A stretch of DNA of 64,000 bases from Methanobrevibacter ruminantium M1. GTDB lineage: Archaea; Methanobacteriota; Methanobacteria; Methanobacteriales; Methanobacteriaceae. Below the pieces are notes generated by a model. That model searched no databases. It was not told where the DNA came from and was given only the letters and a program-made list of their open reading frames with translations. Both the position numbers and the translations under genes were made by a program. Numbering within the stretch: position 1 is the stretch's first letter; every line of letters begins with the position of its first letter. Positions 1-64,000 of the stretch are shown here, piece after piece. The stretch spans positions 1,139,501-1,203,500 of the forward strand of contig NC_013790.1 in the NCBI RefSeq assembly GCF_000024185.1, read 5' to 3'.

Positions 1-897
1 GATAAAGATATAAAACTTGAAAATTATGAAGTTGATTTTTATGAAGGGGGCATAGAACTGGATTTCGATGATTTGATTATAAATGGAAATGGCAAAACTA
101 TTGATGCTAGAGGAAAATCCCGTATTTTCACAATAAGTGGAAAAAACATCACTCTAAAGCACATTACTTTTAAAAATGGACACTCTTATAAAAATTACGA
201 CAACCCTTTAAATAATAATGGAGGGGCAATAAGAATTAATGCCAATGCAAATCTCACAATAACCGATTGTAAATTTTTAGATAATCTCTCAGAGGATTAT
301 GGTGGAGTTATATATTATAATGGCTCTGGAGACTTAGTTCTCACTGCATCAACAATGAAAGGCAATACTGCAGAAAATGATGGCGGTGCCATATTCAGTA
401 GCGGAGAGGTGAAAATAAATAAATCTAAATTTATCAACAATAGCGGAAATAATGGCGGTGCTATTGCAATTGTAAATAGTAATGATAAAGCATCTGTCAC
501 TGAATCTATTTTTAATGAAAACGCCGCAGATTCGAAAGGAGGAGCAATCTGGTTCCATAATTCAAATATTGCATTGGCAGATTGCACTTTCAATGATAAC
601 TATGCTACTTGTGGAGCGGCAATTTACCAAGAAATAAGCAAGGGAAGCATAAGCAATTCCACTTTTAAGAGGAATTTATCATCTTATGCATATTGGCATG
701 ATGGAAAATTAGTTACTAATAAAAATCATGCTATCTTCATTGATACAGGTTCTGGATTAAATGACTTCAATCAAGATAGAGACAATATCATCAACTGTGA
801 TTTTATAGATAATAATAATAATCTTTATGCTCAGAAACATGATTTAATTAAATCTAGACTTGATGAGCACTTGGCTCTATGGAAACGCAATTTATAA
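1..897 (+). CDS. adhesin-like surface protein, 3' part (truncated by window edge)
   Basis: The reading frame is open from base 1 to the TAA at 895-897, so the start lies outside the window. The roughly 298 visible residues are a string of parallel beta-helix style repeats with recurring GGA(I/V) and NN.A...GGA motifs, as in Pmp/adhesin-like proteins that are abundant in Methanobrevibacter. They are low in Cys and rich in Asn, Ser and Asp. No transmembrane anchor or sorting motif is visible at the C-terminus, which ends in a charged tail; this could mean a secreted protein or a gene shortened at its 3' end. The likely role is a cell-surface or secreted carbohydrate- or partner-binding protein; the ligand is unknown. 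Confidence 0.75.
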   Translation, partial: DKDIKLENYEVDFYEGGIELDFDDLIINGNGKTIDARGKSRIFTISGKNITLKHITFKNGHSYKNYDNPLNNNGGAIRINANANLTITDCKFLDNLSEDYGGVIYYNGSGDLVLTASTMKGNTAENDGGAIFSSGEVKINKSKFINNSGNNGGAIAIVNSNDKASVTESIFNENAADSKGGAIWFHNSNIALADCTFNDNYATCGAAIYQEISKGSISNSTFKRNLSSYAYWHDGKLVTNKNHAIFIDTGSGLNDFNQDRDNIINCDFIDNNNNLYAQKHDLIKSRLDEHLALWKRNL

Positions 898-909
898 TTA
901 TGCTATTGT

Positions 910-1164
910 TTAATTTTCATAGTTTAACGTTTATTTATCGAAAATATAGGGCTTAATTTTCATAGTTAAACGTTTATTTATCGAAAATATAGGGCTTAAT
1001 TTTCATAGTTAAACGTTTATTTATCGAAAATATAGGGCTTAATTTTATAGTTTAACGTTTATTTATCGAAAATATAGGGCTTAATTTTATAGTTTAACGT
1101 TTCTTTAATGAAATAATAATGCTTAATTTTATTGTTAAACGTTTATTTAATGAAAATAATAAGC
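910..1164. repeat. 43-bp tandem repeat, six units
   Basis: Six head-to-tail units (910-952, 953-995, 996-1038, 1039-1080, 1081-1122, 1123-1164) share TTAATTTT..TAG.TTAACG and, in the first four, TATCGAAAATATAGGGC. Units 1-3 are 43 bp and 4-6 are 42 bp, and the last two have drifted. No unique spacers lie between units, so this is not CRISPR. It lies between the 3' ends of the convergent adhesin-like gene and cbiO. The remaining sequence to 1316 is AT-rich with nothing recognisable. Confidence 0.9.
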
Positions 1165-1316
1165 GAAAATAAGCATAAGTTTATAAAAATAAAATTATAT
1201 GTTTAAAGTTATGTGATGAATAGGTGTTTATTTAAAAATGATTTGAAGAAAGTATTAAAACAATTATTAATACTTAATTCATCAAATGTATAAAAAATTC
1301 TTGTTTTATTAAAAGA

Positions 1317-2150
1317 TTAATTTTTATTTAATAATTCTAAGAACTTTTCCTTTGCCTCGTCAATGGTTAAAGGATAGTCATCATTCATATCATATCCTTC
1401 TTTTTCTAGTTCTTGGAATAGCTCTGTAACAATCGGAACTTCAAGATTTGCCTGTTCAAGAATTTCAGGCTGTGCAAATATTTCTTTTGGAGTTCCTTCT
1501 GCAACTAATTCCCCATCAACCAATACAAAGACCTTTTCTGCATAGGTAGGTACAAGGTTTACCTCGTGAGTTGAGATTATTACAGTGATTCCTTCATCAT
1601 TAAGTTCCTTCAATAGATTGCTTAATGCTGTAACCCCTTGAGGGTCTAGCCCTGCTGTAGGCTCATCCAGAACCATTATCTCTGGTTTCATTGCAAGGAT
1701 TCCTGCAATTGCAACCCTTTTCTTCTGACCTCCGCTTAGGTGGTGAGGAGCTGTCTTTTCATATCCGCTCATTCCAACCCTTGCCAATGCCTCTGTCACT
1801 CTTTTTTGAACCTCTTCCATAGGAAGCTTAAGGTTTAGCGGTCCGAATGCAACGTCCTCTTCTACAGTCGGTGCAAAGATTTGGTCATCAGGGTTTTGGA
1901 ATACGATTCCTACCTTCTGTCTGAATTTAAGCAATGATTTCTTGTCATACTTTAGCTCTTCCCCTTTGATGAAGACCTGTCCCTCATCAGGTTCGTATAT
2001 GCCGTTTAAATGAAGGAACAAGGTAGACTTTCCCGCACCGTTTTTTCCTAAAAGAGCAACCATTTGTCCTTCTTCGACCTTTAGGCTAACTCCCTTAAGT
2101 GCTTGATAATCCTTATTATATGAATATTTAATGTTTCTAACTTCTAACAT
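1317..2150 (-). CDS. cbiO: cobalt ECF transporter ATPase CbiO
   Basis: 277-residue ABC ATPase that powers Co2+ uptake together with CbiM, CbiN and CbiQ. Walker A (GKNGAGKST, about residues 35-43), a Q-loop (VFQNPDDQIF), the LSGGQ signature and Walker B followed by LDEPTAGLDP are all intact, and the length is normal. The VFQNPDDQ string is typical of ECF-type ATPases rather than general ABC importers. Its ATG lies one base after the cbiQ stop, and its ribosome-binding site (GGAGG) is inside the cbiQ 3' end, so the two are translationally coupled. The metal is assigned from the cbiMNQO set and the adjacent corrin genes; nickel is the main alternative. Confidence 0.93.
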   Translation of the reverse strand: MLEVRNIKYSYNKDYQALKGVSLKVEEGQMVALLGKNGAGKSTLFLHLNGIYEPDEGQVFIKGEELKYDKKSLLKFRQKVGIVFQNPDDQIFAPTVEEDVAFGPLNLKLPMEEVQKRVTEALARVGMSGYEKTAPHHLSGGQKKRVAIAGILAMKPEIMVLDEPTAGLDPQGVTALSNLLKELNDEGITVIISTHEVNLVPTYAEKVFVLVDGELVAEGTPKEIFAQPEILEQANLEVPIVTELFQELEKEGYDMNDDYPLTIDEAKEKFLELLNKN

Positions 2151-2151
2151 T

Positions 2152-2844
2152 TTATTCCTCCTTTGGCGGTATATAAACCGGAAGCTCTCCGTCGTAGCCT
2201 CTTGAATCTAAACTGTTTTGCAATGTTTCGCTTTTTTCCAATGATCTTAAAAATATATTGCTTACAAGCGATCCTAAGCACTGCAATGAATTCCAATAGG
2301 AATTATACCCTAATCTTGTCTTCTGTGCCTTCTGCATCACATCAATCTCATTTAGGAATATGAAGATTGTATTGTACATCAAAAGCCCTATCTCAATCAC
2401 TATTTTAGGAACCTTAAGTGTTTCCAAACAGTGGAAGATCTTTGCAATAGGTGTTGTAAGGGCTAGGAATCCTAGGATAGGAAAACACCCTAACACTCTG
2501 AAGAATGTGTAGAGACCGTAATGCCATGAGTCGTCGGTGACTACGATTCCAAAGAATCCTGTTTGGTAGATGACCTTTCCGCTTCCGAAGAAGAATATCA
2601 GAAATAGACATGTTATTATAAGGAATGCCATCGGAATGGTCAGGAATTTTATGTAAGAGCGGATGTTTATCTTTGCAACTCCAAGAATTATGATGGAGAA
2701 TAGTATGAACATGAAAATGTCAAAGTACAGGTTGTCCAATGCCAATGTAACAATCAGTAGAATTATGGTTATAAATAATTTATAATAAGGATTTGCTTCG
2801 CTAAGTTCATTGTGATGAGCAATATAATCCATATCAAATTTCAT
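2152..2844 (-). CDS. cbiQ: cobalt ECF transporter transmembrane component CbiQ
   Basis: 230-residue integral membrane protein with several hydrophobic segments. The late cytoplasmic part contains an Arg/Ala-containing coupling stretch (around RLGYNSYWNSLQCLG and SRGYDGELP) of the kind that contacts the ATPases in the CbiQ/EcfT family. It is the scaffold linking CbiO to the CbiMN substrate-binding part. It begins 343 bp downstream of cbiN, a gap filled by tandem repeats, and has its own promoter-like box and a GTGA ribosome-binding site, so cbiQO can probably be transcribed apart from cbiMN. Confidence 0.9.
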   Translation of the reverse strand: MKFDMDYIAHHNELSEANPYYKLFITIILLIVTLALDNLYFDIFMFILFSIIILGVAKINIRSYIKFLTIPMAFLIITCLFLIFFFGSGKVIYQTGFFGIVVTDDSWHYGLYTFFRVLGCFPILGFLALTTPIAKIFHCLETLKVPKIVIEIGLLMYNTIFIFLNEIDVMQKAQKTRLGYNSYWNSLQCLGSLVSNIFLRSLEKSETLQNSLDSRGYDGELPVYIPPKEE

Positions 2845-2848
2845 AAAA

Positions 2849-2893
2849 TCACTAAAGAATCATTATATTGAATAAAAATTTATAAAAAGTCTT
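2849..2893 (-). promoter_or_regulatory. putative cbiQO promoter and RBS
   Basis: On the minus strand, AAGACTTTTTATAAA (2893-2879) resembles an archaeal TATA box about 40 nt before the cbiQ ATG, which would give a leader of about 15 nt. GTGA at 2852-2849 is the ribosome-binding site. The same AAGACTTTTTATAAA box occurs in the upstream tandem repeats. Confidence 0.5.
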
Positions 2894-2939
2894 GTTTTTT
2901 TGTTAACTGAATAAAGTTGTTATTTGGATGTTAAATTTT

Positions 2940-3124
2940 AAAAAGTCTTTTCCACTTTTTTAGTTAAATTCATTTTAGAATTTAAGTTATTATTTTATAA
3001 AAAGTCTTTTCCACTTTTTTAGTTAAATTCATTTTAGAATTTAAGTTATTATTTTATAAAAAGTCTTTTCCACTTTTTTAGTTAAATTCATATTTGAATT
3101 TAAGTTATTTATTTATAAAAAGTT
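2940..3124. repeat. 59-bp tandem repeat inside the cbiMNQO locus
   Basis: Three near-identical 59-bp units (2940-2998, 2999-3057, 3058-about 3116) and the start of a fourth. Read on the minus strand, each contains the promoter-like box ACTTTTTATAAA preceded by AAAGTGGAAAAG. They lie between cbiN and cbiQ, so the repeat may multiply a promoter element for cbiQO. Confidence 0.9.
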
Positions 3125-3159
3125 TTGGTCTAATAAGTATAAGAATAATTTTAAGGTAT

Positions 3160-3200
3160 AAAAAAAGAAAAAAGGGATAAAGAAGATCTATTCTTCTTTA
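3160..3200 (-). terminator. hairpin terminator at the end of cbiN
   Basis: Minus strand: a perfect 9-bp stem TAAAGAAGA / TCTTCTTTA with a 5-nt loop (3200-3178) overlaps the cbiN stop codon. It is followed by CCC and two T-runs (3173-3160). This would end or reduce transcription between cbiMN and cbiQO. Confidence 0.65.
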
Positions 3201-3475
3201 CCTTGTCCTCTCCAGTAGCCGAAGAAGTAACCAATAATGATTGCACCTATAGCTGCTTGAAGAGCGAATAATAAACTTTCTATTTCACCACTAGGTGGTT
3301 CCCATATTGATGAGAACCATGGTTTAAAACCAGATTCTTCAATAGCTTCGCCAGCTGCATCGTCTGCTCCGCCGAAGTATCCATCATCTTCACCAAGACC
3401 GCTGTACATAACTAATGGTGCTATGAAGATTATAGCACAAATGACTGCTAAAATAATTAATGTTGTTCTTTCCAT
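3188..3475 (-). CDS. cbiN: cobalt transport protein CbiN
   Basis: 95-residue small membrane partner of CbiM. It has two hydrophobic helices (about residues 4-25 and 70-90) joined by an acidic extracellular loop containing GLGEDDGYFGGAD and KPWFSSIWEPPSGEIESLLFALQA, the family hallmark. I use the ATG at 3475 rather than the in-frame one at 3496: an AGGTGA ribosome-binding site (3486-3481) sits 5 nt before it and overlaps the cbiM stop, whereas the earlier start would lie inside cbiM. CbiN is needed for cobalt, as distinct from most nickel, ECF transporters. Confidence 0.9.
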   Translation of the reverse strand: MERTTLIILAVICAIIFIAPLVMYSGLGEDDGYFGGADDAAGEAIEESGFKPWFSSIWEPPSGEIESLLFALQAAIGAIIIGYFFGYWRGQGKEE

Positions 3476-3485
3476 ATTAATCACC

Positions 3486-4151
3486 TTATGCTTCATTAGG
3501 AGCTAATACACCTAATTTGTCTAATAATTTTGGTTTGTAAGCTTTTAATCTGTCCCATATGATTACGGTTAAGATACCTTCACCAATAGCTAATGGTACT
3601 TGAGTTACTGCAAAGATAACTAAGAATTTTGTTAATGCGCTGCCAAAAGAAGGAGCAGGGAATGCGAAAGCTAATTGGAATGAAGTAGCCACATAAGTTA
3701 ATAAGTCACCTAAGAATGCTGCAAAGAAAATTGCAATGGTTGATGAAATATTAGCTTTGATGCAAGCTTTGTATACGAGCCAAGCAACGAATGGGCCTAT
3801 AATACCCATTGAGAAAATGTTTGCACCTAAAGTGGTTAATCCGCCGTGAGCAAGTAAGATTGCTTGGAACAAGAGTACGATAGTTGCAAGTACAGCAGTT
3901 ACAGCAGGGCCGAATAATGCTGCACCTAATCCGTTACCACAAGGGTGAGAACAGCTTCCAGTAACGGAAGGGAGTTTTAAAGATGATAAGATGAACATGA
4001 ATGCTCCACTGACAGCGAGTAATGCCTTGGAGTCAGGTGTTTCATCTACAATTTGTTTTATTTGATAGATACCGTAAGCGACAACGATGAATGATACGAC
4101 GAACCATATGATACACCATGTCAAAGGTAAATATCCTTCCATAATGTGCAT
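3486..4151 (-). CDS. cbiM: cobalt ECF transporter substrate-binding component CbiM
   Basis: 221-residue polytopic membrane protein. The N-terminus MHIMEGYLP is the conserved metal-coordinating start of CbiM/NikM, which must lie right at the N-terminus, so this start is firm. A second conserved His-containing segment, [18 protein letters not shown], follows after about 60 residues. A GGAGG ribosome-binding site precedes the ATG. It is the first gene of the importer and is divergent from the corrin biosynthesis genes, with palindromic promoter-proximal sites at 4215-4236 and 4308-4337. Confidence 0.93.
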
Positions 4152-4214
4152 GTTTTATTTCCTCCAAATATTAAAATAAAAAAATATTATTTTTTAATTC
4201 ACTATATCATATAA

Positions 4215-4236
4215 TGAGCATATTTATATATGCTCA
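4215..4236. promoter_or_regulatory. palindromic operator overlapping a TATA-like box
   Basis: Perfect inverted repeat TGAGCATAT-N4-ATATGCTCA, 64 bp upstream of cbiM. Its centre (TTTATATA, or TATATAAA on the minus strand) resembles a TATA box for cbiM. A half site TGAGCATAT recurs at 4400-4408 nearer cbiL. It suits a dimeric metal- or corrinoid-responsive repressor, but which one is unknown. Confidence 0.5.
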
Positions 4237-4307
4237 AAACATAACTTTATTAAAGTATTGCTAGATTTTTTAGTTGTTGCTATGCAATGCAACTGAAAAT
4301 ACTTCAA

Positions 4308-4337
4308 TAAGTATATTTATATAATAAGTTATACTTA
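4308..4337. promoter_or_regulatory. second inverted repeat in the cbiM-cbiL divergent region
   Basis: TAAGTATA-N14-TATACTTA, 8-bp perfect arms around TTTATATAATAAGT. The wide spacing recalls NikR-type operators (two short arms about 14-16 bp apart), but the arm sequence is not the bacterial NikR consensus. The rest of 4152-4685 is AT-rich, with an imperfect stem-loop near 4271-4293 and a TATA-like AAATTTATAATAG near 4426 that could serve cbiL. I see no cobalamin riboswitch features. Confidence 0.4.
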
Positions 4338-4685
4338 AACTTATTTGACAACATATAAAATTTAGTTGATTTTGATTATTTATTTTATATTAACTAAAAT
4401 GAGCATATTTTTTATCAAAAATTCTTAAATTTATAATAGTGCTCTATTTAAACTTGCTTTAAAATATAATGTGTTTATTTAACTTTAAATTAAATTTAAG
4501 GCTATTTGCTATAATTAATTTAGTTATGTTTCTTATGGTTTTCTAAAATATCTAAATTTAATCATTTAGGTATTTGAAAAATTCATATAAAAACAATTTT
4601 TAGGCATTTTTAAAAATTTATTTTAAAAGCAATTTAAGCATTTTTAAAAAATTCATTTTAAGAAAATAAATTCTAGGGTATTGAA

Positions 4686-5372
4686 ATGGAGAAAGGAAAA
4701 TTATATGGTGTAAGCATTGGCCCGGGAGATCCTGAGCTAATAACTGTAAAGGCAATGAATATAATATCAAAATCCAAGTATATTGCAACTCCTCATACTG
4801 GAACAGGGGAATCCTTGGCATTGTCAATAGTGTCCCAGGCGATAGACTTGTCCAATAAGGAGATAATGCTTTTGGAGTTTCCTATGACAAAGGATAAAGA
4901 TATATTGACTAAAAGCCATAATGAGGCTGCAGAAGCAATTATTAAGGTTCTTGACAGTGGAGAGGATGTTGCAATGTTGAATCTAGGTGATGTTACTATC
5001 TATTCAACTTTTGACTATACTAAGGATAAATTAGTGGAAAGAGGCTATGATGTTCAGGTTATTCCAGGTGTCACAAGCTTTTGTGCATCTGCATCTGAGC
5101 TTAAGATAGGCCTGACAACTATGAATGAGCCTTTGCATATCATTCCAGCAAGCGGAATAGACATTAAAGAAGCTCTTAAGATGCCGGGATCCAAGGTCTT
5201 CATGAAGATTGGAAGGTCAATGCCTAAGCTGATTGAAGCGATTGAGGAACTTGGTCTTCAAGACAATGTTTATGCAGTTGAAAACTGTGGTTTGGAAAAT
5301 GAGAAGGTTTATAAAGGTCTAAAAGAGTTTGATGAAAAAATGGGCTATTTTACTATAGTCGTTGTTAAATAA
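4686..5372 (+). CDS. cbiL: cobalt-precorrin-2 C20-methyltransferase CbiL
   Basis: 228-residue SAM-dependent tetrapyrrole methylase; it adds the C20 methyl group to cobalt-factor/precorrin-2, the first ring methylation after cobalt insertion. The N-terminal GVSIGPGDPELITVKA motif and the central VIPGVTSFCASASELKIGL are typical of CbiL/CobI, and the length is normal. It heads the plus-strand corrin cluster, divergent from the cobalt importer, so both may share one control region. Confidence 0.93.
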   Translation: MEKGKLYGVSIGPGDPELITVKAMNIISKSKYIATPHTGTGESLALSIVSQAIDLSNKEIMLLEFPMTKDKDILTKSHNEAAEAIIKVLDSGEDVAMLNLGDVTIYSTFDYTKDKLVERGYDVQVIPGVTSFCASASELKIGLTTMNEPLHIIPASGIDIKEALKMPGSKVFMKIGRSMPKLIEAIEELGLQDNVYAVENCGLENEKVYKGLKEFDEKMGYFTIVVVK

Positions 5373-5446
5373 AGGCATTAATGATTAATAAAATCATTTA
5401 TTTCCTTACATTAATTTCAATTTAAAATAATCCTTTGGAGATTTTT

Positions 5447-6586
5447 ATGCAAGATAAACGATTAGTAAACCAGCAGTTATTGCGTTGCGGATATACAACA
5501 GGAACATGTGCAGCGGCAGCTTCAAAGGCTGCAACTACCATGCTATTTGAAAAGGAGAGGGTAGATTCAGTCTCTATCACAACTCCAAATCAGACAAGCC
5601 TTAATATAGATGTTCTAAATCCACAATTAACTGATAAGAAGGCATGCTGCTGTATTCAAAAGGATAGCGGAGATGATCCAGACATTACAAATGGAATATT
5701 GGTCTCTGCAGAAGTGTCCTTAACAGAATCTAAGGGTATCAATATCGATGGAGGAAAGGGAGTTGGCAGAGTTACCAAGCCTGGTCTGGACCAGCCGGTG
5801 GGAAATGCTGCAATAAACTCAGTTCCTCGCAAGATGATTGAAGATTCCTTAAATGAATTGGCAAGGCATTATGATTACGATGGAGGATTCAATGTCATCA
5901 TTTCAGTCCCTGAAGGTGAGGAGATAGGCAAGAAAACATTCAATCCGGAACTTGGAATCGTTGGAGGAATTTCCATATTGGGCACAACAGGGATAGTTGA
6001 GCCTATGAGCGCTAAGGCTCTTGCAGATTCAATCAAAGTGGAAATAAGCGTAATTGCAGCAGAGAGCAATGAGTCAATTCTAATATTTTTAGGCAATTTC
6101 GGAAAGAAATTCACCGAAGAAGAGTTAAAATTGTCTACAAGCCCTGGAATAATGTGCAGTAACTTTATAGATGTTGCTTTGGACAGTTCTGTTGAGTATG
6201 GATTTAAGAATATTCTTCTGATTGGACATATAGGCAAATTCGTTAAGCTAGGCATTGGGCTCTTCAATACACACTCCCATAATGGGGACGGCAGAATAGA
6301 AGCATTATTGTCATGTGCTTTAGAGGCGGGAGCTGATTTAGAGACCCTAAAGGCAATAAATGCTTGTGTAACCACCAATGCAGTATTGGATATCTTGTAT
6401 GAAAAGGAGCTATTGGATAAGACCATGGAAATATTAAATGATAGGATTCAGCATAGAATTGATAAAAGGGTGCCTCCAGAGGCGAATATTGGCTTTATTT
6501 GCTTTGCAAATAGTGGAGAGTATGAGGGCATCCTATTTGAAAGCGATAATGCGAAAGAACTAATGACAATTTGGAAAACTGATTAA
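5447..6586 (+). CDS. cbiD: cobalt-precorrin-5B C1-methyltransferase CbiD
   Basis: 379-residue CbiD; it methylates C1 in the anaerobic corrin pathway and is unrelated to the other corrin methylases. The signature CGYTTGTCAAAASKAA lies at residues 14-29, and LIGHIGKFVKLGIGLFNTHS and the late NIGFICFANSG segment fit the family. I choose the ATG at 5447 because GGAG (5437-5440) sits 6 nt before it; the upstream TTG at 5435 lies before that site. It follows cbiL after 74 bp. Confidence 0.93.
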   Translation: MQDKRLVNQQLLRCGYTTGTCAAAASKAATTMLFEKERVDSVSITTPNQTSLNIDVLNPQLTDKKACCCIQKDSGDDPDITNGILVSAEVSLTESKGINIDGGKGVGRVTKPGLDQPVGNAAINSVPRKMIEDSLNELARHYDYDGGFNVIISVPEGEEIGKKTFNPELGIVGGISILGTTGIVEPMSAKALADSIKVEISVIAAESNESILIFLGNFGKKFTEEELKLSTSPGIMCSNFIDVALDSSVEYGFKNILLIGHIGKFVKLGIGLFNTHSHNGDGRIEALLSCALEAGADLETLKAINACVTTNAVLDILYEKELLDKTMEILNDRIQHRIDKRVPPEANIGFICFANSGEYEGILFESDNAKELMTIWKTD

Positions 6587-6705
6587 ATTTATTTATTCAG
6601 TTAATATATAGGCTTAATTAATTTTCAATTATTATATTTATTATTTATCAAATTATAATCATTAAATTATCATTAAAATTATTTAAAAGTAAAAGGAGAA
6701 AAATT

Positions 6706-7461
6706 ATGATTCATTTTGTAGGTGCAGGAAGCGGTGCTGTTGATTTAATAACTGTAAGGGGAGCTAATCTCTTAAAAGAAGCAGATGTAATAATCTATGC
6801 AGGTTCATTAGTCAATCCGGACTTATTGAATTACGCTAAAGACTCCTGTGAAATTTATGACAGTGCTAAAATGACTTTAGATGAAGTATTAGATGTTATG
6901 TTTGAGGCCGAAAAGGAAAATAAGATGACAGTTCGTTTACACACTGGCGACTCCAGTATTTATGGAGCTATCCGTGAGCAGATGGACCGTTTGGATGAGG
7001 TGGAAATTGATTATGATGTTTGTCCTGGAGTCTCAAGCTTTTGCGGTGCTGCAGCATCTTTAAAGGCAGAATATACCCTGCCTGATGTAAGCCAAAGTGT
7101 GATAATCACTCGTATGGCAGGAAGGACTCCGGTTCCCGAAAAGGAAAGCATTGCATCATTTGCAGAGCATGGAGCAACCATGGTTATTTTCTTAAGCACA
7201 GGGCTTCTTAAGGATCTCTCTAAAGAACTTGTCAAGGGAAGATACACTGAAGACACCCCTGCAGCTATTGTCTATAAGGCAACCTGGCCTGATGAGAAGA
7301 TTATGCACTGTACTGTTGGAACTTTGTATGAAACCGCTAAGGAGAATAATGTTACAAAAACAGCTTTAATAATCGTTGGAGATGTTTTAGACAGTGAGTA
7401 TTCCCTTTCACGCCTTTATGCCGATGACTTTTCAACAGAGTTCAGACAGGCTAAAAAATAA
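6706..7461 (+). CDS. cbiF: cobalt-precorrin-4 C11-methyltransferase CbiF
   Basis: 251-residue SAM-dependent methylase of the precorrin family. It begins MIHFVGAGSGAVDLITVRG, the CbiF/CobM version of the nucleotide-binding loop, followed by LHTGDSSIYGAIREQMDRL and CPGVSSFCGAAASL. It acts on cobalt-precorrin-4 before CbiG opens the ring lactone, and cbiG is the next gene. A strong AAAGGAG ribosome-binding site precedes the ATG. Confidence 0.94.
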   Translation: MIHFVGAGSGAVDLITVRGANLLKEADVIIYAGSLVNPDLLNYAKDSCEIYDSAKMTLDEVLDVMFEAEKENKMTVRLHTGDSSIYGAIREQMDRLDEVEIDYDVCPGVSSFCGAAASLKAEYTLPDVSQSVIITRMAGRTPVPEKESIASFAEHGATMVIFLSTGLLKDLSKELVKGRYTEDTPAAIVYKATWPDEKIMHCTVGTLYETAKENNVTKTALIIVGDVLDSEYSLSRLYADDFSTEFRQAKK

Positions 7462-7522
7462 GAATTAAAACCAATCAAATAATCAATGCTTATTTATAGA
7501 ATTTATTGCACAAGAGGTAAAA

Positions 7523-8545
7523 ATGAAGATATCAATCATTGGATTTACAGATAATGGCATGGAAATAGCCTATAAATTATCAAATTCCCTATCAGAGGAT
7601 AATAATATAAGTTTCACTAGATGTGGAAAAGGAGAGTTATCTATTTGGACAGAAGAACATTTTTCAGATAGTGATGCTCTTATATTTATAGGTGCGATAG
7701 GAATAGCCTTAAGGGCAATTGCTCCTTACATTAAGACCAAAACAAAGGATCCTGCCGTTGTTGTAGTGGATGAATTGGGACAATTCTCCATACCTATTCT
7801 ATCAGGGCATATTGGTGGAGCCAATGAATTGGCACTTCAGATAGCAGATATATTAAATGCAATTCCAGTCATTACAACTGCAACTGATATAAATAATCTA
7901 TTTGCAATAGATACTTGGGCAAAAAGCCAAGGATTGAAGATTTTAAATCCAGAATGCATTAAACTGGTTTCATCCAAATTGCTGAAGGGGGAAACAATTC
8001 ATATAAAATCTGATTATCCTATTCAGGGAAACTTGCCCAAGAAGGTCCAAATCAATGATTTAGAAGATTCTAATAGTGATTATGATGTCATAATCAGCCA
8101 TAATGATTATAGTTATATGGAGAATAAGGATATATTGTTATTAATACCTTCAATAATTACAATAGGTATTGGCTGTAGAAAGGATATAAGTTTTGATAAC
8201 ATTGAAAGATCCGTTTTAAATATATTGGATAAGGAGAATTATCATATACTGTCTTTAAATGCAATTGCAAGCATTGATAAGAAGGCTAATGAAAAGGGAA
8301 TATTGGAATTTGCAAGGAAATACAATCTGCCATTCAATACTTATAGTGCTGAAGAGCTGAACAGTCTTGAAGGAGATTTCACAAAGTCAGAATTTGTAAA
8401 AAGCGTTGTGGAAGTGGATAATGTCTGTGAACGTTCCGCAGTCATAGAAAGCAATGGAAACTTGATTAGAAGAAAGGACACTTGTGATGGTGCGGGAGTG
8501 ACTGTTGCTTTGGCAATGATTAATCCTATTCTTTCATGGGATTGA
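7523..8545 (+). CDS. cbiG: cobalt-precorrin-5A hydrolase CbiG
   Basis: 340-residue CbiG, which opens the delta-lactone of cobalt-precorrin-5A and releases the C20 carbon as acetaldehyde. Features include FIGAIGIALRAIAPYIKTKTKDPAV, the central SGHIGGANELA and TATDINN segments, the GIGCRKDIS motif that starts the C-terminal domain, and NVCERSAVI. The stop codon lies inside the first unit of a 30-bp tandem repeat (8540-8701), so the gene's 3' end appears to have seeded that repeat. Confidence 0.92.
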   Translation: MKISIIGFTDNGMEIAYKLSNSLSEDNNISFTRCGKGELSIWTEEHFSDSDALIFIGAIGIALRAIAPYIKTKTKDPAVVVVDELGQFSIPILSGHIGGANELALQIADILNAIPVITTATDINNLFAIDTWAKSQGLKILNPECIKLVSSKLLKGETIHIKSDYPIQGNLPKKVQINDLEDSNSDYDVIISHNDYSYMENKDILLLIPSIITIGIGCRKDISFDNIERSVLNILDKENYHILSLNAIASIDKKANEKGILEFARKYNLPFNTYSAEELNSLEGDFTKSEFVKSVVEVDNVCERSAVIESNGNLIRRKDTCDGAGVTVALAMINPILSWD

Positions 8546-8701
8546 TTAAATTGATTATGTTCTTATATTGGATTGATTAGGTGATCATGTTATTTTATAG
8601 GATTGATTAGGTGATCATGTTCTTTTATGGGATTGATTAGGTGATCATGTTCTTTTATGGGATTGATTAGGTTGATTATGTTTTTTTATGGGATTGATTA
8701 G
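8540..8701 (+). repeat. 30-bp tandem repeat carrying five 7-codon mini-ORFs
   Basis: Five units begin at 8540, 8571, 8601, 8631 and 8661 (30 or 31 bp, unit start GATTGATTAGGTGATCATG), then a partial unit. Unit 1 contains the cbiG stop codon. Each unit has an ATG with a 7-codon frame of consensus MFFYGID (8557-8580, 8587-8610, 8617-8640, 8647-8670, 8678-8701). In ORFs 2-4 the stop codon of the preceding ORF overlaps an AGGTGA ribosome-binding site just before the ATG. The extra base in the 31-bp units lies outside the mini-ORFs. Translation is unproven. Confidence 0.85.
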
Positions 8702-8776
8702 ATTAACCATTATCTTAAGGGGAAAATTAGAATAATGTTTATAATAATTATTTAAGTGTCTATTGGAGGAAAAATA

Positions 8777-9508
8777 ATGAAATGTGTGTCTGTTGTAGGT
8801 ATTGGTCCTGGAAATGAGTTGTATCTTAGCATTGCAGCTAAGGAAACTCTTGAAGATTCAGACTTAATTGTAGGCTATAAGAAATATGTGGAGCTAGTAG
8901 AAGAATATTTGCCTGAAAAGGAGTATCTCTACACTGGAATGACAAAGGAAGTAGATAGATGTAAAATGGCTTTGGAAAAAGCATCTGAAGGCAATTGCGT
9001 ATCTGTGGTCTGCAGTGGGGATGCTGGAGTATATGGTATGGCAGGATTGGTTTATGAATTGTCTGTAGATTATCCTGATGTTGAAATTGACATTGTTCCA
9101 GGCATAAGTGCTGTCTTAAGTGGTTCTGCAGTTTTAGGAGCTCCAATAGGACATGATTTTGCAGTAATCAGTTTATCAGATCTCTTAACTCCATGGGAAT
9201 TGATTGAAAAGCGCTTGGCCTTGGCTGGAGAAGGAGATTTCTGCATTTGCCTTTACAATCCTTCAAGCCATAAGAGAAAGGATTATCTTAAAAAGGCCTG
9301 TGAAATATTATTAAAACATAAAAAGGAAGACACTGTATGTGGTTATGTCAGAAACATTGGAAGAGAAGGTGAAGAATATCATATATTAAGTCTTAAAGAA
9401 CTTAAAGACACTGAAGTTGACATGTTCACTACAGTCTTCATCGGAAATGCAAATACAAAGGTAATTGACAATAAGATGGTAACTCCAAGGGGATACAAGG
9501 GAGTATAG
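8777..9508 (+). CDS. cbiH: cobalt-precorrin-3 C17-methyltransferase CbiH
   Basis: 243-residue SAM-dependent methylase that drives C17 methylation with ring contraction. It shows VGIGPGNELYLSIAAKETL, VVCSGDAGVYGMAGLVYEL and VPGISAVLSGSAVLGAPIGHDFAVISLSDLLTPW in parts, the last being characteristic of CbiH/CobJ. I place the start at the ATG at 8777 because GGAGGA at 8765-8770 is directly upstream; the GTG at 8756 would lie before that site. It follows the mini-ORF repeat and precedes cbiJ by 16 bp. Confidence 0.93.
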   Translation: MKCVSVVGIGPGNELYLSIAAKETLEDSDLIVGYKKYVELVEEYLPEKEYLYTGMTKEVDRCKMALEKASEGNCVSVVCSGDAGVYGMAGLVYELSVDYPDVEIDIVPGISAVLSGSAVLGAPIGHDFAVISLSDLLTPWELIEKRLALAGEGDFCICLYNPSSHKRKDYLKKACEILLKHKKEDTVCGYVRNIGREGEEYHILSLKELKDTEVDMFTTVFIGNANTKVIDNKMVTPRGYKGV

Positions 9509-9524
9509 CTTAGAAGGTGTGATT

Positions 9525-10283
9525 ATGCACAAGATTGTTTTGTTTGGAGGAACTACAGAAGGACGTTTATTGACTGAATTCCTATCTCAAAATAAGGTTC
9601 CATCCATTGTCTGTGTTGCCACTGAATATGGGGAGAAAGTCTTGGATTATGAGCCCCCAGTCATAGTTCAGCCTAAAAGATTAAAGCCTGGCCCTATGAG
9701 AAAGCTATTTCAAGAGGAGCAGACCGAGTTTGTCTTTGATGCTACACATCCTTATGCAACTGAAATAAGCAAGCACATCAAGGAAGCCTGTGATGAAATG
9801 GGCATTGAATACATCCGAGTATTGCGAGAATCCATTGAGATTGAAGGTACCACTAAAGTTTCCAGCATGGATGATTTGATTGATTATTTAAACCAAACTG
9901 AAGGTTTGATATTTTCATCTATGGGAGCTAAGGAGGCTGAAGCTTTAACCGCTCTAGAGAATTTCCCTGAAAGGGTCTATTTGCGAATGTTGCCTTCTCC
10001 CGAAGGGATTGGCCATTGCCTAGATTTGGGATATCCTATGAAAAACCTTTGCGGAATGCAGGGTCCATTTTCAAAGGAATTTAATATGGCTCAATTTAAG
10101 GAAATTGGTGCAGACATACTAGTTACTAAGGAATCAGGCAATGTTGGAGGATTTTTGGAAAAAACCGATGCAGCTAAGGAATGTGGTATGGAAGTAGTTG
10201 TTTTAAGCAGATTGCTTAATGAAGAAGGCATTAGCGTTGAAGAGGCTAAAGATGCCATAATGAGTAAATGCTTAAGGCGTTAG
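9525..10283 (+). CDS. cbiJ: cobalt-precorrin-6A reductase CbiJ
   Basis: 252-residue CbiJ/CobK family reductase; it reduces the macrocycle of cobalt-precorrin-6A with NAD(P)H. It begins MHKIVLFGGTTEGRLL, a Rossmann-like N-terminus with the TTEGR motif, followed by FDATHPYATEISKHI and VTKESGNVGGF..K. The ATG at 9525 is preferred over the GTG at 9519, because that GTG is part of the AAGGTG ribosome-binding site. Its last 48 bp are duplicated immediately downstream (10227-10323). Confidence 0.92.
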   Translation: MHKIVLFGGTTEGRLLTEFLSQNKVPSIVCVATEYGEKVLDYEPPVIVQPKRLKPGPMRKLFQEEQTEFVFDATHPYATEISKHIKEACDEMGIEYIRVLRESIEIEGTTKVSSMDDLIDYLNQTEGLIFSSMGAKEAEALTALENFPERVYLRMLPSPEGIGHCLDLGYPMKNLCGMQGPFSKEFNMAQFKEIGADILVTKESGNVGGFLEKTDAAKECGMEVVVLSRLLNEEGISVEEAKDAIMSKCLRR

Positions 10284-10323
10284 TGTTGATGAGGCTAAAG
10301 AGGCCATAAGGAGTAAATGCTTA
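10227..10323 (+). repeat. 49-bp tandem duplication of the cbiJ 3' end
   Basis: 10227-10274 (inside cbiJ) and 10276-10323 match at 43 of 48 positions. The second copy lies between cbiJ and cbiET and ends on the A of the cbiET start codon. A T-to-G difference turns AATGAG of copy 1 into AAGGAG (10308-10313) in copy 2, which is the ribosome-binding site of cbiET. Confidence 0.9.
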
Positions 10324-11510
10324 TGAAGGAAATCAATATTATTGGAATGGGAATGAGTGAAAAGACACTCACTCATGAAGCTTTGGAACTCATTCACCAT
10401 GCAGATATCTTAATTGGTGCAAAAAGATTAATCAATGAGTTTTCTAAACTTAATAAACCTAGTTTTAATGCTTATTTATCTGATGACATATTGAAAATAA
10501 TAGAAGAAACCGATGCAGAAAAAATAGCAATTCTTGTTTCAGGAGATGTTGGCTTTTACAGTGCTGCGGAAAAACTGACAGATGTCCTAAAGGACTATAA
10601 TCCTAATTTAATTACCGGAATCTCTTCAGTTTCCTACTTTTTTGCAAAATGCAGTCTTCCTTGGAAGGATGCAAATCTGATAAGCTGTCATGGGATAGAT
10701 ACAAATATAGTTTCATCAGTTCGAAGAAACAGGTATACCTTTGCATTAACAGGCAAAAACATTCCAGAATTGCAAAATGAATTGGTTAAATATGGCTTTG
10801 GCGATTTGAAGGTTTGGGTTGGAGAGAACTTAGGTTCAGAAGACGAATTCATCAATGATTGCAGGATTGATGATTTATGCAGTAGGGAATATGGCTCATT
10901 AACTGTTTTGATTATTGACAACCCTGATTTTGATTCTAAATCAAGAACAGGCATTCCAGATGAGGAATTCATTAGGGGAAAAGTCCCAATGACAAAATCA
11001 GAGGTCCGTGCAGTATGCGCATCTAAACTCTCAATAGGTCCTGACGACATAGCTTATGACATTGGATGCGGAACAGGCTCTGTAACAATAGAAATGGCTT
11101 TATCAGCATACAATGGAAAGGTCTATGCCTTTGATAAGAAGGAAGAGGCAATTAGTCTCCTAAATGAAAACTGCATTAAATTCCATATTGATAATGTTGA
11201 AGCAATTTGCGGATTGGCGCCAGACTGCTTAAAGGGTCTTCCTACACCTGATGTGGCCTTTATTGGAGGTAGTTCTGGAAACATGGATGAAATAGTTAAT
11301 TATCTCTATCAATTAAACCCAAATATGAGATTTGTCATAACTGCAATAAGCATTGAAAATGCAATGGCTGCATTGGATTCATTAAAAGATATTGGAATAG
11401 AAGCTGAAATAGTTCAGGTGGCTGTCTCTAAAGGCAAGAAAATTGCAGATTTGCATATGCTGATTGCTCAAAACCCAATATTTATCATAAGTGGTGATGC
11501 CAATGAATAG
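10323..11510 (+). CDS. cbiET: bifunctional cobalt-precorrin-7 C5- / precorrin-6B C15-methyltransferase (decarboxylating) CbiET
   Basis: 395-residue fusion. Residues 1 to about 205 are CbiE (INIIGMGMSEKTLTHEAL, VSGDVGFYSAAEKL, ITGISSVSYFFAKC). From about GKVPMTKSEVRAVCASKL onward it is CbiT, with the SAM-binding YDIGCGTGSVTIEMAL and AFIGGSSG motifs. Together they methylate C5 and C15 and decarboxylate the C12 acetate. Most archaea carry cbiE and cbiT as separate genes, whereas fusion is common in bacteria, so transfer is possible. I prefer ATG 10323 (9 nt after AAGGAG) to ATG 10317 (3 nt). It overlaps cbiA by 8 bp. Confidence 0.92.
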   Translation: MKEINIIGMGMSEKTLTHEALELIHHADILIGAKRLINEFSKLNKPSFNAYLSDDILKIIEETDAEKIAILVSGDVGFYSAAEKLTDVLKDYNPNLITGISSVSYFFAKCSLPWKDANLISCHGIDTNIVSSVRRNRYTFALTGKNIPELQNELVKYGFGDLKVWVGENLGSEDEFINDCRIDDLCSREYGSLTVLIIDNPDFDSKSRTGIPDEEFIRGKVPMTKSEVRAVCASKLSIGPDDIAYDIGCGTGSVTIEMALSAYNGKVYAFDKKEEAISLLNENCIKFHIDNVEAICGLAPDCLKGLPTPDVAFIGGSSGNMDEIVNYLYQLNPNMRFVITAISIENAMAALDSLKDIGIEAEIVQVAVSKGKKIADLHMLIAQNPIFIISGDANE

Positions 11511-12864
11511 GTTCTTAATATCTGGAACAAGCAGTAATTGCGGCAAGACAACAATCACAATGGCCTTGCTTGCAGCATTTAAAAACAGAGGTCTTGATAT
11601 TGCTTCATTCAAGTCAGGTCCTGATTATATTGACCCAATGTTTCATAGAAAGGTCTTTAATGTAAAGACACATAACCTTGATCCCTATTTCTGCACTGAA
11701 GAGATGCTTTGTGAGCAGTTTATTAGAAACAAAGGAAATGATTTAAGCATAATAGAGGGGGCTATGGGTTTTTATGATGGAATTGGAGTTGAAGGAAGAG
11801 CAAGCGCTTGGGAAGTTGCCAAATCCATCAAGGCTCCAGCGGTGCTCATTCTTGATGCAAAGGGAATGAGCAATTCTGCAGCTGCAATCATAAAGGGCTT
11901 TAAGGAATTCAAAGAAGACAGTATGGTTGAAGGAGTCATTTTCAATAATATTTCTCCAATGTTATATCCTCTTTTAAGAGACATTGTTGAAAGCATTGGC
12001 ATAAAGGCTTATGGTTTCTTGCCTAGGAGGGAAGAATACTCAATAGGAAGCCGTAACTTAGGATTAATCACTGCAGATGAGATTCAGGACATAAAAGATA
12101 AAATAAATGGATTAAGTCAATTGGCTGAAGAGTACATTGATTTAGATGGCTTGTATGAATTGGCTAAGTCTGCTCCTGAATTAAAAACTAATGATTTTAT
12201 AGGAGAAGTTTTAACTGATTCCCAAAATGAAGAAAGTGCAGATTCAAGTAATAAACCACGCATAGCAGTCTCTCGAGATAAGGCATTCTGCTTTATGTAT
12301 GAAGAAAACATAGAAATACTAGAGGATTTAGGATGTGAAGTGGTCTATTTCAGTCCTTTAGAGGATAAAAAACTTCCAGATAATATTTCTGGTTTATATC
12401 TATGCGGAGGCTATCCTGAATTATATAAGGAGGAACTATCCAATAATAAGGACTTATGCTCTTCATTAAAAGAAATAATCTCTAATGGAATCCCTACAAT
12501 AGCGGAATGCGGAGGATTTATGTATCTGCATGATTCCATTGAGAATGTCCCTATGGTTGGATTTATAAAGGGAAACTGCATTAAAACAGATAAATTGCAG
12601 CGCTTTGGCTATATTGAAATTAAGGCATTAAAGGATAATCTATTATGCAGTGAAAACGATAGTATCAGAGTCCATGAATTCCATTATTATGACAGTGAGA
12701 ACTGTGGAGAGGATTTCATGGCAAAGAAAGCATCTAATGGCTTGGAATATCTTTGCTGTCATGGTTCGGATAGTCTTTATGCTGGTTTTCCTCATATTTA
12801 TCTACCTGCAAACCCTGATTTTGCAAGATCTTTTGTTAGGAATGCTAGAAATTGGAAACATTAA
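11503..12864 (+). CDS. cbiA: cobyrinic acid a,c-diamide synthase CbiA
   Basis: 453-residue glutamine-dependent amidase for the a and c side chains of cobyrinate. The N-terminal P-loop domain has ISGTSSNCGKTTITMALL. The C-terminal class I amidotransferase-like domain has LYLCGGYPELYKEEL and the nucleophile region IAECGGFMYL, with a late HEFHYY segment. I use the ATG at 11503: GGTGA at 11493-11497 sits 5 nt before it and ATGAATAG overlaps the cbiET stop. The upstream GTG at 11491 would lie before the ribosome-binding site. In methanogens the same family also includes CfbB of F430 synthesis; the corrin cluster favours CbiA. Confidence 0.9.
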   Translation: MNRFLISGTSSNCGKTTITMALLAAFKNRGLDIASFKSGPDYIDPMFHRKVFNVKTHNLDPYFCTEEMLCEQFIRNKGNDLSIIEGAMGFYDGIGVEGRASAWEVAKSIKAPAVLILDAKGMSNSAAAIIKGFKEFKEDSMVEGVIFNNISPMLYPLLRDIVESIGIKAYGFLPRREEYSIGSRNLGLITADEIQDIKDKINGLSQLAEEYIDLDGLYELAKSAPELKTNDFIGEVLTDSQNEESADSSNKPRIAVSRDKAFCFMYEENIEILEDLGCEVVYFSPLEDKKLPDNISGLYLCGGYPELYKEELSNNKDLCSSLKEIISNGIPTIAECGGFMYLHDSIENVPMVGFIKGNCIKTDKLQRFGYIEIKALKDNLLCSENDSIRVHEFHYYDSENCGEDFMAKKASNGLEYLCCHGSDSLYAGFPHIYLPANPDFARSFVRNARNWKH

Positions 12865-12976
12865 ACTTAAATTATTTTTTTAGATTAGATTATCTAAATT
12901 TAAATTAGATATTTTTTAGATTAATTAAATTGATTTATAGAGTAATTATTGAATAAAAACAAATCGAAGTGATAGT

Positions 12977-13615
12977 ATGAAAATTGAATTGGAACAGGTC
13001 GAGCCTGCTGAAATTGAAAATAGGAGTATGGAAATAATAGAATCTGAATTGCCTCATGAAATTGACCCTAAATTGGCACCTATCATTAAAAGGGCAGTTC
13101 ATACTGCTGCTGATTTTGATTATGTGGATAACTTATGCTTTTCAGAGGATGTTGTTGATAAGGCATTGGAAGCGATTAAAAATGGAGCTTGCATTGTCAC
13201 TGATACTCAAATGGCAAAGGCAGGAATCAATAAGGCAGAGCTTAAAAAGCATGGCGGTGATGTCTTCTGCTTTATGAGTGATGATGATGTTAGGGATATG
13301 GCTAAAAAGAATCATTCAACTAGAGCTAGAGCATCTATGGATAAGGCATCACAGCTGGACAGGCCATTGATATTTGCTATTGGAAATGCTCCAACAGCTT
13401 TGATAAGGTTGTATGAATTGATTCAGGAAGGCAAGCTCAAACCAGAACTTATCATTGGAGTTCCAGTGGGTTTTGTTAATGTGGTTCAGTCAAAAGAGCT
13501 TATTATGCAATGTGATGTTCCTTATATCGTTGCTCGCGGACGCAAAGGTGGAAGCAATGTAGCAGCAGCTATTTCTAATGCATTGCTTTATATCTTAAGA
13601 GATCAAATGAAGTAA
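12977..13615 (+). CDS. cbiC: cobalt-precorrin-8 methylmutase CbiC
   Basis: 212-residue CbiC/CobH; it moves the C11 methyl group to C12 to give cobyrinic acid. The conserved catalytic His lies in AVHTAADFDY (His42), and NHSTRARASMDKA, FAIGNAPTALIRLYELI and VGVPVGFVNVVQSKE-type segments complete the family profile. It follows cbiA after 112 bp with its own GTGATAGT ribosome-binding region. The last 20 bp before its stop codon recur just beyond it (13592-13634). Confidence 0.92.
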   Translation: MKIELEQVEPAEIENRSMEIIESELPHEIDPKLAPIIKRAVHTAADFDYVDNLCFSEDVVDKALEAIKNGACIVTDTQMAKAGINKAELKKHGGDVFCFMSDDDVRDMAKKNHSTRARASMDKASQLDRPLIFAIGNAPTALIRLYELIQEGKLKPELIIGVPVGFVNVVQSKELIMQCDVPYIVARGRKGGSNVAAAISNALLYILRDQMK

Positions 13616-13634
13616 TCTTAAGAGATCAAATGAA
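13592..13634 (+). repeat. 20-bp direct repeat across the cbiC stop
   Basis: ATCTTAAGAGATCAAATGAA occurs at 13592-13611 (inside cbiC) and again at 13615-13634, a perfect repeat with 23-bp period that starts within the stop codon. It is a small example of the 3'-tail duplications seen elsewhere in the window. Confidence 0.9.
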
Positions 13635-13933
13635 ATAGTTTTATTCTTTATAGAGAATAATTTATTATTCTCAATCTTTTTTTTTAATTTATTTGTCTTT
13701 TTTTATTTATTATCAACTCTTATATAATTGATATTTTTAATATTTTTTCACTCTTTCTTTATTTTCAACTCTTTTATAATCAATATTTTTAAATATTTCT
13801 TACAATAAAGTATAATTTAGTGATTTTAAAATTTTCTTTAGTTGCTTTGATTATAAGTTCTTTAGAAAATTATAATTTAAACGATTAAATTGTTATTTAG
13901 AAATAATATTTTTTTTAAAGAAAGGATGATAAT
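13635..13933. other. AT-rich intergenic region before cbiK
   Basis: No gene is visible. Two imperfect direct repeats around CAACTCTTATATAATTGAT and CAACTCTTTTATAATCAAT (near 13713 and 13768, about 55-58 bp apart) both contain TATA-like cores. An AAAGGATGAT ribosome-binding site leads into cbiK, so this may hold a cbiK promoter. Confidence 0.4.
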
Positions 13934-14722
13934 ATGGTTGATAAAATTATTTTAGTGGTTAGTTTTGGTACATCTTATAACAATAACCGTGCTCTTACCA
14001 TTGGAGCTATTGAAAAGGATATTGATGAGGCATTTCCAGATTATGAAATGAGAAGGGCATTTACTAGTCAAATGGTAATAAACAAGCTTAAAAGACGTGA
14101 TGACTTGGATATTGACAATGTTCAAGATGCTCTTGAAAGGGCAGTGAATGATGGTGTCAAGACAGTCATTGTACAGCCAACTCATGTAATGGACGGAACT
14201 GAATATCATTTCAAAATCAAGGACACTGTAGATAAGTACATTGATAAATTTGATAATATTACAATCGCAGATCCTTTATTAATCACTGATGAAGACTTTG
14301 AAGACTTAATCAGCAGCATAACTAAAGATGATGAATCAAGTGATGAAACAGCTATTGTTTATATGGGTCATGGCTCTCCTGCTGAGTCTAATATGGTTTA
14401 TACCAAATTGCAATCCATGTTAGGAGAAAAGGGATTCGATCATTATTATATAGGCACTGTAGAGGCTAAGCCTGATTATGATGATGTCTTGGCTATGGTT
14501 AAGGAAGGAGACTATAAGAAAATCATCCTAAAGCCTCTGATGGTTGTTGCTGGAGATCATGCTCAAAACGATATGGCTGGAGATGAAGATGATTCTTGGA
14601 AATCCATGTTCCAAGATGAAGGATACGATGTGGATTGTCTAATTGAAGGTCTGGCACAGTCTAAAGACATCAGGGATGTCTATATCAAGCATGTTCAAAA
14701 GGCAATTGATGATTTGAGTTAA
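13934..14722 (+). CDS. cbiK: anaerobic cobaltochelatase CbiK (sirohydrochlorin cobaltochelatase)
   Basis: 262-residue class II chelatase that inserts Co2+ into sirohydrochlorin. It matches the Salmonella-type CbiK in length and motifs: SFGTSYNNNRALTIGAIE at the N-terminus, GHGSPAESN with a metal/catalytic His at residue 146, and VVAGDHAQNDMAGD with the second at 209. There is no signal peptide, unlike the periplasmic CbiK forms. Methanogens usually carry the short CbiX instead, so CbiK here, next to a CbiET fusion, suggests acquisition from anaerobic bacteria. It ends the corrin cluster and supplies its substrate. Confidence 0.9.
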   Translation: MVDKIILVVSFGTSYNNNRALTIGAIEKDIDEAFPDYEMRRAFTSQMVINKLKRRDDLDIDNVQDALERAVNDGVKTVIVQPTHVMDGTEYHFKIKDTVDKYIDKFDNITIADPLLITDEDFEDLISSITKDDESSDETAIVYMGHGSPAESNMVYTKLQSMLGEKGFDHYYIGTVEAKPDYDDVLAMVKEGDYKKIILKPLMVVAGDHAQNDMAGDEDDSWKSMFQDEGYDVDCLIEGLAQSKDIRDVYIKHVQKAIDDLS

Positions 14723-14863
14723 TTTTTAAATTAACTTAAATTTCTTCTTTAATTACTTCTTTAATTTCTTCTTTATTTTTATTTATGCATATAAAAGATT
14801 TATTTAGTTAAAAATCATATTTATAATTAGGATTTGACTTTCTAATTATTCTAAGGTGGTTAA

Positions 14864-15256
14864 ATGGAACGAGAAAGTTATTATTTTTTATTATTGCTAA
14901 TTGGACTTGTCATCTGTGCAGGTGTCTTTTATTTCCAATTTAACTATGCAACTCCCACATATCTGATATTCAATGCAACTGAAGTCAATGAGGGAGGCTC
15001 ATTTACAGGGGTATTGAATGATGCTTATGGATTTCCGGTGGTAAATAAGACAATAACCTATCATAAGCCAGGATATGAAATGGGGACATTGGTGGATGTT
15101 CAAACGGATGACACGGGAGAGTTTGTTATAGAAAATGCCCAATACCTGCCGGATGCCGGTGAAGACAATTATTATGGTGCATTCACCTTTGCAGGGGATG
15201 GCAAATATCAAGGATGTTCCTTTGATGGAAATATAACTGTAATTCCAAAGAAATAA
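14864..15256 (+). CDS. membrane-anchored Ig-like domain protein
   Basis: 130 residues. An uncleaved N-terminal hydrophobic helix (about residues 6-24) is followed by one extracellular beta-sandwich-like domain with N-glycosylation-type sequons and the pattern V.DAYGFPVVNKTITY...TDDTGEFVIENAQYL. This resembles the Big-type/Ig-like modules of Methanobrevibacter surface proteins, here as a single unit. Its function is unknown; a cell-wall-facing role is inferred. GGTGG precedes the ATG. The 159 bp downstream is T-rich low-complexity sequence between convergent genes. Confidence 0.7.
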   Translation: MERESYYFLLLLIGLVICAGVFYFQFNYATPTYLIFNATEVNEGGSFTGVLNDAYGFPVVNKTITYHKPGYEMGTLVDVQTDDTGEFVIENAQYLPDAGEDNYYGAFTFAGDGKYQGCSFDGNITVIPKK

Positions 15257-15415
15257 GTTTATAAGACTTATTTTCACTTATTTTTTTCTTATTTTAATTT
15301 TTATTTCTTATTTTAACTTATTTTTTATTTTCACTTATTTTTTTATTTTAACTTTTTTTCTTTTATTTTAATCTTAATTTGTTATTTTATCAAGTTCTTA
15401 TTTAACTTATTTTAC

Positions 15416-16084
15416 TTACTTTTTAGCAATCACACAAATCCAATATGCATCATCGCCAGTAAAAGAGTCTTTGGCTTCCTTTATAAAACATTTAACATCA
15501 GAAAAACCAGCTTTTTCTAAAGAATCCTCTAATTCTTCTTTTGAATAAATATGCATCTCTAACAATTCAATGATGCGCTGTTGACGCTTGTCATACTCAT
15601 TTGGAAGAGCTTCGTTAGCAATAAAGAATATTCCATCTTTTTTTAAAATTCTATGGACTTCCTTTAGGTCATTTACAAAATCAGGCCAGAAGTAAACTGT
15701 TTCAAAGGCTGTAGCAATATTAAAAATCCCTTCTTCAAAGGGCATATCGGAAACTGAACCTTGAATTATTTCACATCTTCCATCATCAATTGATTCCCTA
15801 TTCAATTCAATGGATTTCTCAACTGAAAGCTCTGAATAATCAAGACCAAAGACCTTATTGTCTGTCATTTTAAGGAATCTTTCCACATTAACTCCTCCGC
15901 CGCAGCCAATATCTAAAATAAAATCATCCTTATCAATCTCTAAATGATTTAGGCTCCACTGTGCAAGGGATTCGTGGTTTATATTCATGTTCTCAATTAG
16001 TTTCTCCCCTAATTCTCCTTTAGGCTTTCGAGCATTAAGCAATAATTCATCATCCATATAGTTTTCTTCATCTTGATTAGACAT
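15416..16084 (-). CDS. class I SAM-dependent methyltransferase
   Basis: 222 residues with a Methyltransf_11-type fold. Motif I ILDIGCGGGVNVERFL lies at about residues 53-68, GLDYSELSVEKS supplies the acidic ribose contact, and ATAFETVYFWPDF and LKEVHRILKKDGIFFI are the later motifs. The 30-45 residue N-terminal lead-in (NARKPKGELGEKLIENMN) is seen in stand-alone small-molecule methyltransferases of gut anaerobes. The substrate cannot be told. It has a GAGG ribosome-binding site and is convergent with the Ig-like gene. Confidence 0.8.
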   Translation of the reverse strand: MSNQDEENYMDDELLLNARKPKGELGEKLIENMNINHESLAQWSLNHLEIDKDDFILDIGCGGGVNVERFLKMTDNKVFGLDYSELSVEKSIELNRESIDDGRCEIIQGSVSDMPFEEGIFNIATAFETVYFWPDFVNDLKEVHRILKKDGIFFIANEALPNEYDKRQQRIIELLEMHIYSKEELEDSLEKAGFSDVKCFIKEAKDSFTGDDAYWICVIAKK

Positions 16085-16314
16085 CTTATTCCTCTTGATT
16101 TAATGGTATTTTTGTATTTAATTAAATATTTGACTTTAAAATTAATTAAATTTATTTATAATAAAAATCTTAATTTATATTAGAAAGAATTTTTTAGGAT
16201 TTTAAGAATCTTAAATTATCTTAGAAATGTATTTTTAAAAAATCTTAATAATTTAAAAAGTTCCATTTTATAAACTTATTTTTAAAAGCCTTTAGCTAAA
16301 TTGGAGAGAAAACC

Positions 16315-17277
16315 ATGGATGATTATTTAATTAAATCAAAATCTGAAACTAATCCTGAATATGGATGCAATCCATATGAAAGACCTATTGAAGAACATAT
16401 AGCTAAAGGAATAATCAATTTAGACAAGCCTTCAGGCCCTACCTCCCACGAAGTGGACTCCTGGGTTAAAAGGATCCTCGGATGCAATAAGACAGGCCAT
16501 GGGGGAACACTTGATCCTAAGGTGACTGGGGTGCTTCCTATTGGCATAGACAACGCCACAAGAGTGAGCCAACTTCTCCTTCCAGCAGGTAAGGAATATG
16601 TATGTCTTATGCATTTGCATAGGGAAATACCAGAAGATCAAGTAAAAGGGATATTCAATGAATTTACAGGCAAGATTTACCAGACACCCCCTGTTAAATC
16701 AGCTGTAAAACGTGAATTAAGGGTAAGAAATATTTATTACTCTACCATCTATGAAATAGAAGGACAGGATGTCCTCTTTAGGATAGGATGCGAAGCCGGA
16801 ACATATGTCAGAACCTATTGTCATGATATCGGTGAGGCATTGGGCTGCGGAGCTCATATGGCTGAGCTTAGAAGAACTAGGGTAGGTCCATTCGATGAGC
16901 GAAACAATGACCTTGTAAACTTGCATGACCTTACAGATGCATATCATTTCTATTTGGAAGACGGAGATGAAGAGCATATTAGAAAGGCCATCCAACCAAT
17001 GGAAGTGGCTAGCTCACACCTTCCTCAGATATTCATTAAAGACTCTGCAGTTGAAGCGATCTGCCATGGGGCAAAGCTTGGTGCAGGTGGAATTTGCAAA
17101 TTGTCCAAGGACATTCAAAAGGGCAATCTTGTTGCAATAAAGTCTTTAAAAGGAGAACTGGTAGCTGCAGGAACTTCTCTTTTATCCTCTCAAGAGATAA
17201 TGAATGCAGATTCCGGTTTGGTGGTTGATACAAATAAGGTCTTTATGGATACAGGAATCTATCCGAAAGGATGGTAA
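16315..17277 (+). CDS. cbf5: tRNA/rRNA pseudouridine synthase Cbf5 (TruB family)
   Basis: 320 residues, the catalytic protein of archaeal H/ACA ribonucleoprotein; it makes pseudouridine in rRNA and U55 in tRNA. The catalytic loop is GHGGTLDPKVTGVLPIG (Asp in TLDP), preceded by the family motif INLDKPSGPTSHEVDSWV. CEAGTYVRTYCHDIG follows, and a C-terminal PUA domain covers about residues 235-315 (SAVEAICHGAKLGAGGI...GNLVAIKSLKGELVAAGTSLL). Length and domain order are normal. A small winged-helix gene follows on the same strand. Confidence 0.94.
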   Translation: MDDYLIKSKSETNPEYGCNPYERPIEEHIAKGIINLDKPSGPTSHEVDSWVKRILGCNKTGHGGTLDPKVTGVLPIGIDNATRVSQLLLPAGKEYVCLMHLHREIPEDQVKGIFNEFTGKIYQTPPVKSAVKRELRVRNIYYSTIYEIEGQDVLFRIGCEAGTYVRTYCHDIGEALGCGAHMAELRRTRVGPFDERNNDLVNLHDLTDAYHFYLEDGDEEHIRKAIQPMEVASSHLPQIFIKDSAVEAICHGAKLGAGGICKLSKDIQKGNLVAIKSLKGELVAAGTSLLSSQEIMNADSGLVVDTNKVFMDTGIYPKGW

Positions 17278-17344
17278 GATTTGATTGAATATATTTTTCA
17301 TAATCATTTTAAGATTTAATGATTTAATTAAGTTAGGTGATAAG

Positions 17345-17527
17345 ATGGATGATAAAGAAAAAGTAATTGAAGCATTTAAAAACTCTGAAGAACCTTTAAA
17401 CGCTAAAAAAGTCAGTGAACTTTCTGGTGTTGAAAAGAAAGAAGTCGATAAAATCATGAAAGAATTAAAAAAGGATGAAACTATTGTTTCTCCAAAAAGA
17501 TGTTATTGGACTCTTGCAGAAAAATAA
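17345..17527 (+). CDS. small winged-helix/HTH protein
   Basis: 60 residues, nearly all one winged-helix fold: an EKVIEAFKNSEEPLNAKKVSELSG helix-turn-helix, KKEVDKIMKELKKDETIVSP recognition helix and wing, and a final CYWTLAEK strand. I use the ATG at 17345 because GGTGAT lies 6-9 nt upstream; a longer frame from a TTG at 17285 has no such site. Small proteins of this type are common in Methanobacteriales, where they may bind DNA or assist transcription factors. The target is unknown. Confidence 0.75.
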   Translation: MDDKEKVIEAFKNSEEPLNAKKVSELSGVEKKEVDKIMKELKKDETIVSPKRCYWTLAEK

Positions 17528-17560
17528 TTTCATTTAATTCTTTTTTTAATTTTTTTTAAT

Positions 17561-17711
17561 CTATTTTTTCTTATTTTTTATTTTTAGCTATTTAATTTAA
17601 TCTATTTTTTATAATTTTTCTTATTTTTTATTTTTAGCTATTTAAGTTATTCTATTTTTTAAATTTTTGCTTATTTTCATTTTAAAGATATTTAATTTAC
17701 TCTATCTTTTC
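17561..17711. repeat. 50-bp tandem repeat over the 3' end of the minus-strand gene
   Basis: Units start with CTATTTTTT at 17561, 17602 and 17652, with a fourth start at 17702. The third unit contains the stop codon (17697-17699) of the minus-strand gene, so the repeat array extends from that gene's tail into the convergent intergenic region. Both strands are low-complexity A/T. Confidence 0.75.
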
Positions 17712-18248
17712 ATAACTGTCTCCATCTACCTTATAAGTTGGTTTTAAGATTGTAAATGTTTGAATAACATCAACAAAGGATTTGACAGTTGCCTGATCTC
17801 TGTTGTTTTTGGTATATAATTCCAGATTGTATAGGTTATTATCCTTTAAAATAGAGAACTGCTCTACTTCTAGCCCTTCTTTAGTGGTATAAAAGACATC
17901 CCAAATGTCTTGGGTTTCCATCTTTTCCATAGCGGACTGTTGAATGGTGCATCCATTGGATTTTAAGTCCTTTTCAATCTCTTCCTTTAAATCGTCTATA
18001 TTATCAATGAGACATGGCTGTGTTGATATTTTTACAATTGCATTGTTAGCTTTATTGAAAAGCATTATGTCTGTAAATTCATCCTCTTCGTCAATTGGCA
18101 TATTCTGCCATAAAAATGGATATTCAAAGCATACATATTGATTATTGAATCCTCTTCTCATTTTGCTTAATATTTCTTCATTGCTGAATTCAGGAGTTTC
18201 ATTTTTACTTAAATCAAGTTCAAATCTTTCATTATTGTTTTTTACCAT
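17697..18248 (-). CDS. hypothetical protein
   Basis: 183 residues, soluble, no transmembrane segment. The alternation of short strands and a helix (YVCFEYPFLWQNMP, AIVKISTQPCLIDNIDDLKEEIEKDLKSNG, FYTTKEGLEVEQFSILKDNNLYNLELYT, VKSFVDVIQTFTI) resembles PsbP/DUF1795-like folds, in which a domain reads ...E.F.I...N.LYNL.L...., but I cannot place it firmly. GGCGGTAAC precedes the ATG. No function is inferred. Confidence 0.65.
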   Translation of the reverse strand: MVKNNNERFELDLSKNETPEFSNEEILSKMRRGFNNQYVCFEYPFLWQNMPIDEEDEFTDIMLFNKANNAIVKISTQPCLIDNIDDLKEEIEKDLKSNGCTIQQSAMEKMETQDIWDVFYTTKEGLEVEQFSILKDNNLYNLELYTKNNRDQATVKSFVDVIQTFTILKPTYKVDGDSYEKIE

Positions 18249-18373
18249 GTTACCGCCTTATTTAGTTCTTTAATGTATCAATAATTTTAATAATTCTTTT
18301 TTAGATATTATTTTAAAATTGGATTAAAATTAATAATAAAATTTTAAATCATTATTTTGATGTTGGATTAATT

Positions 18374-18712
18374 TTAATAAATAAAATTTAAAAAGACAAA
18401 GTTTAAAACCACTTCATATATCATAATAAGCCCTACTCCTCCTAAAAGGCCTGTAATCAAACGTAGAACATTATTGCTTTCTCTCATCTCAAACAATTGG
18501 CTTGTTCCATCAATTGCACATGGAATAAGAAGCAAGATTCCAATAGCTAATGTTGTTAGAGTGTTAGGTAATGGAAAGTATTTAAATAGGATTATGCTAG
18601 CTATTCCACTTATATAAAATCCTGTACATCTTGCACATACTGGAAATTGCCGTCCCTTATAAAAGAAGCTTCTTTCAGGTCTTCTATGGCAAATATAATC
18701 AAATACGCTCAT
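18374..18712 (-). CDS. DUF2085 family membrane protein
   Basis: 112 residues. The N-terminal ICHRRPERSFFYKGRQFPVCARCTGFYISG is the Cys/His/Arg signature of DUF2085, with C...C..C spacing that suggests metal or cofactor binding near the membrane. Three hydrophobic helices follow (about residues 30-50, 55-75 and 85-110). Function is unknown in the family. It is near another small minus-strand membrane gene. Confidence 0.85.
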   Translation of the reverse strand: MSVFDYICHRRPERSFFYKGRQFPVCARCTGFYISGIASIILFKYFPLPNTLTTLAIGILLLIPCAIDGTSQLFEMRESNNVLRLITGLLGGVGLIMIYEVVLNFVFLNFIY

Positions 18713-18770
18713 TTTTAAACTTTCCTTTAAATAATATATTTTCCTATTTTTCCTTATGGTTTAATTTTAT

Positions 18771-18917
18771 CTATGCAACAGTTAAAAGGATTGTAAGAAT
18801 CATTAAAACCATTAAAACACCACAACAGCTTTCATTCTTGCTTAAGCCATTATTCTCTTCCTCTTCAAAATAATAATTATAAATCAAATAGTCTTCAGGA
18901 TCCATTCCATCCATCAT
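18771..18917 (-). CDS. small acidic protein with C-terminal membrane helix
   Basis: About 48 residues. An acidic, Tyr/Glu-rich N-terminal part (DPEDYLIYNYYFEEEENNG) leads to a C-terminal hydrophobic helix (VLMVLMILTILLTV) preceded by two Cys, so it is probably tail-anchored. A longer frame starts at 18965 but lacks a ribosome-binding site; GGTGAG at 18923-18918 supports one of the ATGs at 18917, 18914 or 18905. Not recognised. Confidence 0.5.
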   Translation of the reverse strand: MMDGMDPEDYLIYNYYFEEEENNGLSKNESCCGVLMVLMILTILLTVA

Positions 18918-19183
18918 CTCACCCCATATTTTGGAAATAATTTTTAATTCATGCTTAAATTTCAATTATTTAAGATAAATTTATATGTTTTTAAAATATT
19001 ATATTTTATTAATGATATTTAATATTATTTAATTTTTTAATGATTATTAAAAGGATAGTTTAGTTAAAATAACTAAAAAATAAAATAATTTAATAATTTT
19101 AACGAGTAAATTAATAGGATAATAATCTAATTTAATAAATAGGATAATAATCTAATTTAATAAATAGTTCATTTGGTGGTAGT

Positions 19184-19687
19184 ATGGCAAGAAGGGAAGA
19201 GAATACATTTGATTTTTTAGGACTTTTTACAGAAGAAATAGGCGGAAAGAAGAATAAGTCAAATGGAGCTATAAAATTTCAAAAGGATAAACTTTTCATT
19301 GAAAAAAGAAGCAGATTGAATGGAAAGCTTAAGGACAGCTATGAAATCAGTTATGATGAATTGGATAGTGAAAGCATCGATCGCCCAGCTATCAATAGGG
19401 TGGAGATTAAATTAAAGGATAAGACAATTTCATTGAAGACCTTAGACCATGAGATGTTAGATAATTTTGAAGATAAGCTTTTAGATATTGTTGAAGGTCC
19501 TAAACTTGCTGTTGAAGATTCTCCAGTTGCAAACGCTCCATACAATGCTGCAGAGATTAAATCAGATTCTAAGATTGGTGAGATAGATATTCCAGACCAG
19601 ATTAGAAAGTATCATGAGCTCTATAAAGAGGGAATCATTTCAGAGGAAGAGTTTGAGAATAAGAAGAAGGAGCTTTTGGATCTATAG
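19184..19687 (+). CDS. SHOCT-domain protein with PH-like N-terminal region
   Basis: 167 residues. The last 30 or so (DIPDQIRKYHELYKEGIISEEEFENKKKELLDL) form a SHOCT motif, a short amphipathic C-terminal module found on many prokaryotic proteins. The middle (AIKFQKDKLFIEKRSR....YEISYDELDS...VEIKLKDKTISLKTLDHEMLDNFEDKLLDIV) has the strand pattern of a PH-like domain. The role is unknown. It ends directly at the first copy of the post-stop hairpin element. Confidence 0.75.
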   Translation: MARREENTFDFLGLFTEEIGGKKNKSNGAIKFQKDKLFIEKRSRLNGKLKDSYEISYDELDSESIDRPAINRVEIKLKDKTISLKTLDHEMLDNFEDKLLDIVEGPKLAVEDSPVANAPYNAAEIKSDSKIGEIDIPDQIRKYHELYKEGIISEEEFENKKKELLDL

Positions 19688-19739
19688 CTCAAGCTTTTTA
19701 AGGCCTTCGGCCTTAAAAACCTTGACCAAAAATTTTTAT
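19688..19739 (+). terminator. post-stop hairpin element, copy 1
   Basis: Begins one base after the stop. Stem TCAAG-C-TTTTTAAGGCC, loop TTC, then GGCCTTAAAAA-C-CTTGA: 16 pairs with a single C-C mismatch. It is followed by CCAAAAATTTTTAT. Three relatives lie at 29529, 32348 and 38551. Confidence 0.75.
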
Positions 19740-19795
19740 CCCTTTTTTTGCTTTACAACCGTCTTTATTGATTGTTAAACATTAATCAGATTCTT

Positions 19796-20662
19796 TTATT
19801 CATCCAATCTTCTTTCTACTTTTTCATTTAAGTCATCAATCACTAGTTTAATGTCTGGGTCTTTAGTTAGGTCATATGCTATATTAAAGTAATATAATGC
19901 TGGAACTACTTTTTTAGCCTCATCTAACTGGAATCCTAGGTTTTTGCAGATGGTGATTATTTCAATTCCTGCTTCATAAGGAAGCCCTTTTGATTTTAAT
20001 TCATTTCTACATTCCTTTAAATCTGTGCTTTCAAGTGCTTCTACTGTTTCTTTATCAAAATTACTAATGATTCCATTTATTTCATCTAATTCTGTTTTGG
20101 CAAGCTCTGATTCATCATCATAATCTTTGCTGATCTTTTTTAAATGGATTGCTATTTTTAAGTTTTCATCAGCATTTTCCTCTTTGGCTATCTTTAAAAA
20201 ATAGTATGATAAGTTTCTAAATGATTTTGCAAGGTCTTTTGGATAATAGGCTATTTTAAATGATTCTATGGCTAATTTATAAAATTCATTTAGTTTGTTT
20301 TCCATTTTATATAAGTCACCTAATCCGAAGTTTGCTTTAATGTTTATTGGATTATAGTTTCTTGATAATTCAAAGCTCTTTTTAGCATCGTCAATCTTAT
20401 CCAATTGAATCAGAACTTCTCCATAATTGGAATATAAGCTTGAATAATCCAAAATCATAGGGATTTTCTTTTTTATCTCCTTTTGAATTAATACCTGAAA
20501 CAAAAGCTCTTCAAGCAGGTTTTTAAATACATATTCTCCTTCTGTGTATTCCTTATTCAAATCAACATTGTCTTTTGCTATATTGTAGGCTGATTCGTAA
20601 TCCTCTTTATCTACAAGCTCTTGAATTTCCTTAATTACTTGAGGGATTGATTTAATTTCCAT
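19796..20662 (-). CDS. TPR-like helical repeat protein
   Basis: 288 residues, almost all alpha-helical, with repeats reminiscent of tetratricopeptides (YSNYGEVLIQLDKIDDAKKSFELSRNYNPINIKANFGLGDLYKMENKLNEFYKLAIESFKIAY in parts; the SFELSRNYNPINIKANFGLG portion is the clearest). It is acidic and soluble and likely a protein-interaction scaffold; partners are unknown. A GGGTGAAAAT ribosome-binding site supports the start. Confidence 0.7.
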   Translation of the reverse strand: MEIKSIPQVIKEIQELVDKEDYESAYNIAKDNVDLNKEYTEGEYVFKNLLEELLFQVLIQKEIKKKIPMILDYSSLYSNYGEVLIQLDKIDDAKKSFELSRNYNPINIKANFGLGDLYKMENKLNEFYKLAIESFKIAYYPKDLAKSFRNLSYYFLKIAKEENADENLKIAIHLKKISKDYDDESELAKTELDEINGIISNFDKETVEALESTDLKECRNELKSKGLPYEAGIEIITICKNLGFQLDEAKKVVPALYYFNIAYDLTKDPDIKLVIDDLNEKVERRLDE

Positions 20663-20953
20663 ATTTTCACCCTAATTAAATATGTGCAATTAAAAATATA
20701 TTTATTTTTATATTTGGAATTTTCTTTTTTTCAGATAAAGTCCTAATAATATTTTTCATTTGATCCAGATTTCATCGGAATTTTGATTGTGATTTTTTGC
20801 TTAATCATTTTAACTTTTTATTTTTTTGTTTCTAATATATAAACTTTTTCGTAATTTTATTAAAAAATCTTAAATATTATTAAAATTAATATAATCTTGT
20901 GACTTGTAAATTATTCGATTTGCTATTTTTCTTAAAAAATTACTAAATTAATC

Positions 20954-20967
20954 AAAAACTTTATATA
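20954..20967 (+). promoter_or_regulatory. putative tRNA-Ser promoter (TATA box)
   Basis: AAAACTTTATATAC is a good archaeal TATA box about 60 bp before tRNA-Ser, implying a short 5' leader. The rest of 20663-21025 is AT-rich with nothing else recognisable. Confidence 0.5.
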
Positions 20968-21025
20968 CTATTAATTACTTATATTTTTATAGTGTTTATA
21001 TTACACATTATGATTGGTTAGATAT

Positions 21026-21109
21026 GCCGAGATAGTCTAGCCTGGTAAGGCGCGGGACTGGAAATCCCGTGAGGGAAACCTCTCCTGGGTTCAAATCCCA
21101 GTCTCGGCG
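21026..21109 (+). tRNA. tRNA-Ser (anticodon GGA)
   Basis: 84 nt. The acceptor stem GCCGAGA pairs with TCTCGGC, with G as discriminator. The anticodon stem CGGGA/TCCCG encloses CT-GGA-AA, with GGA at 21060-21062. A long variable arm (GAGGGAAACCTCTC region) marks a class II tRNA, as expected for serine, and the T-arm is CTGGG-TTCAAAT-CCCAG. No CCA is encoded and no intron is seen. Confidence 0.97.
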
Positions 21110-21381
21110 TTTATTAGTATATAGCAATTTAATATAATTCTATTGGGATTATTTTAATGAACTATTAATAATAAGATGATTTTTGTATTTTTATCAATTA
21201 TCATTAATTAAATCTAATTCAATAAGCTTTACGATTAGATTTAATGTTTTTCTATTTTTTTTAATTAGTTAAATCATAATCTAGCTATGGCTATAAAAGT
21301 TTATTAGTAATTTATCGAGTATTAAGTTACTCTATCTTTTAGTAAGCTGAGGTAGTTATTATTTAATTAGAATTATTAAAT

Positions 21382-21606
21382 GTGCTTATAAACTGATATT
21401 GATGAACTCTTAGTTTAAGGGGAACGGGGATTGATTAATTAGAGATTCATTTAATGGAGTCTTTAATTCATAAAACCGCCATTCGCTTTTTGCTAAGTTT
21501 TACATTGTTGAAAAAACTGTGCTTTAAAAATAAAGCATTCGAATCCGCTAAATTTTTAATTAACGTCTCGTGGGTTCGCTCTATAAATTATATGGAGGTT
21601 ACTTTA
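21382..21606 (+). promoter_or_regulatory. structured 5' leader of the rps13 operon
   Basis: A TATA-like box (GTGCTTATAAACT, about 21379-21391) lies more than 200 nt before rps13. The leader holds a 12-bp hairpin with two G-T pairs at 21437-21468 and a perfect 7-bp hairpin TGCTTTA-AAAA-TAAAGCA at 21520-21537. It is less AT-rich than its surroundings. A regulatory RNA leader for the S13-S4-S11 operon is an inference. Confidence 0.4.
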
Positions 21607-22056
21607 ATGGAAGACGACTTTAAGCACTTAGTGCGTATATCCAGAAAGGACGTAGATGGAAACAAAACTATCGAACAAGCTTTAACTCAAATTAAAGGTG
21701 TTGGATTATCCTTATCTAGATCTATCTGTCTTACTTTAGGTTTAAATACTACCGATAAGATTGGTTACATCTCTGAAGATGATGTTACCAAAATTGAAGA
21801 CCTTTTAGAAAATCCTCAAAACTACAGCATCCCTGATTGGATGTTAAACAGACGTAAGGATTACGCTACTGGAGACGACCTTCATTTGATTGAATCTGAC
21901 CTTGACATGACTTTAAGGGACGATTTAAACAGAATGAAAAAGACCAGAAGTTACAAAGGAAGAAGACATGAAGTTGGTTTACCAGTTAGAGGACAAAGAA
22001 CTAAATCTACTTTCAGACACAGTTCTACTGTCGGTGTAAGTCGTTCCAGAAGATAA
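21607..22056 (+). CDS. rps13: 30S ribosomal protein S13 (uS13)
   Basis: 149 residues. It begins [33 protein letters not shown] and carries the basic C-terminus [20 protein letters not shown] typical of archaeal S13. I start at the ATG at 21607, where GGAGGT sits 7 nt upstream. Two longer frames (from 21454 or 21592) add residues that do not resemble S13 and lie over that ribosome-binding site. First gene of the rps13-rps4-rps11-rpoD-rpl18e-rpl13-rps9 block. Confidence 0.96.
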
Positions 22057-22066
22057 GTTCTTTTAT

Positions 22067-22096
22067 AAGGCTTATTAAAGAATTAAGCCTTTTTAA
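22067..22096 (+). terminator. hairpin with T-run between rps13 and rps4
   Basis: A perfect 8-bp stem AAGGCTTA / TAAGCCTT with a 9-nt loop (22067-22091) followed by TTTT. A TATA-like AAACTTATAAATAATTT follows (about 22145), so rps4 may have its own promoter and S13 could be made separately. Confidence 0.5.
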
Positions 22097-22184
22097 AAAT
22101 AACTTTTTAATTTGGGACAAGGGCAAACATGAAAATTATATTTAAACTTATAAATAATTTAATCTAAATTAAGGAGATGTGATT

Positions 22185-22721
22185 ATGGGACATCCAAGAA
22201 AAGCAAGGAAAAAGTATGATACTCCACCTCATCCTTGGAATGCAGAAAGAATTAAAACTGAAAATAAATTAATGTCTAAATACGGCTTAAAAAACAAGAA
22301 AGAAATTTGGAAAGCTGATACTTTAGTTAGAAAATACAGTAGGGAAGCAAGATACTTATTAGGGTTCTCTCAAGATCAAGTACAAGTTGAAACCGAAGAA
22401 TTACTCGGACACTTGAAAAGAACCGGTATCCTCGATGAAGCTGCTCACTTAGAAAACATTTTAGACTTAACTGTAGAAGATATTTTAAGAAGAAGATTAC
22501 AGACTATAGTTTTCCAAAAAGGTTTAGCTCGCACAGCTAAGGAAGCAAGAATGTTTGTAGTACACGGACACATTGCTTTAAACGGCAAAAAGATTAACTC
22601 TCCAAGTTATGTAGTAAAAAGAGGAGAAGAAGAAGCAGTTGGTTTCTACCACTCTTCCCCAGTAGCTAAACAGATTGAAGAATACAATAAGGCAGCTAGT
22701 CAAGCTGGAGAAAATCAATAA
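22185..22721 (+). CDS. rps4: 30S ribosomal protein S4 (uS4)
   Basis: 178 residues, beginning [23 protein letters not shown] as in archaeal S4. An S4 RNA-binding domain ([44 protein letters not shown] in parts) covers about residues 105-160. The ATG at 22185 follows AAGGAG; a GTG at 22179 lies too close to it. Rps4 is an early assembly protein and in bacteria also an operon regulator. Confidence 0.96.
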
Positions 22722-22732
22722 GGTGATTAACT

Positions 22733-23125
22733 ATGGCAAAAGACGAAAAATGGGGAATAGCTAATATTTATTCATCCTTTAACAATACTATCTTGACTGT
22801 AACTGATATTACAGGAGCAGAAACCATTTGTCAATGGTCTGGTGGTAGAGTAGTACGTGCAGACAGACAGCAATCATCACCTTTTGCAGCTATGGAAGCA
22901 GCAAACAGAGCAGCTGAAGATGCAAAGGAAAAAGGATTTGTCGGATTGCACATAAGAGTAAGAGCTCCTGGTGGAAATGGTCCTAGAAGTCCAGGTCCTG
23001 GTGCACAAGCAACCATTCGTGCATTAGCAAGAGCTGGAATTAAAATTGGTAAAATTGAAGATATAACTCCTATACCTCATGATGGTACTGGAAGACCAGG
23101 CGGTAAAAGAGGAAGAAGAGTATAA
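22733..23125 (+). CDS. rps11: 30S ribosomal protein S11 (uS11)
   Basis: 130 residues, [25 protein letters not shown] at the N-terminus and the conserved [25 protein letters not shown]-type core. It ends in the basic [10 protein letters not shown] tail. The start follows AAGGTGA; 11 bp separate it from rps4 and 12 bp from rpoD, so these are one transcript. Confidence 0.97.
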
Positions 23126-23137
23126 GAAGGGTTTAAT

Positions 23138-23986
23138 ATGGAAATTGATGTCAAAAAACAAGATGAAAATTCTATGGTTTTCATAGTCCGTGATGCAGAA
23201 GTGCCTTTTATCAATGCAATCAGAAGAATCGCAATGATGAGAGTACCAAAATTAGCTATCGAAGATGTATTTATTGTAAAAAACGATTCTGCTATGTTTG
23301 ATGAAGTGTTAGCTCACAGATTAGGATTGACTCCTTTGGTTTCTGATTTGGAATCAATTGAAGGATTAGTCATGAGAGAAGATTGTGACTGCAACCATGA
23401 TGAAAATGGAAACTATGTGGATAAGGGTGAATACTGCCCTAGATGTAGCGTATCCTTTTCATTAAATGAAACCGGACCAAAAGTAGTTTATTCAAGGGAT
23501 TTAAAATCTTGTGGTGACTCAAGGATTAAACCAGTATACGATACCATACCTCTTTTGAAGTTAAAAGAGGATCAAGATGTTGAATTGGAAGCTGTAGCAA
23601 AGTTAGGAATCGGAAAGGAACATGCAAAATGGGTTCCTACAACAGTTTGCGCATATAAGCAATATCCGGAAATCACTTTCAATGAAGGTGAAGATGTGGT
23701 CTATCAAGTTGCTGATGCATGCCCAAGGAATGTGTTGGATGCAAACAGGGACGATGGAGTCATTGAAGTCATTGATATTGAAAACTGTTCATTATGTAAG
23801 ACTTGCGTAAGGACAGCTAAGGCAGCAGGTTCTAAATTCATCAATGTTGGATATCGTGAAAATGATTTTATTTTTAAAATTGAAACTGATGGATCAATGC
23901 CTCCTAAAGAGGTTTTATTAAAAGCTTGTGATGTTTTGGATGCTAAAACAGACGAGTTTATCACATTTAGTGAAGGAGGAAGCTAA
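23138..23986 (+). CDS. rpoD: DNA-directed RNA polymerase subunit D (Rpo3)
   Basis: 282 residues, the archaeal counterpart of bacterial alpha N-terminal and eukaryotic Rpb3. It begins with a dimerisation region (FINAIRRIAMMRVPKLAIEDVFI..NDSAMFDEVLAHRLGLTPL in parts). It has an inserted ferredoxin-like domain with a CP plus C..C..C set (ACPRNVLDA...NCSLCKTC), suggesting one Fe-S cluster. Another Cys set lies earlier (CDCNHD, YCPRC). Placement between rps11 and rpl18e is the standard archaeal order. Confidence 0.96.
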   Translation: MEIDVKKQDENSMVFIVRDAEVPFINAIRRIAMMRVPKLAIEDVFIVKNDSAMFDEVLAHRLGLTPLVSDLESIEGLVMREDCDCNHDENGNYVDKGEYCPRCSVSFSLNETGPKVVYSRDLKSCGDSRIKPVYDTIPLLKLKEDQDVELEAVAKLGIGKEHAKWVPTTVCAYKQYPEITFNEGEDVVYQVADACPRNVLDANRDDGVIEVIDIENCSLCKTCVRTAKAAGSKFINVGYRENDFIFKIETDGSMPPKEVLLKACDVLDAKTDEFITFSEGGS

Positions 23987-23988
23987 TA

Positions 23989-24354
23989 ATGGCTAGAGAA
24001 ATTAAGAAAACTAATCCTAACCTTATTGCACTTATTTACAATCTTAGAAAACAGTCTTATGAAGAAGGAGTAGCTATCTGGAAAGATGTAGCTATCAAAC
24101 TTGAGAAACCTGCTAGAAACCAAGCGGAAGTAAGCCTTTCTCACATTAATAAAAATACTGTTGAAGGAGAAACTGTGGTTGTACCAGGTAAAGTCTTATC
24201 TGACGGCAAATTGGACCACAAGGTAACTATCGCAGCATTAGGATTTACTAAAAACGCTGAAGCAAAAATAGAAAAGTTCGGTTGTGAAGCTTTATCTATT
24301 GCAGAGCTTGCAGAAGCAAATCCTAAAGGTAGCAATGTTAAGATTATGTTATAA
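23989..24354 (+). CDS. rpl18e: 50S ribosomal protein L18e (eL18)
   Basis: 121 residues. The start follows GGAGG with 2 bp between it and the rpoD stop. RKQSYEEGVAIWKDVAIKLEKPARNQAEV and VVVPGKVLSDGKLDHKVTIAALGFTKNA are typical of archaeal eL18. Normal length; part of the ribosomal protein operon. Confidence 0.95.
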   Translation: MAREIKKTNPNLIALIYNLRKQSYEEGVAIWKDVAIKLEKPARNQAEVSLSHINKNTVEGETVVVPGKVLSDGKLDHKVTIAALGFTKNAEAKIEKFGCEALSIAELAEANPKGSNVKIML

Positions 24355-24374
24355 GCTAAAGGATTGGTGTTAAA

Positions 24375-24803
24375 ATGATGATTATTAACGGTGAAGGACA
24401 TATTTTAGGAAGACTTGCTAGCGTTGTCAGCAAGCAGCTTCTTGAAGGCGAAGAGATTGTAGTTCTCAACGCTGAAAAAATAATGTTAACTGGTAATAAG
24501 GATTGGGCTTACGCTAAGTACAAGCAAAGAGTGGACAGAGCAAGCATCTCTAACCCTCGTGACTTAGGTCCTAAATATCCAAGAAGACCAGAAGATATAT
24601 TCAGAAGAACCGTAAGAGGTATGTTACCTATGAAAAAAGCAAAAGGTAGAAATGCTTTTAAAGGATTCAAGGCATTTGTAGGCGTACCTGAAGAGTATGC
24701 TGATGCTGAACTTTTAACCATGCCTGAAGCTGAATATAACGACATTAAAAAAGGAATGGAATTAGGAGAAATCTCTAAACTTTTAGGTGCTAAATTCGAT
24801 TAG
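24375..24803 (+). CDS. rpl13: 50S ribosomal protein L13 (uL13)
   Basis: 142 residues with the archaeal L13 pattern [28 protein letters not shown] and [34 protein letters not shown] in parts. Two adjacent ATGs (24375, 24378) are possible after GGTG; the difference is one residue. It lies between rpl18e and rps9. Confidence 0.95.
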
Positions 24804-24924
24804 ATCTATAGATTTAAATATAATTTCAATCTATAATTCTATCTTATTTAATTTAAAACATAGATTAGGGAATATTCTAATTAGGATTATTATACGAATT
24901 ATTTCAAAAGATGGAGTGTAATTT

Positions 24925-25323
24925 ATGAAAGTTGTTCATGCAAGCGGTAAGCGTAAAACAGCTATTGCAAGAGGTACCATCAGAGAAGGTACCGGTAAGG
25001 TAAGAATCAATAAGGTTCCTTTAGAACTTTATTCTCCAGAACTTGCACGTTTAAAATTAACCGAACCATTAGAATTAGCAGGAGAAGTTGCAGACAATGT
25101 GGACATCTCCATTAGAGTTAATGGTGGAGGAGTTATGGGCCAAGCTGAAGCTGCACGTATGGTAATTGCAAAAGGTTTAGTTCAATGGACTCAAGACATG
25201 GACTTGAAAGAGGTTTATACCCAATATGACAGAACCATGTTAGTAGGAGACCCAAGACGTTCCGAACCTAAGAAATACGGTGGTCCTGGAGCTAGAGCTC
25301 GTAAACAAAAAAGTTACAGATAA
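24925..25323 (+). CDS. rps9: 30S ribosomal protein S9 (uS9)
   Basis: 132 residues: [21 protein letters not shown] at the start, [20 protein letters not shown] in the middle and the invariant [20 protein letters not shown] tail, whose C-terminal Arg reaches the P-site tRNA. It starts 121 bp after rpl13 with GGAGTG upstream. The 270 bp before rpoN shows nothing recognisable besides AT-rich sequence. Confidence 0.96.
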
Positions 25324-25593
25324 TTGTATTTTTTATACATGATTTTGCATTTAATTAAAATAAAAAAGATCATTTTAATAATTTGAAGTCTTTTCGAATT
25401 ATTTGAATTTTCTTTATTTATTTTCTTAATGTAAAATTTAAATTTCTGTATGAATTATTTTAATCGATTAAATTAATTTTAATAATTTGTTTTTATTTCA
25501 ATTAATTTTTATTGATTATATAGCTGTAAAATTAAAATTGAATTATTTTCATTTGAAAATAATATTTTATATTAAAAAGGAAATGATGATTAT

Positions 25594-25764
25594 ATGATAC
25601 CTATACGATGTATAAGTTGTGGAAAACCCGTTTCTGCATATTTTGATGAATATAACAGCAGATTAGCTGATGGTGAAAAGTCAAAAGATATTTTGGATGA
25701 TATGGGTATTACAAGATATTGTTGTAGAAGAATGTTAATTTCTCATGTTGAAACTTGGGAATAA
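25594..25764 (+). CDS. rpoN: DNA-directed RNA polymerase subunit N (Rpo10)
   Basis: 56 residues, MIPIRCISCGKPVSAYFDEY at the start and a paired CC later (RYCCRRMLISHVE), the zinc-binding C..C/CC pattern of Rpb10/Rpo10. Length is as expected for archaeal RpoN. An AGGAAATGATGAT stretch precedes the ATG. It lies between rps9 and rpoK as in other Methanobacteriales. Confidence 0.95.
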   Translation: MIPIRCISCGKPVSAYFDEYNSRLADGEKSKDILDDMGITRYCCRRMLISHVETWE

Positions 25765-26014
25765 TCAATCCTTTTTTATATTTTTTAATTATTTTATTTA
25801 GTATTGGATTATTCAAATTTCAATGAAATCATTCAAATGAATCATTTTATTTTTAAAATGATCATTAAATGAGAATTTTTATATTTCAATGGAATATTCT
25901 ATATTTCATTGAAAACTTCATTCAATGATTTAGAGAAATTAATTAACTATTAAATTTTATTAATAGTTTATTATTATGCTATTGATTATTTTTATAATAA
26001 TTAGGAGTTAAATA

Positions 26015-26233
26015 ATGGCTGCAAAAAAAAGCACTGCAAAAAAATTAACAAGATTTGAAAAGGCTAGGGTTTTAGGTGCAAGAGCTATTCAGCTTTCTAT
26101 GGGCGCAAAGCCTATGGAGCATAAGGAAATTGAAAAGTTCATTAAAAACTCAAAATCTCTTGATCCTATAGACATAGCTACTTTAGAACTTGAATTAGGT
26201 ATTTTACCTTTAGATGTTAGACCAAAAGAATAA
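26015..26233 (+). CDS. rpoK: DNA-directed RNA polymerase subunit K (Rpo6)
   Basis: 72 residues, the archaeal omega/Rpb6 equivalent: [24 protein letters not shown] is the conserved clamp-binding core and [13 protein letters not shown] ends the protein. An Ala/Lys-rich N-terminal tail (AAKKSTAKK) is typical. AGGAGTTAAATAATG gives the start. Confidence 0.95.
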
Positions 26234-26892
26234 TTTAATTATTCTTTATCTTTATTCTTTTTTTTATTTATAAAAGAAGAGTAAATAGTTTACAGAACTT
26301 TAAACTGTTATGCAAGTTTTACAGAACTTTAAACTGCAATAATAATATAGTTTTAGCAAACTTTAAAGTTAAAAAATCAATATAGCAAAAATTGCTATAA
26401 ATTTATAATTAAGTATTTAAATAATAAAAAACTTAATATAATTATAAATAAATTATTTAAATCATTTATTGAATCATATTTAAAATTTATTTATTTATCT
26501 CTTAAATTAAGAATATCATATGCAATCTATAAATCAACCTTCTAGTTTTTTTATGATTATATTTAATCCATTATAGATTTTATGGTAAGACGAATTTGGC
26601 AGATTCTTTAAATAAGTAGGAAATTAATTTATTAATTTATTTAATTATTGAATTAACTTAATTAATAAAAATAATAATTAAGATTAGTTCATATTAGGTC
26701 TTAATAATTGAAATTAATTTATTTAATGAATTAGTTTGAATTAGGTCCGGATAATTATTATAATCTAATAATTTCAAAATTAGATTATCAGATGTTTAGA
26801 TTAATAAATAAATGCCATTGTCTAAAATATAGTCTAAAAAAGCTTGTGCATATTATTTAGATACACTTTAATTAACCTTTAGAGGTGTTATT
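26234..26892. promoter_or_regulatory. rpoK-eno intergenic region with repeated palindromic sites
   Basis: 659 bp without a gene. Two near-identical sites at 26287-26307 and 26315-26336 (AGTTT.ACAGAACTTTAAACTG, 28-29 bp apart) each contain AGTTT/AAACT arms, and a third weaker relative lies near 26351 (AGTTTTAGCAAACTTTAAAG). A perfect TAGCAAAAATTGCTA palindrome lies at about 26382-26396, before a TATA-like TATAAATTTATAATTA. These could be operators for a promoter reading towards eno. Confidence 0.35.
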
Positions 26893-28140
26893 TTGGATAG
26901 TGTAATCGAAGATGTTCGTGTTAGAAAAATTTTAGATAGCAGAGGAAATCCTACTGTTGAAGTAGATATAATTACTTGGAACGGATTTGGAAGAGCTGCA
27001 GCTCCAAGCGGAGCAAGCACAGGTTCCAGAGAAGTTGTATCCTTCCCTGAAGGAGGGGTTGATCAGGTAATCAGTGAAGTTGAAGACTTGATTTCTTCCG
27101 AACTTATCGGAATGGCTGCTGAAGACATTGAAGACATTGATGAGGTCTTAAGAGAAATCGACGGAACTGACAATATGTCTGCAATTGGCGGAAATACAAG
27201 TGTGGCTGTTTCCATGGCTGCAGCTAAGGCAGCTGCCATGTCCTTTGGAATGCCTCTCTATAGCTTTTTAGGAGGCAATTTCGTCAGTGAAATGCCTTAT
27301 CCTTTAGGCAATATGATGAATGGCGGAGCTCATGCAGGTCCAAATGCACCGGACATTCAGGAATTTCTAGTAGTTCCTATAGGTGCTAAGGATGTGGAAG
27401 AGGCTGTATTTGCCAATGTGGCTGTCCATAAGAAACTAAAAGAGCTCCTCTCTAAAAAAGACCCTGATTTCACTGGTGGAAAAGGAGATGAAGGTGGTTG
27501 GATTCCTAATATTACTAATACTCAAGCTTTAGAAATCCAGGCACAGGCATGTGAAGAGACAAGAGACGAATTAGGCATTCTAATTAGGCCTGGTTTGGAT
27601 ATGGCATCCTCTGAGTTTTGGGACAGTGAAAAGGAAAAATACGTATACTCCCAAGACAATATTGAAAGGGATGTTGGCGAGCAAGTGGAATATGTCAAGG
27701 ACTTGATTGAAACATATAACCTGTTCTATGTTGAAGATCCTTTTGATGAGAATGATTTCGAAGGATTCCGTGAGCTCACTTCCAAGGTAGGAAACAAATG
27801 TCGCATTTGCGGTGATGACCTCTTTGTCACAAACTCAAGACTCCTTAAGAAGGGAATCGATGAAAAGGCAGCAAATGCAATTATCATAAAGCCTAATCAA
27901 ATCGGCTCACTTACTGAAACCTATGCTACTGTAAAATTAGCTAAAGAAAACAATGTAATGCCTGTTGTATCCCATAGGTCTGGAGAGACTTGTGATGAGA
28001 CCATTGCTCACTTGGCAGTGGCCTTTGGCGCTCCTATGATTAAAACCGGTGCAATAGGTGGAGAGAGAATAGCAAAATTAAATGAGCTTATTAGAATCGA
28101 AGCTGAATTGTCTAATCCGAAAATGGCCAGATTGTTCTAA
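26893..28140 (+). CDS. eno: enolase (phosphopyruvate hydratase)
   Basis: 415 residues; interconverts 2-phosphoglycerate and phosphoenolpyruvate in gluconeogenesis/glycolysis. It has the N-terminal [13 protein letters not shown] and SGASTG loop, NMMNGGAHA, the metal ligands in VEDPFDE and GDDLFVTN, the catalytic [12 protein letters not shown] Lys and SHRSGET. The start is a TTG at 26893, supported by AGAGGTG 5 nt upstream and by conserved N-terminal residues ([15 protein letters not shown]); no ATG lies nearby in frame. Confidence 0.96.
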
Positions 28141-28542
28141 ATAGGGCTTTTGGATAGGAAAGAGTTTATCAGATTCTAAAGAAAATTCAATTTTATTATT
28201 TACTCAATATGTGATAATAAAGATTTATATTTATTATTTACTTATCTGTTTATAATAAAAATCATTAAAATCATATAATTTTAATTGTAAGTTATTGAGC
28301 GATTTTTTACAATTAAAACAAGTGTAATTTATTGGCCTTAAGAAATTTAGGCTAATAAAAAAATAGTTAAATATATTAACTTTAAAATTAAACTAAAAGT
28401 AATATTACTTTAAATGTATTTTTGTAATATTATGGTTTATTTTTAAGTTTACAGGTAATTTATTAATAGGCTAAAGCATTATTCAATGTATCAAGTTTAT
28501 TAATTAAATTATAATTAATAAAAAGAAGAAAATGGTGTAAAA
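28141..28542. other. AT-rich intergenic region, eno to ferredoxin
   Basis: 402 bp with no open frame of note. Two TATTATTTACT stretches near 28196 and 28232 are simple repeats. A promoter for the ferredoxin is likely here, but no single box stands out. Confidence 0.3.
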
Positions 28543-28734
28543 ATGTCAACTGTAATTATTGATGCAAGCAAATGTGAAAACGCAGACTGTGGTGAATGTG
28601 TAGACATGTGTCCTATGGAAATCTTTTCCTTAGACGGAGACAAAATCGTAACTGATCATGAAGACGAATGTACTTTATGTGAAGTTTGTGTCGACATGTG
28701 CCCAAATGATTGTATTACAATTAAAGACGAATAG
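28543..28734 (+). CDS. small ferredoxin, 2[4Fe-4S]
   Basis: 63 residues. Two cluster motifs are visible: C-X4-C-X2-C-X3-CP from Cys11 to Cys23, where the first spacing is longer than the usual two residues, and C-X2-C-X2-C-X3-CP near the end (CTLCEVCVDMCPNDC). It is very acidic, as expected for a soluble electron carrier. GGTGTAAAA precedes the ATG. It lies between eno and rpsB. Confidence 0.92.
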   Translation: MSTVIIDASKCENADCGECVDMCPMEIFSLDGDKIVTDHEDECTLCEVCVDMCPNDCITIKDE

Positions 28735-28931
28735 ATTTGTTATTTAAATAGGGTTCATCAATCTTTGGATTATAAATTCATTAATTGAATTATAAGAAAT
28801 TCATTAATCCTTTCGATTAGTTGAATTCTATTTATAATTTTTTTATTAAAAAATTAATTATAATTTAATTTATTCATTTAAAGACTTTATAATTTATTAA
28901 TAAAACAAAAAAGATTTATATAGGTGATATA

Positions 28932-29528
28932 GTGTCAGATTTATTAATCCCATTAGATAACTACTTAGCTGCTGGGTTACACATTGGTACCCAACAAAAA
29001 ACTCACGATATGGAAAAATATATTTTCCGTGTAAGATCAGACGGTTTATATGTTTTAGACGTACGTAAAACCGACGAAAGATTAAGAGCAGTCGCTAAAT
29101 TCTTAGCAAAATACGACCCTGATGACATTTTAGTAGTGGCTACCCGTCAATACGGTCAAGCTCCTGTTAAGAAATTCGGTGAAATCACCGGTTGTAAGAC
29201 CATTCCTGGCAGATTCATCCCAGGTACCTTAACCAACCCAGGATATGCTAAATTCATCGAACCTAAAGTAATCGTCGTAACTGACCCAAGATCAGACTCT
29301 CAAGCTATCTTAGAATCCAAACAAAACGGAATTCCTGTAGTTGGTCTTTGTGATACAGAAAACTTACTTGCTAATGTAGATATCTGTGTACCTTCCAACA
29401 ACAAAGGTAGAAAAGCTATCGCTTTAATCTACTGGTTGCTTGCAAGACAAATCTTAAGAGAAAGAGGAATTCTTGGCGAAGACGAAGACTTAGACTTAGA
29501 GCCTTCTGACTTTGAGCTTAAGTTCTAA
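28932..29528 (+). CDS. rpsB: 30S ribosomal protein S2 (uS2)
   Basis: 198 residues. [42 protein letters not shown] and [30 protein letters not shown] (in parts) are archaeal S2 hallmarks. It starts with GTG at 28932, preceded by GGTGATATA. The C-terminus is acidic. A post-stop hairpin element follows the stop at once. In Methanobacteriales rpsB leads into the MEMO-mevalonate kinase string, here interrupted by an Rpn gene. Confidence 0.95.
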
Positions 29529-29612
29529 TTCAAGCTTTTCCTGCAAGCTTTTTTGAGCCTTCGGCTCAAAAAAACTTTGACCAAAAATTTTATCACGGCT
29601 ATGTGATAAAAT
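29529..29612 (+). terminator. post-stop hairpin element, copy 2, plus second hairpin
   Basis: Directly after the rpsB stop. A TTTTTTGAGCC-TTC-GGCTCAAAAAA stem (12 bp counting the flanking T-A) is followed by CTTTGACCAAAAATTTTAT, related to copies at 19688, 32348 and 38551. A second perfect 10-bp hairpin ATTTTATCAC / GTGATAAAAT (29587-29612) precedes CC and a long T-run, a convincing terminator. CAAGCTTTT is present twice at the front. The remaining 29613-30060 is T-rich with nothing recognised except a TATA-like AGTATAAAAATATTT near 30018. Confidence 0.75.
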
Positions 29613-30060
29613 CCTTTTTTTATTTTAAACTTTAATTCAGATTAATTTTTAGTTTTTTTCCGCTTTTTTTATAAATTTTTATTTAAATATTCTTTGGAAA
29701 AATTTTTTATATTTTTTTCAATTATCAACGAGTTTTTTCTTTAACATTGAACATTATTCATTCTGATTTTCTAAAAAAAATTTTTTATTTTCTCATAAAA
29801 TCCTTATTTTTATTTTTTATCAATTATTTTCAATTATTTTAGTTAAATCTTTATTTTATTTTCTATTTTTTTCAATTTAATTAAACTAATGTATTTTCAG
29901 CACATTGTAATTTTTCTTCATTTGGTTTACTATATGTAACTATTTATTATTTTTTTAATTTTTAAGGATTATGTATAGTTATTTTTTGATTTTAATGAAC
30001 ATATGTTCTTTATATTGAGTATAAAAATATTTAAATAGTTTATTAAAGAAATAAAGTAAT

Positions 30061-30957
30061 ATGGATAATATAAAAGATAAGAAGATCAATGATAAAATTC
30101 AAAAGCAATTGGCTAATGAGTCAGTCAATGAGCTTTTAAGCATTACAGGTATCAAATCAAATGTTATCCAACCTTTAACAGTAGAATATGTAGATGTTGC
30201 AGACACAAGAATAGCAGATTATGTAGGATTAGAAGAAAATGACAGTATCCGTCTTTTAGAGTTTCATACCGGCGCACCTAATGAAAACTTGGATTTTAAA
30301 ATGTTTGATTATTCTTCCATGATTTATAAAAAATATAGGAAGCCTGTAAATGCGGTAGCGATTTGTACAGAACGAATAAACGAGCCAGAAGGCAAACTGG
30401 AATGGGGTGATAGGAACAAATATTATTATGATATTGTTACATACAAAGATATCGATGGGGAATTAGAATTAAATATTATTAGGAACAAAAATAAATTCAA
30501 TCAAAAGTTATCTTCACTGGAGATTTTTACTTTAAAAATGATTTTATACACTTCCTTTGATAAAAAACCTCATGAGATAATGTTAGATGCCTGTAAATTA
30601 ACTAATGAAGCTAACTTAAATCAATACCTGTTGGATGAAATAAAAAAGTTTCAGGAATTAACTTGCAGAAAAATAATTGATGAACAATATCATAGGGGGA
30701 TTGCCGACGTGATAGCGATGAAAAATACTTTGTTTTATGAAGACTTGAAGAAGAGTGAAGAAAGAGGTATACGTATTGGTGAGAAAAGAGGTATAAGTAT
30801 TGGTGAGGATAAAAAGGAATTTCATATGAGAATCCATATAATTAAAAATCTGTTAGGCAAGATTTCTAATTCTGATTTAGCAAAATCTTTGGATATTTCA
30901 GAGGAAGAACTTGAAGAGTTTATTAAAGAAAATAATTTAACTCCTTCAAAGGATTGA
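30061..30957 (+). CDS. Rpn-family recombination-promoting nuclease / putative transposase-like protein
   Basis: 298 residues. The N-terminal half has a PD-(D/E)XK-like arrangement (VDVADTRIADYVGLEENDSIRLLEFHTG, then a DFKMFDYSSMIYKKY region) as in Rpn/YhgA-like proteins. The C-terminal part is charged and repetitive (RGIRIGEKRGISIGEDKKEF), another family habit, ending in a helical ISEEELEEFIKENN. Rpn proteins are linked to RecA-independent recombination and mobile DNA. It interrupts the rpsB-MEMO order, and a partial second copy of its 3' end lies just downstream. Confidence 0.7.
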   Translation: MDNIKDKKINDKIQKQLANESVNELLSITGIKSNVIQPLTVEYVDVADTRIADYVGLEENDSIRLLEFHTGAPNENLDFKMFDYSSMIYKKYRKPVNAVAICTERINEPEGKLEWGDRNKYYYDIVTYKDIDGELELNIIRNKNKFNQKLSSLEIFTLKMILYTSFDKKPHEIMLDACKLTNEANLNQYLLDEIKKFQELTCRKIIDEQYHRGIADVIAMKNTLFYEDLKKSEERGIRIGEKRGISIGEDKKEFHMRIHIIKNLLGKISNSDLAKSLDISEEELEEFIKENNLTPSKD

Positions 30958-31065
30958 TCTTTTTTATTTTCATTTTTTATATGCCTTTTTTAAGTTTTTT
31001 TTCAATGATTTAATAATATTTTTTTTATTTTTCTTCATTTTAAAGTTTATTAGTAGAAACTTCGA

Positions 31066-31311
31066 ATGATCAATTGGGCTGCTGAAATGAAAACTATGAA
31101 AAATACTTTGTTTTATGAAGACTTTAAGAAAAGTGAGGAGAGAAGCATCCTTATTGGTGAGGATAAAAAGGAATTTCATCTGAGAATTCATATAATTAAA
31201 AATCTGTTAGGCAAGATTTCTAATTCTGATTTAGCAAAATCTTTGAATTTTTCAGAGGAAGAACTTGAAGAGTTTATTAAAGAAAATAATTTAACTCATT
31301 CTTCCATTTAA
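31066..31311 (+). pseudogene. partial duplicate of the Rpn-family gene 3' end
   Basis: The 81-codon open frame repeats about 75 C-terminal residues of the upstream gene (MKNTLFYED.KKSEER...IGEDKKEFH.RIHIIKNLLGKISNSDLAKSL.FSEEELEEFIKENNLT). The DNA is almost identical over about 200 bp (30780-30940 against 31150-31295) and lacks one internal 8-9 codon repeat. The nuclease domain is absent and no ribosome-binding site precedes the ATG, so it is most likely a remnant. Confidence 0.75.
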
Positions 31312-31498
31312 TCTTTTTTTATTTTTTTTTTATTTTTTTATTTATTAATGTCTTTTTTTAACTATTTTAATCTTTTTTTATATTTTAATTAGTTAAATTT
31401 TTACTTTTTCTATATCTGCAATCATATATCTAATTCAAATTAAACATATTTTTATATTACTAAAACAAATTTATAATTATAAAATCCAAGGTGAAAAT

Positions 31499-32347
31499 AT
31501 GATTAGAGAAGCTGTCGTTGCAGGTACATTTTATGAAAATAATGTCAAATATTTGAGAGAAAGCATTGAAGACTGTTTTACACACAGATTAGGCCCAGGA
31601 GAAATTCCAAAGCTTTCCAGAGTAAATAAGGAAAAAGAAGTAAATGCAATCATGGTTCCTCATGCAGGATATGTCTATTCAGGTCCGACAGCAGCTCACG
31701 CATATTCAAAGCTTGTTCAAGACGGATATCCTGAAACCTTTGTCATAATAGCCCCTAATCACACTGGCTTTGGAGAACATGTTTCCATCTTCAATGAAGG
31801 ATCTTGGATAGTTCCAAATGGGGTTGCAGATGTGGATGATGAGCTTGCAAACGCAATTATAAATCAATCCAACTATGCAAAGGCAGATTTCCTGGCTCAT
31901 AGGAACGAACACAGTATTGAAGTTCAGATACCCTTACTAAAATACTTTGATAGCAATTTCAAGATAGTTCCAATCTGTATGATGGATCAATCTCCTCAAG
32001 CATCAATCGACCTTGCCAATTCTATATTCGAAGCGGCCAATGATTTGAACCGAAAAATCACCTTGATTGACAGCACTGATTTAAGTCATTTTAAGTCACA
32101 GGAAAAGACCATTGAACATGATAACTTAGTGTTTAATGAAGTGATAAATGGAAATACTGAAGGCCTTTATCAAGTTGTTAAAAAAGAGCAGATTACTATG
32201 TGTGGATACGGTCCAACTATGGTAAGTATGGAATATTGCAAGAAATTAAATCAGAAGAACTTTGAATTGCTCCAGCATTCTACTAGCGGTGATATAACTT
32301 TGGATTATGCTTCTGTTGTTGGATATGGATCTGGGGTTTGGTTCTAG
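31499..32347 (+). CDS. MEMO1 family protein
   Basis: 282 residues. REAVVAGTFYENNVKYLRESIEDCF, MVPHAGYVYSGPTAAHAY, IAPNHTGFGEHVSIFNEGSW, EHSIEVQIPLLKYF and DSTDLSHF are the MEMO/AmmeMemoRadiSam core, with His and Asp residues resembling the extradiol dioxygenase LigB metal site. Biochemical function is unclear. Position immediately before mevalonate kinase is conserved in Methanobacteriales, which hints at a link to isoprenoid metabolism. AAGGTGAAAAT gives the start. Confidence 0.92.
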   Translation: MIREAVVAGTFYENNVKYLRESIEDCFTHRLGPGEIPKLSRVNKEKEVNAIMVPHAGYVYSGPTAAHAYSKLVQDGYPETFVIIAPNHTGFGEHVSIFNEGSWIVPNGVADVDDELANAIINQSNYAKADFLAHRNEHSIEVQIPLLKYFDSNFKIVPICMMDQSPQASIDLANSIFEAANDLNRKITLIDSTDLSHFKSQEKTIEHDNLVFNEVINGNTEGLYQVVKKEQITMCGYGPTMVSMEYCKKLNQKNFELLQHSTSGDITLDYASVVGYGSGVWF

Positions 32348-32406
32348 AAGCTTTTTCAGCAAGCTTTTTTGGCCTTCGGCCAAAAAACCTTGACCAAAAA
32401 TTTTAT
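32348..32406 (+). terminator. post-stop hairpin element, copy 3
   Basis: Starts directly after the stop. Stem CAAG-C-TTTTTTGGCC, loop TTC, GGCCAAAAAA-C-CTTG: 14 pairs with the same C-C mismatch, then ACCAAAAATTTTAT. AAGCTTTTT occurs twice at the front, as in copy 2. Confidence 0.75.
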
Positions 32407-32546
32407 TTCAACAGGCTTGTATAACGTATTTTAATTATTTGTTCAATAGAGCCTAAATTTTATTTATTTGCTTATTTTAATTATTTTGTTCTAAAAGCAG
32501 TCTTATTTTAATTATTTGCTTATTTACTTCTTTATTTTCTTTTAAC

Positions 32547-32684
32547 TTAAATCTCTTTTTTTTCCCAATCATTACAGCTGTCATATTGATTGATTAATTT
32601 TTCATGAAAAACGCAATAATACTGTGTACATAAATTTAAGTCAAATTCCAGATATTTGCAGTTATAGCATTCCTTTTCTTCCAT
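32547..32684 (-). CDS. small Cys-rich protein (45 aa)
   Basis: An unbroken 45-codon frame, MEEKECYNCKYLEFDLNLC at the start, with five Cys (C..C, C....C, then C near the end in YDSCNDWEKKEI). The spacing suggests a small metal-binding knuckle. There is no ribosome-binding site, but an AGTATATTTATAATTATA box about 40 nt upstream would place transcription start at or just before the ATG, so leaderless translation is possible. It lies antisense in the MEMO-mvk gap. Not recognised. Confidence 0.55.
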   Translation of the reverse strand: MEEKECYNCKYLEFDLNLCTQYYCVFHEKLINQYDSCNDWEKKEI

Positions 32685-32829
32685 ATTTATAGTATGGTTT
32701 TTTATATTATTTAAGATATAATTATAAATATACTAAAAGTTTAATGATTTTTGATTTTATTAGTTTTAATCAATATTGATTTTATTTAAAAAAGGCATTG
32801 TCCTTTTAATGATTATTTGGAGAAATTTG

Positions 32830-33813
32830 ATGAGAAAGATGTCTGTGGCTTCCGCACCTGGAAAAACCATATTGTTTGGAGAACACTCTGTTGTTTATGA
32901 TGAGCCTGCTATTGCAGGAGCAGTAAATAAAAGGGCTTCTGTAAAGATACAAGAGTCTCTAAATAATTATTCTACCTTAAAGTCTTATGACCTGGGCTTT
33001 GAAGTCATATTGAATACAAGAAGAGGGACCTATAAGCTAGTAAAGGGCAAGCCAGGAATCATTCGCTATATATTAAATGCAATGGGCAAGTTCCATGACC
33101 ACAGCAATATTGACATGACATTGGGACTTAATCTGCCGATAGGTTCAGGATTAGGCTCTTCAGCAGCTGTAACTGTAGCTACAATTGCAGCATTGCATGA
33201 CTATCATGGGGTTCCTATAACCAAGGAAAAGTTGGCAGAGGAGGCTCATGGGGTTGAGCAAGACGTTCAAGGAATTGCAAGTCCATTGGATACCTTGGTA
33301 AGCACTAATGGAGGGCTTGTTTATCTCTCTCGCGAAAAGCGCATCGTCCGCTTTGACAAGCCTTTGGATGCTCCTTTTGTAATAGGCTTTACCAATAAGT
33401 ATGGAAATACAGGAAAGATGGTTAAGCATGTAAGGCATCTGAAGGACAATTATCCGGAGCTTATAAATCCTGTAATCAGCACTATGGGCAAGATTGCAAA
33501 TGAGGCAAGAATTGCGATTCTAAAGAATGATATTGATAGGATAGCGGATTTGATGAACTTGAATCAGGGGCTACTTGATGGATTGGGAGTCAATACATAT
33601 GAGTTATCTAGAATGATTTATACAGCTCGTGAAAATGGTGCTTTAGCTTCTAAAATCACCGGTTCCGGTGGAGGGGGAAGCATAATTTCATTATGTAAAA
33701 ATAGCACTGTGGATAATGTTGCAAATGCGATAAATAAGGAAGACAGTACGATAAAGGTTAAATTCTCTGGAGAGGGTGTTTTGGTAAATAGGCGTTCTCC
33801 TCCATTTAATTAA
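32830..33813 (+). CDS. mvk: mevalonate kinase
   Basis: 327-residue GHMP kinase; phosphorylates mevalonate for archaeal isoprenoid lipids. It has SAPGKTILFGEHSVVYDEPAIAGAV, the ATP loop LPIGSGLGSSAAVTVA, and the C-terminal KITGSGGGGSIISL. GGAG at 32819-32822 is 7 nt before the ATG at 32830; a longer frame from 32776 adds an unrelated hydrophobic lead and lies before that site. It precedes ipk and fni, next steps of the archaeal route. Confidence 0.94.
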   Translation: MRKMSVASAPGKTILFGEHSVVYDEPAIAGAVNKRASVKIQESLNNYSTLKSYDLGFEVILNTRRGTYKLVKGKPGIIRYILNAMGKFHDHSNIDMTLGLNLPIGSGLGSSAAVTVATIAALHDYHGVPITKEKLAEEAHGVEQDVQGIASPLDTLVSTNGGLVYLSREKRIVRFDKPLDAPFVIGFTNKYGNTGKMVKHVRHLKDNYPELINPVISTMGKIANEARIAILKNDIDRIADLMNLNQGLLDGLGVNTYELSRMIYTARENGALASKITGSGGGGSIISLCKNSTVDNVANAINKEDSTIKVKFSGEGVLVNRRSPPFN

Positions 33814-33851
33814 TCCTTTTTAATGGGTTCTTTTTATTTAGTTATTTATTT

Positions 33852-33906
33852 AGTTATTTTATAGTTATTTTATAGTTATTTTATAGTTATTTTATAGTTA
33901 TTTTTT
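33852..33906. repeat. 11-bp tandem repeat after mvk
   Basis: AGTTATTTTAT repeated four times and a partial fifth between mvk and ipk, likely slippage-derived. Confidence 0.85.
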
Positions 33907-34025
33907 AATTAGTTTTATTTATTGTTTTTTTCTAAAATTTTATTTTTCATTTAAATTAAATATTAAACAATTTATTTCTTGAAATATATTATTTTTATCT
34001 TTAATTAATTCTTAAGTGTGATTTT

Positions 34026-34841
34026 ATGATTATTTTAAAAATTGGCGGTAGCATATTAACTGAAAAGGATTCTGCAGAGCCTAAAGTGGATTATGCTAAC
34101 TTAAACAGAATTGCAGAAGAGATCAGACAATCTTTATACTCAGATGAAATGAGCAATGACCTTATTGACGGGCTTGTAATTGTTCATGGTGCAGGCTCTT
34201 TCGGCCATCCACCTGCTAAGAAGTACAGAATCGGAGAGCCTTTTGATATGGAAGACTATCTTTCTAAAAAGATAGGATTCTCTGAGGTTCAAAACGAGGT
34301 AAAGAAGCTGAACTCAATCATTTGCCAGTCCCTTATAGAGCATGGGATTCCAGCTGTTGCGATTCCGCCATCTGCATTCATCACAAGCCATAATAAGAGA
34401 ATCTATGATTGCAATTTGGAATTGATCAAGACCTATATTGGAGAGGGATTTGTTCCTGTTCTCTTTGGAGATGTTGTCTTGGATGATGAGGTGAAGATAG
34501 CAGTCATCTCTGGAGACCAGATTCTTCAATACATTGCCAAATTCCTAAAGTCAGATAGGATAGTTCTTGGAACAGATGTTGATGGGGTTTATACAAAGAA
34601 TCCTAAGACACATGATGATGCGGTTCATATTGATAAGGTAAGCTCTATAGAGGACATTAAGTTTTTAGAGTCCACTACAAATGTTGATGTTACCGGAGGG
34701 ATGGTTGGCAAGGTCAAGGAGCTTCTAGACTTGGCAGAGTATGGCATAAGCTCTGAGATAATTGATGCAAACGAGAAGGGAGCCATTTCAAAGGCACTTC
34801 AGGGTATGGAAGTTAGAGGAACTAAAATTTCCAAGGAATAA
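34026..34841 (+). CDS. ipk: isopentenyl phosphate kinase
   Basis: 271-residue amino acid kinase family member; converts isopentenyl phosphate to isopentenyl diphosphate in the archaeal mevalonate pathway. IILKIGGSILTEK is the N-terminal nucleotide loop, and VHGAGSFGHPPAKKYRI contains the conserved His that separates IPK from other kinases of this fold. LGTDVDGVYTKNPKTH and DVTGGMVGKVKELL complete it. It lies between mvk and fni; GTGATTTT precedes the ATG. Confidence 0.94.
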   Translation: MIILKIGGSILTEKDSAEPKVDYANLNRIAEEIRQSLYSDEMSNDLIDGLVIVHGAGSFGHPPAKKYRIGEPFDMEDYLSKKIGFSEVQNEVKKLNSIICQSLIEHGIPAVAIPPSAFITSHNKRIYDCNLELIKTYIGEGFVPVLFGDVVLDDEVKIAVISGDQILQYIAKFLKSDRIVLGTDVDGVYTKNPKTHDDAVHIDKVSSIEDIKFLESTTNVDVTGGMVGKVKELLDLAEYGISSEIIDANEKGAISKALQGMEVRGTKISKE

Positions 34842-35849
34842 TCTTTTTACAATTCTTTTGATAAAATTAAGTAATTGAGATTATTTTTTCACATTAATTG
34901 TCGTTTAACACTTGTTTAAAAATTTCTAGTTTTGATTTATTTATATTCAATCTTTTAAAAATGGTTTTTTCAATATGTGGTAATTTTTGATAATTTCATA
35001 CTCAATATTTAAATACTATGATGATTATAAATAATTATTAATGAATTATATGGTGGTTATATTTATTTGATTATTATCATATGATTGGAATTTTAAATTG
35101 TCGTTTGTATATTAAAGTTTAAAATTCATCCGGGACCCTAATAAAACACTTAAGGGTATTTAATTTATCAAAAAAGATTTAAAATAAAAAATTAAGGTGA
35201 TTTATAAATTTTAAAGAAATAAAATTTTATAGATATTAGATTAAAATTTGATTAAGATCTAGATTAAATTTTAGGTCAAATTTTAGATTAAATTTATCAT
35301 AATTTTCAATATTTTATTTTAGGATTTATCATTTGGATTTAAGTTAATTAGAGTTAATTTCATATTTTAATAGATAATTTAGCTTATTAAATGATTTAAT
35401 TTTCATTTTTTAAAAGATAATAAAATTTATATTTTATGTTTTATATTTTATGTTTTAAATAATTTTTAAGGGTATTAAATTATTTTAAGATAATTTAAGT
35501 AATATAATAATTTTTATCAAAAAATCTTCACTTAAATTAAATATCTGTTTTTTAGGTTTCTGTTTTTATTTAAATAATCATAAATTATTATTTTATAATA
35601 ATTTCAATGGTTTTTATTTACTTATCATAACTTTTATTTTTTTAAAATAATGCTATGATTTTTATGTACTTGTCGTAAGTTGTTATTTTTTTAAAATAAT
35701 GCTATGATTTTTATGTACTTGTCGTAAGTTGTTATTTTTTTAAAATAATGCTATGATTTTTAATTGTTATTTTTTAAAAATAACTCTAATGATTTATATT
35801 TTACAAATCAATTATTTATTATACTTATTCAATACAAAAGAGGAAAGAA
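34842..35849. other. 1-kb AT-rich gap with 49-bp tandem repeats
   Basis: No gene of useful length in any frame. Near 35651-35699 and 35700-35748 are two near-perfect 49-bp units containing TGCTATGATTTTTATGTACT and TGTCGTAAGTTGT, flanked by a degenerate unit before (from about 35602) and a partial unit after (to about 35785). Other recurring words are ATTGTCGTTT (34896, 35096) and TTAAGGGTATT (about 35152, 35467). Promoter activity for fni is likely, but the site is not clear. Confidence 0.6.
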
Positions 35850-36902
35850 ATGATATCTGATAGAAAATTGGAACATCTTTTGATTTGCAAGAATTATGAT
35901 GTTAGCTATAATGATAAGACTACCGGATTTGAGGATATTGAACTCATCCATAGGGCCTTGCCTGAAATCAATAATGATGATATAGATTTATCTACTGAAG
36001 TATTTGGAAAGAAACTGGATTCTCCATTATTCATTACAGCAATCACTGGAGGACATAAGGCTGCAAAGGATATTAATAAGGAATTGGCTATTATTGCAGA
36101 AAGCAGAAATATCGGTTTAGGTTTAGGAAGTCAAAGAGCAGCTATAGTAAATCCAGAGCTAAGGGATACCTATGATGTTGTAAGGGAAAATGCTCCCGAT
36201 GCATTGATTTTAGGAAATATTGGAGCTCCACAAAGCGACTTGGCAATTGATGCTGTAGAGATTCTAGACAGCGATATCTTGGCAATTCACTTGAATCCTC
36301 TTCAGGAATCCATTCAGCCTGAAGGAGATGTTGATGCAAGGGGATATGTAGATTCAATAAAGGAGATCTGTAAGACAGTGGATGTTCCTGTTATGGCTAA
36401 AGAGACAGGCACAGGCATAAGAGCTGAAGATGCAATAGAACTTGAAAAGGCAGGAGTCAGTTTCATTGATGTTGAAGGAGCTGGAGGAACCAGTTGGGCT
36501 GCTGTAGAGACATATAGAGCTGAAGATAGATATCTTGGAGAGCTATTCTGGGATTGGGGAATTCCAACTGCTGTAAGCACTGTTGAAGTGGTAAATTCAG
36601 TTGAGATCCCTGTTGTATCCTCTGGAGGAATTTCGTTCAGGACTCGATGCAAGCTAAGGGCAATTGCCCTTGGAGCAGATGCTGTTGGAATGGCTTTGCC
36701 TGCATTGAAAGGAGCCTATGAAGGTCAAGAAGCTTTAAACCAGATGGTAAACAGATTCAATGAATCTTTAAGGATTGCAATGTTCCTTTTAGGGGCAAGC
36801 AATTTAGAAGAGTTAAAACGATCTGATTTGATTATTAAAGGCGAAACTAAGCAGTGGCTTGAAGCAAGGGGCTTTGACACAAAGCATTATGCACGAAGAT
36901 AG
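35850..36902 (+). CDS. fni: isopentenyl-diphosphate delta-isomerase, type 2 (FMN-dependent)
   Basis: 350 residues. [77 protein letters not shown] (in parts) and [28 protein letters not shown] are the FMN-binding type 2 IDI pattern. It interconverts IPP and DMAPP, giving the primer used by IdsA. A GAGGA ribosome-binding site precedes the ATG. Its stop codon lies inside the first unit of a 30-bp repeat. Confidence 0.94.
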
Positions 36903-37007
36903 TTTTAGCAAATAGATAATCTCGAGTATAGTTTTAGCTAAATAGATAATATAGGATATAATTTTAGCTAAATAGATAATATAAGATATAGTTTTAGCTA
37001 ATTATTA
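36899..37007 (+). repeat. 30-bp tandem repeat starting at the fni stop
   Basis: Units of ATAGTTTTAGCTAAATAGAT type begin at 36899, 36928, 36958 and 36988. The first contains the fni stop codon (36900-36902). The remaining sequence to 37200 is AT-rich with an AAAGGAG ribosome-binding site for the next gene. Confidence 0.85.
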
Positions 37008-37200
37008 ATTTAATGAATTTAAAAAAGATTATTTAATTTAAAGGATAATTATCTATTTTTTAAAATAACTTATCAATAGGTCTATTTTTTAATTTTATTA
37101 AAGATAATTATCTTAATTTAATTTTAAAACCTTAAAACGGTTAATAATTTATTTATCATACTAATTAATTACGGGAAAAAATAACCAAAGGAGAAAATAA

Positions 37201-38550
37201 ATGACAGTAGAAGTAATAGCAATTGGTGGATACGAAGAAGTAGGAAAGAATATGACTGCCGTAAAGGTAGGGGAAGATGTAATCATATTTGATATGGGTA
37301 TCCACTTAGACAGAATAAGTATCCACGAGGATACAGATATAGACAGAATGCACAGTTTGGACTTGATAGAGCGTGGAGTCATTCCAGATGACACATTGAT
37401 GAAGGATGTAGACGGTAAGGTTAAGGGAATAGTCTTCTCCCACGGTCACTTGGACCATATTGGAGCTGTAGCAAAGCTTGCTCACAGATACGATGCTCCA
37501 ATCATAGGAACTCCATATACAACAGCCCTCATTGAAAAGCAAATCAAGGGAGAGCGCAAGTTCAAGGTAAACAATCCTATAAGACCACTCAATCCTGGAA
37601 GCAAGATCAAACTGTCAAAGGACATAACCTTGGAGTTTGTTCAGTCCACTCACAGTATTCCACAAGCGGTTTTCCCTGTATTGCACACTTCAGAGGGAAT
37701 AATTGTCTATGCATTGGACTTTAAGTTTGACAATCATCAGAAGGTCTCTCCACCACCTGACTATAACAGGCTTAGGGAATTAGGAAGAAAAGGAGTATTG
37801 GCTCTTATTGTAGAGACCACCAATGCAATCAACTATACAGAAACAAGGACATACTCTGAAAAGGTTGCAAGAATAATCCTTGAAGACTTGATGAAGAGAG
37901 CCTTTAAAGGCCAAAAGGAAGGAATGATTGTAACCACATTCTCTTCACATATCGAAAGGATTCAAACAATTGCAGACATTGCAAAGGACAGCAATAGGGA
38001 AATATTATTCCTTGGCCGTTCCATGGAAAGGTTCTGCGGAATCGCTCAAAACCTTGGAATATTGAAATTGCCACAGAATGCATATGTATATGGCTCTCCA
38101 AAGGCTGTAAACAAGGCTCTTATGAAAGCAGAGGACGATAGGGATCAATACCTCCTTGTAACCACAGGTCACCAAGGGGAACCGGATGCTCTCCTTCCAA
38201 GAATAGCAAGCGCAAGAACTCCATTCAATGTAAAGAAAGGAGATAATGTTATATTTTCAGCTCCTATCATTCCAAATCCGACCAATGCAGCTAACAGACA
38301 TATTTTGGAAAGCAAATTAAAGGCAAACGGTGCAAGAATCTATGCAAACGCTCACGTTTCAGGTCACGCAGGAAGGGAAGACCATAGGGACTTCTTAAGA
38401 ATGCTAAGGCCTAAACACATCATTCCAGCTCACGGAGAGTTAGAGATGCTTGTGGCTTATGGAGAGCTTGCAGAGGAAGAAGGCTATAGGATCGGAAACA
38501 ATGTTCATATATTAAGGAATGCTCAAGCTCAGGTTTTTAATGGTGATTAG
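37201..38550 (+). CDS. rnj: ribonuclease J (beta-CASP metallo-beta-lactamase)
   Basis: 449 residues; archaeal RNase J, a 5'-to-3' exonuclease in RNA decay. The metal site SHGHLDHIGAVAKLAH lies at about residues 80-95 and TTFSSHIERIQTIAD is in the beta-CASP part. LVTTGHQGEPDALLPRIA, HVSGHAGREDHRDFLRMLRPKHIIPAHGE (in parts) and the late acidic residues complete the active site. It lies in the conserved place between fni and idsA. Its stop is followed at once by the clearest post-stop hairpin. Confidence 0.93.
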   Translation: MTVEVIAIGGYEEVGKNMTAVKVGEDVIIFDMGIHLDRISIHEDTDIDRMHSLDLIERGVIPDDTLMKDVDGKVKGIVFSHGHLDHIGAVAKLAHRYDAPIIGTPYTTALIEKQIKGERKFKVNNPIRPLNPGSKIKLSKDITLEFVQSTHSIPQAVFPVLHTSEGIIVYALDFKFDNHQKVSPPPDYNRLRELGRKGVLALIVETTNAINYTETRTYSEKVARIILEDLMKRAFKGQKEGMIVTTFSSHIERIQTIADIAKDSNREILFLGRSMERFCGIAQNLGILKLPQNAYVYGSPKAVNKALMKAEDDRDQYLLVTTGHQGEPDALLPRIASARTPFNVKKGDNVIFSAPIIPNPTNAANRHILESKLKANGARIYANAHVSGHAGREDHRDFLRMLRPKHIIPAHGELEMLVAYGELAEEEGYRIGNNVHILRNAQAQVFNGD

Positions 38551-38603
38551 CTCAAGCTTTTTTGAGGCCTTTGGCCTCAAAAAACCTTGACCAAAATTTT
38601 TTT
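38551..38603 (+). terminator. post-stop hairpin element, copy 4
   Basis: Directly after the rnj stop. Stem TCAAG-C-TTTTTTGAGGCC, loop TTT, GGCCTCAAAAAA-C-CTTGA: 17 pairs and the C-C mismatch, then CCAAAATTTTTTT. Compared with copy 1, the GA/TC pairs replace AA/TT with pairing kept. The rest of the gap to 38935 is AT-rich; a TATA-like TTTTTATATTTATACT lies near 38890. Confidence 0.8.
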
Positions 38604-38935
38604 CTTGGCTATGCTTGTAATCGCTTAGGGGGCTATCTAATAATTGCCTTTATATGTGCTTTAATTTAATACGGCTTATTTTTGTTCATTTTTATTTTAA
38701 ATTTTTTTTATTAGGATTAATTATAATTCATAATTTATTAACCCATTTAAGAGTTTTCTTATTTTTAGGGACTTTTATTTTAAGAAAATAACTATTTAAT
38801 ATAGAAATAGCAATTAACTATTTAATTAAGTTTAAATAAATCTAATAATGTAAAATATTAATTTAAAATTATTGGTAATAAAAATTACCATTTTTATATT
38901 TATACTAATTATCATTCTATTTTAAGAGGGAAACT

Positions 38936-39931
38936 ATGTCTGATGTAACTGATGTTTTAAAGGAATATTCTGCAGATGTCATTAAAACAATTGAAGAGAA
39001 TTTAGCTCCTGTTCAACCTCAAAACTTACAGGATGCTTGTATTTATTTAACTAAGGCAGGAGGCAAAATGCTTAGGCCTGCTCTTACTTTAATATCCTGC
39101 GAAGCGGTAGGTGGAAATAAGGAGGATGCTCTTAAGACCGCAGCAGCAATCGAACTCATTCACACATTTTCACTTATTCATGATGATATTATGGATGATG
39201 ACGATATGAGAAGAGGCATGCCTTCAGTTCATAAGGTATGGGACGAGCCATTGGCTATATTAGCTGGAGATACCCTATTTTCAAAGGCATTTGAAATGAT
39301 TATCTCATCTAAGGAAGAGAACGCTCATCCGGAACATGTTGCAAATGCCCTTGCAACTGTAGCTGATGCATGTGTTAAAATCTGTGAAGGACAGGCTTCA
39401 GATATGAGCTTTGAAGGGGACTTTGATGTCAAAGAGGCCGAATACTCTGAAATGATTTATAAAAAGACTGGCGCATTGATTGCAGCAGCAACTAAGGCTG
39501 GAGCGATTATGGGTGGCGCTGATGAAAAGGAAGTCACTGCATTATATGAATACGGCAGAATGATTGGTATTGCATTCCAGATTCAGGATGACTATTTGGA
39601 TGTAATCAGTGACGAAAAGGACCTTGGAAAACCTGTTGGCAGTGATATTGCAAAAGGAAAAATGACCCTTATGGTTGTAAAGGCTTTAGCTGAATCAGAT
39701 GGTGAAGATCACGAAAGACTTCTTGAAATCTTAAAGGACAATGACTGTTCACAGGATATGGTTAATGAGGCAATAGATTTATTCAATAAGTATGGCTCAA
39801 TTGATTATGCTTATAATTTAGCTTTAGAAAATGTAAATGGGGCTAAAGAGGCTATTGCATTTTTACCAGACTCTGATGCAAAATCAATGCTTATTGCATT
39901 GGCTGACTTTGTAATAGCCAGATCTTCATAA
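38936..39931 (+). CDS. idsA: short-chain isoprenyl diphosphate synthase (GGPP/FPP synthase) IdsA
   Basis: 331 residues; builds C15/C20 prenyl diphosphates for archaeal ether lipids. [19 protein letters not shown], the first Asp-rich motif [20 protein letters not shown] and the second [12 protein letters not shown] are present. TFS just before the first motif is the chain-length region. It ends the mvk-ipk-fni-rnj-idsA string. In related genomes gltX follows, but here 16 kb of accessory DNA intervenes. Confidence 0.94.
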
Positions 39932-40034
39932 TCTTATTCTTTTTTAATTTTTTTAATTTTTTTAATGGTCTTATTTATATCTAAAACAATTTTTATTTTT
40001 ATTAATATCTTTCTTTTATAGAATAAGTGATAAT

Positions 40035-40907
40035 ATGGGTTTTAAAGACAAGGTTTTATCCTCTAGCAATCAATTCAATTATTATAAGGACAATTATGAA
40101 AAATTGCTTAATGAGAATAAGCAATTGAAGCAAAAGCAAAATCAGCTTATCGAAGAGAATGAGCAATTGATTAAGGAATTTGAATTAAATAAGCAAATCA
40201 TAATCAATAAAGAGAATTTATCTACCGAAAGCAACTATTGCCCATATTGTGGGAGGATTTCTAATTTTGAACCTTATGGTGTTGTCAAAAGGGAAAAGGC
40301 AATGTGCCCATATTGCAAGTCTTTAGAAAGACACAGATTAATTTATCTTTTCTTTGAAAGAAACTATAGTTCTATTTTTAAAAATAAGGACATTAAGTTA
40401 TTGCACTTTGCTCCAGAGAGAATTTTCTATAATTATTTCACCCAATTCGACCATGTGGATTATTATCCTGTAGACATAGACCCTGAAACATATGCAAAAA
40501 GAGGCCTTAAGCTTAAGATGAAGGTCAATATGGAAGAGGTTCCATATGGCGATGAGGAATTTGACTTCATCTATAACAGTCATGTTTTGGAACACGTTCC
40601 AAATGATTTTAAAGCTATGGGTGAGTTATATCGTGTACTTAAGCAGGATGGAGTCTGCATAACTGTGGTTCCCCTATCTGGAAATGAAGAGACTCTAGAA
40701 AAGGAAGAGTATAACACTCCTGAATTAAGAGAAAAGCATTATGGAAACAAGGATCATCTAAGGTTTTATGGTCTGGATGTTAAGCAAAGGCTTGAATCTG
40801 TTGGATTTAAGGTAAAAGTATCTAAATTAGAGGATTTGAATTTAACTGAAAAAGAGATTGAACTCTTTAATGTAAAGGAATCTTTAATTTTTGTATGCAC
40901 TAAATAA
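40035..40907 (+). CDS. methyltransferase with coiled-coil and zinc-ribbon N-terminus
   Basis: 290 residues. Residues 15-60 form a Lys/Glu/Gln coiled coil; residues 67-100 hold two Cys pairs (YCPYCGRI, MCPYCKSLERHRL), a zinc knuckle. The rest is a class I methyltransferase-like domain (LLHFAPERIFYNYF, YPVDIDPETYAKRG, FDFIYNSHVLEHVPNDFKAM, ELYRVLKQDGV). This architecture is common in surface polysaccharide loci, where the enzyme modifies sugars or lipid carriers. The glycine loop of motif I is replaced by HFAPE, as in that subfamily. It marks the start of the accessory block. Confidence 0.8.
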   Translation: MGFKDKVLSSSNQFNYYKDNYEKLLNENKQLKQKQNQLIEENEQLIKEFELNKQIIINKENLSTESNYCPYCGRISNFEPYGVVKREKAMCPYCKSLERHRLIYLFFERNYSSIFKNKDIKLLHFAPERIFYNYFTQFDHVDYYPVDIDPETYAKRGLKLKMKVNMEEVPYGDEEFDFIYNSHVLEHVPNDFKAMGELYRVLKQDGVCITVVPLSGNEETLEKEEYNTPELREKHYGNKDHLRFYGLDVKQRLESVGFKVKVSKLEDLNLTEKEIELFNVKESLIFVCTK

Positions 40908-40908
40908 T

Positions 40909-40939
40909 CCTTATTGTGGGGATTATAAGGCTTTTTTTT
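40909..40939 (+). terminator. hairpin terminator
   Basis: CCTTAT / ATAAGG with a 10-nt loop, followed by C and eight T, two bases after the methyltransferase stop. Confidence 0.6.
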
Positions 40940-40956
40940 ATGAATTTTATCCTTTT

Positions 40957-41080
40957 ATTTTTCATATACTACTTTTTTTAAATTATCAATTTTTTTACTT
41001 TTCATATACTTAGTTTTTTTAAATTATCAATTTTTTTACTTTTCATATACTTAGTTTTTTTAAATTATCAATTTTTTTTT
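40957..41080. repeat. 41-bp tandem repeat, three units
   Basis: Units sharing TTTTCATATACTTAGTTTTT and AAATTATCAATTTTTTT, about 41 bp each, downstream of the methyltransferase gene. The sequence from 41081 to 41334 is AT-rich with no gene. Confidence 0.85.
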
Positions 41081-41334
41081 AACTTTTTCTCAATCACTAT
41101 TTTTTTCAAAACCCAATAATTTTTTTATTTTCCAATATGTCCTTTTTTTTTAAAATTCAATAATTTTTAAGTTTTTTACCAAAAAGTAGTCGATTTTTAT
41201 AATTTTTTAGGTAAACTTTATTAATAAATAAATAAAAAATATTAATTAATAATAATTTAATTTAATATCTAAATAAGTAATAATTTATTCAAATAAATTA
41301 TTTTATTTTCTTTTGTTTTAGGGGAGGTTAATTT

Positions 41335-42120
41335 GTGAATCTAAAACGTATTTTACTAGTGGTTTTAGTTGCTGTTGTAGTGATTGGCTCTACTGCATTC
41401 CTATTAAATTATGATGAAACTGTAAAATACACTACATATAATTTATCCAAAACATGCATGATGGATTTGCCATCTGGAGACAATTATGAAAATACCACTG
41501 TTAATGAAGCAATTCGTCAAATCAATGATACAAACCGTGATTTAACTGTTTTATTCTATAATAGTGAAGACAATAGTACTGTAGCCCGGGTAGAATTCGA
41601 ATTTACCATAAATGATTTTAAAGCCACTGCTACTGAACAGACTGTTGCAAACAGAACTGTCTGGTATAACGAGGAAAATGGTACTTATATGGCATTTTTA
41701 GGTAATTCAGTTACCCATGACAATATAATCATCATCACAAATGATGTTGAGATATTGGAACATCTCATATCAAGCGTGAAATTTATTTTCCTAAATGAAG
41801 ACGGCACTGTAAATTCCACATCTGATATGGTCAATAATCAAAGCATAAATGTCACTGGCGGTACGGCTTCAAATGGAACTGATGCAAGTGCATCTACAGC
41901 TACTTCCAATGTTTCAAGCTCTAATTCCCAATCTACAGGCAATGATGGATATTATTGGTCTGGACAAGATCAGGATTATATTAAGGAGTATACCGACAGC
42001 AATGGCATACAGCATATAGACCGTAGGAACGGACCTAATGAGGCTTATGATCCAAACACCCAAAGGCATTATACTGATGGTGTAGAGGATACAGCAGCTT
42101 ATAATCAAGACTTTAATTAA
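41335..42120 (+). CDS. membrane-anchored or secreted Ser/Thr/Asn-rich protein
   Basis: 261 residues. It starts with GTG at 41335 behind a very strong GGGGAGGT ribosome-binding site. The N-terminus is a basic cap and hydrophobic helix (RILLVVLVAVVVIGSTAFLL), a signal anchor. A folded part follows (about residues 30-165, with N-linked glycosylation-type sequons), then a Ser/Thr/Asn linker (about 165-205) and a Tyr/Asp-rich tail. A surface role is likely; function unknown. Confidence 0.7.
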   Translation: MNLKRILLVVLVAVVVIGSTAFLLNYDETVKYTTYNLSKTCMMDLPSGDNYENTTVNEAIRQINDTNRDLTVLFYNSEDNSTVARVEFEFTINDFKATATEQTVANRTVWYNEENGTYMAFLGNSVTHDNIIIITNDVEILEHLISSVKFIFLNEDGTVNSTSDMVNNQSINVTGGTASNGTDASASTATSNVSSSNSQSTGNDGYYWSGQDQDYIKEYTDSNGIQHIDRRNGPNEAYDPNTQRHYTDGVEDTAAYNQDFN

Positions 42121-42352
42121 ATAGGATAATTTATTTTATCCTTTTGACTCTTTTTTTCATTACTAGGCTATTTGCCCTATCTTTAAGACTTTTTATTTTA
42201 TTTTATTTCATTACTGGACTATTTGTCCTTTCTATTTTATTTTATCCATAGATTTCCTACTTATTATTTTATCAATTCTCTTTTTATTAAGCTGTCACAC
42301 TTTTTTTAAAAATATCTTGTCACATAGATTTAGGGTGTGTCATATAAATTTA

Positions 42353-42381
42353 GAACAAAACATTTATATACTAGTTTGTTC
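42353..42381 (+). promoter_or_regulatory. promoter-like TATA box inside an inverted repeat, no gene downstream
   Basis: GAACAAA (42353-42359) and TTTGTTC (42375-42381) flank ACATTTATATACTAG, a strong archaeal TATA box. Transcription would begin near 42393 and run rightwards into 1.2 kb without any open frame, including the hairpin array. A 10-bp hairpin (AAAACTTGAA / TTCAAGTTTT, 42404-42428) would be at the RNA 5' end. A GNRA-type hairpin ATCAAAT-GAAA-ATTTGAT lies at 42577-42594. Confidence 0.45.
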
Positions 42382-42959
42382 ATAATAATAATTGTGATTA
42401 GAAAAAACTTGAATTTGATTCAAGTTTTAATTTTTTTCAATCATTGGATTTGTCATTAAAATTAAGAACATTATCTCATAAAAATACTTTGACCTCTTCA
42501 TTAATAAAAATCCATAATAAAACACATAAATCGAAACTCATTATGCAAATTTGGTGGTTGAAAAAATCTAATCCTTATCAAATGAAAATTTGATTATTCC
42601 ATTGATTATATGATAAGATAAAAAAGCTCATGTTTATTCATATAACACCTATAATTAATTGATGGGATCTGTTAAGTTTCTTAATCAGGTCTTGTCATCG
42701 AAATAGTAATATATTGTTTCTGGATTCTAAGAATCATTTTGATACTTTATTTTACTAATCTGTTATTTGGAATAAGATTCTGGATTTTAGATTTTAAAAT
42801 ATCGTCTTTTGATTCTTATTATTTGGAAACAATATTATTTAAAAACGGAGAAGATATGAAAGTTTTAAAATGATAAAGAATTATTGTTTAATATCCAAAT
42901 AAATTGTTTGTCAAATGTCTCTAAAAGATTCATAATATCATCATGCTTATGAAAAAATA

Positions 42960-43331
42960 ATTGCATTCTTGGGGGTGAATTATGCAATAATGAAATATGA
43001 ACTGGGGTGATTCATATTTCATTTTTCATAAGAAATAAGCTGGGGTGATCTTATTTCTTTTTAAAAAAGAATTGAGTTCGGGGGTGAGCTTTATTCTTTT
43101 TTCCTAGAAGCAAGTCATGATGAACTTGATTCAAATATTATATGATTCTTGGGGGTGAAAATTAAGGAAATATGAATTGGGGGTGATTCGTATTTCATTC
43201 ATTGAATAGGCCTGGGGGTGAGCTTATTCATTTACTCTTATAGAATAACTCATCATTTAACTCTTATTGATAAGCTTGGGGGTGAGCTTATCCTTATGGA
43301 TTGAATAAGTTATGGGGGTGACTTATTCAAT
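42960..43331 (+). ncRNA. array of hairpins with constant GGGGTGA loops (candidate structured RNA)
   Basis: About ten hairpins at 42960-42988, 42989-43023, 43030-43059, 43063-43102, 43107-43132 (loop degenerate), 43145-43163 (weak), 43167-43196, 43203-43230, 43269-43292 and 43300-43331. Stems are 7-13 bp and differ in sequence but remain paired; loops are 8-10 nt, typically YTGGGGGTGA. G-runs start at 42971, 43004, 43042, 43080, 43151, 43179, 43214, 43278 and 43314, a pitch of about 28-38 nt with two gaps of double length that hold degenerate members. Strand is inferred from the upstream promoter; transcription is unproven. A TTTAAGAAT / ATTCTTAAA hairpin near 43359-43379 may end it. Confidence 0.6.
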
Positions 43332-43527
43332 TACCAATTATAATCTCATATGCGCTTTTTAAGAATTTAATTCTTAAATTCTTTAATCCTCTTTTAAACT
43401 GCTTATTTTCTATTTAAAAATCCATCTTATTTAAATAGTTTTTTTTGAATCTTAAACAATAATTTTCGCTGTTTTATAAATCATTTTTTAAAAACTTCTT
43501 TTAATTTTTCCACTAAAAATCCTTAAG

Positions 43528-43567
43528 TTTAAGAACAATAAGATACATAATATTATATATTCTTAAA
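43528..43567 (+). promoter_or_regulatory. putative hsdS-hsdM promoter with flanking inverted repeat
   Basis: TTTAAGAA (43528-43535) and TTCTTAAA (43560-43567) flank CATAATATTATATA, a TATA-like core. Transcription from here would leave a leader of about 40 nt before hsdS. The arrangement resembles the site at 42353 (arms around a TATA box), and GAACA occurs at both. Confidence 0.4.
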
Positions 43568-43625
43568 TTTTAGAACATTCATTTAATATTTATTTCATCA
43601 AATGATGAATAAGGTGAGGACTTAG

Positions 43626-44198
43626 ATGATAGAAAAGGTACGATTCGATCAGATTGCAGATATCTTTACGGGAGTAAGGGTAAAAAGGTATCAGAAAGGT
43701 AAAGGAACTACAGTTGAAAGGCCCATTCTAAAGAAAACATATTCCGAAAACAGTTCAAAATTGGATTTGGAATATGAAGAGGTATCAGAGGAGATCCATG
43801 AAAGATTCTACTCACAGGAAAATGATATTGTAATTCTCCTTGCAGGATCTAAAGTGAGCAAAATAGAAGAGGCTGGAATTATCATTCCAATGTATTATGC
43901 TGTTGTTAGAGTAAAAGAAGGTTATGATGTTGATTTTATCTACCATCTGCTTAAAAGCGATATCTTCCCAAGGGAATTGCATAAAATTGAAGAGGGAACT
44001 ACATTAAAGATTATAAAGACAACTCACCTTAAATCTATTTATTTGCCTGTTCCAGATTTAGAAACTCAAATAAACTATGGAAAATTGTTTAATTTAATGG
44101 ATAAGCGCATCAAATTAAATATGGAATTGGCAGAACTTGAAAAACAGATTGAAAAGTCAATTATCAATGAGATGCTCCTGGAGGAAAAAACTTTTTAA
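43626..44198 (+). CDS. hsdS: half-length type I restriction-modification specificity subunit (HsdS-like)
   Basis: 190 residues, about half of a normal HsdS. It has a single target recognition domain (KVRFDQIADIFTGVRVKRYQKGKG ... FYSQENDIVILLAGSKVSKIEEAGIIIPMYYAVVRVKEGYDVDFIYHLLKSD in parts) with the TTLKIIKTTHLKSIYLPVPDLETQ motif. One helical spacer follows (KLFNLMDKRIKLNMELAELEKQIEKSIINEML). Half subunits can dimerise to read palindromic sites. GGTGAGG precedes the ATG. It stands upstream of hsdM, the reverse of the usual order, and no hsdR is in the window. Confidence 0.85.
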   Translation: MIEKVRFDQIADIFTGVRVKRYQKGKGTTVERPILKKTYSENSSKLDLEYEEVSEEIHERFYSQENDIVILLAGSKVSKIEEAGIIIPMYYAVVRVKEGYDVDFIYHLLKSDIFPRELHKIEEGTTLKIIKTTHLKSIYLPVPDLETQINYGKLFNLMDKRIKLNMELAELEKQIEKSIINEMLLEEKTF

Positions 44199-44217
44199 AG
44201 ACTATAAAAGATTTAGT

Positions 44218-44331
44218 TTTTTACTATTGAGGTTTATTTTTACTATTAACGTTATTTTTATATTGAGGATTATTTTTACTATTGAGGTTTATTTTTACTA
44301 TTAGCTTTATTTTTATTATTGAGGTTTATTT
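44218..44331 (+). repeat. 18-19-bp tandem repeat carrying the hsdM ribosome-binding site
   Basis: Six units starting near 44218, 44237, 44255, 44273, 44292 and 44310, consensus TTTTTACTATTGAGGTTTA. The last unit supplies GAGG (44321-44324), 7 nt before the hsdM ATG, and GAGG recurs in three earlier units. Copy-number change would alter the hsdS-hsdM spacing and the number of ribosome-binding sites. Confidence 0.85.
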
Positions 44332-46236
44332 ATGTCAAGCAGATTAGGACGCCAACTATGGGATAAATATGAGGAATTAAGAACAAACAGCATGGTTGGT
44401 TTTTTAACAGATGAAGATTTCCAGAAGTACTTTTTAGGTTTCATAACCTACAAGTATCTCTCTGAAAATTTGGAATTGTATCTTGATAAGGAATTGGAAA
44501 AGGACGATTTGAAGTTTGAAGAGGCATATAACTTTGAAAATTATGGCAAGGTTTTAGCGAAAAAGGCAATCTATAACTTAGGCTATTTTATTACACCTAA
44601 CCATCTATTTAGAAATGTCATAGCCTCCTATAATCAGGGTGCAGATATTTCAAGAGAATTGAAATGGGCTTTTGCTGAAATAAATAGTTCCTGTAAGAAA
44701 ACCGAAAGTCAGGAAGATTTTGAAAACCTATTTGAAAGCGTTAATCTCCAAGCCACTCCATTAGGTAAAAAGCAGGAGGATAGAAATAGGGTAATCTATA
44801 ATATATTGAACGCTTTGGATAGTGTTGACTTTGGCTTGGATGAGTTCAATTCTTCACTCTCTTTAATTAACCATTATTCTGAGCCTGCTCGAGAGCTTGG
44901 TGTGAATCTGGATGCTTTGGAAAAGGAATTGCTTTCAGATCCTAATAAGAATATCTTTTTAGATGATTCTCCCCTAAATGAAAGTTCTTCAATTCCATTA
45001 AATGAGGCTCCATTTGAAGAGTATGCATCTATGGAACTTTTCTTAGACGATATTGCTCCTGTTGAAGAGTTTGATTCTATGGAACTTTCAAATAAAGAGA
45101 ATATTGTCACAGGTTTAGAAAATCCAAATCATCCCAATAGCTTAGTCAATGAGGGATGGAATGACAGGTCCTATGACAGCTATAGGATTCAAAAGCAATA
45201 TTCCATAGGTGACGCATTTGAATATCTCCTTGATAAGTTTTCCCTAAATGCCTCAAAATCTGCTGATTTTTACACTCCAAATGATGTTTCAGTTTTGGTT
45301 TCAAAGCTTGTGGCCACAAACAAAAGGGCTATTGATTCAGTTTACGATCCTTGCTGCGGCTCTTCCTCAATGCTTCTGGAATTAAACAAACATGTTTCCT
45401 TAAATCTTATCTGCGGCCAGGAAGTGAATGCATATTACTATAATATTTCAAGGCAGAACATGATCTTGCATAACATTCACTTTAAGGACTTTGACATAAA
45501 GCAGGGAGATTCATTGGATAGCCCTCATCATATAGGGTATGATAAATTTGATGTTGTAGTCTCTCAGATTCCATTCAATGTAAGTTGGACCGCCAAGAAA
45601 AGCTTCTTAAATGATCAAAGATTTAAGGAGTACAATGCATTGGCTCCAAGGGTAAAGGCGGAATATGCATTTATTCAGCACATGCTTTATCATTTGGATG
45701 ATGATGGGATTATGGTTGTAATAGCTCCTCATGGGGTATTATTCAGATCCGCTTCTGAAGAATCAATAAGAAAGATAATAGTCTCTAAGATGAATTATCT
45801 GGATGCAGTCATCGGTCTTCCGTCAAATATGTTCTATAGCACAAATAGCCCTGCATGTGTACTGATATTCAAGAAAAACAGAAGATATGATGATGACGTA
45901 TTATTCATTGACGCTTCCAAGAACTTCAATAAGATAAAGCTTAGAAACAATCTTAGAAAAGAGGATATCAATAAGATTGTAGGCACTTATGTCTCAAGGG
46001 CTGAAGTTGACAAATACTCTCGAAGAGTCAGCTTAAGGGAAATTGATGAAAACAATTGTAACTTGAATATCCCTAGATATGTGGATACATATGAGGAAGA
46101 GGAAATAAACATCCAGGAAATTTATAAAAGACGGGAAGAAGCCTCTCGTGAACTTAAGGAAGTTACTTATGAAATAGATGAGCTTTGTAAGGAATTAGGT
46201 ATTGAGAATCCCTTAATAAATAATATCTTTGAATAA
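44332..46236 (+). CDS. hsdM: type I restriction-modification methyltransferase subunit HsdM, degenerate catalytic motif
   Basis: 634 residues. An HsdM N-terminal helical domain (about 1-190), an acidic Ser/Asn/Glu linker (about 193-285, including PLNESSSIPLNEAPFEEYASMEL-like repeats in parts), then an N6-adenine methyltransferase domain (about 288-560) and a helical C-terminus. Motif I is DPCCGSSSM (339-347) where DPxxGSGG is usual. The catalytic motif, normally NPPF, reads Q412-I-P-F within VVVSQIPFNVSW. Loss of the Asn and first Pro predicts little or no methylation. YTPNDVSVLVSKLV and RKIIVSKMNYLDAVIGLPSNMFY.TNSPACVLIF are well kept, so the fold and HsdS binding may persist. Confidence 0.88.
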   Translation: MSSRLGRQLWDKYEELRTNSMVGFLTDEDFQKYFLGFITYKYLSENLELYLDKELEKDDLKFEEAYNFENYGKVLAKKAIYNLGYFITPNHLFRNVIASYNQGADISRELKWAFAEINSSCKKTESQEDFENLFESVNLQATPLGKKQEDRNRVIYNILNALDSVDFGLDEFNSSLSLINHYSEPARELGVNLDALEKELLSDPNKNIFLDDSPLNESSSIPLNEAPFEEYASMELFLDDIAPVEEFDSMELSNKENIVTGLENPNHPNSLVNEGWNDRSYDSYRIQKQYSIGDAFEYLLDKFSLNASKSADFYTPNDVSVLVSKLVATNKRAIDSVYDPCCGSSSMLLELNKHVSLNLICGQEVNAYYYNISRQNMILHNIHFKDFDIKQGDSLDSPHHIGYDKFDVVVSQIPFNVSWTAKKSFLNDQRFKEYNALAPRVKAEYAFIQHMLYHLDDDGIMVVIAPHGVLFRSASEESIRKIIVSKMNYLDAVIGLPSNMFYSTNSPACVLIFKKNRRYDDDVLFIDASKNFNKIKLRNNLRKEDINKIVGTYVSRAEVDKYSRRVSLREIDENNCNLNIPRYVDTYEEEEINIQEIYKRREEASRELKEVTYEIDELCKELGIENPLINNIFE

Positions 46237-46293
46237 TGGATTTCATATAAGTTTCATAAAACGAAACAGAATTATTAGTTTTCACACGCTCTT

Positions 46294-46372
46294 GGACAAT
46301 CCATTTATATATGCCTATCCAATATAATAACTAAGAACAATTATTTTGGTAAGGCTTTTAAAAAGCCCTTAT
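46294..46372 (+). promoter_or_regulatory. promoter-like site and foldable segment downstream of hsdM
   Basis: TTGGA (46292-46296) and TCCAA (46318-46322) flank CATTTATATATGC, a good TATA box, with no gene under it. Just downstream a foldable segment runs from AGAAC (46334-46338) to GTTCT (about 46379-46383) with an inner TAAGGCTTTT / AAAAGCCCTTA pairing. A short structured RNA is possible. The rest of 46237-46962 is AT-rich; CTTATTATTTGGAA near 46491 recurs near 42818 upstream of the hairpin array. Confidence 0.35.
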
Positions 46373-46962
46373 TGGAATGGTTCTTTATCGGAAAACATGA
46401 TTTAAAATTAATTTTCATTAAATTATTTTGGATTATTTGGATAATTGTTTGGACATATAAATTCTGGATGTCAACTCCTAAAACTACATTCTTATTATTT
46501 GGAATCAAAATGTTTGAATTAGCTTTTTCTAAATGCAATCTGGATTAATTTAAATGATTTTAGTTTTATCGGATTATTCTAAACCTAATATTTTATCAAT
46601 TTATTCGGCTCTTTTATTTCTCGTTTAGAATAATCTCCAAATTCCATTTTCCGTTTTTCTTTTTTTATGCATGTTCATTATTTTTTTAGATTTCCATGAT
46701 CCGTTTTTATGTATATTCATTATTTTTTAGATTTTAGTCATTTTTGCAAGGTTAATTTTTTATGATTATTATATTTATCCGACTATTTTATCAATTTTAT
46801 AAGGAGTTTTTCCAATTAAAGAAAAATTATAAAAAGAATTAATTAAATAATTAATAAATGGTAAAACTAAAAGTTTAATCAATTTATAAATCTATAAAAC
46901 TTAAGGTTTTATTATCAATTATAATTATAATAATTTATCAAAAATATTTAAAGGTGATATAA

Positions 46963-47883
46963 ATGAGCAAAACTTATATTTTTGGACATAAAAGTCCTGA
47001 TACTGATTCAATTACTTCAAGTCTTGTAATGTGTGACTTAGAAAACAAATTAGGAAATGCTGATGTAGTGTCATGCAGATTAGGAAATCTTAATAAGGAA
47101 ACTGAATTTGTTTTAGATTACTTCGATATTGAAGCCCCTCAATTGATTGAAAGCATCGAAGATGATGCCGAGGTTATTTTAGTAGATCATAACAGTCCAA
47201 GCGAATCTGTTGACAATATTGAAAATGCAAAGATTTTAAAGCTTGTTGACCATCACAAGATTGCTTTTGAAACTTCCTATCCATTATTCATTAGAACAGA
47301 GCCTGTAGGCTGTACTGAAACAATCTTATTTAAATTATATAAGGAAAATGGCCTCACTCCAGATAAGACCATTGCATCCTTAATGTTATCAGCAATCATA
47401 TCAGACACATTGCTTTTAAAATCTCCTACAACAACTGAAGATGATAAGCAAGCGGTAAAGGAACTTGCTGAAATTGCCCAAATTGATTATGAGGAATACG
47501 GTTTGGAAATGCTAAAGGCAGGAACTGACTTATCAAGTTTCTCAATTGAAGAGATCTTAAGCTTAGACGCTAAGCAAATTGACTTTAAAGATGTCAGATC
47601 CATTGTAAATCAGGTAAACACTGCAGATATTGATGATGTGATGACAATGAAAGATGATTTGGAAGCTGGAATGAATAAAATCATAGAAGATGAAAATCTA
47701 GACTTGTTCATGCTTTTAATCACTGACATTGTAAACAGCAATTCTCAAGTAATTGCTCTTGGAAAAGATGTGTGCCTTGTTGAAAAGGCATATGGAGTTA
47801 AATTGGAAGACAATACTGTTCTTTTAGAGGGTGTAGTCTCCCGTAAGAAACAGGTTGTTCCAATAATGACTGAAAATGCTTAA
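46963..47883 (+). CDS. ppaC: manganese-dependent inorganic pyrophosphatase (family II)
   Basis: 306 residues of the DHH family. The metal ligands are visible in IFGHKSPDTDSITSS, ILVDHNSPSE and KLVDHHKI (the DHH motif), with the substrate-binding C-terminal SRKKQVVP. It hydrolyses PPi from biosynthesis, including tRNA charging and prenyl transfer. Length and motifs are complete with no CBS insert. GGTGATATAA precedes the ATG. Confidence 0.94.
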   Translation: MSKTYIFGHKSPDTDSITSSLVMCDLENKLGNADVVSCRLGNLNKETEFVLDYFDIEAPQLIESIEDDAEVILVDHNSPSESVDNIENAKILKLVDHHKIAFETSYPLFIRTEPVGCTETILFKLYKENGLTPDKTIASLMLSAIISDTLLLKSPTTTEDDKQAVKELAEIAQIDYEEYGLEMLKAGTDLSSFSIEEILSLDAKQIDFKDVRSIVNQVNTADIDDVMTMKDDLEAGMNKIIEDENLDLFMLLITDIVNSNSQVIALGKDVCLVEKAYGVKLEDNTVLLEGVVSRKKQVVPIMTENA

Positions 47884-47923
47884 TCTTTTTACTTGATTAT
47901 TTTTTATTAAAGGGGGTTTTTTT

Positions 47924-48277
47924 ATGTCAAAGTTTTGTCCGAAATGCGGTTGTGAAAATCTAGATGAAGCTTCTTTCTGCTTGGAATGTGGCGCTTCTCT
48001 TCCTAGCATTGAAGAGGTTAAGGAAAGGTCTTCTCATGGAGCTGGAACTAGCCATCAAAGCACTTTTAGTTCAAATTTAAATGAGGAAAATGGCTTTAAT
48101 CAGGAAACCAGTAGTTTTTCACAGTCCAACTCAAATTCTAATGAAGCAAGCAATTCAAGCAAGTTTAAAAATGTAATAAATGAGGCAAATCCCGCCAATA
48201 ATGACAATCAAGACTATGCTATCTGTTGCCTGGTCATATTTGTTCTTTTATTGATTGCATTCCTATGTAATTTTTAA
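47924..48277 (+). CDS. zinc-ribbon protein with C-terminal membrane anchor
   Basis: 117 residues: an N-terminal zinc ribbon (FCPKCGCENLDEASFCLECGASL, two C..C pairs), a long Ser/Asn/Gln-rich flexible linker (about 30-95), and a C-terminal hydrophobic helix (AICCLVIFVLLLIAFLCNF) that would tail-anchor it. This layout is frequent in Methanobacteriales; the role is unknown. It follows ppaC after 40 bp behind an AGGGGGT ribosome-binding site. Confidence 0.8.
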   Translation: MSKFCPKCGCENLDEASFCLECGASLPSIEEVKERSSHGAGTSHQSTFSSNLNEENGFNQETSSFSQSNSNSNEASNSSKFKNVINEANPANNDNQDYAICCLVIFVLLLIAFLCNF

Positions 48278-48380
48278 TTGATAAATAGGGTGGTAGTGTT
48301 TTTATAAATGAGGATTGCTTTATTTTAATTTGACTGATTAAATAAACTGATGTTTTTAAATAGATATTAATAGTGTTCTT

Positions 48381-48776
48381 ATGGAAATAAATGATTTTGG
48401 CCATGATTTAGATGAATCTGCTCAGTTTTTAGTTCAAAAGCTATTGATTCTCCATCCTTGGGATGAAGAATGGGACTTAAGCGTAACTGCCAATTTGGTT
48501 CCCTTTTATAAGGAAAAGATAGATATACAAATATCTAAGCAAGGAAAATGCGATGAGGAGTTTTTTGATAAGCTTATCCGATTTTCCTCTATTTTAGATA
48601 CAAATCAGGTTAGACTTCTTTTTATGGAACAATTAGTTGGTATGCCTTTAATCCTTGATGGCAAATATCTAAATAATGATGAGCGCATTGATTTATTGAT
48701 AGAATCTTTAAATGGAAGGTTAAAAAGAGTTGATAATGGTTTATATTTATTTTTCAATCACGAAGAGGAATTTTAA
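48381..48776 (+). CDS. hypothetical protein
   Basis: 131 residues, soluble and acidic, no recognisable motif. HPWDEEWDLSVTANLVPFYKEKIDIQISK and DERIDLLIESLNGRLKRVDNGLYLFFNH suggest a small mixed alpha/beta fold. The ribosome-binding site is weak (AGTG). Codon use and strand match its neighbours, so it is probably a gene. The following 305 bp (48777-49081) is T-rich with no feature recognised. Confidence 0.55.
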   Translation: MEINDFGHDLDESAQFLVQKLLILHPWDEEWDLSVTANLVPFYKEKIDIQISKQGKCDEEFFDKLIRFSSILDTNQVRLLFMEQLVGMPLILDGKYLNNDERIDLLIESLNGRLKRVDNGLYLFFNHEEEF

Positions 48777-49081
48777 TCATCTATTTTCATTTATACATTA
48801 TTTTTAAACTCTTTCCCCTATTTTTTTCTATATTTTTAACTTTTTTTTTTTAATATTTTTTCTAATTTTTTTTTAACTGTTCTTTTTTTATAATTTTTTC
48901 TTATTTATTTTTCTAAACAGTTTTTTTTTCAACGATTTTATTAGCATTTATCCATTAAATCTATTTGCCAATTTTTAATTAGCTATTTTTATATATTCTT
49001 TTTAACAAAAATTATATGTGTGATTAAGATTATATTTTTTAAAATTAAATATTAGGCAAATCCTAATAGAAAGGTGTTTGA

Positions 49082-50251
49082 ATGATATATAGGAAACTAG
49101 GAAAGACTGATTTGGAAGTGTCAAATATAGGCTTTGGATGTATGCGTTTGCCCCATAAAGAGCATTTTTACCAAATAGATGAGGCAGAAGCTAGCAAAAT
49201 GTTTGATTATGCAATAGATCATGGAATAAACTACTTTGACCTTGCCTATTCATTTCATAGCAAAAACAAAAATCTTGGAGGAAATGCAGAGCCCTTTGTA
49301 GGTAAATACCTGGCTGAACGTGGAAACCGTGAAGATATGGTTATTCAAACAAAACTCCCTGGATGGCTGGTAAATAAAAGGGAAGATATGGACAAGTTCC
49401 TTGATTTGCAACTCGAAAGACTTCAAACTGATTATATTGATGTATATATGCTCCATTCCCTTAAGATAGACTTTTGGAACAAGTTATATGGCATGGATGT
49501 ATTGGAATTTTTAGACAGCATCCTTGAAGATGGCAGAGTCAAATATGTCGGTTTTTCCTTTCACGATGATTTGGATGTTTTCTTTAGCATTATGGATTCA
49601 TATGATAAGTGGGATGTTATCCTAACTCAAGTAAATTATCTTGATGAGGATTATAAAAGTGGCCTTGGCGGTTTGGAATTTGTTGGAATGGCAGGACTTG
49701 GTAATGTAATTATGGAACCTTTAAGGGGCGGAAGCCTAATAACAAACATTCCCGATGAAGTTCAAGCTCTTTGGGATACTGCTGATAAGAAAAGAACTCC
49801 TGTGGAATGGGCATTGGAATATCTTTGGGATAAGCCTCTTGTAACATCTGTATTCAGTGGAATGAGCAATATGGAACAGGTAAAGGAGAATATTGCCATA
49901 GCTGAAAACTGCCAGCCGGATTGTATGAGCGAACATGATAGGCAAATATTAAAGGATGTTGCTCAAGTCTATAAGTCTAGGGAAGAGATTCCATGTACAG
50001 GATGCAGATATTGCATGCCTTGCCATAATAGAGTGGATATTCCCCACTGTTTTAAGCAGTATAATATTGCTAAAAGCTTGAATTATATTGATAAGACTGC
50101 AGCACCTTATTTCTGGTTGGTAAATAAGGATGAAAGAGCTGACAGCTGTACATTTTGTGGTGAGTGTAATATTCAATGTCCGCAGGGCATAGATATTCCT
50201 GCAGAGATGGAAAAGGTCTTTGACTTCTTCCATGAGGAAAGTCAGTATTAG
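49082..50251 (+). CDS. aldo/keto reductase with C-terminal Fe-S motif
   Basis: 389 residues. The TIM-barrel part begins MIYRKLGKTDLEVSNIGFGCMRLP with INYFDLAYSFHSKNKNLGGNAEPFVGKYL (catalytic Asp/Tyr region), VIQTKL (Lys), and MLHSLK. The C-terminal 80 residues hold two Cys clusters (CTGCRYCMPC..RVDIP and CTFCGECNIQCPQGIDIP), the ferredoxin-like extension common in anaerobe AKRs. Substrate unknown. Its 3' end is duplicated at 50265-50286, and the copy helps form a terminator hairpin. Confidence 0.88.
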   Translation: MIYRKLGKTDLEVSNIGFGCMRLPHKEHFYQIDEAEASKMFDYAIDHGINYFDLAYSFHSKNKNLGGNAEPFVGKYLAERGNREDMVIQTKLPGWLVNKREDMDKFLDLQLERLQTDYIDVYMLHSLKIDFWNKLYGMDVLEFLDSILEDGRVKYVGFSFHDDLDVFFSIMDSYDKWDVILTQVNYLDEDYKSGLGGLEFVGMAGLGNVIMEPLRGGSLITNIPDEVQALWDTADKKRTPVEWALEYLWDKPLVTSVFSGMSNMEQVKENIAIAENCQPDCMSEHDRQILKDVAQVYKSREEIPCTGCRYCMPCHNRVDIPHCFKQYNIAKSLNYIDKTAAPYFWLVNKDERADSCTFCGECNIQCPQGIDIPAEMEKVFDFFHEESQY

Positions 50252-50286
50252 TTTTTATAAATTTTTCCATGAGGAAAGCCAGTATT
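50228..50286 (+). repeat. duplicated 3' end of the aldo/keto reductase gene
   Basis: TTCCATGAGGAAAG.CAGTATT occurs at 50228-50249, reaching the stop codon, and again at 50265-50286, with one T/C difference and 37-bp period. Confidence 0.9.
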
Positions 50287-50297
50287 GTTTGGCTTTC
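50274..50297 (+). terminator. hairpin formed from the duplicated gene tail
   Basis: GAAAGCCA (50274-50281) pairs with TGGCTTTC (50290-50297) over an 8-nt loop. The left arm is the duplicated tail; its T-to-C difference from the original completes the pairing. T-rich sequence follows. Confidence 0.55.
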
Positions 50298-50403
50298 ATT
50301 TATTTTCTTTTTCAGATTCTTTTTCAGATTCTTTTAAATATTTTTAATTATTTTTACTTATTTTTATTACTTTAAATTTTTACTATTATTTTTTATATTT
50401 AAA

Positions 50404-51231
50404 CTATTCTTCTTCTTTTTTCCACCAAATTAAAACTAAATCTGTTTTGTCCTTTGGATTAACCCAATTTCCTCTTTCATTTTTTACAAGGGTCTCTTTG
50501 AAATATTGTCTAAGTGCAATTTCTCTATCTTCTTCCAACTCTCCAAATCTCCAAACAGATCTATTGATTGCTTCATCAAAGTCACGATATTCCTTTAGAT
50601 TTTTACACTCTAACTGAACAACATTGGCTTCAATTCCAAGACTTTTTAAAAGAAGCACTAAAACCATATAGTCAGTTCCTGCTTTAAATGGTTTTCCTGC
50701 AATTTCACATTTCTCTTTTTTGTATTTATGGCTTTTTGAACCAAATACTGTAATGTAAACATATTTATTTGCTATTTCATTAAGGGTTGTAAGTGTATTT
50801 TTTATATTATATATTCCATTTAGGCATCTGGAAGCAAGAATGATGTCATAGTCTCCAATTTCCTCATAATTAAGTTCATTTATATCCATTTGAATGGTGG
50901 TAATATTATCTATTCTCTCTTTTTCTGCTTTTTTATTTAATTCCTCTAACATCAATTTGGATTTATCGATACCAGTAAGTGATTTGGCTTTTTTCGCTAG
51001 CTTTCTGCTTATGGTTCCCTCAGCACAGCCTATATCCAGTATGGTGTCCTCTTCATCAATTCTCATCTCTTCAAGCAATACATCAGGATAGTCGTCATTT
51101 TCAAGCCATTGTCCAAAATCTTTTGCTATATCATCCCAGTTCTTTTCCTTTTTAAAACTCTTTTTAAGGGACTTTTGCCAAACTTCTTCCCAATCTATTG
51201 CATCAAGGTTTATTAGCTCGTCATGATTCAT
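50404..51231 (-). CDS. class I SAM-dependent methyltransferase, paralogue 3
   Basis: 275 residues. ILDIGCAEGTISRKLAKKA is motif I (Cys-Ala-Glu in place of Cys-Gly-Glu/Asp), with GIDKSKLMLEELNKKA and YDIILASRCLNGI following. The N-terminal IDWEEVWQKSLKKSFKKEKNWDDIAKDFG and C-terminal DLVLIWWKK bracket the fold and are shared with the next two minus-strand genes. The most diverged of the three. The substrate is unknown; it is the last gene of a tandem set transcribed leftwards. GGTGAATAA precedes the ATG. Confidence 0.8.
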   Translation of the reverse strand: MNHDELINLDAIDWEEVWQKSLKKSFKKEKNWDDIAKDFGQWLENDDYPDVLLEEMRIDEEDTILDIGCAEGTISRKLAKKAKSLTGIDKSKLMLEELNKKAEKERIDNITTIQMDINELNYEEIGDYDIILASRCLNGIYNIKNTLTTLNEIANKYVYITVFGSKSHKYKKEKCEIAGKPFKAGTDYMVLVLLLKSLGIEANVVQLECKNLKEYRDFDEAINRSVWRFGELEEDREIALRQYFKETLVKNERGNWVNPKDKTDLVLIWWKKEEE

Positions 51232-51314
51232 TTATTCACCGATTAAACTTTTTTTAGCTTGTGCTTTTGTTTTTTGATAATCTTAAAGTTTTTTTATTCA
51301 CATCTTGTTGAAAT

Positions 51315-52139
51315 TTATTTTTTCCACCAAAGAAGCACCCAATCTGGTTTGTCTTCAGAATTAGATAGCAAACCGGTTTCATTATCTCTAATTAATACTT
51401 CATTTAAAAATTTAGGCAGTTTCTCTTGTTCTTCTTCACTAAATTTAGCTAAATTCCATTTTCCATTATCTATGGCTTCTTCAATTGTCTTATAAGTGCG
51501 CACTGGCCCAACATCTAAATTTATAATATTCGCATAAATTCCCATCTCTGCAAGGAGATTTAGAAGTATGGTATAAGAGGGAGCTCCATTATACTCTTTA
51601 GATAAATATTCATGGAAATCTTTTTCCAATTTCCAATTGTTTGGTCCAAACAATGTAATGAATACATATTTATTGGCCATTTCATTAAAGTTAGAAAAAA
51701 CCTTTTTAGGGCTTTTTATGCCGTTTACTACGCGAGATGCAAGCACAATATCAAATTTGCCATATTTTTCAAGATTTACATCATTAATATCCTCTTTAAT
51801 TGTCTTTATATTTTCAATTCCTTCAGATTTAATTTTTTCATCTAGTATTTCAAGCATCTTGTCTGTTGCATCGATGGCTGTAATGGATTTTACTTCTTTA
51901 GATAAAGGAATGGTTACGCTTCCTTCTCCACAGCCCACATCCAAAACGGTATCCTCTTTAGATATGATCATTTTTGAAATCAATTGTTCGGTATAGTTAT
52001 CTTTGCTGGCTCTCTCACTATACTTTTCTGCTGCTTTAGACCAGTCTTTTCCACGGTCTCCCTTCTTATCCATCTTAGCAGTCCATAATTGGTCCCAATC
52101 AATTTCATTCTCATCTTCAATGATTATTTTCTTAGTCAT
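51315..52139 (-). CDS. class I SAM-dependent methyltransferase, paralogue 2
   Basis: 274 residues; VLDVGCGEGSVTIPLSKEVKSITAIDATDKMLEIL is motif I and the adjacent acidic residue. FDIVLASRVVNGI and YVFITLFGPNNWKLEKDFHEYL are shared closely with paralogue 1. It ends WVLLWWKK. Family members with the IDW..LW start and WW end occur in gut anaerobes, with no function I can name. GAGG ribosome-binding site. Confidence 0.82.
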   Translation of the reverse strand: MTKKIIIEDENEIDWDQLWTAKMDKKGDRGKDWSKAAEKYSERASKDNYTEQLISKMIISKEDTVLDVGCGEGSVTIPLSKEVKSITAIDATDKMLEILDEKIKSEGIENIKTIKEDINDVNLEKYGKFDIVLASRVVNGIKSPKKVFSNFNEMANKYVFITLFGPNNWKLEKDFHEYLSKEYNGAPSYTILLNLLAEMGIYANIINLDVGPVRTYKTIEEAIDNGKWNLAKFSEEEQEKLPKFLNEVLIRDNETGLLSNSEDKPDWVLLWWKK

Positions 52140-52166
52140 AATATCCTCTTTTCGATGCTTTATTAG

Positions 52167-52240
52167 TTTTCAGTTGTCTTAGTATTTTGAATAACGCTTC
52201 TATTTTTTCAGTTGTCTTAGTATTTTGAATAAATATTCTA
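52167..52240. repeat. duplicated stop-codon region of methyltransferase paralogue 1
   Basis: On the minus strand a unit starting with the stop codon TAG (52240-52203) is repeated at 52202-52167; both contain TTATTCAAAATACTAAGACA. Period about 37 bp. Confidence 0.88.
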
Positions 52241-53053
52241 TTTCTTCCACCAATATAAAACCCAATCTGCTTTATCATTAGGATTGGAGAGCTTTCCATT
52301 ATCATCCTCTTCTAATATATCCTCTAAATATTTATAAAGCTGTGCCTTTTCTTCATCGTCTAAAAGTTCCAATCTCCATTTTCCACTTTCCAAGGCCTCT
52401 TCAATGTTTTCATATTCCCTTTTATGGCCGATGTTAAGGTTTTCAACATTAGGATAGATTCCCATATCAACAAGTATATTGAAGAAGTATCTATGGGATG
52501 GAAACTCTACATATTCCTTATCAATGCTTTCAAAGAACTCTTTTTCTATTTTCCAATTGTTTGGCCCAAATAGGGTAATATAAACGTATTTGTCAGCTAT
52601 TTCATTTATATTGGAGATTGTTTCCCTAATGTTTATTATTCCATTCAAGGATCTTGATGCAACTACAATGTCATGATTTCCCACATCATTGACTCTAATA
52701 TTTGATAAGTCCTCTTCAAGGGTTCTTATGTTTTCAATTCCTTCCTTTTTGGCATTTTCATTCAGTATCTCAAGCATCTTATATGCAGAATCCACTCCAG
52801 TGACGGATTTTGCCTTTTTAGCTAGGGGAATTGTTATGCTTCCGTCGCCACAGCCTAAGTCAAGGATTGTGTCCTCTTTGCTGACATTGATTCTTTCTAT
52901 AATCTTTGTATGGTAATCGTCCTTTTTTGCAGACTTTCCAAAGTTGGGAGCTGCCTTATTCCAGTCTTTAGCCCTGTCCTTTTTAGATTCCAGTTTTTTA
53001 GCCCAGAAGTAAGCCCAATCGATATCTTCAGGGTCATCTATTTGAAAACTCAT
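52238..53053 (-). CDS. class I SAM-dependent methyltransferase, paralogue 1
   Basis: 271 residues, first of three tandem paralogues. ILDLGCGDGSITIPLAKKAKSVTGVDSAYKMLEIL (motif I and II in parts), HDIVVASRSLNGI and YVYITLFGPNNWKIEKEF. It begins with IDWAYFWAKKLESKKDRAKDWNKAAPNFG and ends WVLYWWKK. The three differ mainly in the segment after YITLFGPNNW, which is expected to form the substrate site, so the triplication may have spread specificity. Its stop codon starts a 37-bp duplication. Confidence 0.83.
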   Translation of the reverse strand: MSFQIDDPEDIDWAYFWAKKLESKKDRAKDWNKAAPNFGKSAKKDDYHTKIIERINVSKEDTILDLGCGDGSITIPLAKKAKSVTGVDSAYKMLEILNENAKKEGIENIRTLEEDLSNIRVNDVGNHDIVVASRSLNGIINIRETISNINEIADKYVYITLFGPNNWKIEKEFFESIDKEYVEFPSHRYFFNILVDMGIYPNVENLNIGHKREYENIEEALESGKWRLELLDDEEKAQLYKYLEDILEEDDNGKLSNPNDKADWVLYWWKK

Positions 53054-53104
53054 ATTAACGCCACGGTTTCTTTTGTTAATTCCATTATTTTCACTTAATA
53101 ATTA

Positions 53105-53599
53105 TTATTCTTGGCTTTTCATTTCTTTTTGAACTTTATAAACATCAGCTACTGTTAAGGTCCTTTTAAAGTCAAATCTGAAGTTTTCAATAATGGATCC
53201 TAATTCTCTCATTGTTGAATCAAACTTTTCAGTCCTTATAGGAATTCCAGATAAACTATCAATGGTCTGTCCCAATTCATCAATATACTTTGGAAAAGTG
53301 TTGCTTGCATGTTCTAGGAACACATCATACTCCTCTGGGTTTTCTATGGTGTCATTTTTAACGTTTTCTTTTAATTTCTCATAAAAGTCGTTGTAATATC
53401 CATAGTTTTCTCTAAAGGAGTCTAATCTTTCATCAACCCTGTCTGCCATCTTGTTAACGCAGTTTTCTTTAGCAGCTTGGCTTGCTTCACTTGCTAAAAG
53501 AGGCATATTTGCTTGAAAGAGTGCTCCAACATCGTATAAGTTTTTATTTAAACCGTTGATTGCCTTTTCAAAAGAATCTATATCTAATCTTCCATCCAT
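53105..53599 (-). CDS. hypothetical helical protein
   Basis: 164 residues, almost entirely helical and charged, no Cys-rich or membrane segments apart from one Ala-rich stretch (ANMPLLASEASQAAKE). Good GAGGAGAT ribosome-binding site. It lies 51 bp upstream of the methyltransferase set on the same strand and may share its transcript. No family recognised. Confidence 0.65.
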   Translation of the reverse strand: MDGRLDIDSFEKAINGLNKNLYDVGALFQANMPLLASEASQAAKENCVNKMADRVDERLDSFRENYGYYNDFYEKLKENVKNDTIENPEEYDVFLEHASNTFPKYIDELGQTIDSLSGIPIRTEKFDSTMRELGSIIENFRFDFKRTLTVADVYKVQKEMKSQE

Positions 53600-53731
53600 T
53601 CTATCTCCTCATTCTTTAAGTCAGTAAAATATAATTTGTGAACTTTTTTAATTTTATTTTTATTTATGTCTTTTCAGACATTTATTTTTTATATTTTTTT
53701 AAGAGATTTCACTTATTGTTTTTATTATGCA

Positions 53732-53970
53732 AAACTATTTTTTCCCATATTTTTTTGCTATTGTTTGGCTATTGTAGAACTATTTTTTTCCCATATTTTT
53801 TTGCTATTGTTTGGCTATTGTAGAACTATTTTTTTCCCATATTTTTTTGCTATTGTTTGGCTATTGTAGAACTATTTTTTTCCCATATTTTTTTGCTATT
53901 GTTTGGCTATTGTAGAACTATTTTTTTCTCATATTTTTTTGCTATTGTTTGATTCTAGCTGAACTATTTT
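53732..53970. repeat. 46-bp tandem repeat, about five units
   Basis: Units (53769-53814, 53815-53860, 53861-53906, 53907-53952, with partial units on both sides) share GCTATTGTTTGGCTATTGTA, GAACTATTTTTTTCCCATAT and TTTTTTT. The first four boundaries are almost exact copies, so the expansion is recent. It is non-coding, upstream of the minus-strand helical gene. Confidence 0.92.
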
Positions 53971-53990
53971 TTTAGAATTTTTCCCTATTT

Positions 53991-55326
53991 GTTTTATAGA
54001 TTATAAACAAATTTCCCTATTTTGTTCGCTATATATTAAATAATTTTATTTTTAGTTAAATCACTCTTTTTTCTATCAATAGTTCAATTTTAGTTATTTC
54101 TTTAAAAAGAAAACATATTCTATTGAATTATTTTTAGTATAATCCTAAAAAGTGTTATTTGACAAAAAATTTTTTCTATTGTATACTTGGAGGGAGAGGT
54201 GCATTTCTACTGTAACTCGTTTTTTAATTCTTTCTTAAATTAATTTTTTTCTTAAAATAAAGAATATTCATATTTTCTTTCACTTGCATTTATTTTTTAA
54301 TTAATATTTTTTATAAATTTTAACTAATGTCCATTATTTTTTCTATTCCATTTATTTTTATTCAAATATCATTATTTTACTATAATTTGTTTCTTTATTC
54401 CTAATTTAATCCTTTTATTTAAATTATCCGTATATTTTTTTCTTGATATATGTGTAATGGACTTGAAATTTTTATATTGTATTTTCAAAATATGAATTTT
54501 TATAAAAAATTTAGATTTTTTTCAGGCATTTTTTAAAAATTTTTACTAATTCATTTTGAAAAATTTTCATCTTCAAATCATCATCTTCAATAGGAAAAAT
54601 TTTTGAAGTTTCTTATTATTCTTTCCAATATTTTTTTTTCAATTTTTTCAATTTTTCCAATATTTTTTTCAATTTTTTTCAATTTTTTCCAATATTTTTT
54701 TTCAATTTTTTCCAATATTTTTTTTCAATTTTTTTTAGATTTGACTAATTTTCTTATTCAAGTTTAACTAGTTTTTCAGTATAAGAATTAATTTCTTTAA
54801 AAAAATTTCATCTCCCATTATTGTGATCTAGAATTTTTTAAGATAATTTGCTAAGATTTCTTGAATAATTTTTTAATAAATTTAATTAAAATAACGATTA
54901 ATTAAACAATAGGTTTAGTCAAAATTAATATTAAATATTAAGGATAAATTTGTTTATTTTAATTCAATATGATTATTTTCATAATCTGATTGGTGATATG
55001 TAGATAGAATAACTTATAAAATATATTTTATTATATTTTGGTCATACAAATCACATCTTAATTATGCGAAAGGAATCTTTTATAATCCGAATTTAAGTTT
55101 GAAAAAAGCTTTAAATTTAAAAATAGTTTTTTATTCTATTAAAAATGAGTCGATATTAAAAAAATAAGCAATATTAAAAAAATAAGCAATATATAAAAAA
55201 TAGCAATTTATTAAAATTAGCAATATATTAAAATAAGCAATATATAAAAATAGACTTCTATCTGAAGTGGTATGTTATAAAAATAGGCATATTATTGAAT
55301 TAAATAAATGAAGAAAAATAAGTAAG
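53991..55326. other. 1.3-kb AT-rich region without genes
   Basis: No credible open frame. Low-complexity TCCAATATTTTTTTCAATTT runs lie at about 54615-54735 and AGCAATAT runs at about 55160-55250. A purine-rich island GGAGGGAGAGGTGC (54189-54202) stands out from the A/T background and is preceded by TTGACA-N17-TATACT (54159-54187), an exact bacterial-type promoter layout that is probably chance in an archaeon. Confidence 0.5.
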
Positions 55327-55608
55327 CTATTGTATCTCTTCGTTAGTCTTAATGACTTTATAAGCTTCTAAACCTTTGTCGGTTAACTTATAAAGTCTGC
55401 CTACCTTTTCTTCTTCATTTATGCAAGTTACAATATCTTCTTTTTTTAAATCCGATAAGACTGCACTTATCTGATTTATTCTTAGATCCATTTCACTTGC
55501 TATTTCACTGGGCATCTTGAATTTTCCATTCATATTCATTACTAATACATATCTGTTATTGGATCTCTTGATATAAGAGACCGCTTTCATAATTTCTTTG
55601 GTATTCAT
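55327..55608 (-). CDS. MarR/ArsR-like winged-helix transcriptional regulator
   Basis: 93 residues. KEIMKAVSYIKRSNNRYVLVMNMNGKFKMPSEIASEMDLRINQISAVLSDLKKEDIVTC (in parts) is a winged helix-turn-helix, and GRLYKLTDKGLEAYKVI is the wing and following helix. This is the compact single-domain type of Methanobacteriales. Ligand and targets unknown. It stands alone between two long non-coding stretches, so its targets may lie elsewhere. Confidence 0.8.
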   Translation of the reverse strand: MNTKEIMKAVSYIKRSNNRYVLVMNMNGKFKMPSEIASEMDLRINQISAVLSDLKKEDIVTCINEEEKVGRLYKLTDKGLEAYKVIKTNEEIQ

Positions 55609-55787
55609 AAAAAAGTATATATTGTTATGATAGATATATTATATTAGTAAGAACTTAATAGAATTTAAGTAGTATATTAGTATTGTTTTAATAAGTTCTA
55701 ACAAATAATCATATTTTTGGCCTTTTGCCTAATCTATATTATAATTATTTTTTAAAAATATATTTAGGGGTTATTGAGTACATTTTA

Positions 55788-55835
55788 GATGTAGGCGTCT
55801 TGATTTTTTAATCAAGATGTATTACATCCTTTTTT
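55788..55835 (+). terminator. isolated two-stage hairpin with T-run
   Basis: GATGTA (55788-55793) and TACATC (55823-55828) enclose TCTTGATT-TTTT-AATCAAGA, 14 pairs with small internal loops, followed by C and TTTTTT. No gene ends here; a TATA-like AAAAATATATTTAGG lies at about 55755-55769, so a short RNA of about 50-60 nt is possible. Confidence 0.5.
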
Positions 55836-56562
55836 CTCTTTTTGCTATAATTTTATAATGTCTTTATTATTGTTTAATCATGTTTTTAGTATAGTTTTAT
55901 AATGATTTTCTTATTGTTTTATTAAGATTTTATTATAGTTTCATTATTGTTTTATTAGGATTTTATTATAGTTTTATTCTTCTTTAGTTTGGTTTTTATT
56001 CTACTTTAATTGCAATAAGTTATTGTTTTATTTTGACTTAATAGATTATTTTGCCTATTTTTTAAATAATATTTGCCACTTTAATAATTTTTTAGGTAAA
56101 ACTAAATTAAATCAACTATTACGAAATAATCAGTCTTTATTTTTAAAAAGAAATAATATTTTAGAATAATTTAAATATAAAGAACATTAAAACTAATATT
56201 GTCTGATAAAGAATGGGTTAAACCTATTATTTATGAGATTTGCCATTCTAATATGTTTGTAATGATGATTAATTTCTGATTTATGAACATATTAGAGTAT
56301 ACCTATCTATTTTTCTTAAATTTTATTTTAATGATTATCTTTTAAAATAAATGATGATTTAATCGATTTTAACTAATCTAATTGATTTAAATTGTTTAAA
56401 AGATTGATTAGTTTTATAATTTATTGATTTAAATTGTTTTAAAAGATTGATTAATTTTAAATAATTTTAATTTCATAACTAATAAATAATTTAAGTTTTT
56501 AAAAAATCCTTGGATTTTTAATTTTATAAAATTATTATTGACTGACGATTATAGTGATTATA
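55836..56562. other. AT-rich leader region of gltX
   Basis: Loose repeats of GATTTTATTATAGTTT at about 55885-55980 and ATTTAAATTGTTTAAAAGAT at about 56385-56455. No gene. A promoter for gltX is expected here, but none stands out. Confidence 0.4.
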
Positions 56563-58233
56563 ATGGACGAATTAGAAGAAATTGTATTTAAGCATGCATT
56601 ATTGAATGCAGCAAAGCATAAGGGAAGCGCAAACCCTGGAGCGGTTATGGGCTCTATAATGAGCAATGAACCTGAACTTAGGCCTAGAGCAAAGGAGATC
56701 GGACCGATTTCCGGTAAGATTGTAGCTCAAGTAAATGCCATGTCTCCTGAAGAACAAAAGACTAAGATGGAAGAGCTAGGAGTGGAAGTGGAAGAGAAAA
56801 AGAAAAAGAAAGAGGAAGGATTGCCTAAGCTTCCAGGCAGCAATAAGAATGTTGTCATGCGTTTTGCACCTAACCCAAGTGGACCATTGCACATTGGACA
56901 TGCAAGAGCAGCTGTTCCTAATGGTGAATATGTTAAAAAATGTGGCGGAAAATTCATTTTAAGAATTGAGGACACAGATCCTAAGCGTATTTACGAACCT
57001 GCATATCAATTGATTCAGGATGATTTGAAATGGCTTGGTATAGAGCCTGATGAAGTCTATTACCAAAGTGACCGTTTTGAAATCTATTATCAATATGCTG
57101 AAGAGCTTATAAAGCGTGGAGCAGCATATATGTGTACCTGTGACGGGGGAGAGTTTAAGAAGCTTAAGGACAACTGCCAGCCTTGCCCATGCAGAGACAA
57201 TAGCGTAGAGGAGAATATGGAGCTTTGGAAAAGGTTCCCTGAAATGGAAGCTGGAGAGGCTGTACTTAGGATTAAGACTGATATAAATCATAAGAATCCT
57301 GCCATTCGTGATTGGGTGGCTATGAGAATAGTTGAAGAGGAGCATCCTAGGCTTGGAACTAAGTATAGGGTCTATCCTATGATGAACTTTTCAGTATCTG
57401 TAGATGACCATTTGCTTGGAATGACCCATGTATTGAGAGGAAAGGACCATCTTGCAAACAGCGAAAAGCAAAAATACCTTTACAACCATATGGGCTGGGA
57501 GATTCCTGAATTTATACATTATGGTCGATTGAAGATGGAAGACATTGCATTAAGCACCTCCAAGGCTATGGCTGGAATTGAAGAGGGCACCTACAGCGGA
57601 TGGGACGACCCAAGGCTTGGAACCTTAAGGGCTATAGCTAGACGTGGAATCCAGCCTGAGACAATCACCCAATTGATGGTTGAGATTGGAATCAAGATGT
57701 CTGATTCAGCAATCAGCTGGAAAAAGATATATGGATTGAATAGAAATCTCATTGAAGAGAAGGTAAACAGGTATTTCTTTGTACCGGGCCCTGTAAAAAT
57801 AGACATTGCAGATGTTCCAGAGGACATTTTAGGATGGGAGGTCATTAGGCCGCTACATCCAGACTTTGAGGAAAGGGGCAATAGAACTCTAATCTTTGAT
57901 AAGGAACTATATATTCCTAAAGCAGACTGCAAAGATGGAATTATCCGTCTGATGGATGCTGTTAATGTTGAAATCAGTGGAGAGGATGTCAAGTTCCATA
58001 GCGAATCCTTTGAAGATGCTAGAGAGGTCAAGGCAAGAATCATTCAATGGGTTCCTCTTGATGCGATAAAGGCTAAAATAGTTATGGATGATGCTTCTAT
58101 AGTGGAAGGGCTTTGTGAAAAGGACTGTGGTGATTTGAAAGTTGGCGATATAGTCCAATTGGAAAGGTTTGGATTTGCAAGGCTTGATGAGATTAAAGAT
58201 GATGAATTAATCTTCTATTTTGCACATAAATAG
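56563..58233 (+). CDS. gltX: glutamyl-tRNA synthetase, archaeal (GlnRS-like) type
   Basis: 556 residues; charges tRNA-Glu and, in archaea, tRNA-Gln with Glu. The N-terminal appended region (LLNAAKHKGSANPGAVMGSIM) is archaeal. The HIGH motif is in FAPNPSGPLHIGHARAA at about residues 100-116 and the KMSKS-like loop is ALSTSKAMAGI. A beta-barrel anticodon domain follows, as in GlnRS. ATG 56563 is chosen; a GTG at 56554 is part of the weak GTGAT ribosome-binding site. Confidence 0.94.
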   Translation: MDELEEIVFKHALLNAAKHKGSANPGAVMGSIMSNEPELRPRAKEIGPISGKIVAQVNAMSPEEQKTKMEELGVEVEEKKKKKEEGLPKLPGSNKNVVMRFAPNPSGPLHIGHARAAVPNGEYVKKCGGKFILRIEDTDPKRIYEPAYQLIQDDLKWLGIEPDEVYYQSDRFEIYYQYAEELIKRGAAYMCTCDGGEFKKLKDNCQPCPCRDNSVEENMELWKRFPEMEAGEAVLRIKTDINHKNPAIRDWVAMRIVEEEHPRLGTKYRVYPMMNFSVSVDDHLLGMTHVLRGKDHLANSEKQKYLYNHMGWEIPEFIHYGRLKMEDIALSTSKAMAGIEEGTYSGWDDPRLGTLRAIARRGIQPETITQLMVEIGIKMSDSAISWKKIYGLNRNLIEEKVNRYFFVPGPVKIDIADVPEDILGWEVIRPLHPDFEERGNRTLIFDKELYIPKADCKDGIIRLMDAVNVEISGEDVKFHSESFEDAREVKARIIQWVPLDAIKAKIVMDDASIVEGLCEKDCGDLKVGDIVQLERFGFARLDEIKDDELIFYFAHK

Positions 58234-58386
58234 ATTGATTACTTTAATTCTCTTTAATAATTATTTTTTCTTTTTTTTTAGAGAATTATTTCTATTCTCT
58301 TTTCATTATTTTATTTTAAAGCAATTATTTTACTATTTTTTTCTATCTTTTTTTATTTATATTCTTTCGCCCTCTATTTTTTCTTT

Positions 58387-58833
58387 TTATTCTTCTAATT
58401 CTCCAACCACAAATTGCCCATCTTTTATTTTAACATAGAACAGTTTATCAAATCCCTCATCATATTCAGGAACTTCCAATTTTTTATAGGTTGATAGGAC
58501 TCCCACTCTTGGAATCCTAGCCAAGCCTTCTCTTTGATTGTTTCTTTCCATAGACTCTTCCAAAGGTGAATTGAAGAAGTATCCCCAAATCTCATATCCA
58601 TTTTCACGGGCAGTTGGAATATAACGTTGGCGATCGAATTTAGTTGGGTTTGTATTGTCTACAACAAATGATTTTCCTTCTTCTATACACATGTTAAAGA
58701 ATTTTCTTTCCTTGCTTCTTTTTTTAAATGTGTCCAGATTGACATGGGCAAAATCTGGGAAGTATCTTTTATAGAAGCTTGTTTTTCCGCTTCCTTGAAT
58801 CCCTATAAAAATAACTGCTAATTTTTTATCCAT
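58387..58833 (-). CDS. P-loop kinase of the AAA_33 / polynucleotide-kinase-like type
   Basis: 148 residues. The Walker A motif FIGIQGSGKTSFYKRYF is near the N-terminus, then VNLDTFKKR and FVVDNTNPTKFDRQRYIPTARENGYEIWGYFFNSPLEESMERNNQREG (in parts), the DNTN and Arg lid motifs of T4 Pnkp-like kinases. It lacks a phosphatase or ligase domain, and the substrate (RNA/DNA end or small molecule) is unknown. GAGG ribosome-binding site. Confidence 0.85.
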   Translation of the reverse strand: MDKKLAVIFIGIQGSGKTSFYKRYFPDFAHVNLDTFKKRSKERKFFNMCIEEGKSFVVDNTNPTKFDRQRYIPTARENGYEIWGYFFNSPLEESMERNNQREGLARIPRVGVLSTYKKLEVPEYDEGFDKLFYVKIKDGQFVVGELEE

Positions 58834-59064
58834 TTAAAAACCTCTTATAGTTATTTTGATTTTTTTAGTATTTATTATCGTGGGATGAAGATTAATGGAA
58901 GTTAATAAAAAAAGAAAAGTGAAAAAAAAGAAAGTGTTTAAGATTAATTCGGTTGTATTTAAAAAAATAAAAATTAAATATTTGTTTTTTTTTTTAAAAA
59001 AATAAAGAAAATAAAATAGTTAAAAAACTATTTTATTATTTAATTCGGTATTTTAAAGTCCTAG

Positions 59065-61353
59065 TTAAAGCACTCTTTTAACATCGGTTGCTTTAATCCA
59101 GACTTTTTTGCCTCTGTATTTGACGCCAACAAATCCTGGTTTTAACTTTAATATTTGGCTAGAGTAAGTTTCATTGTTGTGATTAAACATTACAGTCTGG
59201 CCAAGTTTGAGTTCAATCAATTTGCCATTGATATAAACCTCTTCAACATTGCTTCTTTGTTCGGTAAAGACCAATTGCTTTTGAGCAGGATCTTCTGGCT
59301 GTTCTGTAGATACAGATTCTTTTTTAGAAGAGCGAGGCTTTTTGGATTCAATTCCCTTAAGATCTAAAATCTTTTGGGTATTTTCTTCTCTTGCCTTTTT
59401 CTCCTCTTCCTCTTTTTCGATTTGCTTATAATCCTCTACAGTGTAGGTGTTAGCTTCTTCTTCGGAAGTTTCATCTGTAACATCCTCGTATGCTTCATCC
59501 AATTCGGAATCAATGGTTTTATTGTATTCTTCTTCATTGACTTCCTTATAGATTTCATCTACATCTTCATTAGGTTGATTATAAGCCAAATCATCGATTT
59601 CGTCTTCACGGATAGGAGTGATTGTGATTGTGTCTCCGATTTCTTCTATACCGTTTCCAAAGTTGTGGATGTAGTCATCTGGAACTACTTCCTCTTTGAT
59701 TTCTTCAACCTTATGCTGTTGGGTGTTTGCTCCTCTGAATTTTCTAATGGAGTTTATAGCATCTCTGAATATGTCGTTTCCTCCAGAGCTTGATTGTCTA
59801 TCGGAATTGATTGTGACAAATTCGTTTTCAGGGCCTTCATCTTCGATTTTCTCTTCTCCTAGGAGAATGTGGAGGTCATCTTGATAAACGCCTTCTGTTT
59901 CTAGAGCTTCTATGTAATCGTCAACAGCTTCTACTTCTATTTCTTCAGTAGGTTCTTCTGTAGGTTCTGCTACTTCTATTTCTTCAGTAGGTTCTTCAGT
60001 AGGTTCTTCTGTAGGTTCTGCTACTTCTATTTCTTCTGTAGGTTCTTCTGTAGGTTCTGCTTCTACTTTTGGTGCGTCTGATTTTATTTCTCCAGTAGTT
60101 TCAGCTTTTACTTCTTCTGCTTTAGGCTCTTCAGCAGGTTTGGTTACTTCTTCTTTGATTTCTTCTGCTTTTGGAGCTTCTACTTTTTCAGCAACTTCTT
60201 CTGCAGGTTTTCCTGCTTTTGGAGCTTCTACTTTTTCAGCAACTTCTTCTGCAGGTTTTTCTGCTACTTTAGTTTCTTCAGCTTTAACTTCTTCAGTAGT
60301 TTCTTGGACTGGTTCTGCTTCTACTTTTGGAGCTTCTTCAGTTTTTACTTCTTCAGTAGTTTCTTGGACTGGTTCTGCTTCTACTTTTGGAGCTTCCTCA
60401 GTTTGAACTTCTTCTTCTACTTTAGGAGCTTCTTCTTCAGCAGTTTCAGCTTTTTCTTCTACTTTAGGAGTTTCTTCAGTAACTTTTACTTTAGCTTCTT
60501 CAGTAGTTTCAGCCTTTTCAATTAAAGCGCTTTCCTTGATTTCTTCAATGTCTTCAGCTGGTTTAATTGATTTAACTACTTTAACAGCACCGTCATCATC
60601 TTCAACAATAAGTTTTTTAGCGGTTTCAGATGAAATGAACTCTTTCTGTTCTTTAGTCATAGGGACTTGACGAGGTTTGACTTCACTTTCACCTTGTCTT
60701 ACGCTATTGATGGTTTCCTTGTGCTCTTTTGTAATAGGTTCTTGGATAGGTTTTACTTTCTCTTCCTTGTTCATTTGTTCTTTGACTCTATCTGGAGTTC
60801 TTTGAACTTTTTGAACTGTATCCTCTTGGGATTTTACTTTTCTAACCTTTCTGACCTTGGTCCTAGGAGCTTGTTCGCGGGCTTTTGCAGCCTCTGCCCT
60901 TTGTCTTAACAATGCGGCAGTGCCGTTAGCTTGAGTAGTTTCTGCTGTTTCAGCTTTAGCAACTCTTCTAACCTTTCTGGTTCTTTGAGCTCCCCTATTA
61001 TCACCATCATAATCTACAAATAAATCATTATTGGATGCGTTTTGTAGTGTGTTAGCATAAATTTGTGCTTCGCTTAGGTTTTCATTTCTGTTTTGAGATT
61101 CCTTAGGGACTTTTCTAACTCTTCTGCGTCTTTGGACTTTCTGAGGCTTTTTAGAGCCTTCAGCTTTTTGCCTTGAGCTAATCTTCTCATGTGATTCAAT
61201 GCTGGAATTGTAATCGCTTGAGTTAAGGAATTCCTCTAATCTTTCTTTATCATGATCTTTTTCTTTTTCTCTGTAATATAGTTTCACTATTATTATTGAT
61301 ATTATCCCAATTAGGGCAATAATAACTAGTAAAATTGCTGTAACCTCTTTCAT
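59065..61353 (-). CDS. large membrane-anchored Glu/Pro/Lys/Thr-repeat protein
   Basis: 762 residues. An N-terminal membrane helix (about residues 5-27) is followed by a basic region with three RKVRKV-like clusters (about 75-175), then about 300 residues of acidic repeats: a 20-residue unit (EEAPKVEAEPVQETTEEVKT), a 16-residue unit (KPAEEVAEKVEAPKAG) and PTEEPTEEIEV units. An acidic stretch and a folded C-terminal domain of about 60 residues follow (VYINGKLIELKLGQTVMFNHN...GVKYRGKKVWIKATDVKRVL, SH3/KOW-like). The layout, with TM, charged tether and globular head, recalls division or nucleic-acid tethers, but no family is recognised. GGTGAACATAT start. Confidence 0.75.
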   Translation of the reverse strand: MKEVTAILLVIIALIGIISIIIVKLYYREKEKDHDKERLEEFLNSSDYNSSIESHEKISSRQKAEGSKKPQKVQRRRRVRKVPKESQNRNENLSEAQIYANTLQNASNNDLFVDYDGDNRGAQRTRKVRRVAKAETAETTQANGTAALLRQRAEAAKAREQAPRTKVRKVRKVKSQEDTVQKVQRTPDRVKEQMNKEEKVKPIQEPITKEHKETINSVRQGESEVKPRQVPMTKEQKEFISSETAKKLIVEDDDGAVKVVKSIKPAEDIEEIKESALIEKAETTEEAKVKVTEETPKVEEKAETAEEEAPKVEEEVQTEEAPKVEAEPVQETTEEVKTEEAPKVEAEPVQETTEEVKAEETKVAEKPAEEVAEKVEAPKAGKPAEEVAEKVEAPKAEEIKEEVTKPAEEPKAEEVKAETTGEIKSDAPKVEAEPTEEPTEEIEVAEPTEEPTEEPTEEIEVAEPTEEPTEEIEVEAVDDYIEALETEGVYQDDLHILLGEEKIEDEGPENEFVTINSDRQSSSGGNDIFRDAINSIRKFRGANTQQHKVEEIKEEVVPDDYIHNFGNGIEEIGDTITITPIREDEIDDLAYNQPNEDVDEIYKEVNEEEYNKTIDSELDEAYEDVTDETSEEEANTYTVEDYKQIEKEEEEKKAREENTQKILDLKGIESKKPRSSKKESVSTEQPEDPAQKQLVFTEQRSNVEEVYINGKLIELKLGQTVMFNHNNETYSSQILKLKPGFVGVKYRGKKVWIKATDVKRVL

Positions 61354-61902
61354 ATATGTTCACCGAATTAATCTTTATTTTTTATTAAGTTATACAACAA
61401 ATAAGTATGAATTTGTTTGGTTTACTATATGCATAATATATAAAATTAGATTATGCTATCTTATAGTATTATAATTATATATTTTTTATTTTATATATAC
61501 ATTGTTTTTTTACGAATTTTTTTTAAAATTTTTATTATTTTTTCCATATTTTTTTATTATTTTTTATTATTTTTGCTTAATTTTTTATATATTCCTTCTA
61601 ATTGTCTTTATTTATGTTTTCATTAAATATTTTTTACTCTAGATAATTATATTATTTTTATAGCTCATATTGCTAAATGATTAATTCTATTTAAGTCAAA
61701 TAACTGTCTATTGTCCCTTTGACTATTTTTCTACATCAGTTTTATATAATATATTTAATAAATAATTAATTGTTAGGTGATTTTAATTTTTTAAATTAAA
61801 TCTCTAAAGCATTTTAAGGTTTAAAATTTAAACATTTAAAGGCTCTAAATTCAACTATCAAAATTATTTAACTTGATTATAATTATTTTTCCAGGTGAAA
61901 AA
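61354..61902. promoter_or_regulatory. intergenic region with dapL promoter
   Basis: A TATA-like GTTTTATATAATATATTT at about 61739-61756 lies about 150 nt before dapL; it is the best candidate. AGGTGAAAAA (61893-61902) is the dapL ribosome-binding site. The remainder is A/T-rich. Confidence 0.4.
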
Positions 61903-63135
61903 ATGGTTAAAATTAATGAAAATTATCTTTTATTGCAAAACAGTTATCTTTTTGTTGAAGTAAACAGACGTGCAGAGAAATATATGGAAGAAAACCCAGA
62001 TAAGGATGTCATCAAAATGGGAATTGGGGATGTAACCAAACCTTTAACCCCTACAGTAATTAAGGCATTCAAGGATGCTGTTGATGAAATGGCAGATGGA
62101 GAAACATTTATGGGTTATGGTCCAGAGCAAGGATATGACTTTTTAGCTGAAGCAATCATTAAAAACGACTTCAACAGATGGGGAGTCGATTTAGACCTTG
62201 ATGAGGTCTTCATTTCAGACGGTGCCAAATGTGATACCGGTAACATACAAGAGATTTTTGACCTTGACAATGTAATTGCTGTTACTGACCCTGTATATCC
62301 TGTTTATGTGGACACAAATGTTATGGCTGGCAGGTCTGGCCTAATAAAGGATGATGGAATGTATGCGAATATCGTATATCTCCCATGCACTGAAGAGAAC
62401 GACTTTGTACCAGCTCTTCCAGAGGAAGATGTAGACTTGATCTATCTCTGTTTCCCTAACAACCCTACCGGAACCACCTTGACAAAAGATCAATTGGCTA
62501 AATTTGTCGAATATGCAAAGGAAAATGACGCTCTCATTCTTTTCGATGCAGCTTATGAAGTATTCATAACAGAAGATGACGTTCCTCACACCATCTATGA
62601 GATTGAAGGTGCTAAGGAAGTGGCTATTGAATTTAGAAGCTTTTCAAAAACTGCAGGATTCACTGGTACACGTTGCGCTTACACTGTAGTTCCTAAGGAA
62701 ATCAAGATAAAGACATCTACTGGAGATGAGCAATCTGTAAATGCTTTATGGAACAGAAGGCAGACCACAAAATTCAATGGAGTATCCTATCCTGTCCAAA
62801 AGGCTGCAGAGGCAGTTTACAGTGAAGAAGGACAAAAGGAAATTATGGAAAACATTGAATATTATTTAGAAAATGCCAGAATCATTCGCGAAAGCCTATC
62901 TGATATTGGATTGAATGTTTATGGTGGAGTTAACTCTCCTTACATTTGGGTAAAGACCCCTAATGACATGGAATCCTGGGACTTCTTTGACCTTCTTTTA
63001 GAAGATGCAAATATTGTTGGAACTCCTGGATCCGGATTTGGTCCAAGCGGTGAAGGTTATTTAAGATTAACTGCATTCAATACTTTAGAAAATACTAAAG
63101 AGGCAATGAACAGGATTTCTAAATTGTCTTTCTAA
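61903..63135 (+). CDS. dapL: LL-diaminopimelate aminotransferase
   Basis: 410-residue class I PLP aminotransferase; converts tetrahydrodipicolinate to LL-diaminopimelate in one step of lysine synthesis. [63 protein letters not shown] and [19 protein letters not shown] (PLP Lys) are DapL-specific. The ATG at 61903 follows AGGTGA; an earlier in-frame start at 61873 adds residues upstream of that site. A gltX-dapL neighbourhood is usual in Methanobacteriales; here two minus-strand genes lie between. Confidence 0.94.
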
Positions 63136-63312
63136 TTTAGATTCCCTTATTCTCTTTAATTTTATTTTTTATTAGTTATTTTTATTATATTTCTTATTAG
63201 AATTAATTAAGATTCTTAATTCTTATTTAATTCTTATTAGATTTCTATTTATTTCTTTATTAGAATTCTTTTCAATTTATTATATTTTTTAATTTATTAT
63301 TTTGGTGATACG

Positions 63313-63993
63313 ATGGAAGCTGATTTTAGCCTTGTTAATGAAAATGATGATTTGCAGGATTTATTCTCCAAATACGGAGCTCTTGCTTTGGAAAAACAGG
63401 AAAACCTCTCCAAGCTTGTTGGCGATAGCGAGCCTGAATTGGATATTGAAAATGGAATAGTCAAGTTTGGTGATAAGGAGTTTCCTATTCAACTTCTAGG
63501 GTTTTTAGATCCTGATGAGGACACTTGGTCATGGGCATGGGACAATGAGGAAATAGGATTCCCTGAAGAGCTCATTGAGGAAGCCAAGGAAGTTAAGGAA
63601 TTTGGAGAAGATCAGAATATAGTTCAGTTTAAGCAAAGCATGTTTGCTGCAAGCTTTGAGGAAGCCCATATTTTATCCATGACTGTATCTTCAATTTTTG
63701 GAGACGACGCATACTGTGGAGTTAATTATGGAAACTTTGTATTCTTTGTAACCATAAAATCTGATGAGATTCCATCATCTGAGGGTCCTGAAGAATTCTC
63801 CAACATTTTCAATGAATTCCATCGCAGATTTGAAGTAAATCATTTAAAGGCTTTGGAATCCTATGCAATGCTTAAGGGTTATGAATACAAATACAGAGAT
63901 GACTTTGCTCTTGTTAAGATTGGAGACAATAGGGTAGTTGTAGGATTAACCGAAAGAAAAAATGTTCAAAGCATTAAGTTTATTCTAGCTTAA
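63313..63993 (+). CDS. DUF6882-like protein
   Basis: 226 residues. LLGFLDPDEDTWSWAWDNEEIGFPEELIEEAKEVKEFGEDQNI (in parts) carries the W.WAW.N core seen in DUF6882 proteins, followed by FEEAHILSMTVSSIFGDDAYCGVNYGN. The N-terminal region is acidic and helical. No known function. GGTGATACG precedes the ATG, and the stop lies 7 bp before the window end. Confidence 0.75.
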   Translation: MEADFSLVNENDDLQDLFSKYGALALEKQENLSKLVGDSEPELDIENGIVKFGDKEFPIQLLGFLDPDEDTWSWAWDNEEIGFPEELIEEAKEVKEFGEDQNIVQFKQSMFAASFEEAHILSMTVSSIFGDDAYCGVNYGNFVFFVTIKSDEIPSSEGPEEFSNIFNEFHRRFEVNHLKALESYAMLKGYEYKYRDDFALVKIGDNRVVVGLTERKNVQSIKFILA

Positions 63994-64000
63994 ATCGGAT

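Follow-up and report, generated by a model that had tools for sequence, protein, structure and literature searches.

Cobalt goes into corrinoid synthesis, which methanogenesis requires, and in Methanobrevibacter ruminantium M1 the genes of a cobalt importer are parted between cbiN and cbiQ by a spacer that holds a hairpin, a T-run and a tandem array. Does this interruption end one transcript and start another, does it set the proportion between the parts of the importer, or is it a neutral insertion? An earlier note on this DNA had read the locus as an operon split by a terminator and by triplicated promoter boxes, while the main text of the genome paper (PMC2812497) mentions none of the terms cobalt, cbi, intergenic, promoter or terminator.

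Layout of the operon and its leader

The window, a stretch of 64,000 nucleotides within the single 2,937,203-base contig of M. ruminantium M1, carries on its minus strand the order cbiM-cbiN-(343 bp)-cbiQ-cbiO, and all four products passed the NCBIfam cut-offs for the cobalt subunits (Table 1). CbiM, CbiN, CbiQ and CbiO are thus encoded together, as in a CbiMNQO ECF importer, which we take to be of group I. As in other group I CbiMNQO transporters, the set is complete and in order, but here a 343-bp spacer with a putative terminator and an array sits between N and Q.

Table 1. Features of the cbi locus, in window coordinates
Feature	Position	Strand	Basis or detail
cbiO, ECF ATPase	1317-2150	-	NCBIfam TIGR01166, 277.9 bits vs cut-off 211.8
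cbiQ, ECF T component	2152-2844	-	NCBIfam TIGR02454, 165.6 bits vs cut-off 111.8
Ancestral spacer preceding cbiQ, aligns with sister-species spacers	2845-2904	-	shuffle-tested alignment
AGTGAT, putative ribosome-binding site of cbiQ	2853-2848	-	within ancestral spacer
TTTATAAA, TATA-like, 35-42 nt before cbiQ	2879-2886		orientation ambiguous
59-bp minisatellite	2939-3123		3.1 copies, 96% matches
TTTATAAA within array	2994-3001
TTTATAAA within array	3053-3060
TTTATAAA at cbiN-side end of array	3112-3119
T6-C-T7 tract 3' of hairpin, part of putative internal-operon terminator	3160-3173	-	sequence
Hairpin over cbiN stop codon, 11 pairs	3176-3202	-	9 consecutive Watson-Crick pairs 3200-3178, loop 5
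cbiN, second S-unit component	3188-3496	-	NCBIfam TIGR01165, 120.3 bits vs cut-off 104.85; Pfam PF02553
cbiM, cobalt ECF transporter S component	3486-4151	-	NCBIfam TIGR00123, 339.6 bits vs cut-off 184.15

On the statement that cbiMNQO operons are usually tight, cbiN and cbiQ do not overlap in the relatives either; the gap is 32-92 nt in 40 of the 42 relatives whose CbiQ is at least 53.5% identical to that of the window, the other two having 162 nt (L017) and 428 nt (L018). Long gaps are found at L018/L061 (428 nt), with the hairpin and T-run kept in L018, and at L019 (395 nt), where they are non-significant; because these loci also have long gaps, spacer growth at this junction probably happened more than once.

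Rfam searches led us to reject a known RNA family in the cbiN-cbiQ junction or the cbiM leader: they returned only tRNA in the window, nothing in window positions 1200-4700 at E values up to 1, and only tRNA in three relatives. The cbiM leader of 24 relatives chosen for alignment gave a consensus RNA structure of 0 pairs. In all 24, ATCAA...TTGAT positions recur ahead of cbiM, both close to TTATCAATAAAACTTT and within TATCAA-TTGATA immediately preceding the ribosome site; with no RNA consensus structure, these positions are probably DNA operators. Relatives outside the 24 have other cbiM leaders. The window does not have the ATCAA...TTGAT positions; instead it has a perfect 22-bp dyad, TGAGCATA-N6-TATGCTCA, at 4214-4235, and a genome search for this dyad as a regulon motif returned itself as the sole exact match, together with ten others with 2-3 mismatches.

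Conservation and placement of the hairpin and T-run

The perfect 9-bp hairpin with T-runs that had been described on the minus strand was confirmed and comprises 11 pairs in all, followed by T6-C-T7. Its left arm is formed by the last codons of cbiN, and its MFE is -11.5 kcal/mol (z -2.3; 4 of 200 shuffles equally good); when the T-run was required as well, none of 100 shuffles of the window junction was equally good. The window thus holds a stem-loop stabler than chance followed by a T-run, the anatomy of an intrinsic terminator. A terminator scan found 4 sites per 7 kb where 3.6 were expected, and for this reason the scan alone proves nothing and conservation carries the case.

Junctions between cbiN and cbiQ were taken from 114 loci, including 80 of the 486 relative-encoding loci, and after loci missing either gene and identical junctions had been dropped, 93 distinct junctions were left, the window's included. 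A hairpin followed by a T-run was found at all 43 distinct junctions with a CbiQ at least 53.5% identical (the window and 42 relatives), with a stem of at least 9 pairs and then at least 7 T in 9, and when each was tested against 100 dinucleotide shuffles, 42 gave p<=0.05 and L017 gave 0.07. The stem begins within the last cbiN codons in 41 of the 43 junctions, GTGAT lies ahead of the cbiQ start in 28, and in many species with tight gaps the T-run passes straight into the putative cbiQ ribosome site. The hairpin and T-run are common to close relatives and not special to M. ruminantium M1.

Against a terminator counts that the left arm encodes protein, most often ...K-E-E, so that part of its conservation reflects protein constraint. 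Where the cbiN end changes, the opposite arm tends to change to match: AAAGATGATT pairs with AATCATCTTT in L044 and L046, and AAAAGGGATA with TATCCCTTTT in L077. For the nine junctions without AAAGAAGAA at the cbiN end, the stem score with their own arms averaged 18.2, compared with 14.1 (sd 1.3, largest 17.4) when the right arms were permuted among them, and 0 of 200 permutations reached 18.2. Single arm swaps were clear in five of the nine (L044, L046, L049, L017 and L077, with 0-4 of 42 foreign arms equally good) and not clear in four, where 15 (L058), 24 (L056), 27 (L059, whose reading ends early) and 41 (L079, whose hairpin lies outside the tested stretch) of 42 foreign arms were equally good.

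Farther from the window the picture changes. At all eight junctions with a CbiQ 44-53% identical (M. filiformis, M. curvatus, M. cuticularis and others; L021, L019, L024, L023, L026, L025, L027 and L063) the signature is absent or non-significant, and below 44% identity it is significant in 12 of 42 junctions, eight of them outside the Methanosphaera-like group (L078, L086, L094, L098, L099, L108, L112 and L114, with stems of just 6-7 pairs in seven). Within that group a significant hairpin and T-run of unrelated sequence occurs in four of seven junctions (L092, L066, L091 and L075; p 0.00 each), and L087, L103 and L031 have no significant one. Since the signature is absent or non-significant at the 44-53% junctions and significant in a minority below, it is not essential to CbiMNQO. 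The Methanoculleus-type junctions (L086, L094, L098, L099, L112 and L114) show a T-run after a short GC-rich stem at the cbiN stop (6 pairs, p 0.00-0.02), which may be a device of the same kind that arose independently.

We then compared this placement with the rest of the gene ends. In 38 Methanobrevibacter-type loci (of L035-L082), from species that are related so that the counts are not independent, the signature, at a score of 18 or more, stands at 32 of the 63 convergent gene ends, places where transcripts have to finish, whereas a single one of the 187 tight codirectional junctions outside cbiN carries it. In a 444-kb sample of the own genome (the window and 19 other stretches), a score of at least 20 was reached at none of the 49 junctions of up to 60 nt, at 1 of the 52 that measure 61-150 nt and at 27 of the 211 that are wider or convergent, where shuffles gave about 2. 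Because it is common at convergent ends and near absent from other tight junctions, the signature is a normal transcript-end mark, unusually placed within an operon.

Archaeal termination relies chiefly on the U-tract, and for this reason the hairpin may serve mRNA stability instead, as a 3'-end stabiliser or processing site in a full-length transcript whose decay would raise cbiMN over cbiQO. The anatomy would be identical, and stem-loops that close the leading genes of an importer operon are known to stabilise mRNA (bacterial malE-malF). Loops after SBP genes are also described as affecting the stability of the upstream transcript (PMC9045158), but the T-run that follows the hairpin at every one of the 43 junctions is not needed for a stability hairpin, and the same signature marks half of the relatives' convergent ends, and we consider this explanation unlikely.

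The 59-bp array and the palindromic boxes

The three 59-bp repeats reported between cbiN and cbiQ are real (3.1 copies), and M. ruminantium M1 is rich in such elements. Counting intergenic arrays with a period of 25-120, 2 or more copies, 85% or more matches and a score of 120 or higher, we found 61 in the 444-kb sample of the own genome (50 per 100 kb of intergenic DNA) and 7 in the relatives' cbi loci (11 per 100 kb of intergenic DNA). Counts per 60 kb in other genomes, where draft assemblies may lose arrays, were 0 in G009, G002 and G022, 1 in G020, 4 in G016 and 9 in G013, with 0 in 40 kb of G034; G013 (L177-L179), G009 and G002 belong to the same genus as M1, G013 being as rich in intergenic arrays as M1 is, so that the habit is patchy. 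The window itself has further intergenic minisatellites with units of 30-49 bp, each with its own unit sequence, at 910-1158, 8529-8701, 35585-35762 and 53733-53973. Satellites of M. ruminantium are described in PMC6749651 as unrelated, unique and scattered long-unit tandem arrays, at least half of them non-coding, and the 59-bp array, non-coding, with a unit of more than 30 nt and a unique sequence, fits that description; PMC6749651 gives 36 satellites with units above 30 nt genome-wide under its own criteria, whereas our 61 in 444 kb come from looser ones.

Among 19 genomes of the genus, the array is present at full length only in that of the window. The best match elsewhere, 78% over 79 nt, is no better than weak matches elsewhere in the own genome, and the 18 other genomes yield only short weak ones. 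A dispersed repeat family was rejected, as TTTATAAAAAGTCTT occurs 3 times in the genome, always in this array; three weak matches in the own genome were likewise set aside (L002 is a different 60-bp array, L003 is AT-rich DNA before a gene, and L004 was scanned for repeats). Sister species have no array here, and their spacer after the T-run, of at most ~65 nt, can be aligned to the 60 nt that directly precede cbiQ in the window, with scores reached by 0 of 500 shuffles for L010, 1 for L007, 7 for L006 and 9 for L012. Since these array-free spacers align to the cbiQ-proximal 60 nt, the array was inserted between the terminator and an ancestral spacer.

The abundance of intergenic arrays in this genome, their standing as a published trait of M. 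ruminantium (PMC6749651) and the interposed position of this one incline us, if only slightly, to the view that the minisatellite grew neutrally and leaves cbiQO unaffected. Against neutral growth stands the unusual self-complementarity of the unit, which contains two dyads, TTAAATTC-N6-GAATTTAA and AAAAAAGT-loop-ACTTTTT, and can fold as two perfect hairpins (z -3.4; none of 200 shuffles equally good), ranking 2 of the 61 own-genome arrays in self-structure. Chance, extra terminators and operators are candidate causes of this unusual structure. That the array is a regulatory device, with three operators (TTAAATTC-N6-GAATTTAA) or three extra mini-terminators before cbiQ, draws on these hairpins and on copy-to-copy differences that lie outside the stems, but the very few events that separate the copies leave no basis for judging whether the stems are conserved, the genome abounds in minisatellites, and neither a full-length match in the 18 other genomes nor a copy of TTTATAAAAAGTCTT outside the array was found, and we regard such a device as decidedly improbable.

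The earlier note had also given each repeat a box like that of the expected cbiQ promoter. The boxes exist, three at 59-bp spacing and one before cbiQ, but at the array's cbiQ-side end the box is gone, the sequence there reading TTTTTAAAATTT. Matches to TTTATAAAAAG at 2879, 2994, 3053 and 3112 make up 4 of the 5 in the whole window, where 0.66 were expected and 0 of 100 shuffles reached 5; three of the four boxes are copies by duplication. TTTATAAA equals its own reverse complement and so carries no directional information; a strand comparison of its upstream occurrences (28 forward, 28 reversed) was discarded as uninformative, the palindrome forcing equality. A sigma-70 reading of the boxes was rejected too, the genome being archaeal and the sites numbering 40 with 34.0 expected.

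These boxes bear on the model that the note had put forward, in which M1 has two transcription units, a terminator ending cbiMN and the repeated TTTTTATAAA boxes acting as cbiQO promoters. Consistent with it are the full hairpin and T-run with a 343-bp gap, and a TTTATAAA placed before cbiQ at the usual distance of archaeal promoters, 35-42 nt from the start. The word is in excess in the window (25 occurrences vs a shuffle mean of 12.77; 0 of 100 shuffles had as many), and its 28 upstream occurrences are mildly concentrated 20-49 nt ahead of starts, 11 of them falling there. The cbiQ-proximal box is missing from the aligned sister spacers, L006 (whose sequence is that of the M. olleyae MAG locus L035) reading TTTAGAAA at the aligned site and L010 having no box either, so that a promoter there could be a gain in M1. 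But TTTATAAA is directionless and three of the four boxes are duplicates of one, the non-palindromic TTTATATA is just mildly commoner forward than reversed upstream of 193 genes (25 vs 18), and arrays of this type are common in the genome. In the same 193 upstream regions, TTTATA[AT]A occurs 53 times forward and 46 reversed, and the positional enrichment of TATA-like words is weak. We hold the two-unit model to be doubtful: the case for triplicated promoter boxes is weak, the array being one of many minisatellites, its boxes palindromic and the sister spacers without a box, while a single promoter just before cbiQ, gained in M1, is possible given the excess of TTTATAAA and its mild concentration at that distance. 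The minisatellite lengthens the spacer in M1 and may or may not have brought a cbiQO promoter; a genome-wide minisatellite habit can land within an operon and mimic a designed promoter array.

A putative leaky terminator between S-unit and energy-coupling module

Taking these comparisons together, our best explanation, to which we give a probability of about two in three, is that the cbiN-cbiQ junction is a leaky internal-operon terminator that would keep CbiMN above CbiQO. Polymerase would start upstream of cbiM and transcribe cbiM and cbiN; the RNA at the cbiN end would then fold, the final cbiN codons and the sequence after the stop forming the hairpin with the U-tract next to it, and a fraction of the polymerases would halt there while the remainder would read through into cbiQO. 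The predicted outcome is a bipartite S-unit, CbiMN, in excess of the energy-coupling module, CbiQO. CbiMN by itself has some cobalt transport activity. We infer termination, its leakiness and the ratio from the observed hairpin and T-run, their conservation and their near absence elsewhere. The suggestion that the arrangement sets a ratio between the parts of the importer is in this way supported in kind, as the best reading of the comparative data, the ratio itself being predicted.

The closest parallel is found in M. maripaludis, where internal terminators are reported in 38% of operons and one of them, ioTTS-afuAB, lies between afuA and afuBC of an iron importer, with more than 9-fold more afuA transcript and impaired growth at low Fe(II) when it is disrupted (PMC10450193). 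The cbi junction resembles it as a methanogen metal importer with a putative terminator after the binding gene or genes and before the membrane and ATPase genes, and with the binding part predicted in excess. As at an ioTTS, the flanking genes are codirectional members of one operon, with a gap of at most 60 nt in 33 of the 43 junctions though 343 nt here, and a U-tract lies at the 3' end (T6-C-T7 in the window, at least 7 T in 9 at all 43). It differs from ioTTS-afuAB in that the importer is of the ECF type, that a hairpin precedes the U-tract and is kept in close relatives, and that termination is here predicted; the main text of PMC10450193 makes no mention of cobalt or cbi. In ABC importers of cellulolytic Clostridia, a stem-loop after the SBP gene is likewise described as setting the ratio to the translocator (PMC9045158), and there too the stem-loop follows the substrate-binding gene, but those are bacterial intrinsic terminators with GC-rich stems, whereas the stems here are AT-rich. 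A literature search on cbiN/cbiQ with terminators, on Methanobrevibacter start sites and on internal terminators, judged mostly from listings, showed no study of this junction among the papers listed, and no start-site map of M. ruminantium as far as titles and abstract openings tell. The element is real and of a known kind, kept in close relatives, with no earlier report among those listings for this transporter class, and its function is a predicted one.

A regulated attenuator in place of a fixed partial terminator is, in our view, highly improbable. Because the left arm and loop hold the last cbiN codons and the stop, a ribosome finishing cbiN could melt the hairpin, and readthrough into cbiQO would then rise with cbiN translation and hence with cobalt demand. 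The same highly improbable scheme would have M1 partly escape this control by gaining the spacer and a promoter-like box, and would have the split after N in the paralogous CbiMN-Q operon reflect a free CbiMN pool apart from the ATPase module, general in these methanogens.

The further idea that CbiQO might serve other S-components found no support in a genome-wide search that covered two families, PF12822 and PF01891: PF12822 finds one protein, of the riboflavin type, and PF01891 finds this CbiM and one paralog. The operon in the window is complete, the PF12822 match stands beside a fused double ATPase, and the second CbiMN-Q operon (G000:728949-731177; L138 6947-9177) has its own Q. No cbiO match lies near this second operon, which is likewise without an adjacent cbiO in nine sister genomes (the L157 contig ends ~0.6 kb after Q); in six more distant genomes cbiO stands beside it in four (L158, L160, L162 and L163; not L161 or L164). 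A CbiO 60% identical to that of the window, at G000:1618879-1619706, may be its ATPase. Near that CbiO are the riboflavin-type S-component, the fused double ATPase and, where a T component would stand, a protein of 351 aa that no family assigns as T.

In this genome (L138 7876-8346) and the nine sisters, N and Q of the second operon lie 198-499 nt apart, and hairpins follow N in most of these ten, without a T-run by the criterion used. Among the distant second operons, a candidate hairpin is followed by a T-run in L158 and by a shorter one in L160 and L162, all of unrelated sequence, and L163 and L164 have short gaps and no strong hairpin. Both operons of M1 thus set the S-unit apart from the module, an arrangement that fits the ratio model but does not make CbiQO of the window a shared module. 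We rejected PMC5816558, whose main text lists cbiM1 and cbiN1 (up) and no cbiQ or cbiO, as evidence for the operon in the window: since hmd, mru_0526 of its table, sits at 715.5 kb, mru_0539/0540 correspond to the paralogous operon at 729 kb. The silence of that text on cbiQ1 may be a threshold effect.

If the junction is indeed a leaky terminator, the cobalt importers of many gut Methanobrevibacter would have their metal-binding unit in excess, set by a conserved terminator, and internal-operon termination would be seen in an ECF importer as well as in a classical iron ABC importer. The MN:QO ratio would then be physiologically relevant, and it could be tested in a tractable methanogen.

Follow-up and report, generated by a model that had tools for sequence, protein, structure and literature searches.

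Directly upstream of an hsdS-hsdM gene pair in Methanobrevibacter ruminantium M1 lies an array of hairpins that share a G-rich loop and differ in their stems. The array is best explained as the 3' half of a separate, structured non-coding RNA, encoded on the + strand and about 0.95 kb long in M1 (0.5-0.95 kb in relatives), which would engage C-rich small RNAs (sRNAs) of the same genome multivalently, as a sponge or docking platform; we give this reading of the RNA and its function, taken jointly, about an even chance of being correct. All coordinates below refer to the window, that is, the whole 64 kb stretch of M1 DNA that was analysed. Equivalent arrays are found in ten related species, and the species that carry them belong to the rumen methanogens.

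The hairpin array of M. ruminantium M1

The array occupies positions 42961-43331 of the + strand and consists of nine hairpins with GGGG(G)TGA loops and two degenerate members, bearing out a first-pass annotation that had described about ten hairpins with constant Shine-Dalgarno-like loops. The motif GGGGTGA is located at 42972, 43004, 43042, 43081, 43152, 43180, 43215, 43279 and 43315, and only two further copies, counting either strand, lie elsewhere in the 64 kb window. Most copies are held in a loop of 8-10 nt on a stem of 7-17 bp, each stem with a sequence of its own, whilst the copy at 43152 sits on a weak stem. The array is unique in the 2,937,203-bp M1 genome, where all four copies of TTGGGGGTGA fall inside it.

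Hairpins 1 (42961-42987, loop GGGGGTGA), 2 (42989-43023, loop CTGGGGTGA, 13-bp stem), 3 (43030-43059, loop CTGGGGTGAT, 10-bp stem) and 4 (43063-43102, loop GGGGGT(GA), 17-position stem that includes two G.T pairs and a mismatch) precede the first degenerate member, hairpin 5 (43107-43132, loop CATGATGA), which was read directly from the sequence. Hairpins 6 (43142-43166, loop GGGGGTGA, the weak stem), 7 (43167-43197, loop TGGGGGTG, one G.T pair in the stem) and 8 (43203-43230, loop CTGGGGGTGA, one G.T pair) are followed by the second, strongly degenerate slot, hairpin 9 (43241-43263), which is assigned with low confidence from spacing and weak pairing, and then by hairpins 10 (43269-43292, loop TTGGGGGTGA) and 11 (43300-43331, loop TATGGGGGTG, 11-bp stem), all on the + strand. 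Two double-spaced slots with degenerate members had been proposed previously; the description suits the weak slot at about 43241-43263, but at 43107-43132 there is a good 9-bp hairpin with one mismatch, of which only the loop is degenerate.

The array does not have the organization of a CRISPR array, as the loop alone is constant, the flanks are paired and covary, and the hairpins recur at a pitch of 28-71 nt. Rfam scans returned no family at the gathering threshold, and assignment to a known RNA family was rejected on these grounds; a permissive Rfam scan likewise gave no match to the CsrB/RsmZ families. CsrB and RsmZ carry many hairpins with the loop GGA for the protein CsrA, which is bacterial. 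Like them, the array strings together many hairpins that keep one loop motif while their stems vary; unlike theirs, its loop is matched by a complementary RNA of the same genome.

Structure, covariation and strand

Folded as RNA, the interval 42930-43360 lies far below shuffled controls on both the + strand (z = -5.7) and the - strand (z = -8.8). Fold energy is consequently uninformative as to strand, which was read from wobble pairs instead. A register search that penalized G.T and A.C equally gave 603 Watson-Crick, 61 G.T and 7 A.C pairs over 11 species when written for the + strand; the selected molecule is therefore the + strand RNA. Among 30 hairpins, all 12 stem pairs have changed on both sides, and the covariation score of 0.618 compares with 0.256 in shuffles (0 of 500 reached 0.618) and with at most 0.313 when the alignment was slid. 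The covariation and the slid controls rule out chance palindromes in AT-rich DNA and, together with the wobble asymmetry, lend good support to the original proposal of constant loops and covarying stems in a structured RNA that titrates something.

That asymmetry also bears on whether the repeats act as DNA, either as cruciforms or as binding sites, for instance for HsdS. The HsdS family does bind DNA, and GGGGGTGAT occurs in the sRNA elements as well, on the other strand; a DNA palindrome, however, should show G.T and A.C equally rather than 61 against 7, and the C-rich elements persist in genomes that do not have the array-linked HsdMS pair. A DNA-level site array, which the first-pass annotation had offered as an alternative, is thus disfavoured, and we regard it as very improbable.

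Conservation and genomic context

As the RNA reading required, the array is conserved in other Methanobrevibacter: in the ten related species it occupies the same syntenic place as in M1, between a homologue of the gene at 41335-42120 and, on contigs that extend far enough, the pyrophosphatase gene ppaC, and in every species hsdS and hsdM follow it directly. Searched with a covariance model of the hairpin, 11 of 19 Methanobrevibacter genomes gave a match. With the same model no array was found in other genera of the family, which yielded three isolated, borderline matches; these were single hairpins in three genera, and the two regions that were read contained no array.

Counted over genomes that represent one species each, several of them incomplete, and that are not independent because the species are related, the array and an HsdM of this type co-occur in 11 of the 11 genomes in which both are visible and are both absent from six. 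Two further genomes, G003 and G005, have contigs that start within the hsdS-hsdM genes or shortly ahead of them, which puts the array out of view, and in G001 the entire array-hsdS-hsdM unit is missing from between its flanking genes.

Promoters and architecture of the RNA

The coordinates given for the array in the first-pass annotation hold, but about 600 nt further upstream lie the promoter of the RNA and its 5' element (42334-42445). The promoter (42347-42370, + strand) comprises an operator-like motif, AAATTTAGAAC (42347-42356), and a TATA box, TTTATATA (42363-42370), which align and are conserved in 11 species, and from archaeal promoter spacing the RNA is predicted to start at about 42390-42394. 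It would open with a stem, P1 (GTGATTAGAAAAAA ... TTTTTTTCAATCAT; 42394-42444, + strand), which apart from its variable inner part is near invariant in the 11 species: its 17 consensus pairs show hardly any covariation, and the covariance model of the 5' element (R1) matched 11 of 11. The operator-like motif recurs as TTAAAATTAAGAAC at 42456-42469 (+ strand), and a variable linker connects P1 to the array. Two C-containing motifs, GACCTCT and AACACCT (42490-42500 and 42642-42652), recur in most species amid this variable region. The RNA has a T-rich end of its own, with T-rich stretches after the array, and both transcript ends are predictions, as is transcription itself. No open reading frame of at least 60 aa is present in 42121-43625.

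The gene hsdS has a separate promoter (43523-43576, + strand), in which operator-like motifs at 43523-43536 and 43563-43576 flank a TATA-like stretch at 43550-43559; its operator, CTTAAGTTTAAGAACAA, is kept in 11 of 11 species. The operator pattern TTAANNTTWAGAAC has seven matches in the genome, no more than the control (7 vs 7) and hence without genome-wide enrichment, yet three of the seven are clustered within 1.1 kb at the array locus.

This second promoter bears on the idea that the array serves hsdS-hsdM in cis, as a leader or regulatory region on which an sRNA encoded downstream of hsdM would act. Such an arrangement would account for the position of the array immediately upstream of hsdS in all species and for the sRNA element that most relatives carry directly downstream of hsdM. 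In each of the 11 species, however, a conserved promoter and operator separate the array from hsdS, and the array is followed by T-rich stretches; we consider the arrangement improbable.

C-rich elements complementary to the array loop

Small structured elements sharing a near-invariant core, UAUCACCCCCUUUACAU, occur in the genus, two to four per genome that carries them. The core complements the array loop GGGGGUGAU exactly; taken as the sRNA core AUCACCCCC, the exact match runs over 9 nt. A near-invariant element of about 80 nt with a TATA box, a closing stem and a terminator-like hairpin occupies the place between hsdM and ppaC in 11 relatives that bear hsdM, and it is also there in G001, where both array and hsdM are missing. 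It is absent at that place from M1 and G013, and the four M1 elements with the core UAUCACCCCCUUUACAU all lie elsewhere in the genome, at C1:454.2k, 962.6k, 963.4k and 2572.0k. The element at this position in G017 has lost two core C bases, and two intact copies are found elsewhere in that genome. Overall, the elements fall into classes that differ in their closing stems and share the core, which is loop-exposed or unpaired in the predicted folds. A sequence near ppaC in relatives, GGGGGTGATATG, was first read as a Shine-Dalgarno sequence and is in fact the antisense of a C-rich sRNA element.

With one mismatch allowed, the core was detected in 16 of 19 Methanobrevibacter genomes, including 13 of 13 with the array or its hsdM, so that both partners of the proposed sponge reside in the same genomes; elsewhere in the family there were two isolated single matches. 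The sRNAs are probably an older or broader part of the system than the array, because three genomes (G001, G012 and G018, the last only 62% complete) keep the core and show no array. A scan of a species-level genome collection recovered the core in Methanobrevibacter together with scattered matches in unrelated lineages, and the contexts read for viral and distant bacterial matches look like isolated chance occurrences.

In the segment G000:C1:958500-968500 (L235), two C-rich elements, at positions 4130 and 4937, flank a gene with a SocA_Panacea domain (antitoxin-like; 4317-4796). The same arrangement recurs at L238 and L241, and a functional link between the elements and this gene is possible.

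Loop pairing with the sRNA core and with 16S rRNA

The loop GGGGGUGA(U) is exactly complementary to the core AUCACCCCC, as expected of sponge sites that match the seed of a co-resident sRNA. For the loop bases, the predicted pairing energy is -14.7 kcal/mol with the sRNA core versus -11.7 kcal/mol with the 16S tail, which we take to be AUCACCUCCU. Titration of the ribosomal anti-Shine-Dalgarno, also suggested in the first-pass annotation, draws on the capacity of GGGGGUGA to pair with this tail over 8-9 positions with one G.U. The discriminating base, however, is G in virtually every loop, where the 16S tail would prefer A, and A is indeed the commonest base there in the few GGTGA leaders of the region (7 of 12); as the sRNA core is also the better complement, titration of the ribosome is disfavoured and appears highly improbable.

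Loop and core are both invariant, so the pairing offers no compensatory change by which it could be probed. The 8-mer TCACCCCC is not enriched genome-wide outside the array (13 occurrences vs 15 for the reversed pattern), and the argument for pairing therefore rests on this motif being the core of conserved elements, one of which is physically linked to the array locus. mRNAs with a perfectly matching GGGGGUGA leader are few; three M1 genes apparently have GGGGGTGA in their start region, two of which encode zinc-ribbon proteins. Pairing of the loops with C-containing motifs of the RNA itself was also considered and is weak in M1 (about -7 to -8 kcal/mol); in relatives it reaches about -11 kcal/mol, at non-conserved places, compared with -14.7 to -18 kcal/mol for the sRNA core.

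A putative archaeal sRNA sponge

Under the sponge model, each hairpin would present the loop UGGGGGUG(A) and pair, probably as a kissing loop, with the AUCACCCCC core of a structured sRNA family of about 75-90 nt encoded at two to four loci per genome, so that the array would sequester or dock these sRNAs multivalently. Since a single base change separates the sRNA core from the ribosomal anti-Shine-Dalgarno, the sRNAs may normally mask G-rich ribosome-binding sites, a masking that the array would relieve. That the loop carries the matching change suggests a parallel, 'orthogonal' Shine-Dalgarno/anti-Shine-Dalgarno pairing used for regulation. Most simply, the half-size HsdS and degenerate HsdM inherited with the RNA would either partner it as proteins or serve as an autoregulator through the operator common to both promoters. 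If correct, this would be an archaeal multi-hairpin sponge whose cognate sRNAs are already identified by sequence, and the model is directly testable.

A sponge comparable in principle is known from experiments in Staphylococcus aureus, where RsaI pairs through its GGGG motifs with RsaE, whose UCCCC seeds are directed against Shine-Dalgarno sequences as well (PMC9217828). Both cases set G-rich motifs of one RNA, with several contact sites, against a C-rich sRNA seed that fits the Shine-Dalgarno sequence. RsaI, however, has two G-tracts, whereas arrays of the M. ruminantium type have 4-9 regularly spaced hairpin loops and face several sRNA loci; they also belong to another domain of life, are linked to an inactive methyltransferase pair, and pair by prediction only. 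Within the archaea, sRNA154 and sRNA41 of Methanosarcina mazei mask ribosome-binding sites (PMC5867862) and resemble the C-rich elements in carrying anti-ribosome-binding-site sequence; the array itself is not an sRNA of that type. No sponge RNA is mentioned in that review of archaeal sRNAs (PMC5867862), and none was found in the open-access literature searched.

A putatively inactive HsdS/HsdM pair linked to the array

The gene pair downstream, which had been flagged as odd from the outset, indeed encodes an HsdS of half the usual size and an HsdM whose catalytic motif is degenerate. The hsdS product (43626-44198, + strand) is a single-unit specificity protein of 190 aa with a Methylase_S match at the edge of the cut-off, and its 11 orthologues are 60-83% identical, which is unusually uniform for a specificity subunit. 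The hsdM product (44332-46236, + strand; 634 aa) has N6_Mtase and HsdM_N domains and a variable insert, and its catalytic NPPF has become SQIPF. Across the orthologues, the catalytic NPPF/Y motif, as aligned to NPPY of EcoR124II HsdM (7bst), reads SQIPF or SEIPF in 12 of 12, and the motif-I glycine is also altered (DPCCGSAS or DPCCGSSS). HsdM thus departs from the (N/D/S)PP(F/Y/W) motif of functional type I methyltransferases (HsdM2S), and we infer from these substitutions that methyltransferase activity has been lost. The complete M1 genome contains no HSDR_N match and so does not provide the HsdR expected of functional type I restriction. Relative to EcoR124II (7bst), the pair retains the HsdM family and domain layout and the HsdS specificity-domain family, but differs in its half-size HsdS, long HsdM insert, loss of NPPF/Y and, in M1, absence of HsdR. 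In M1, a 19-bp sequence, TTTTTACTATTGAGGTTTA, is repeated in tandem about six times between hsdS and hsdM (44218-44331).

That the array always accompanies this apparently inactive type I methyltransferase pair suggests that a restriction system has been domesticated to serve some other function. The sponge model leaves this constant linkage unexplained, making the pair the least explained piece of the locus; HsdMS may be a ribonucleoprotein partner, a regulator of the shared operator, or both. On a more inclusive and tentative view, which we rate as possible yet on balance doubtful, the array RNA, the orthogonal anti-Shine-Dalgarno-like sRNAs and the domesticated HsdMS form one archaeal ribonucleoprotein regulatory unit, in which HsdMS would bind the array RNA or its promoter and control sRNA availability.

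The loops might alternatively bind a protein, be it an RNA-binding protein, in the manner of a CsrB/RsmZ-like decoy, or the inactive HsdMS itself, forming a ribonucleoprotein or titrating HsdMS off its DNA operator. Joint presence of array and HsdM in 11 of 11 visible genomes, with both absent in six, points in this direction, as do the clustering of operator motifs at both promoters and the conservation of proteins that are catalytically degenerate, which would suit a binding role. Exact complementarity of the loop to a conserved sRNA core would, however, go unexplained, and HsdS belongs to a DNA-binding family; we know of no RNA binding by HsdS. Of the earlier proposal that a structured RNA titrates a protein, the first part is supported, and we see the second as a serious but unlikely candidate. 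Returning to the array RNA, its inheritance with adjacent protein genes recalls the large bacterial RNAs of the OLE type, which are also long and structured; it differs from them in having no Rfam match and in repeating one hairpin rather than adopting a unique complex fold.

Half-size HsdS proteins are not confined to the array locus. In another genus of the family (g9; L111-L114), many genomes encode one that is about 27% identical to the array-linked HsdS and adjoins an HsdM-like protein of 565-570 aa with a partial N6_Mtase match, without an array RNA, possibly representing a second, independently domesticated pair. The closest paralogues of the array-linked HsdS, at L118 (G018:C146) and L119 (G010:C198), have HsdM neighbours in which the motif has changed differently (NPPA and QPPF, respectively), and the L119 pair adjoins a full HsdR. 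At L118 there are also three promoter-like stretches with GTCATTAA/TTAATGAC palindromes.
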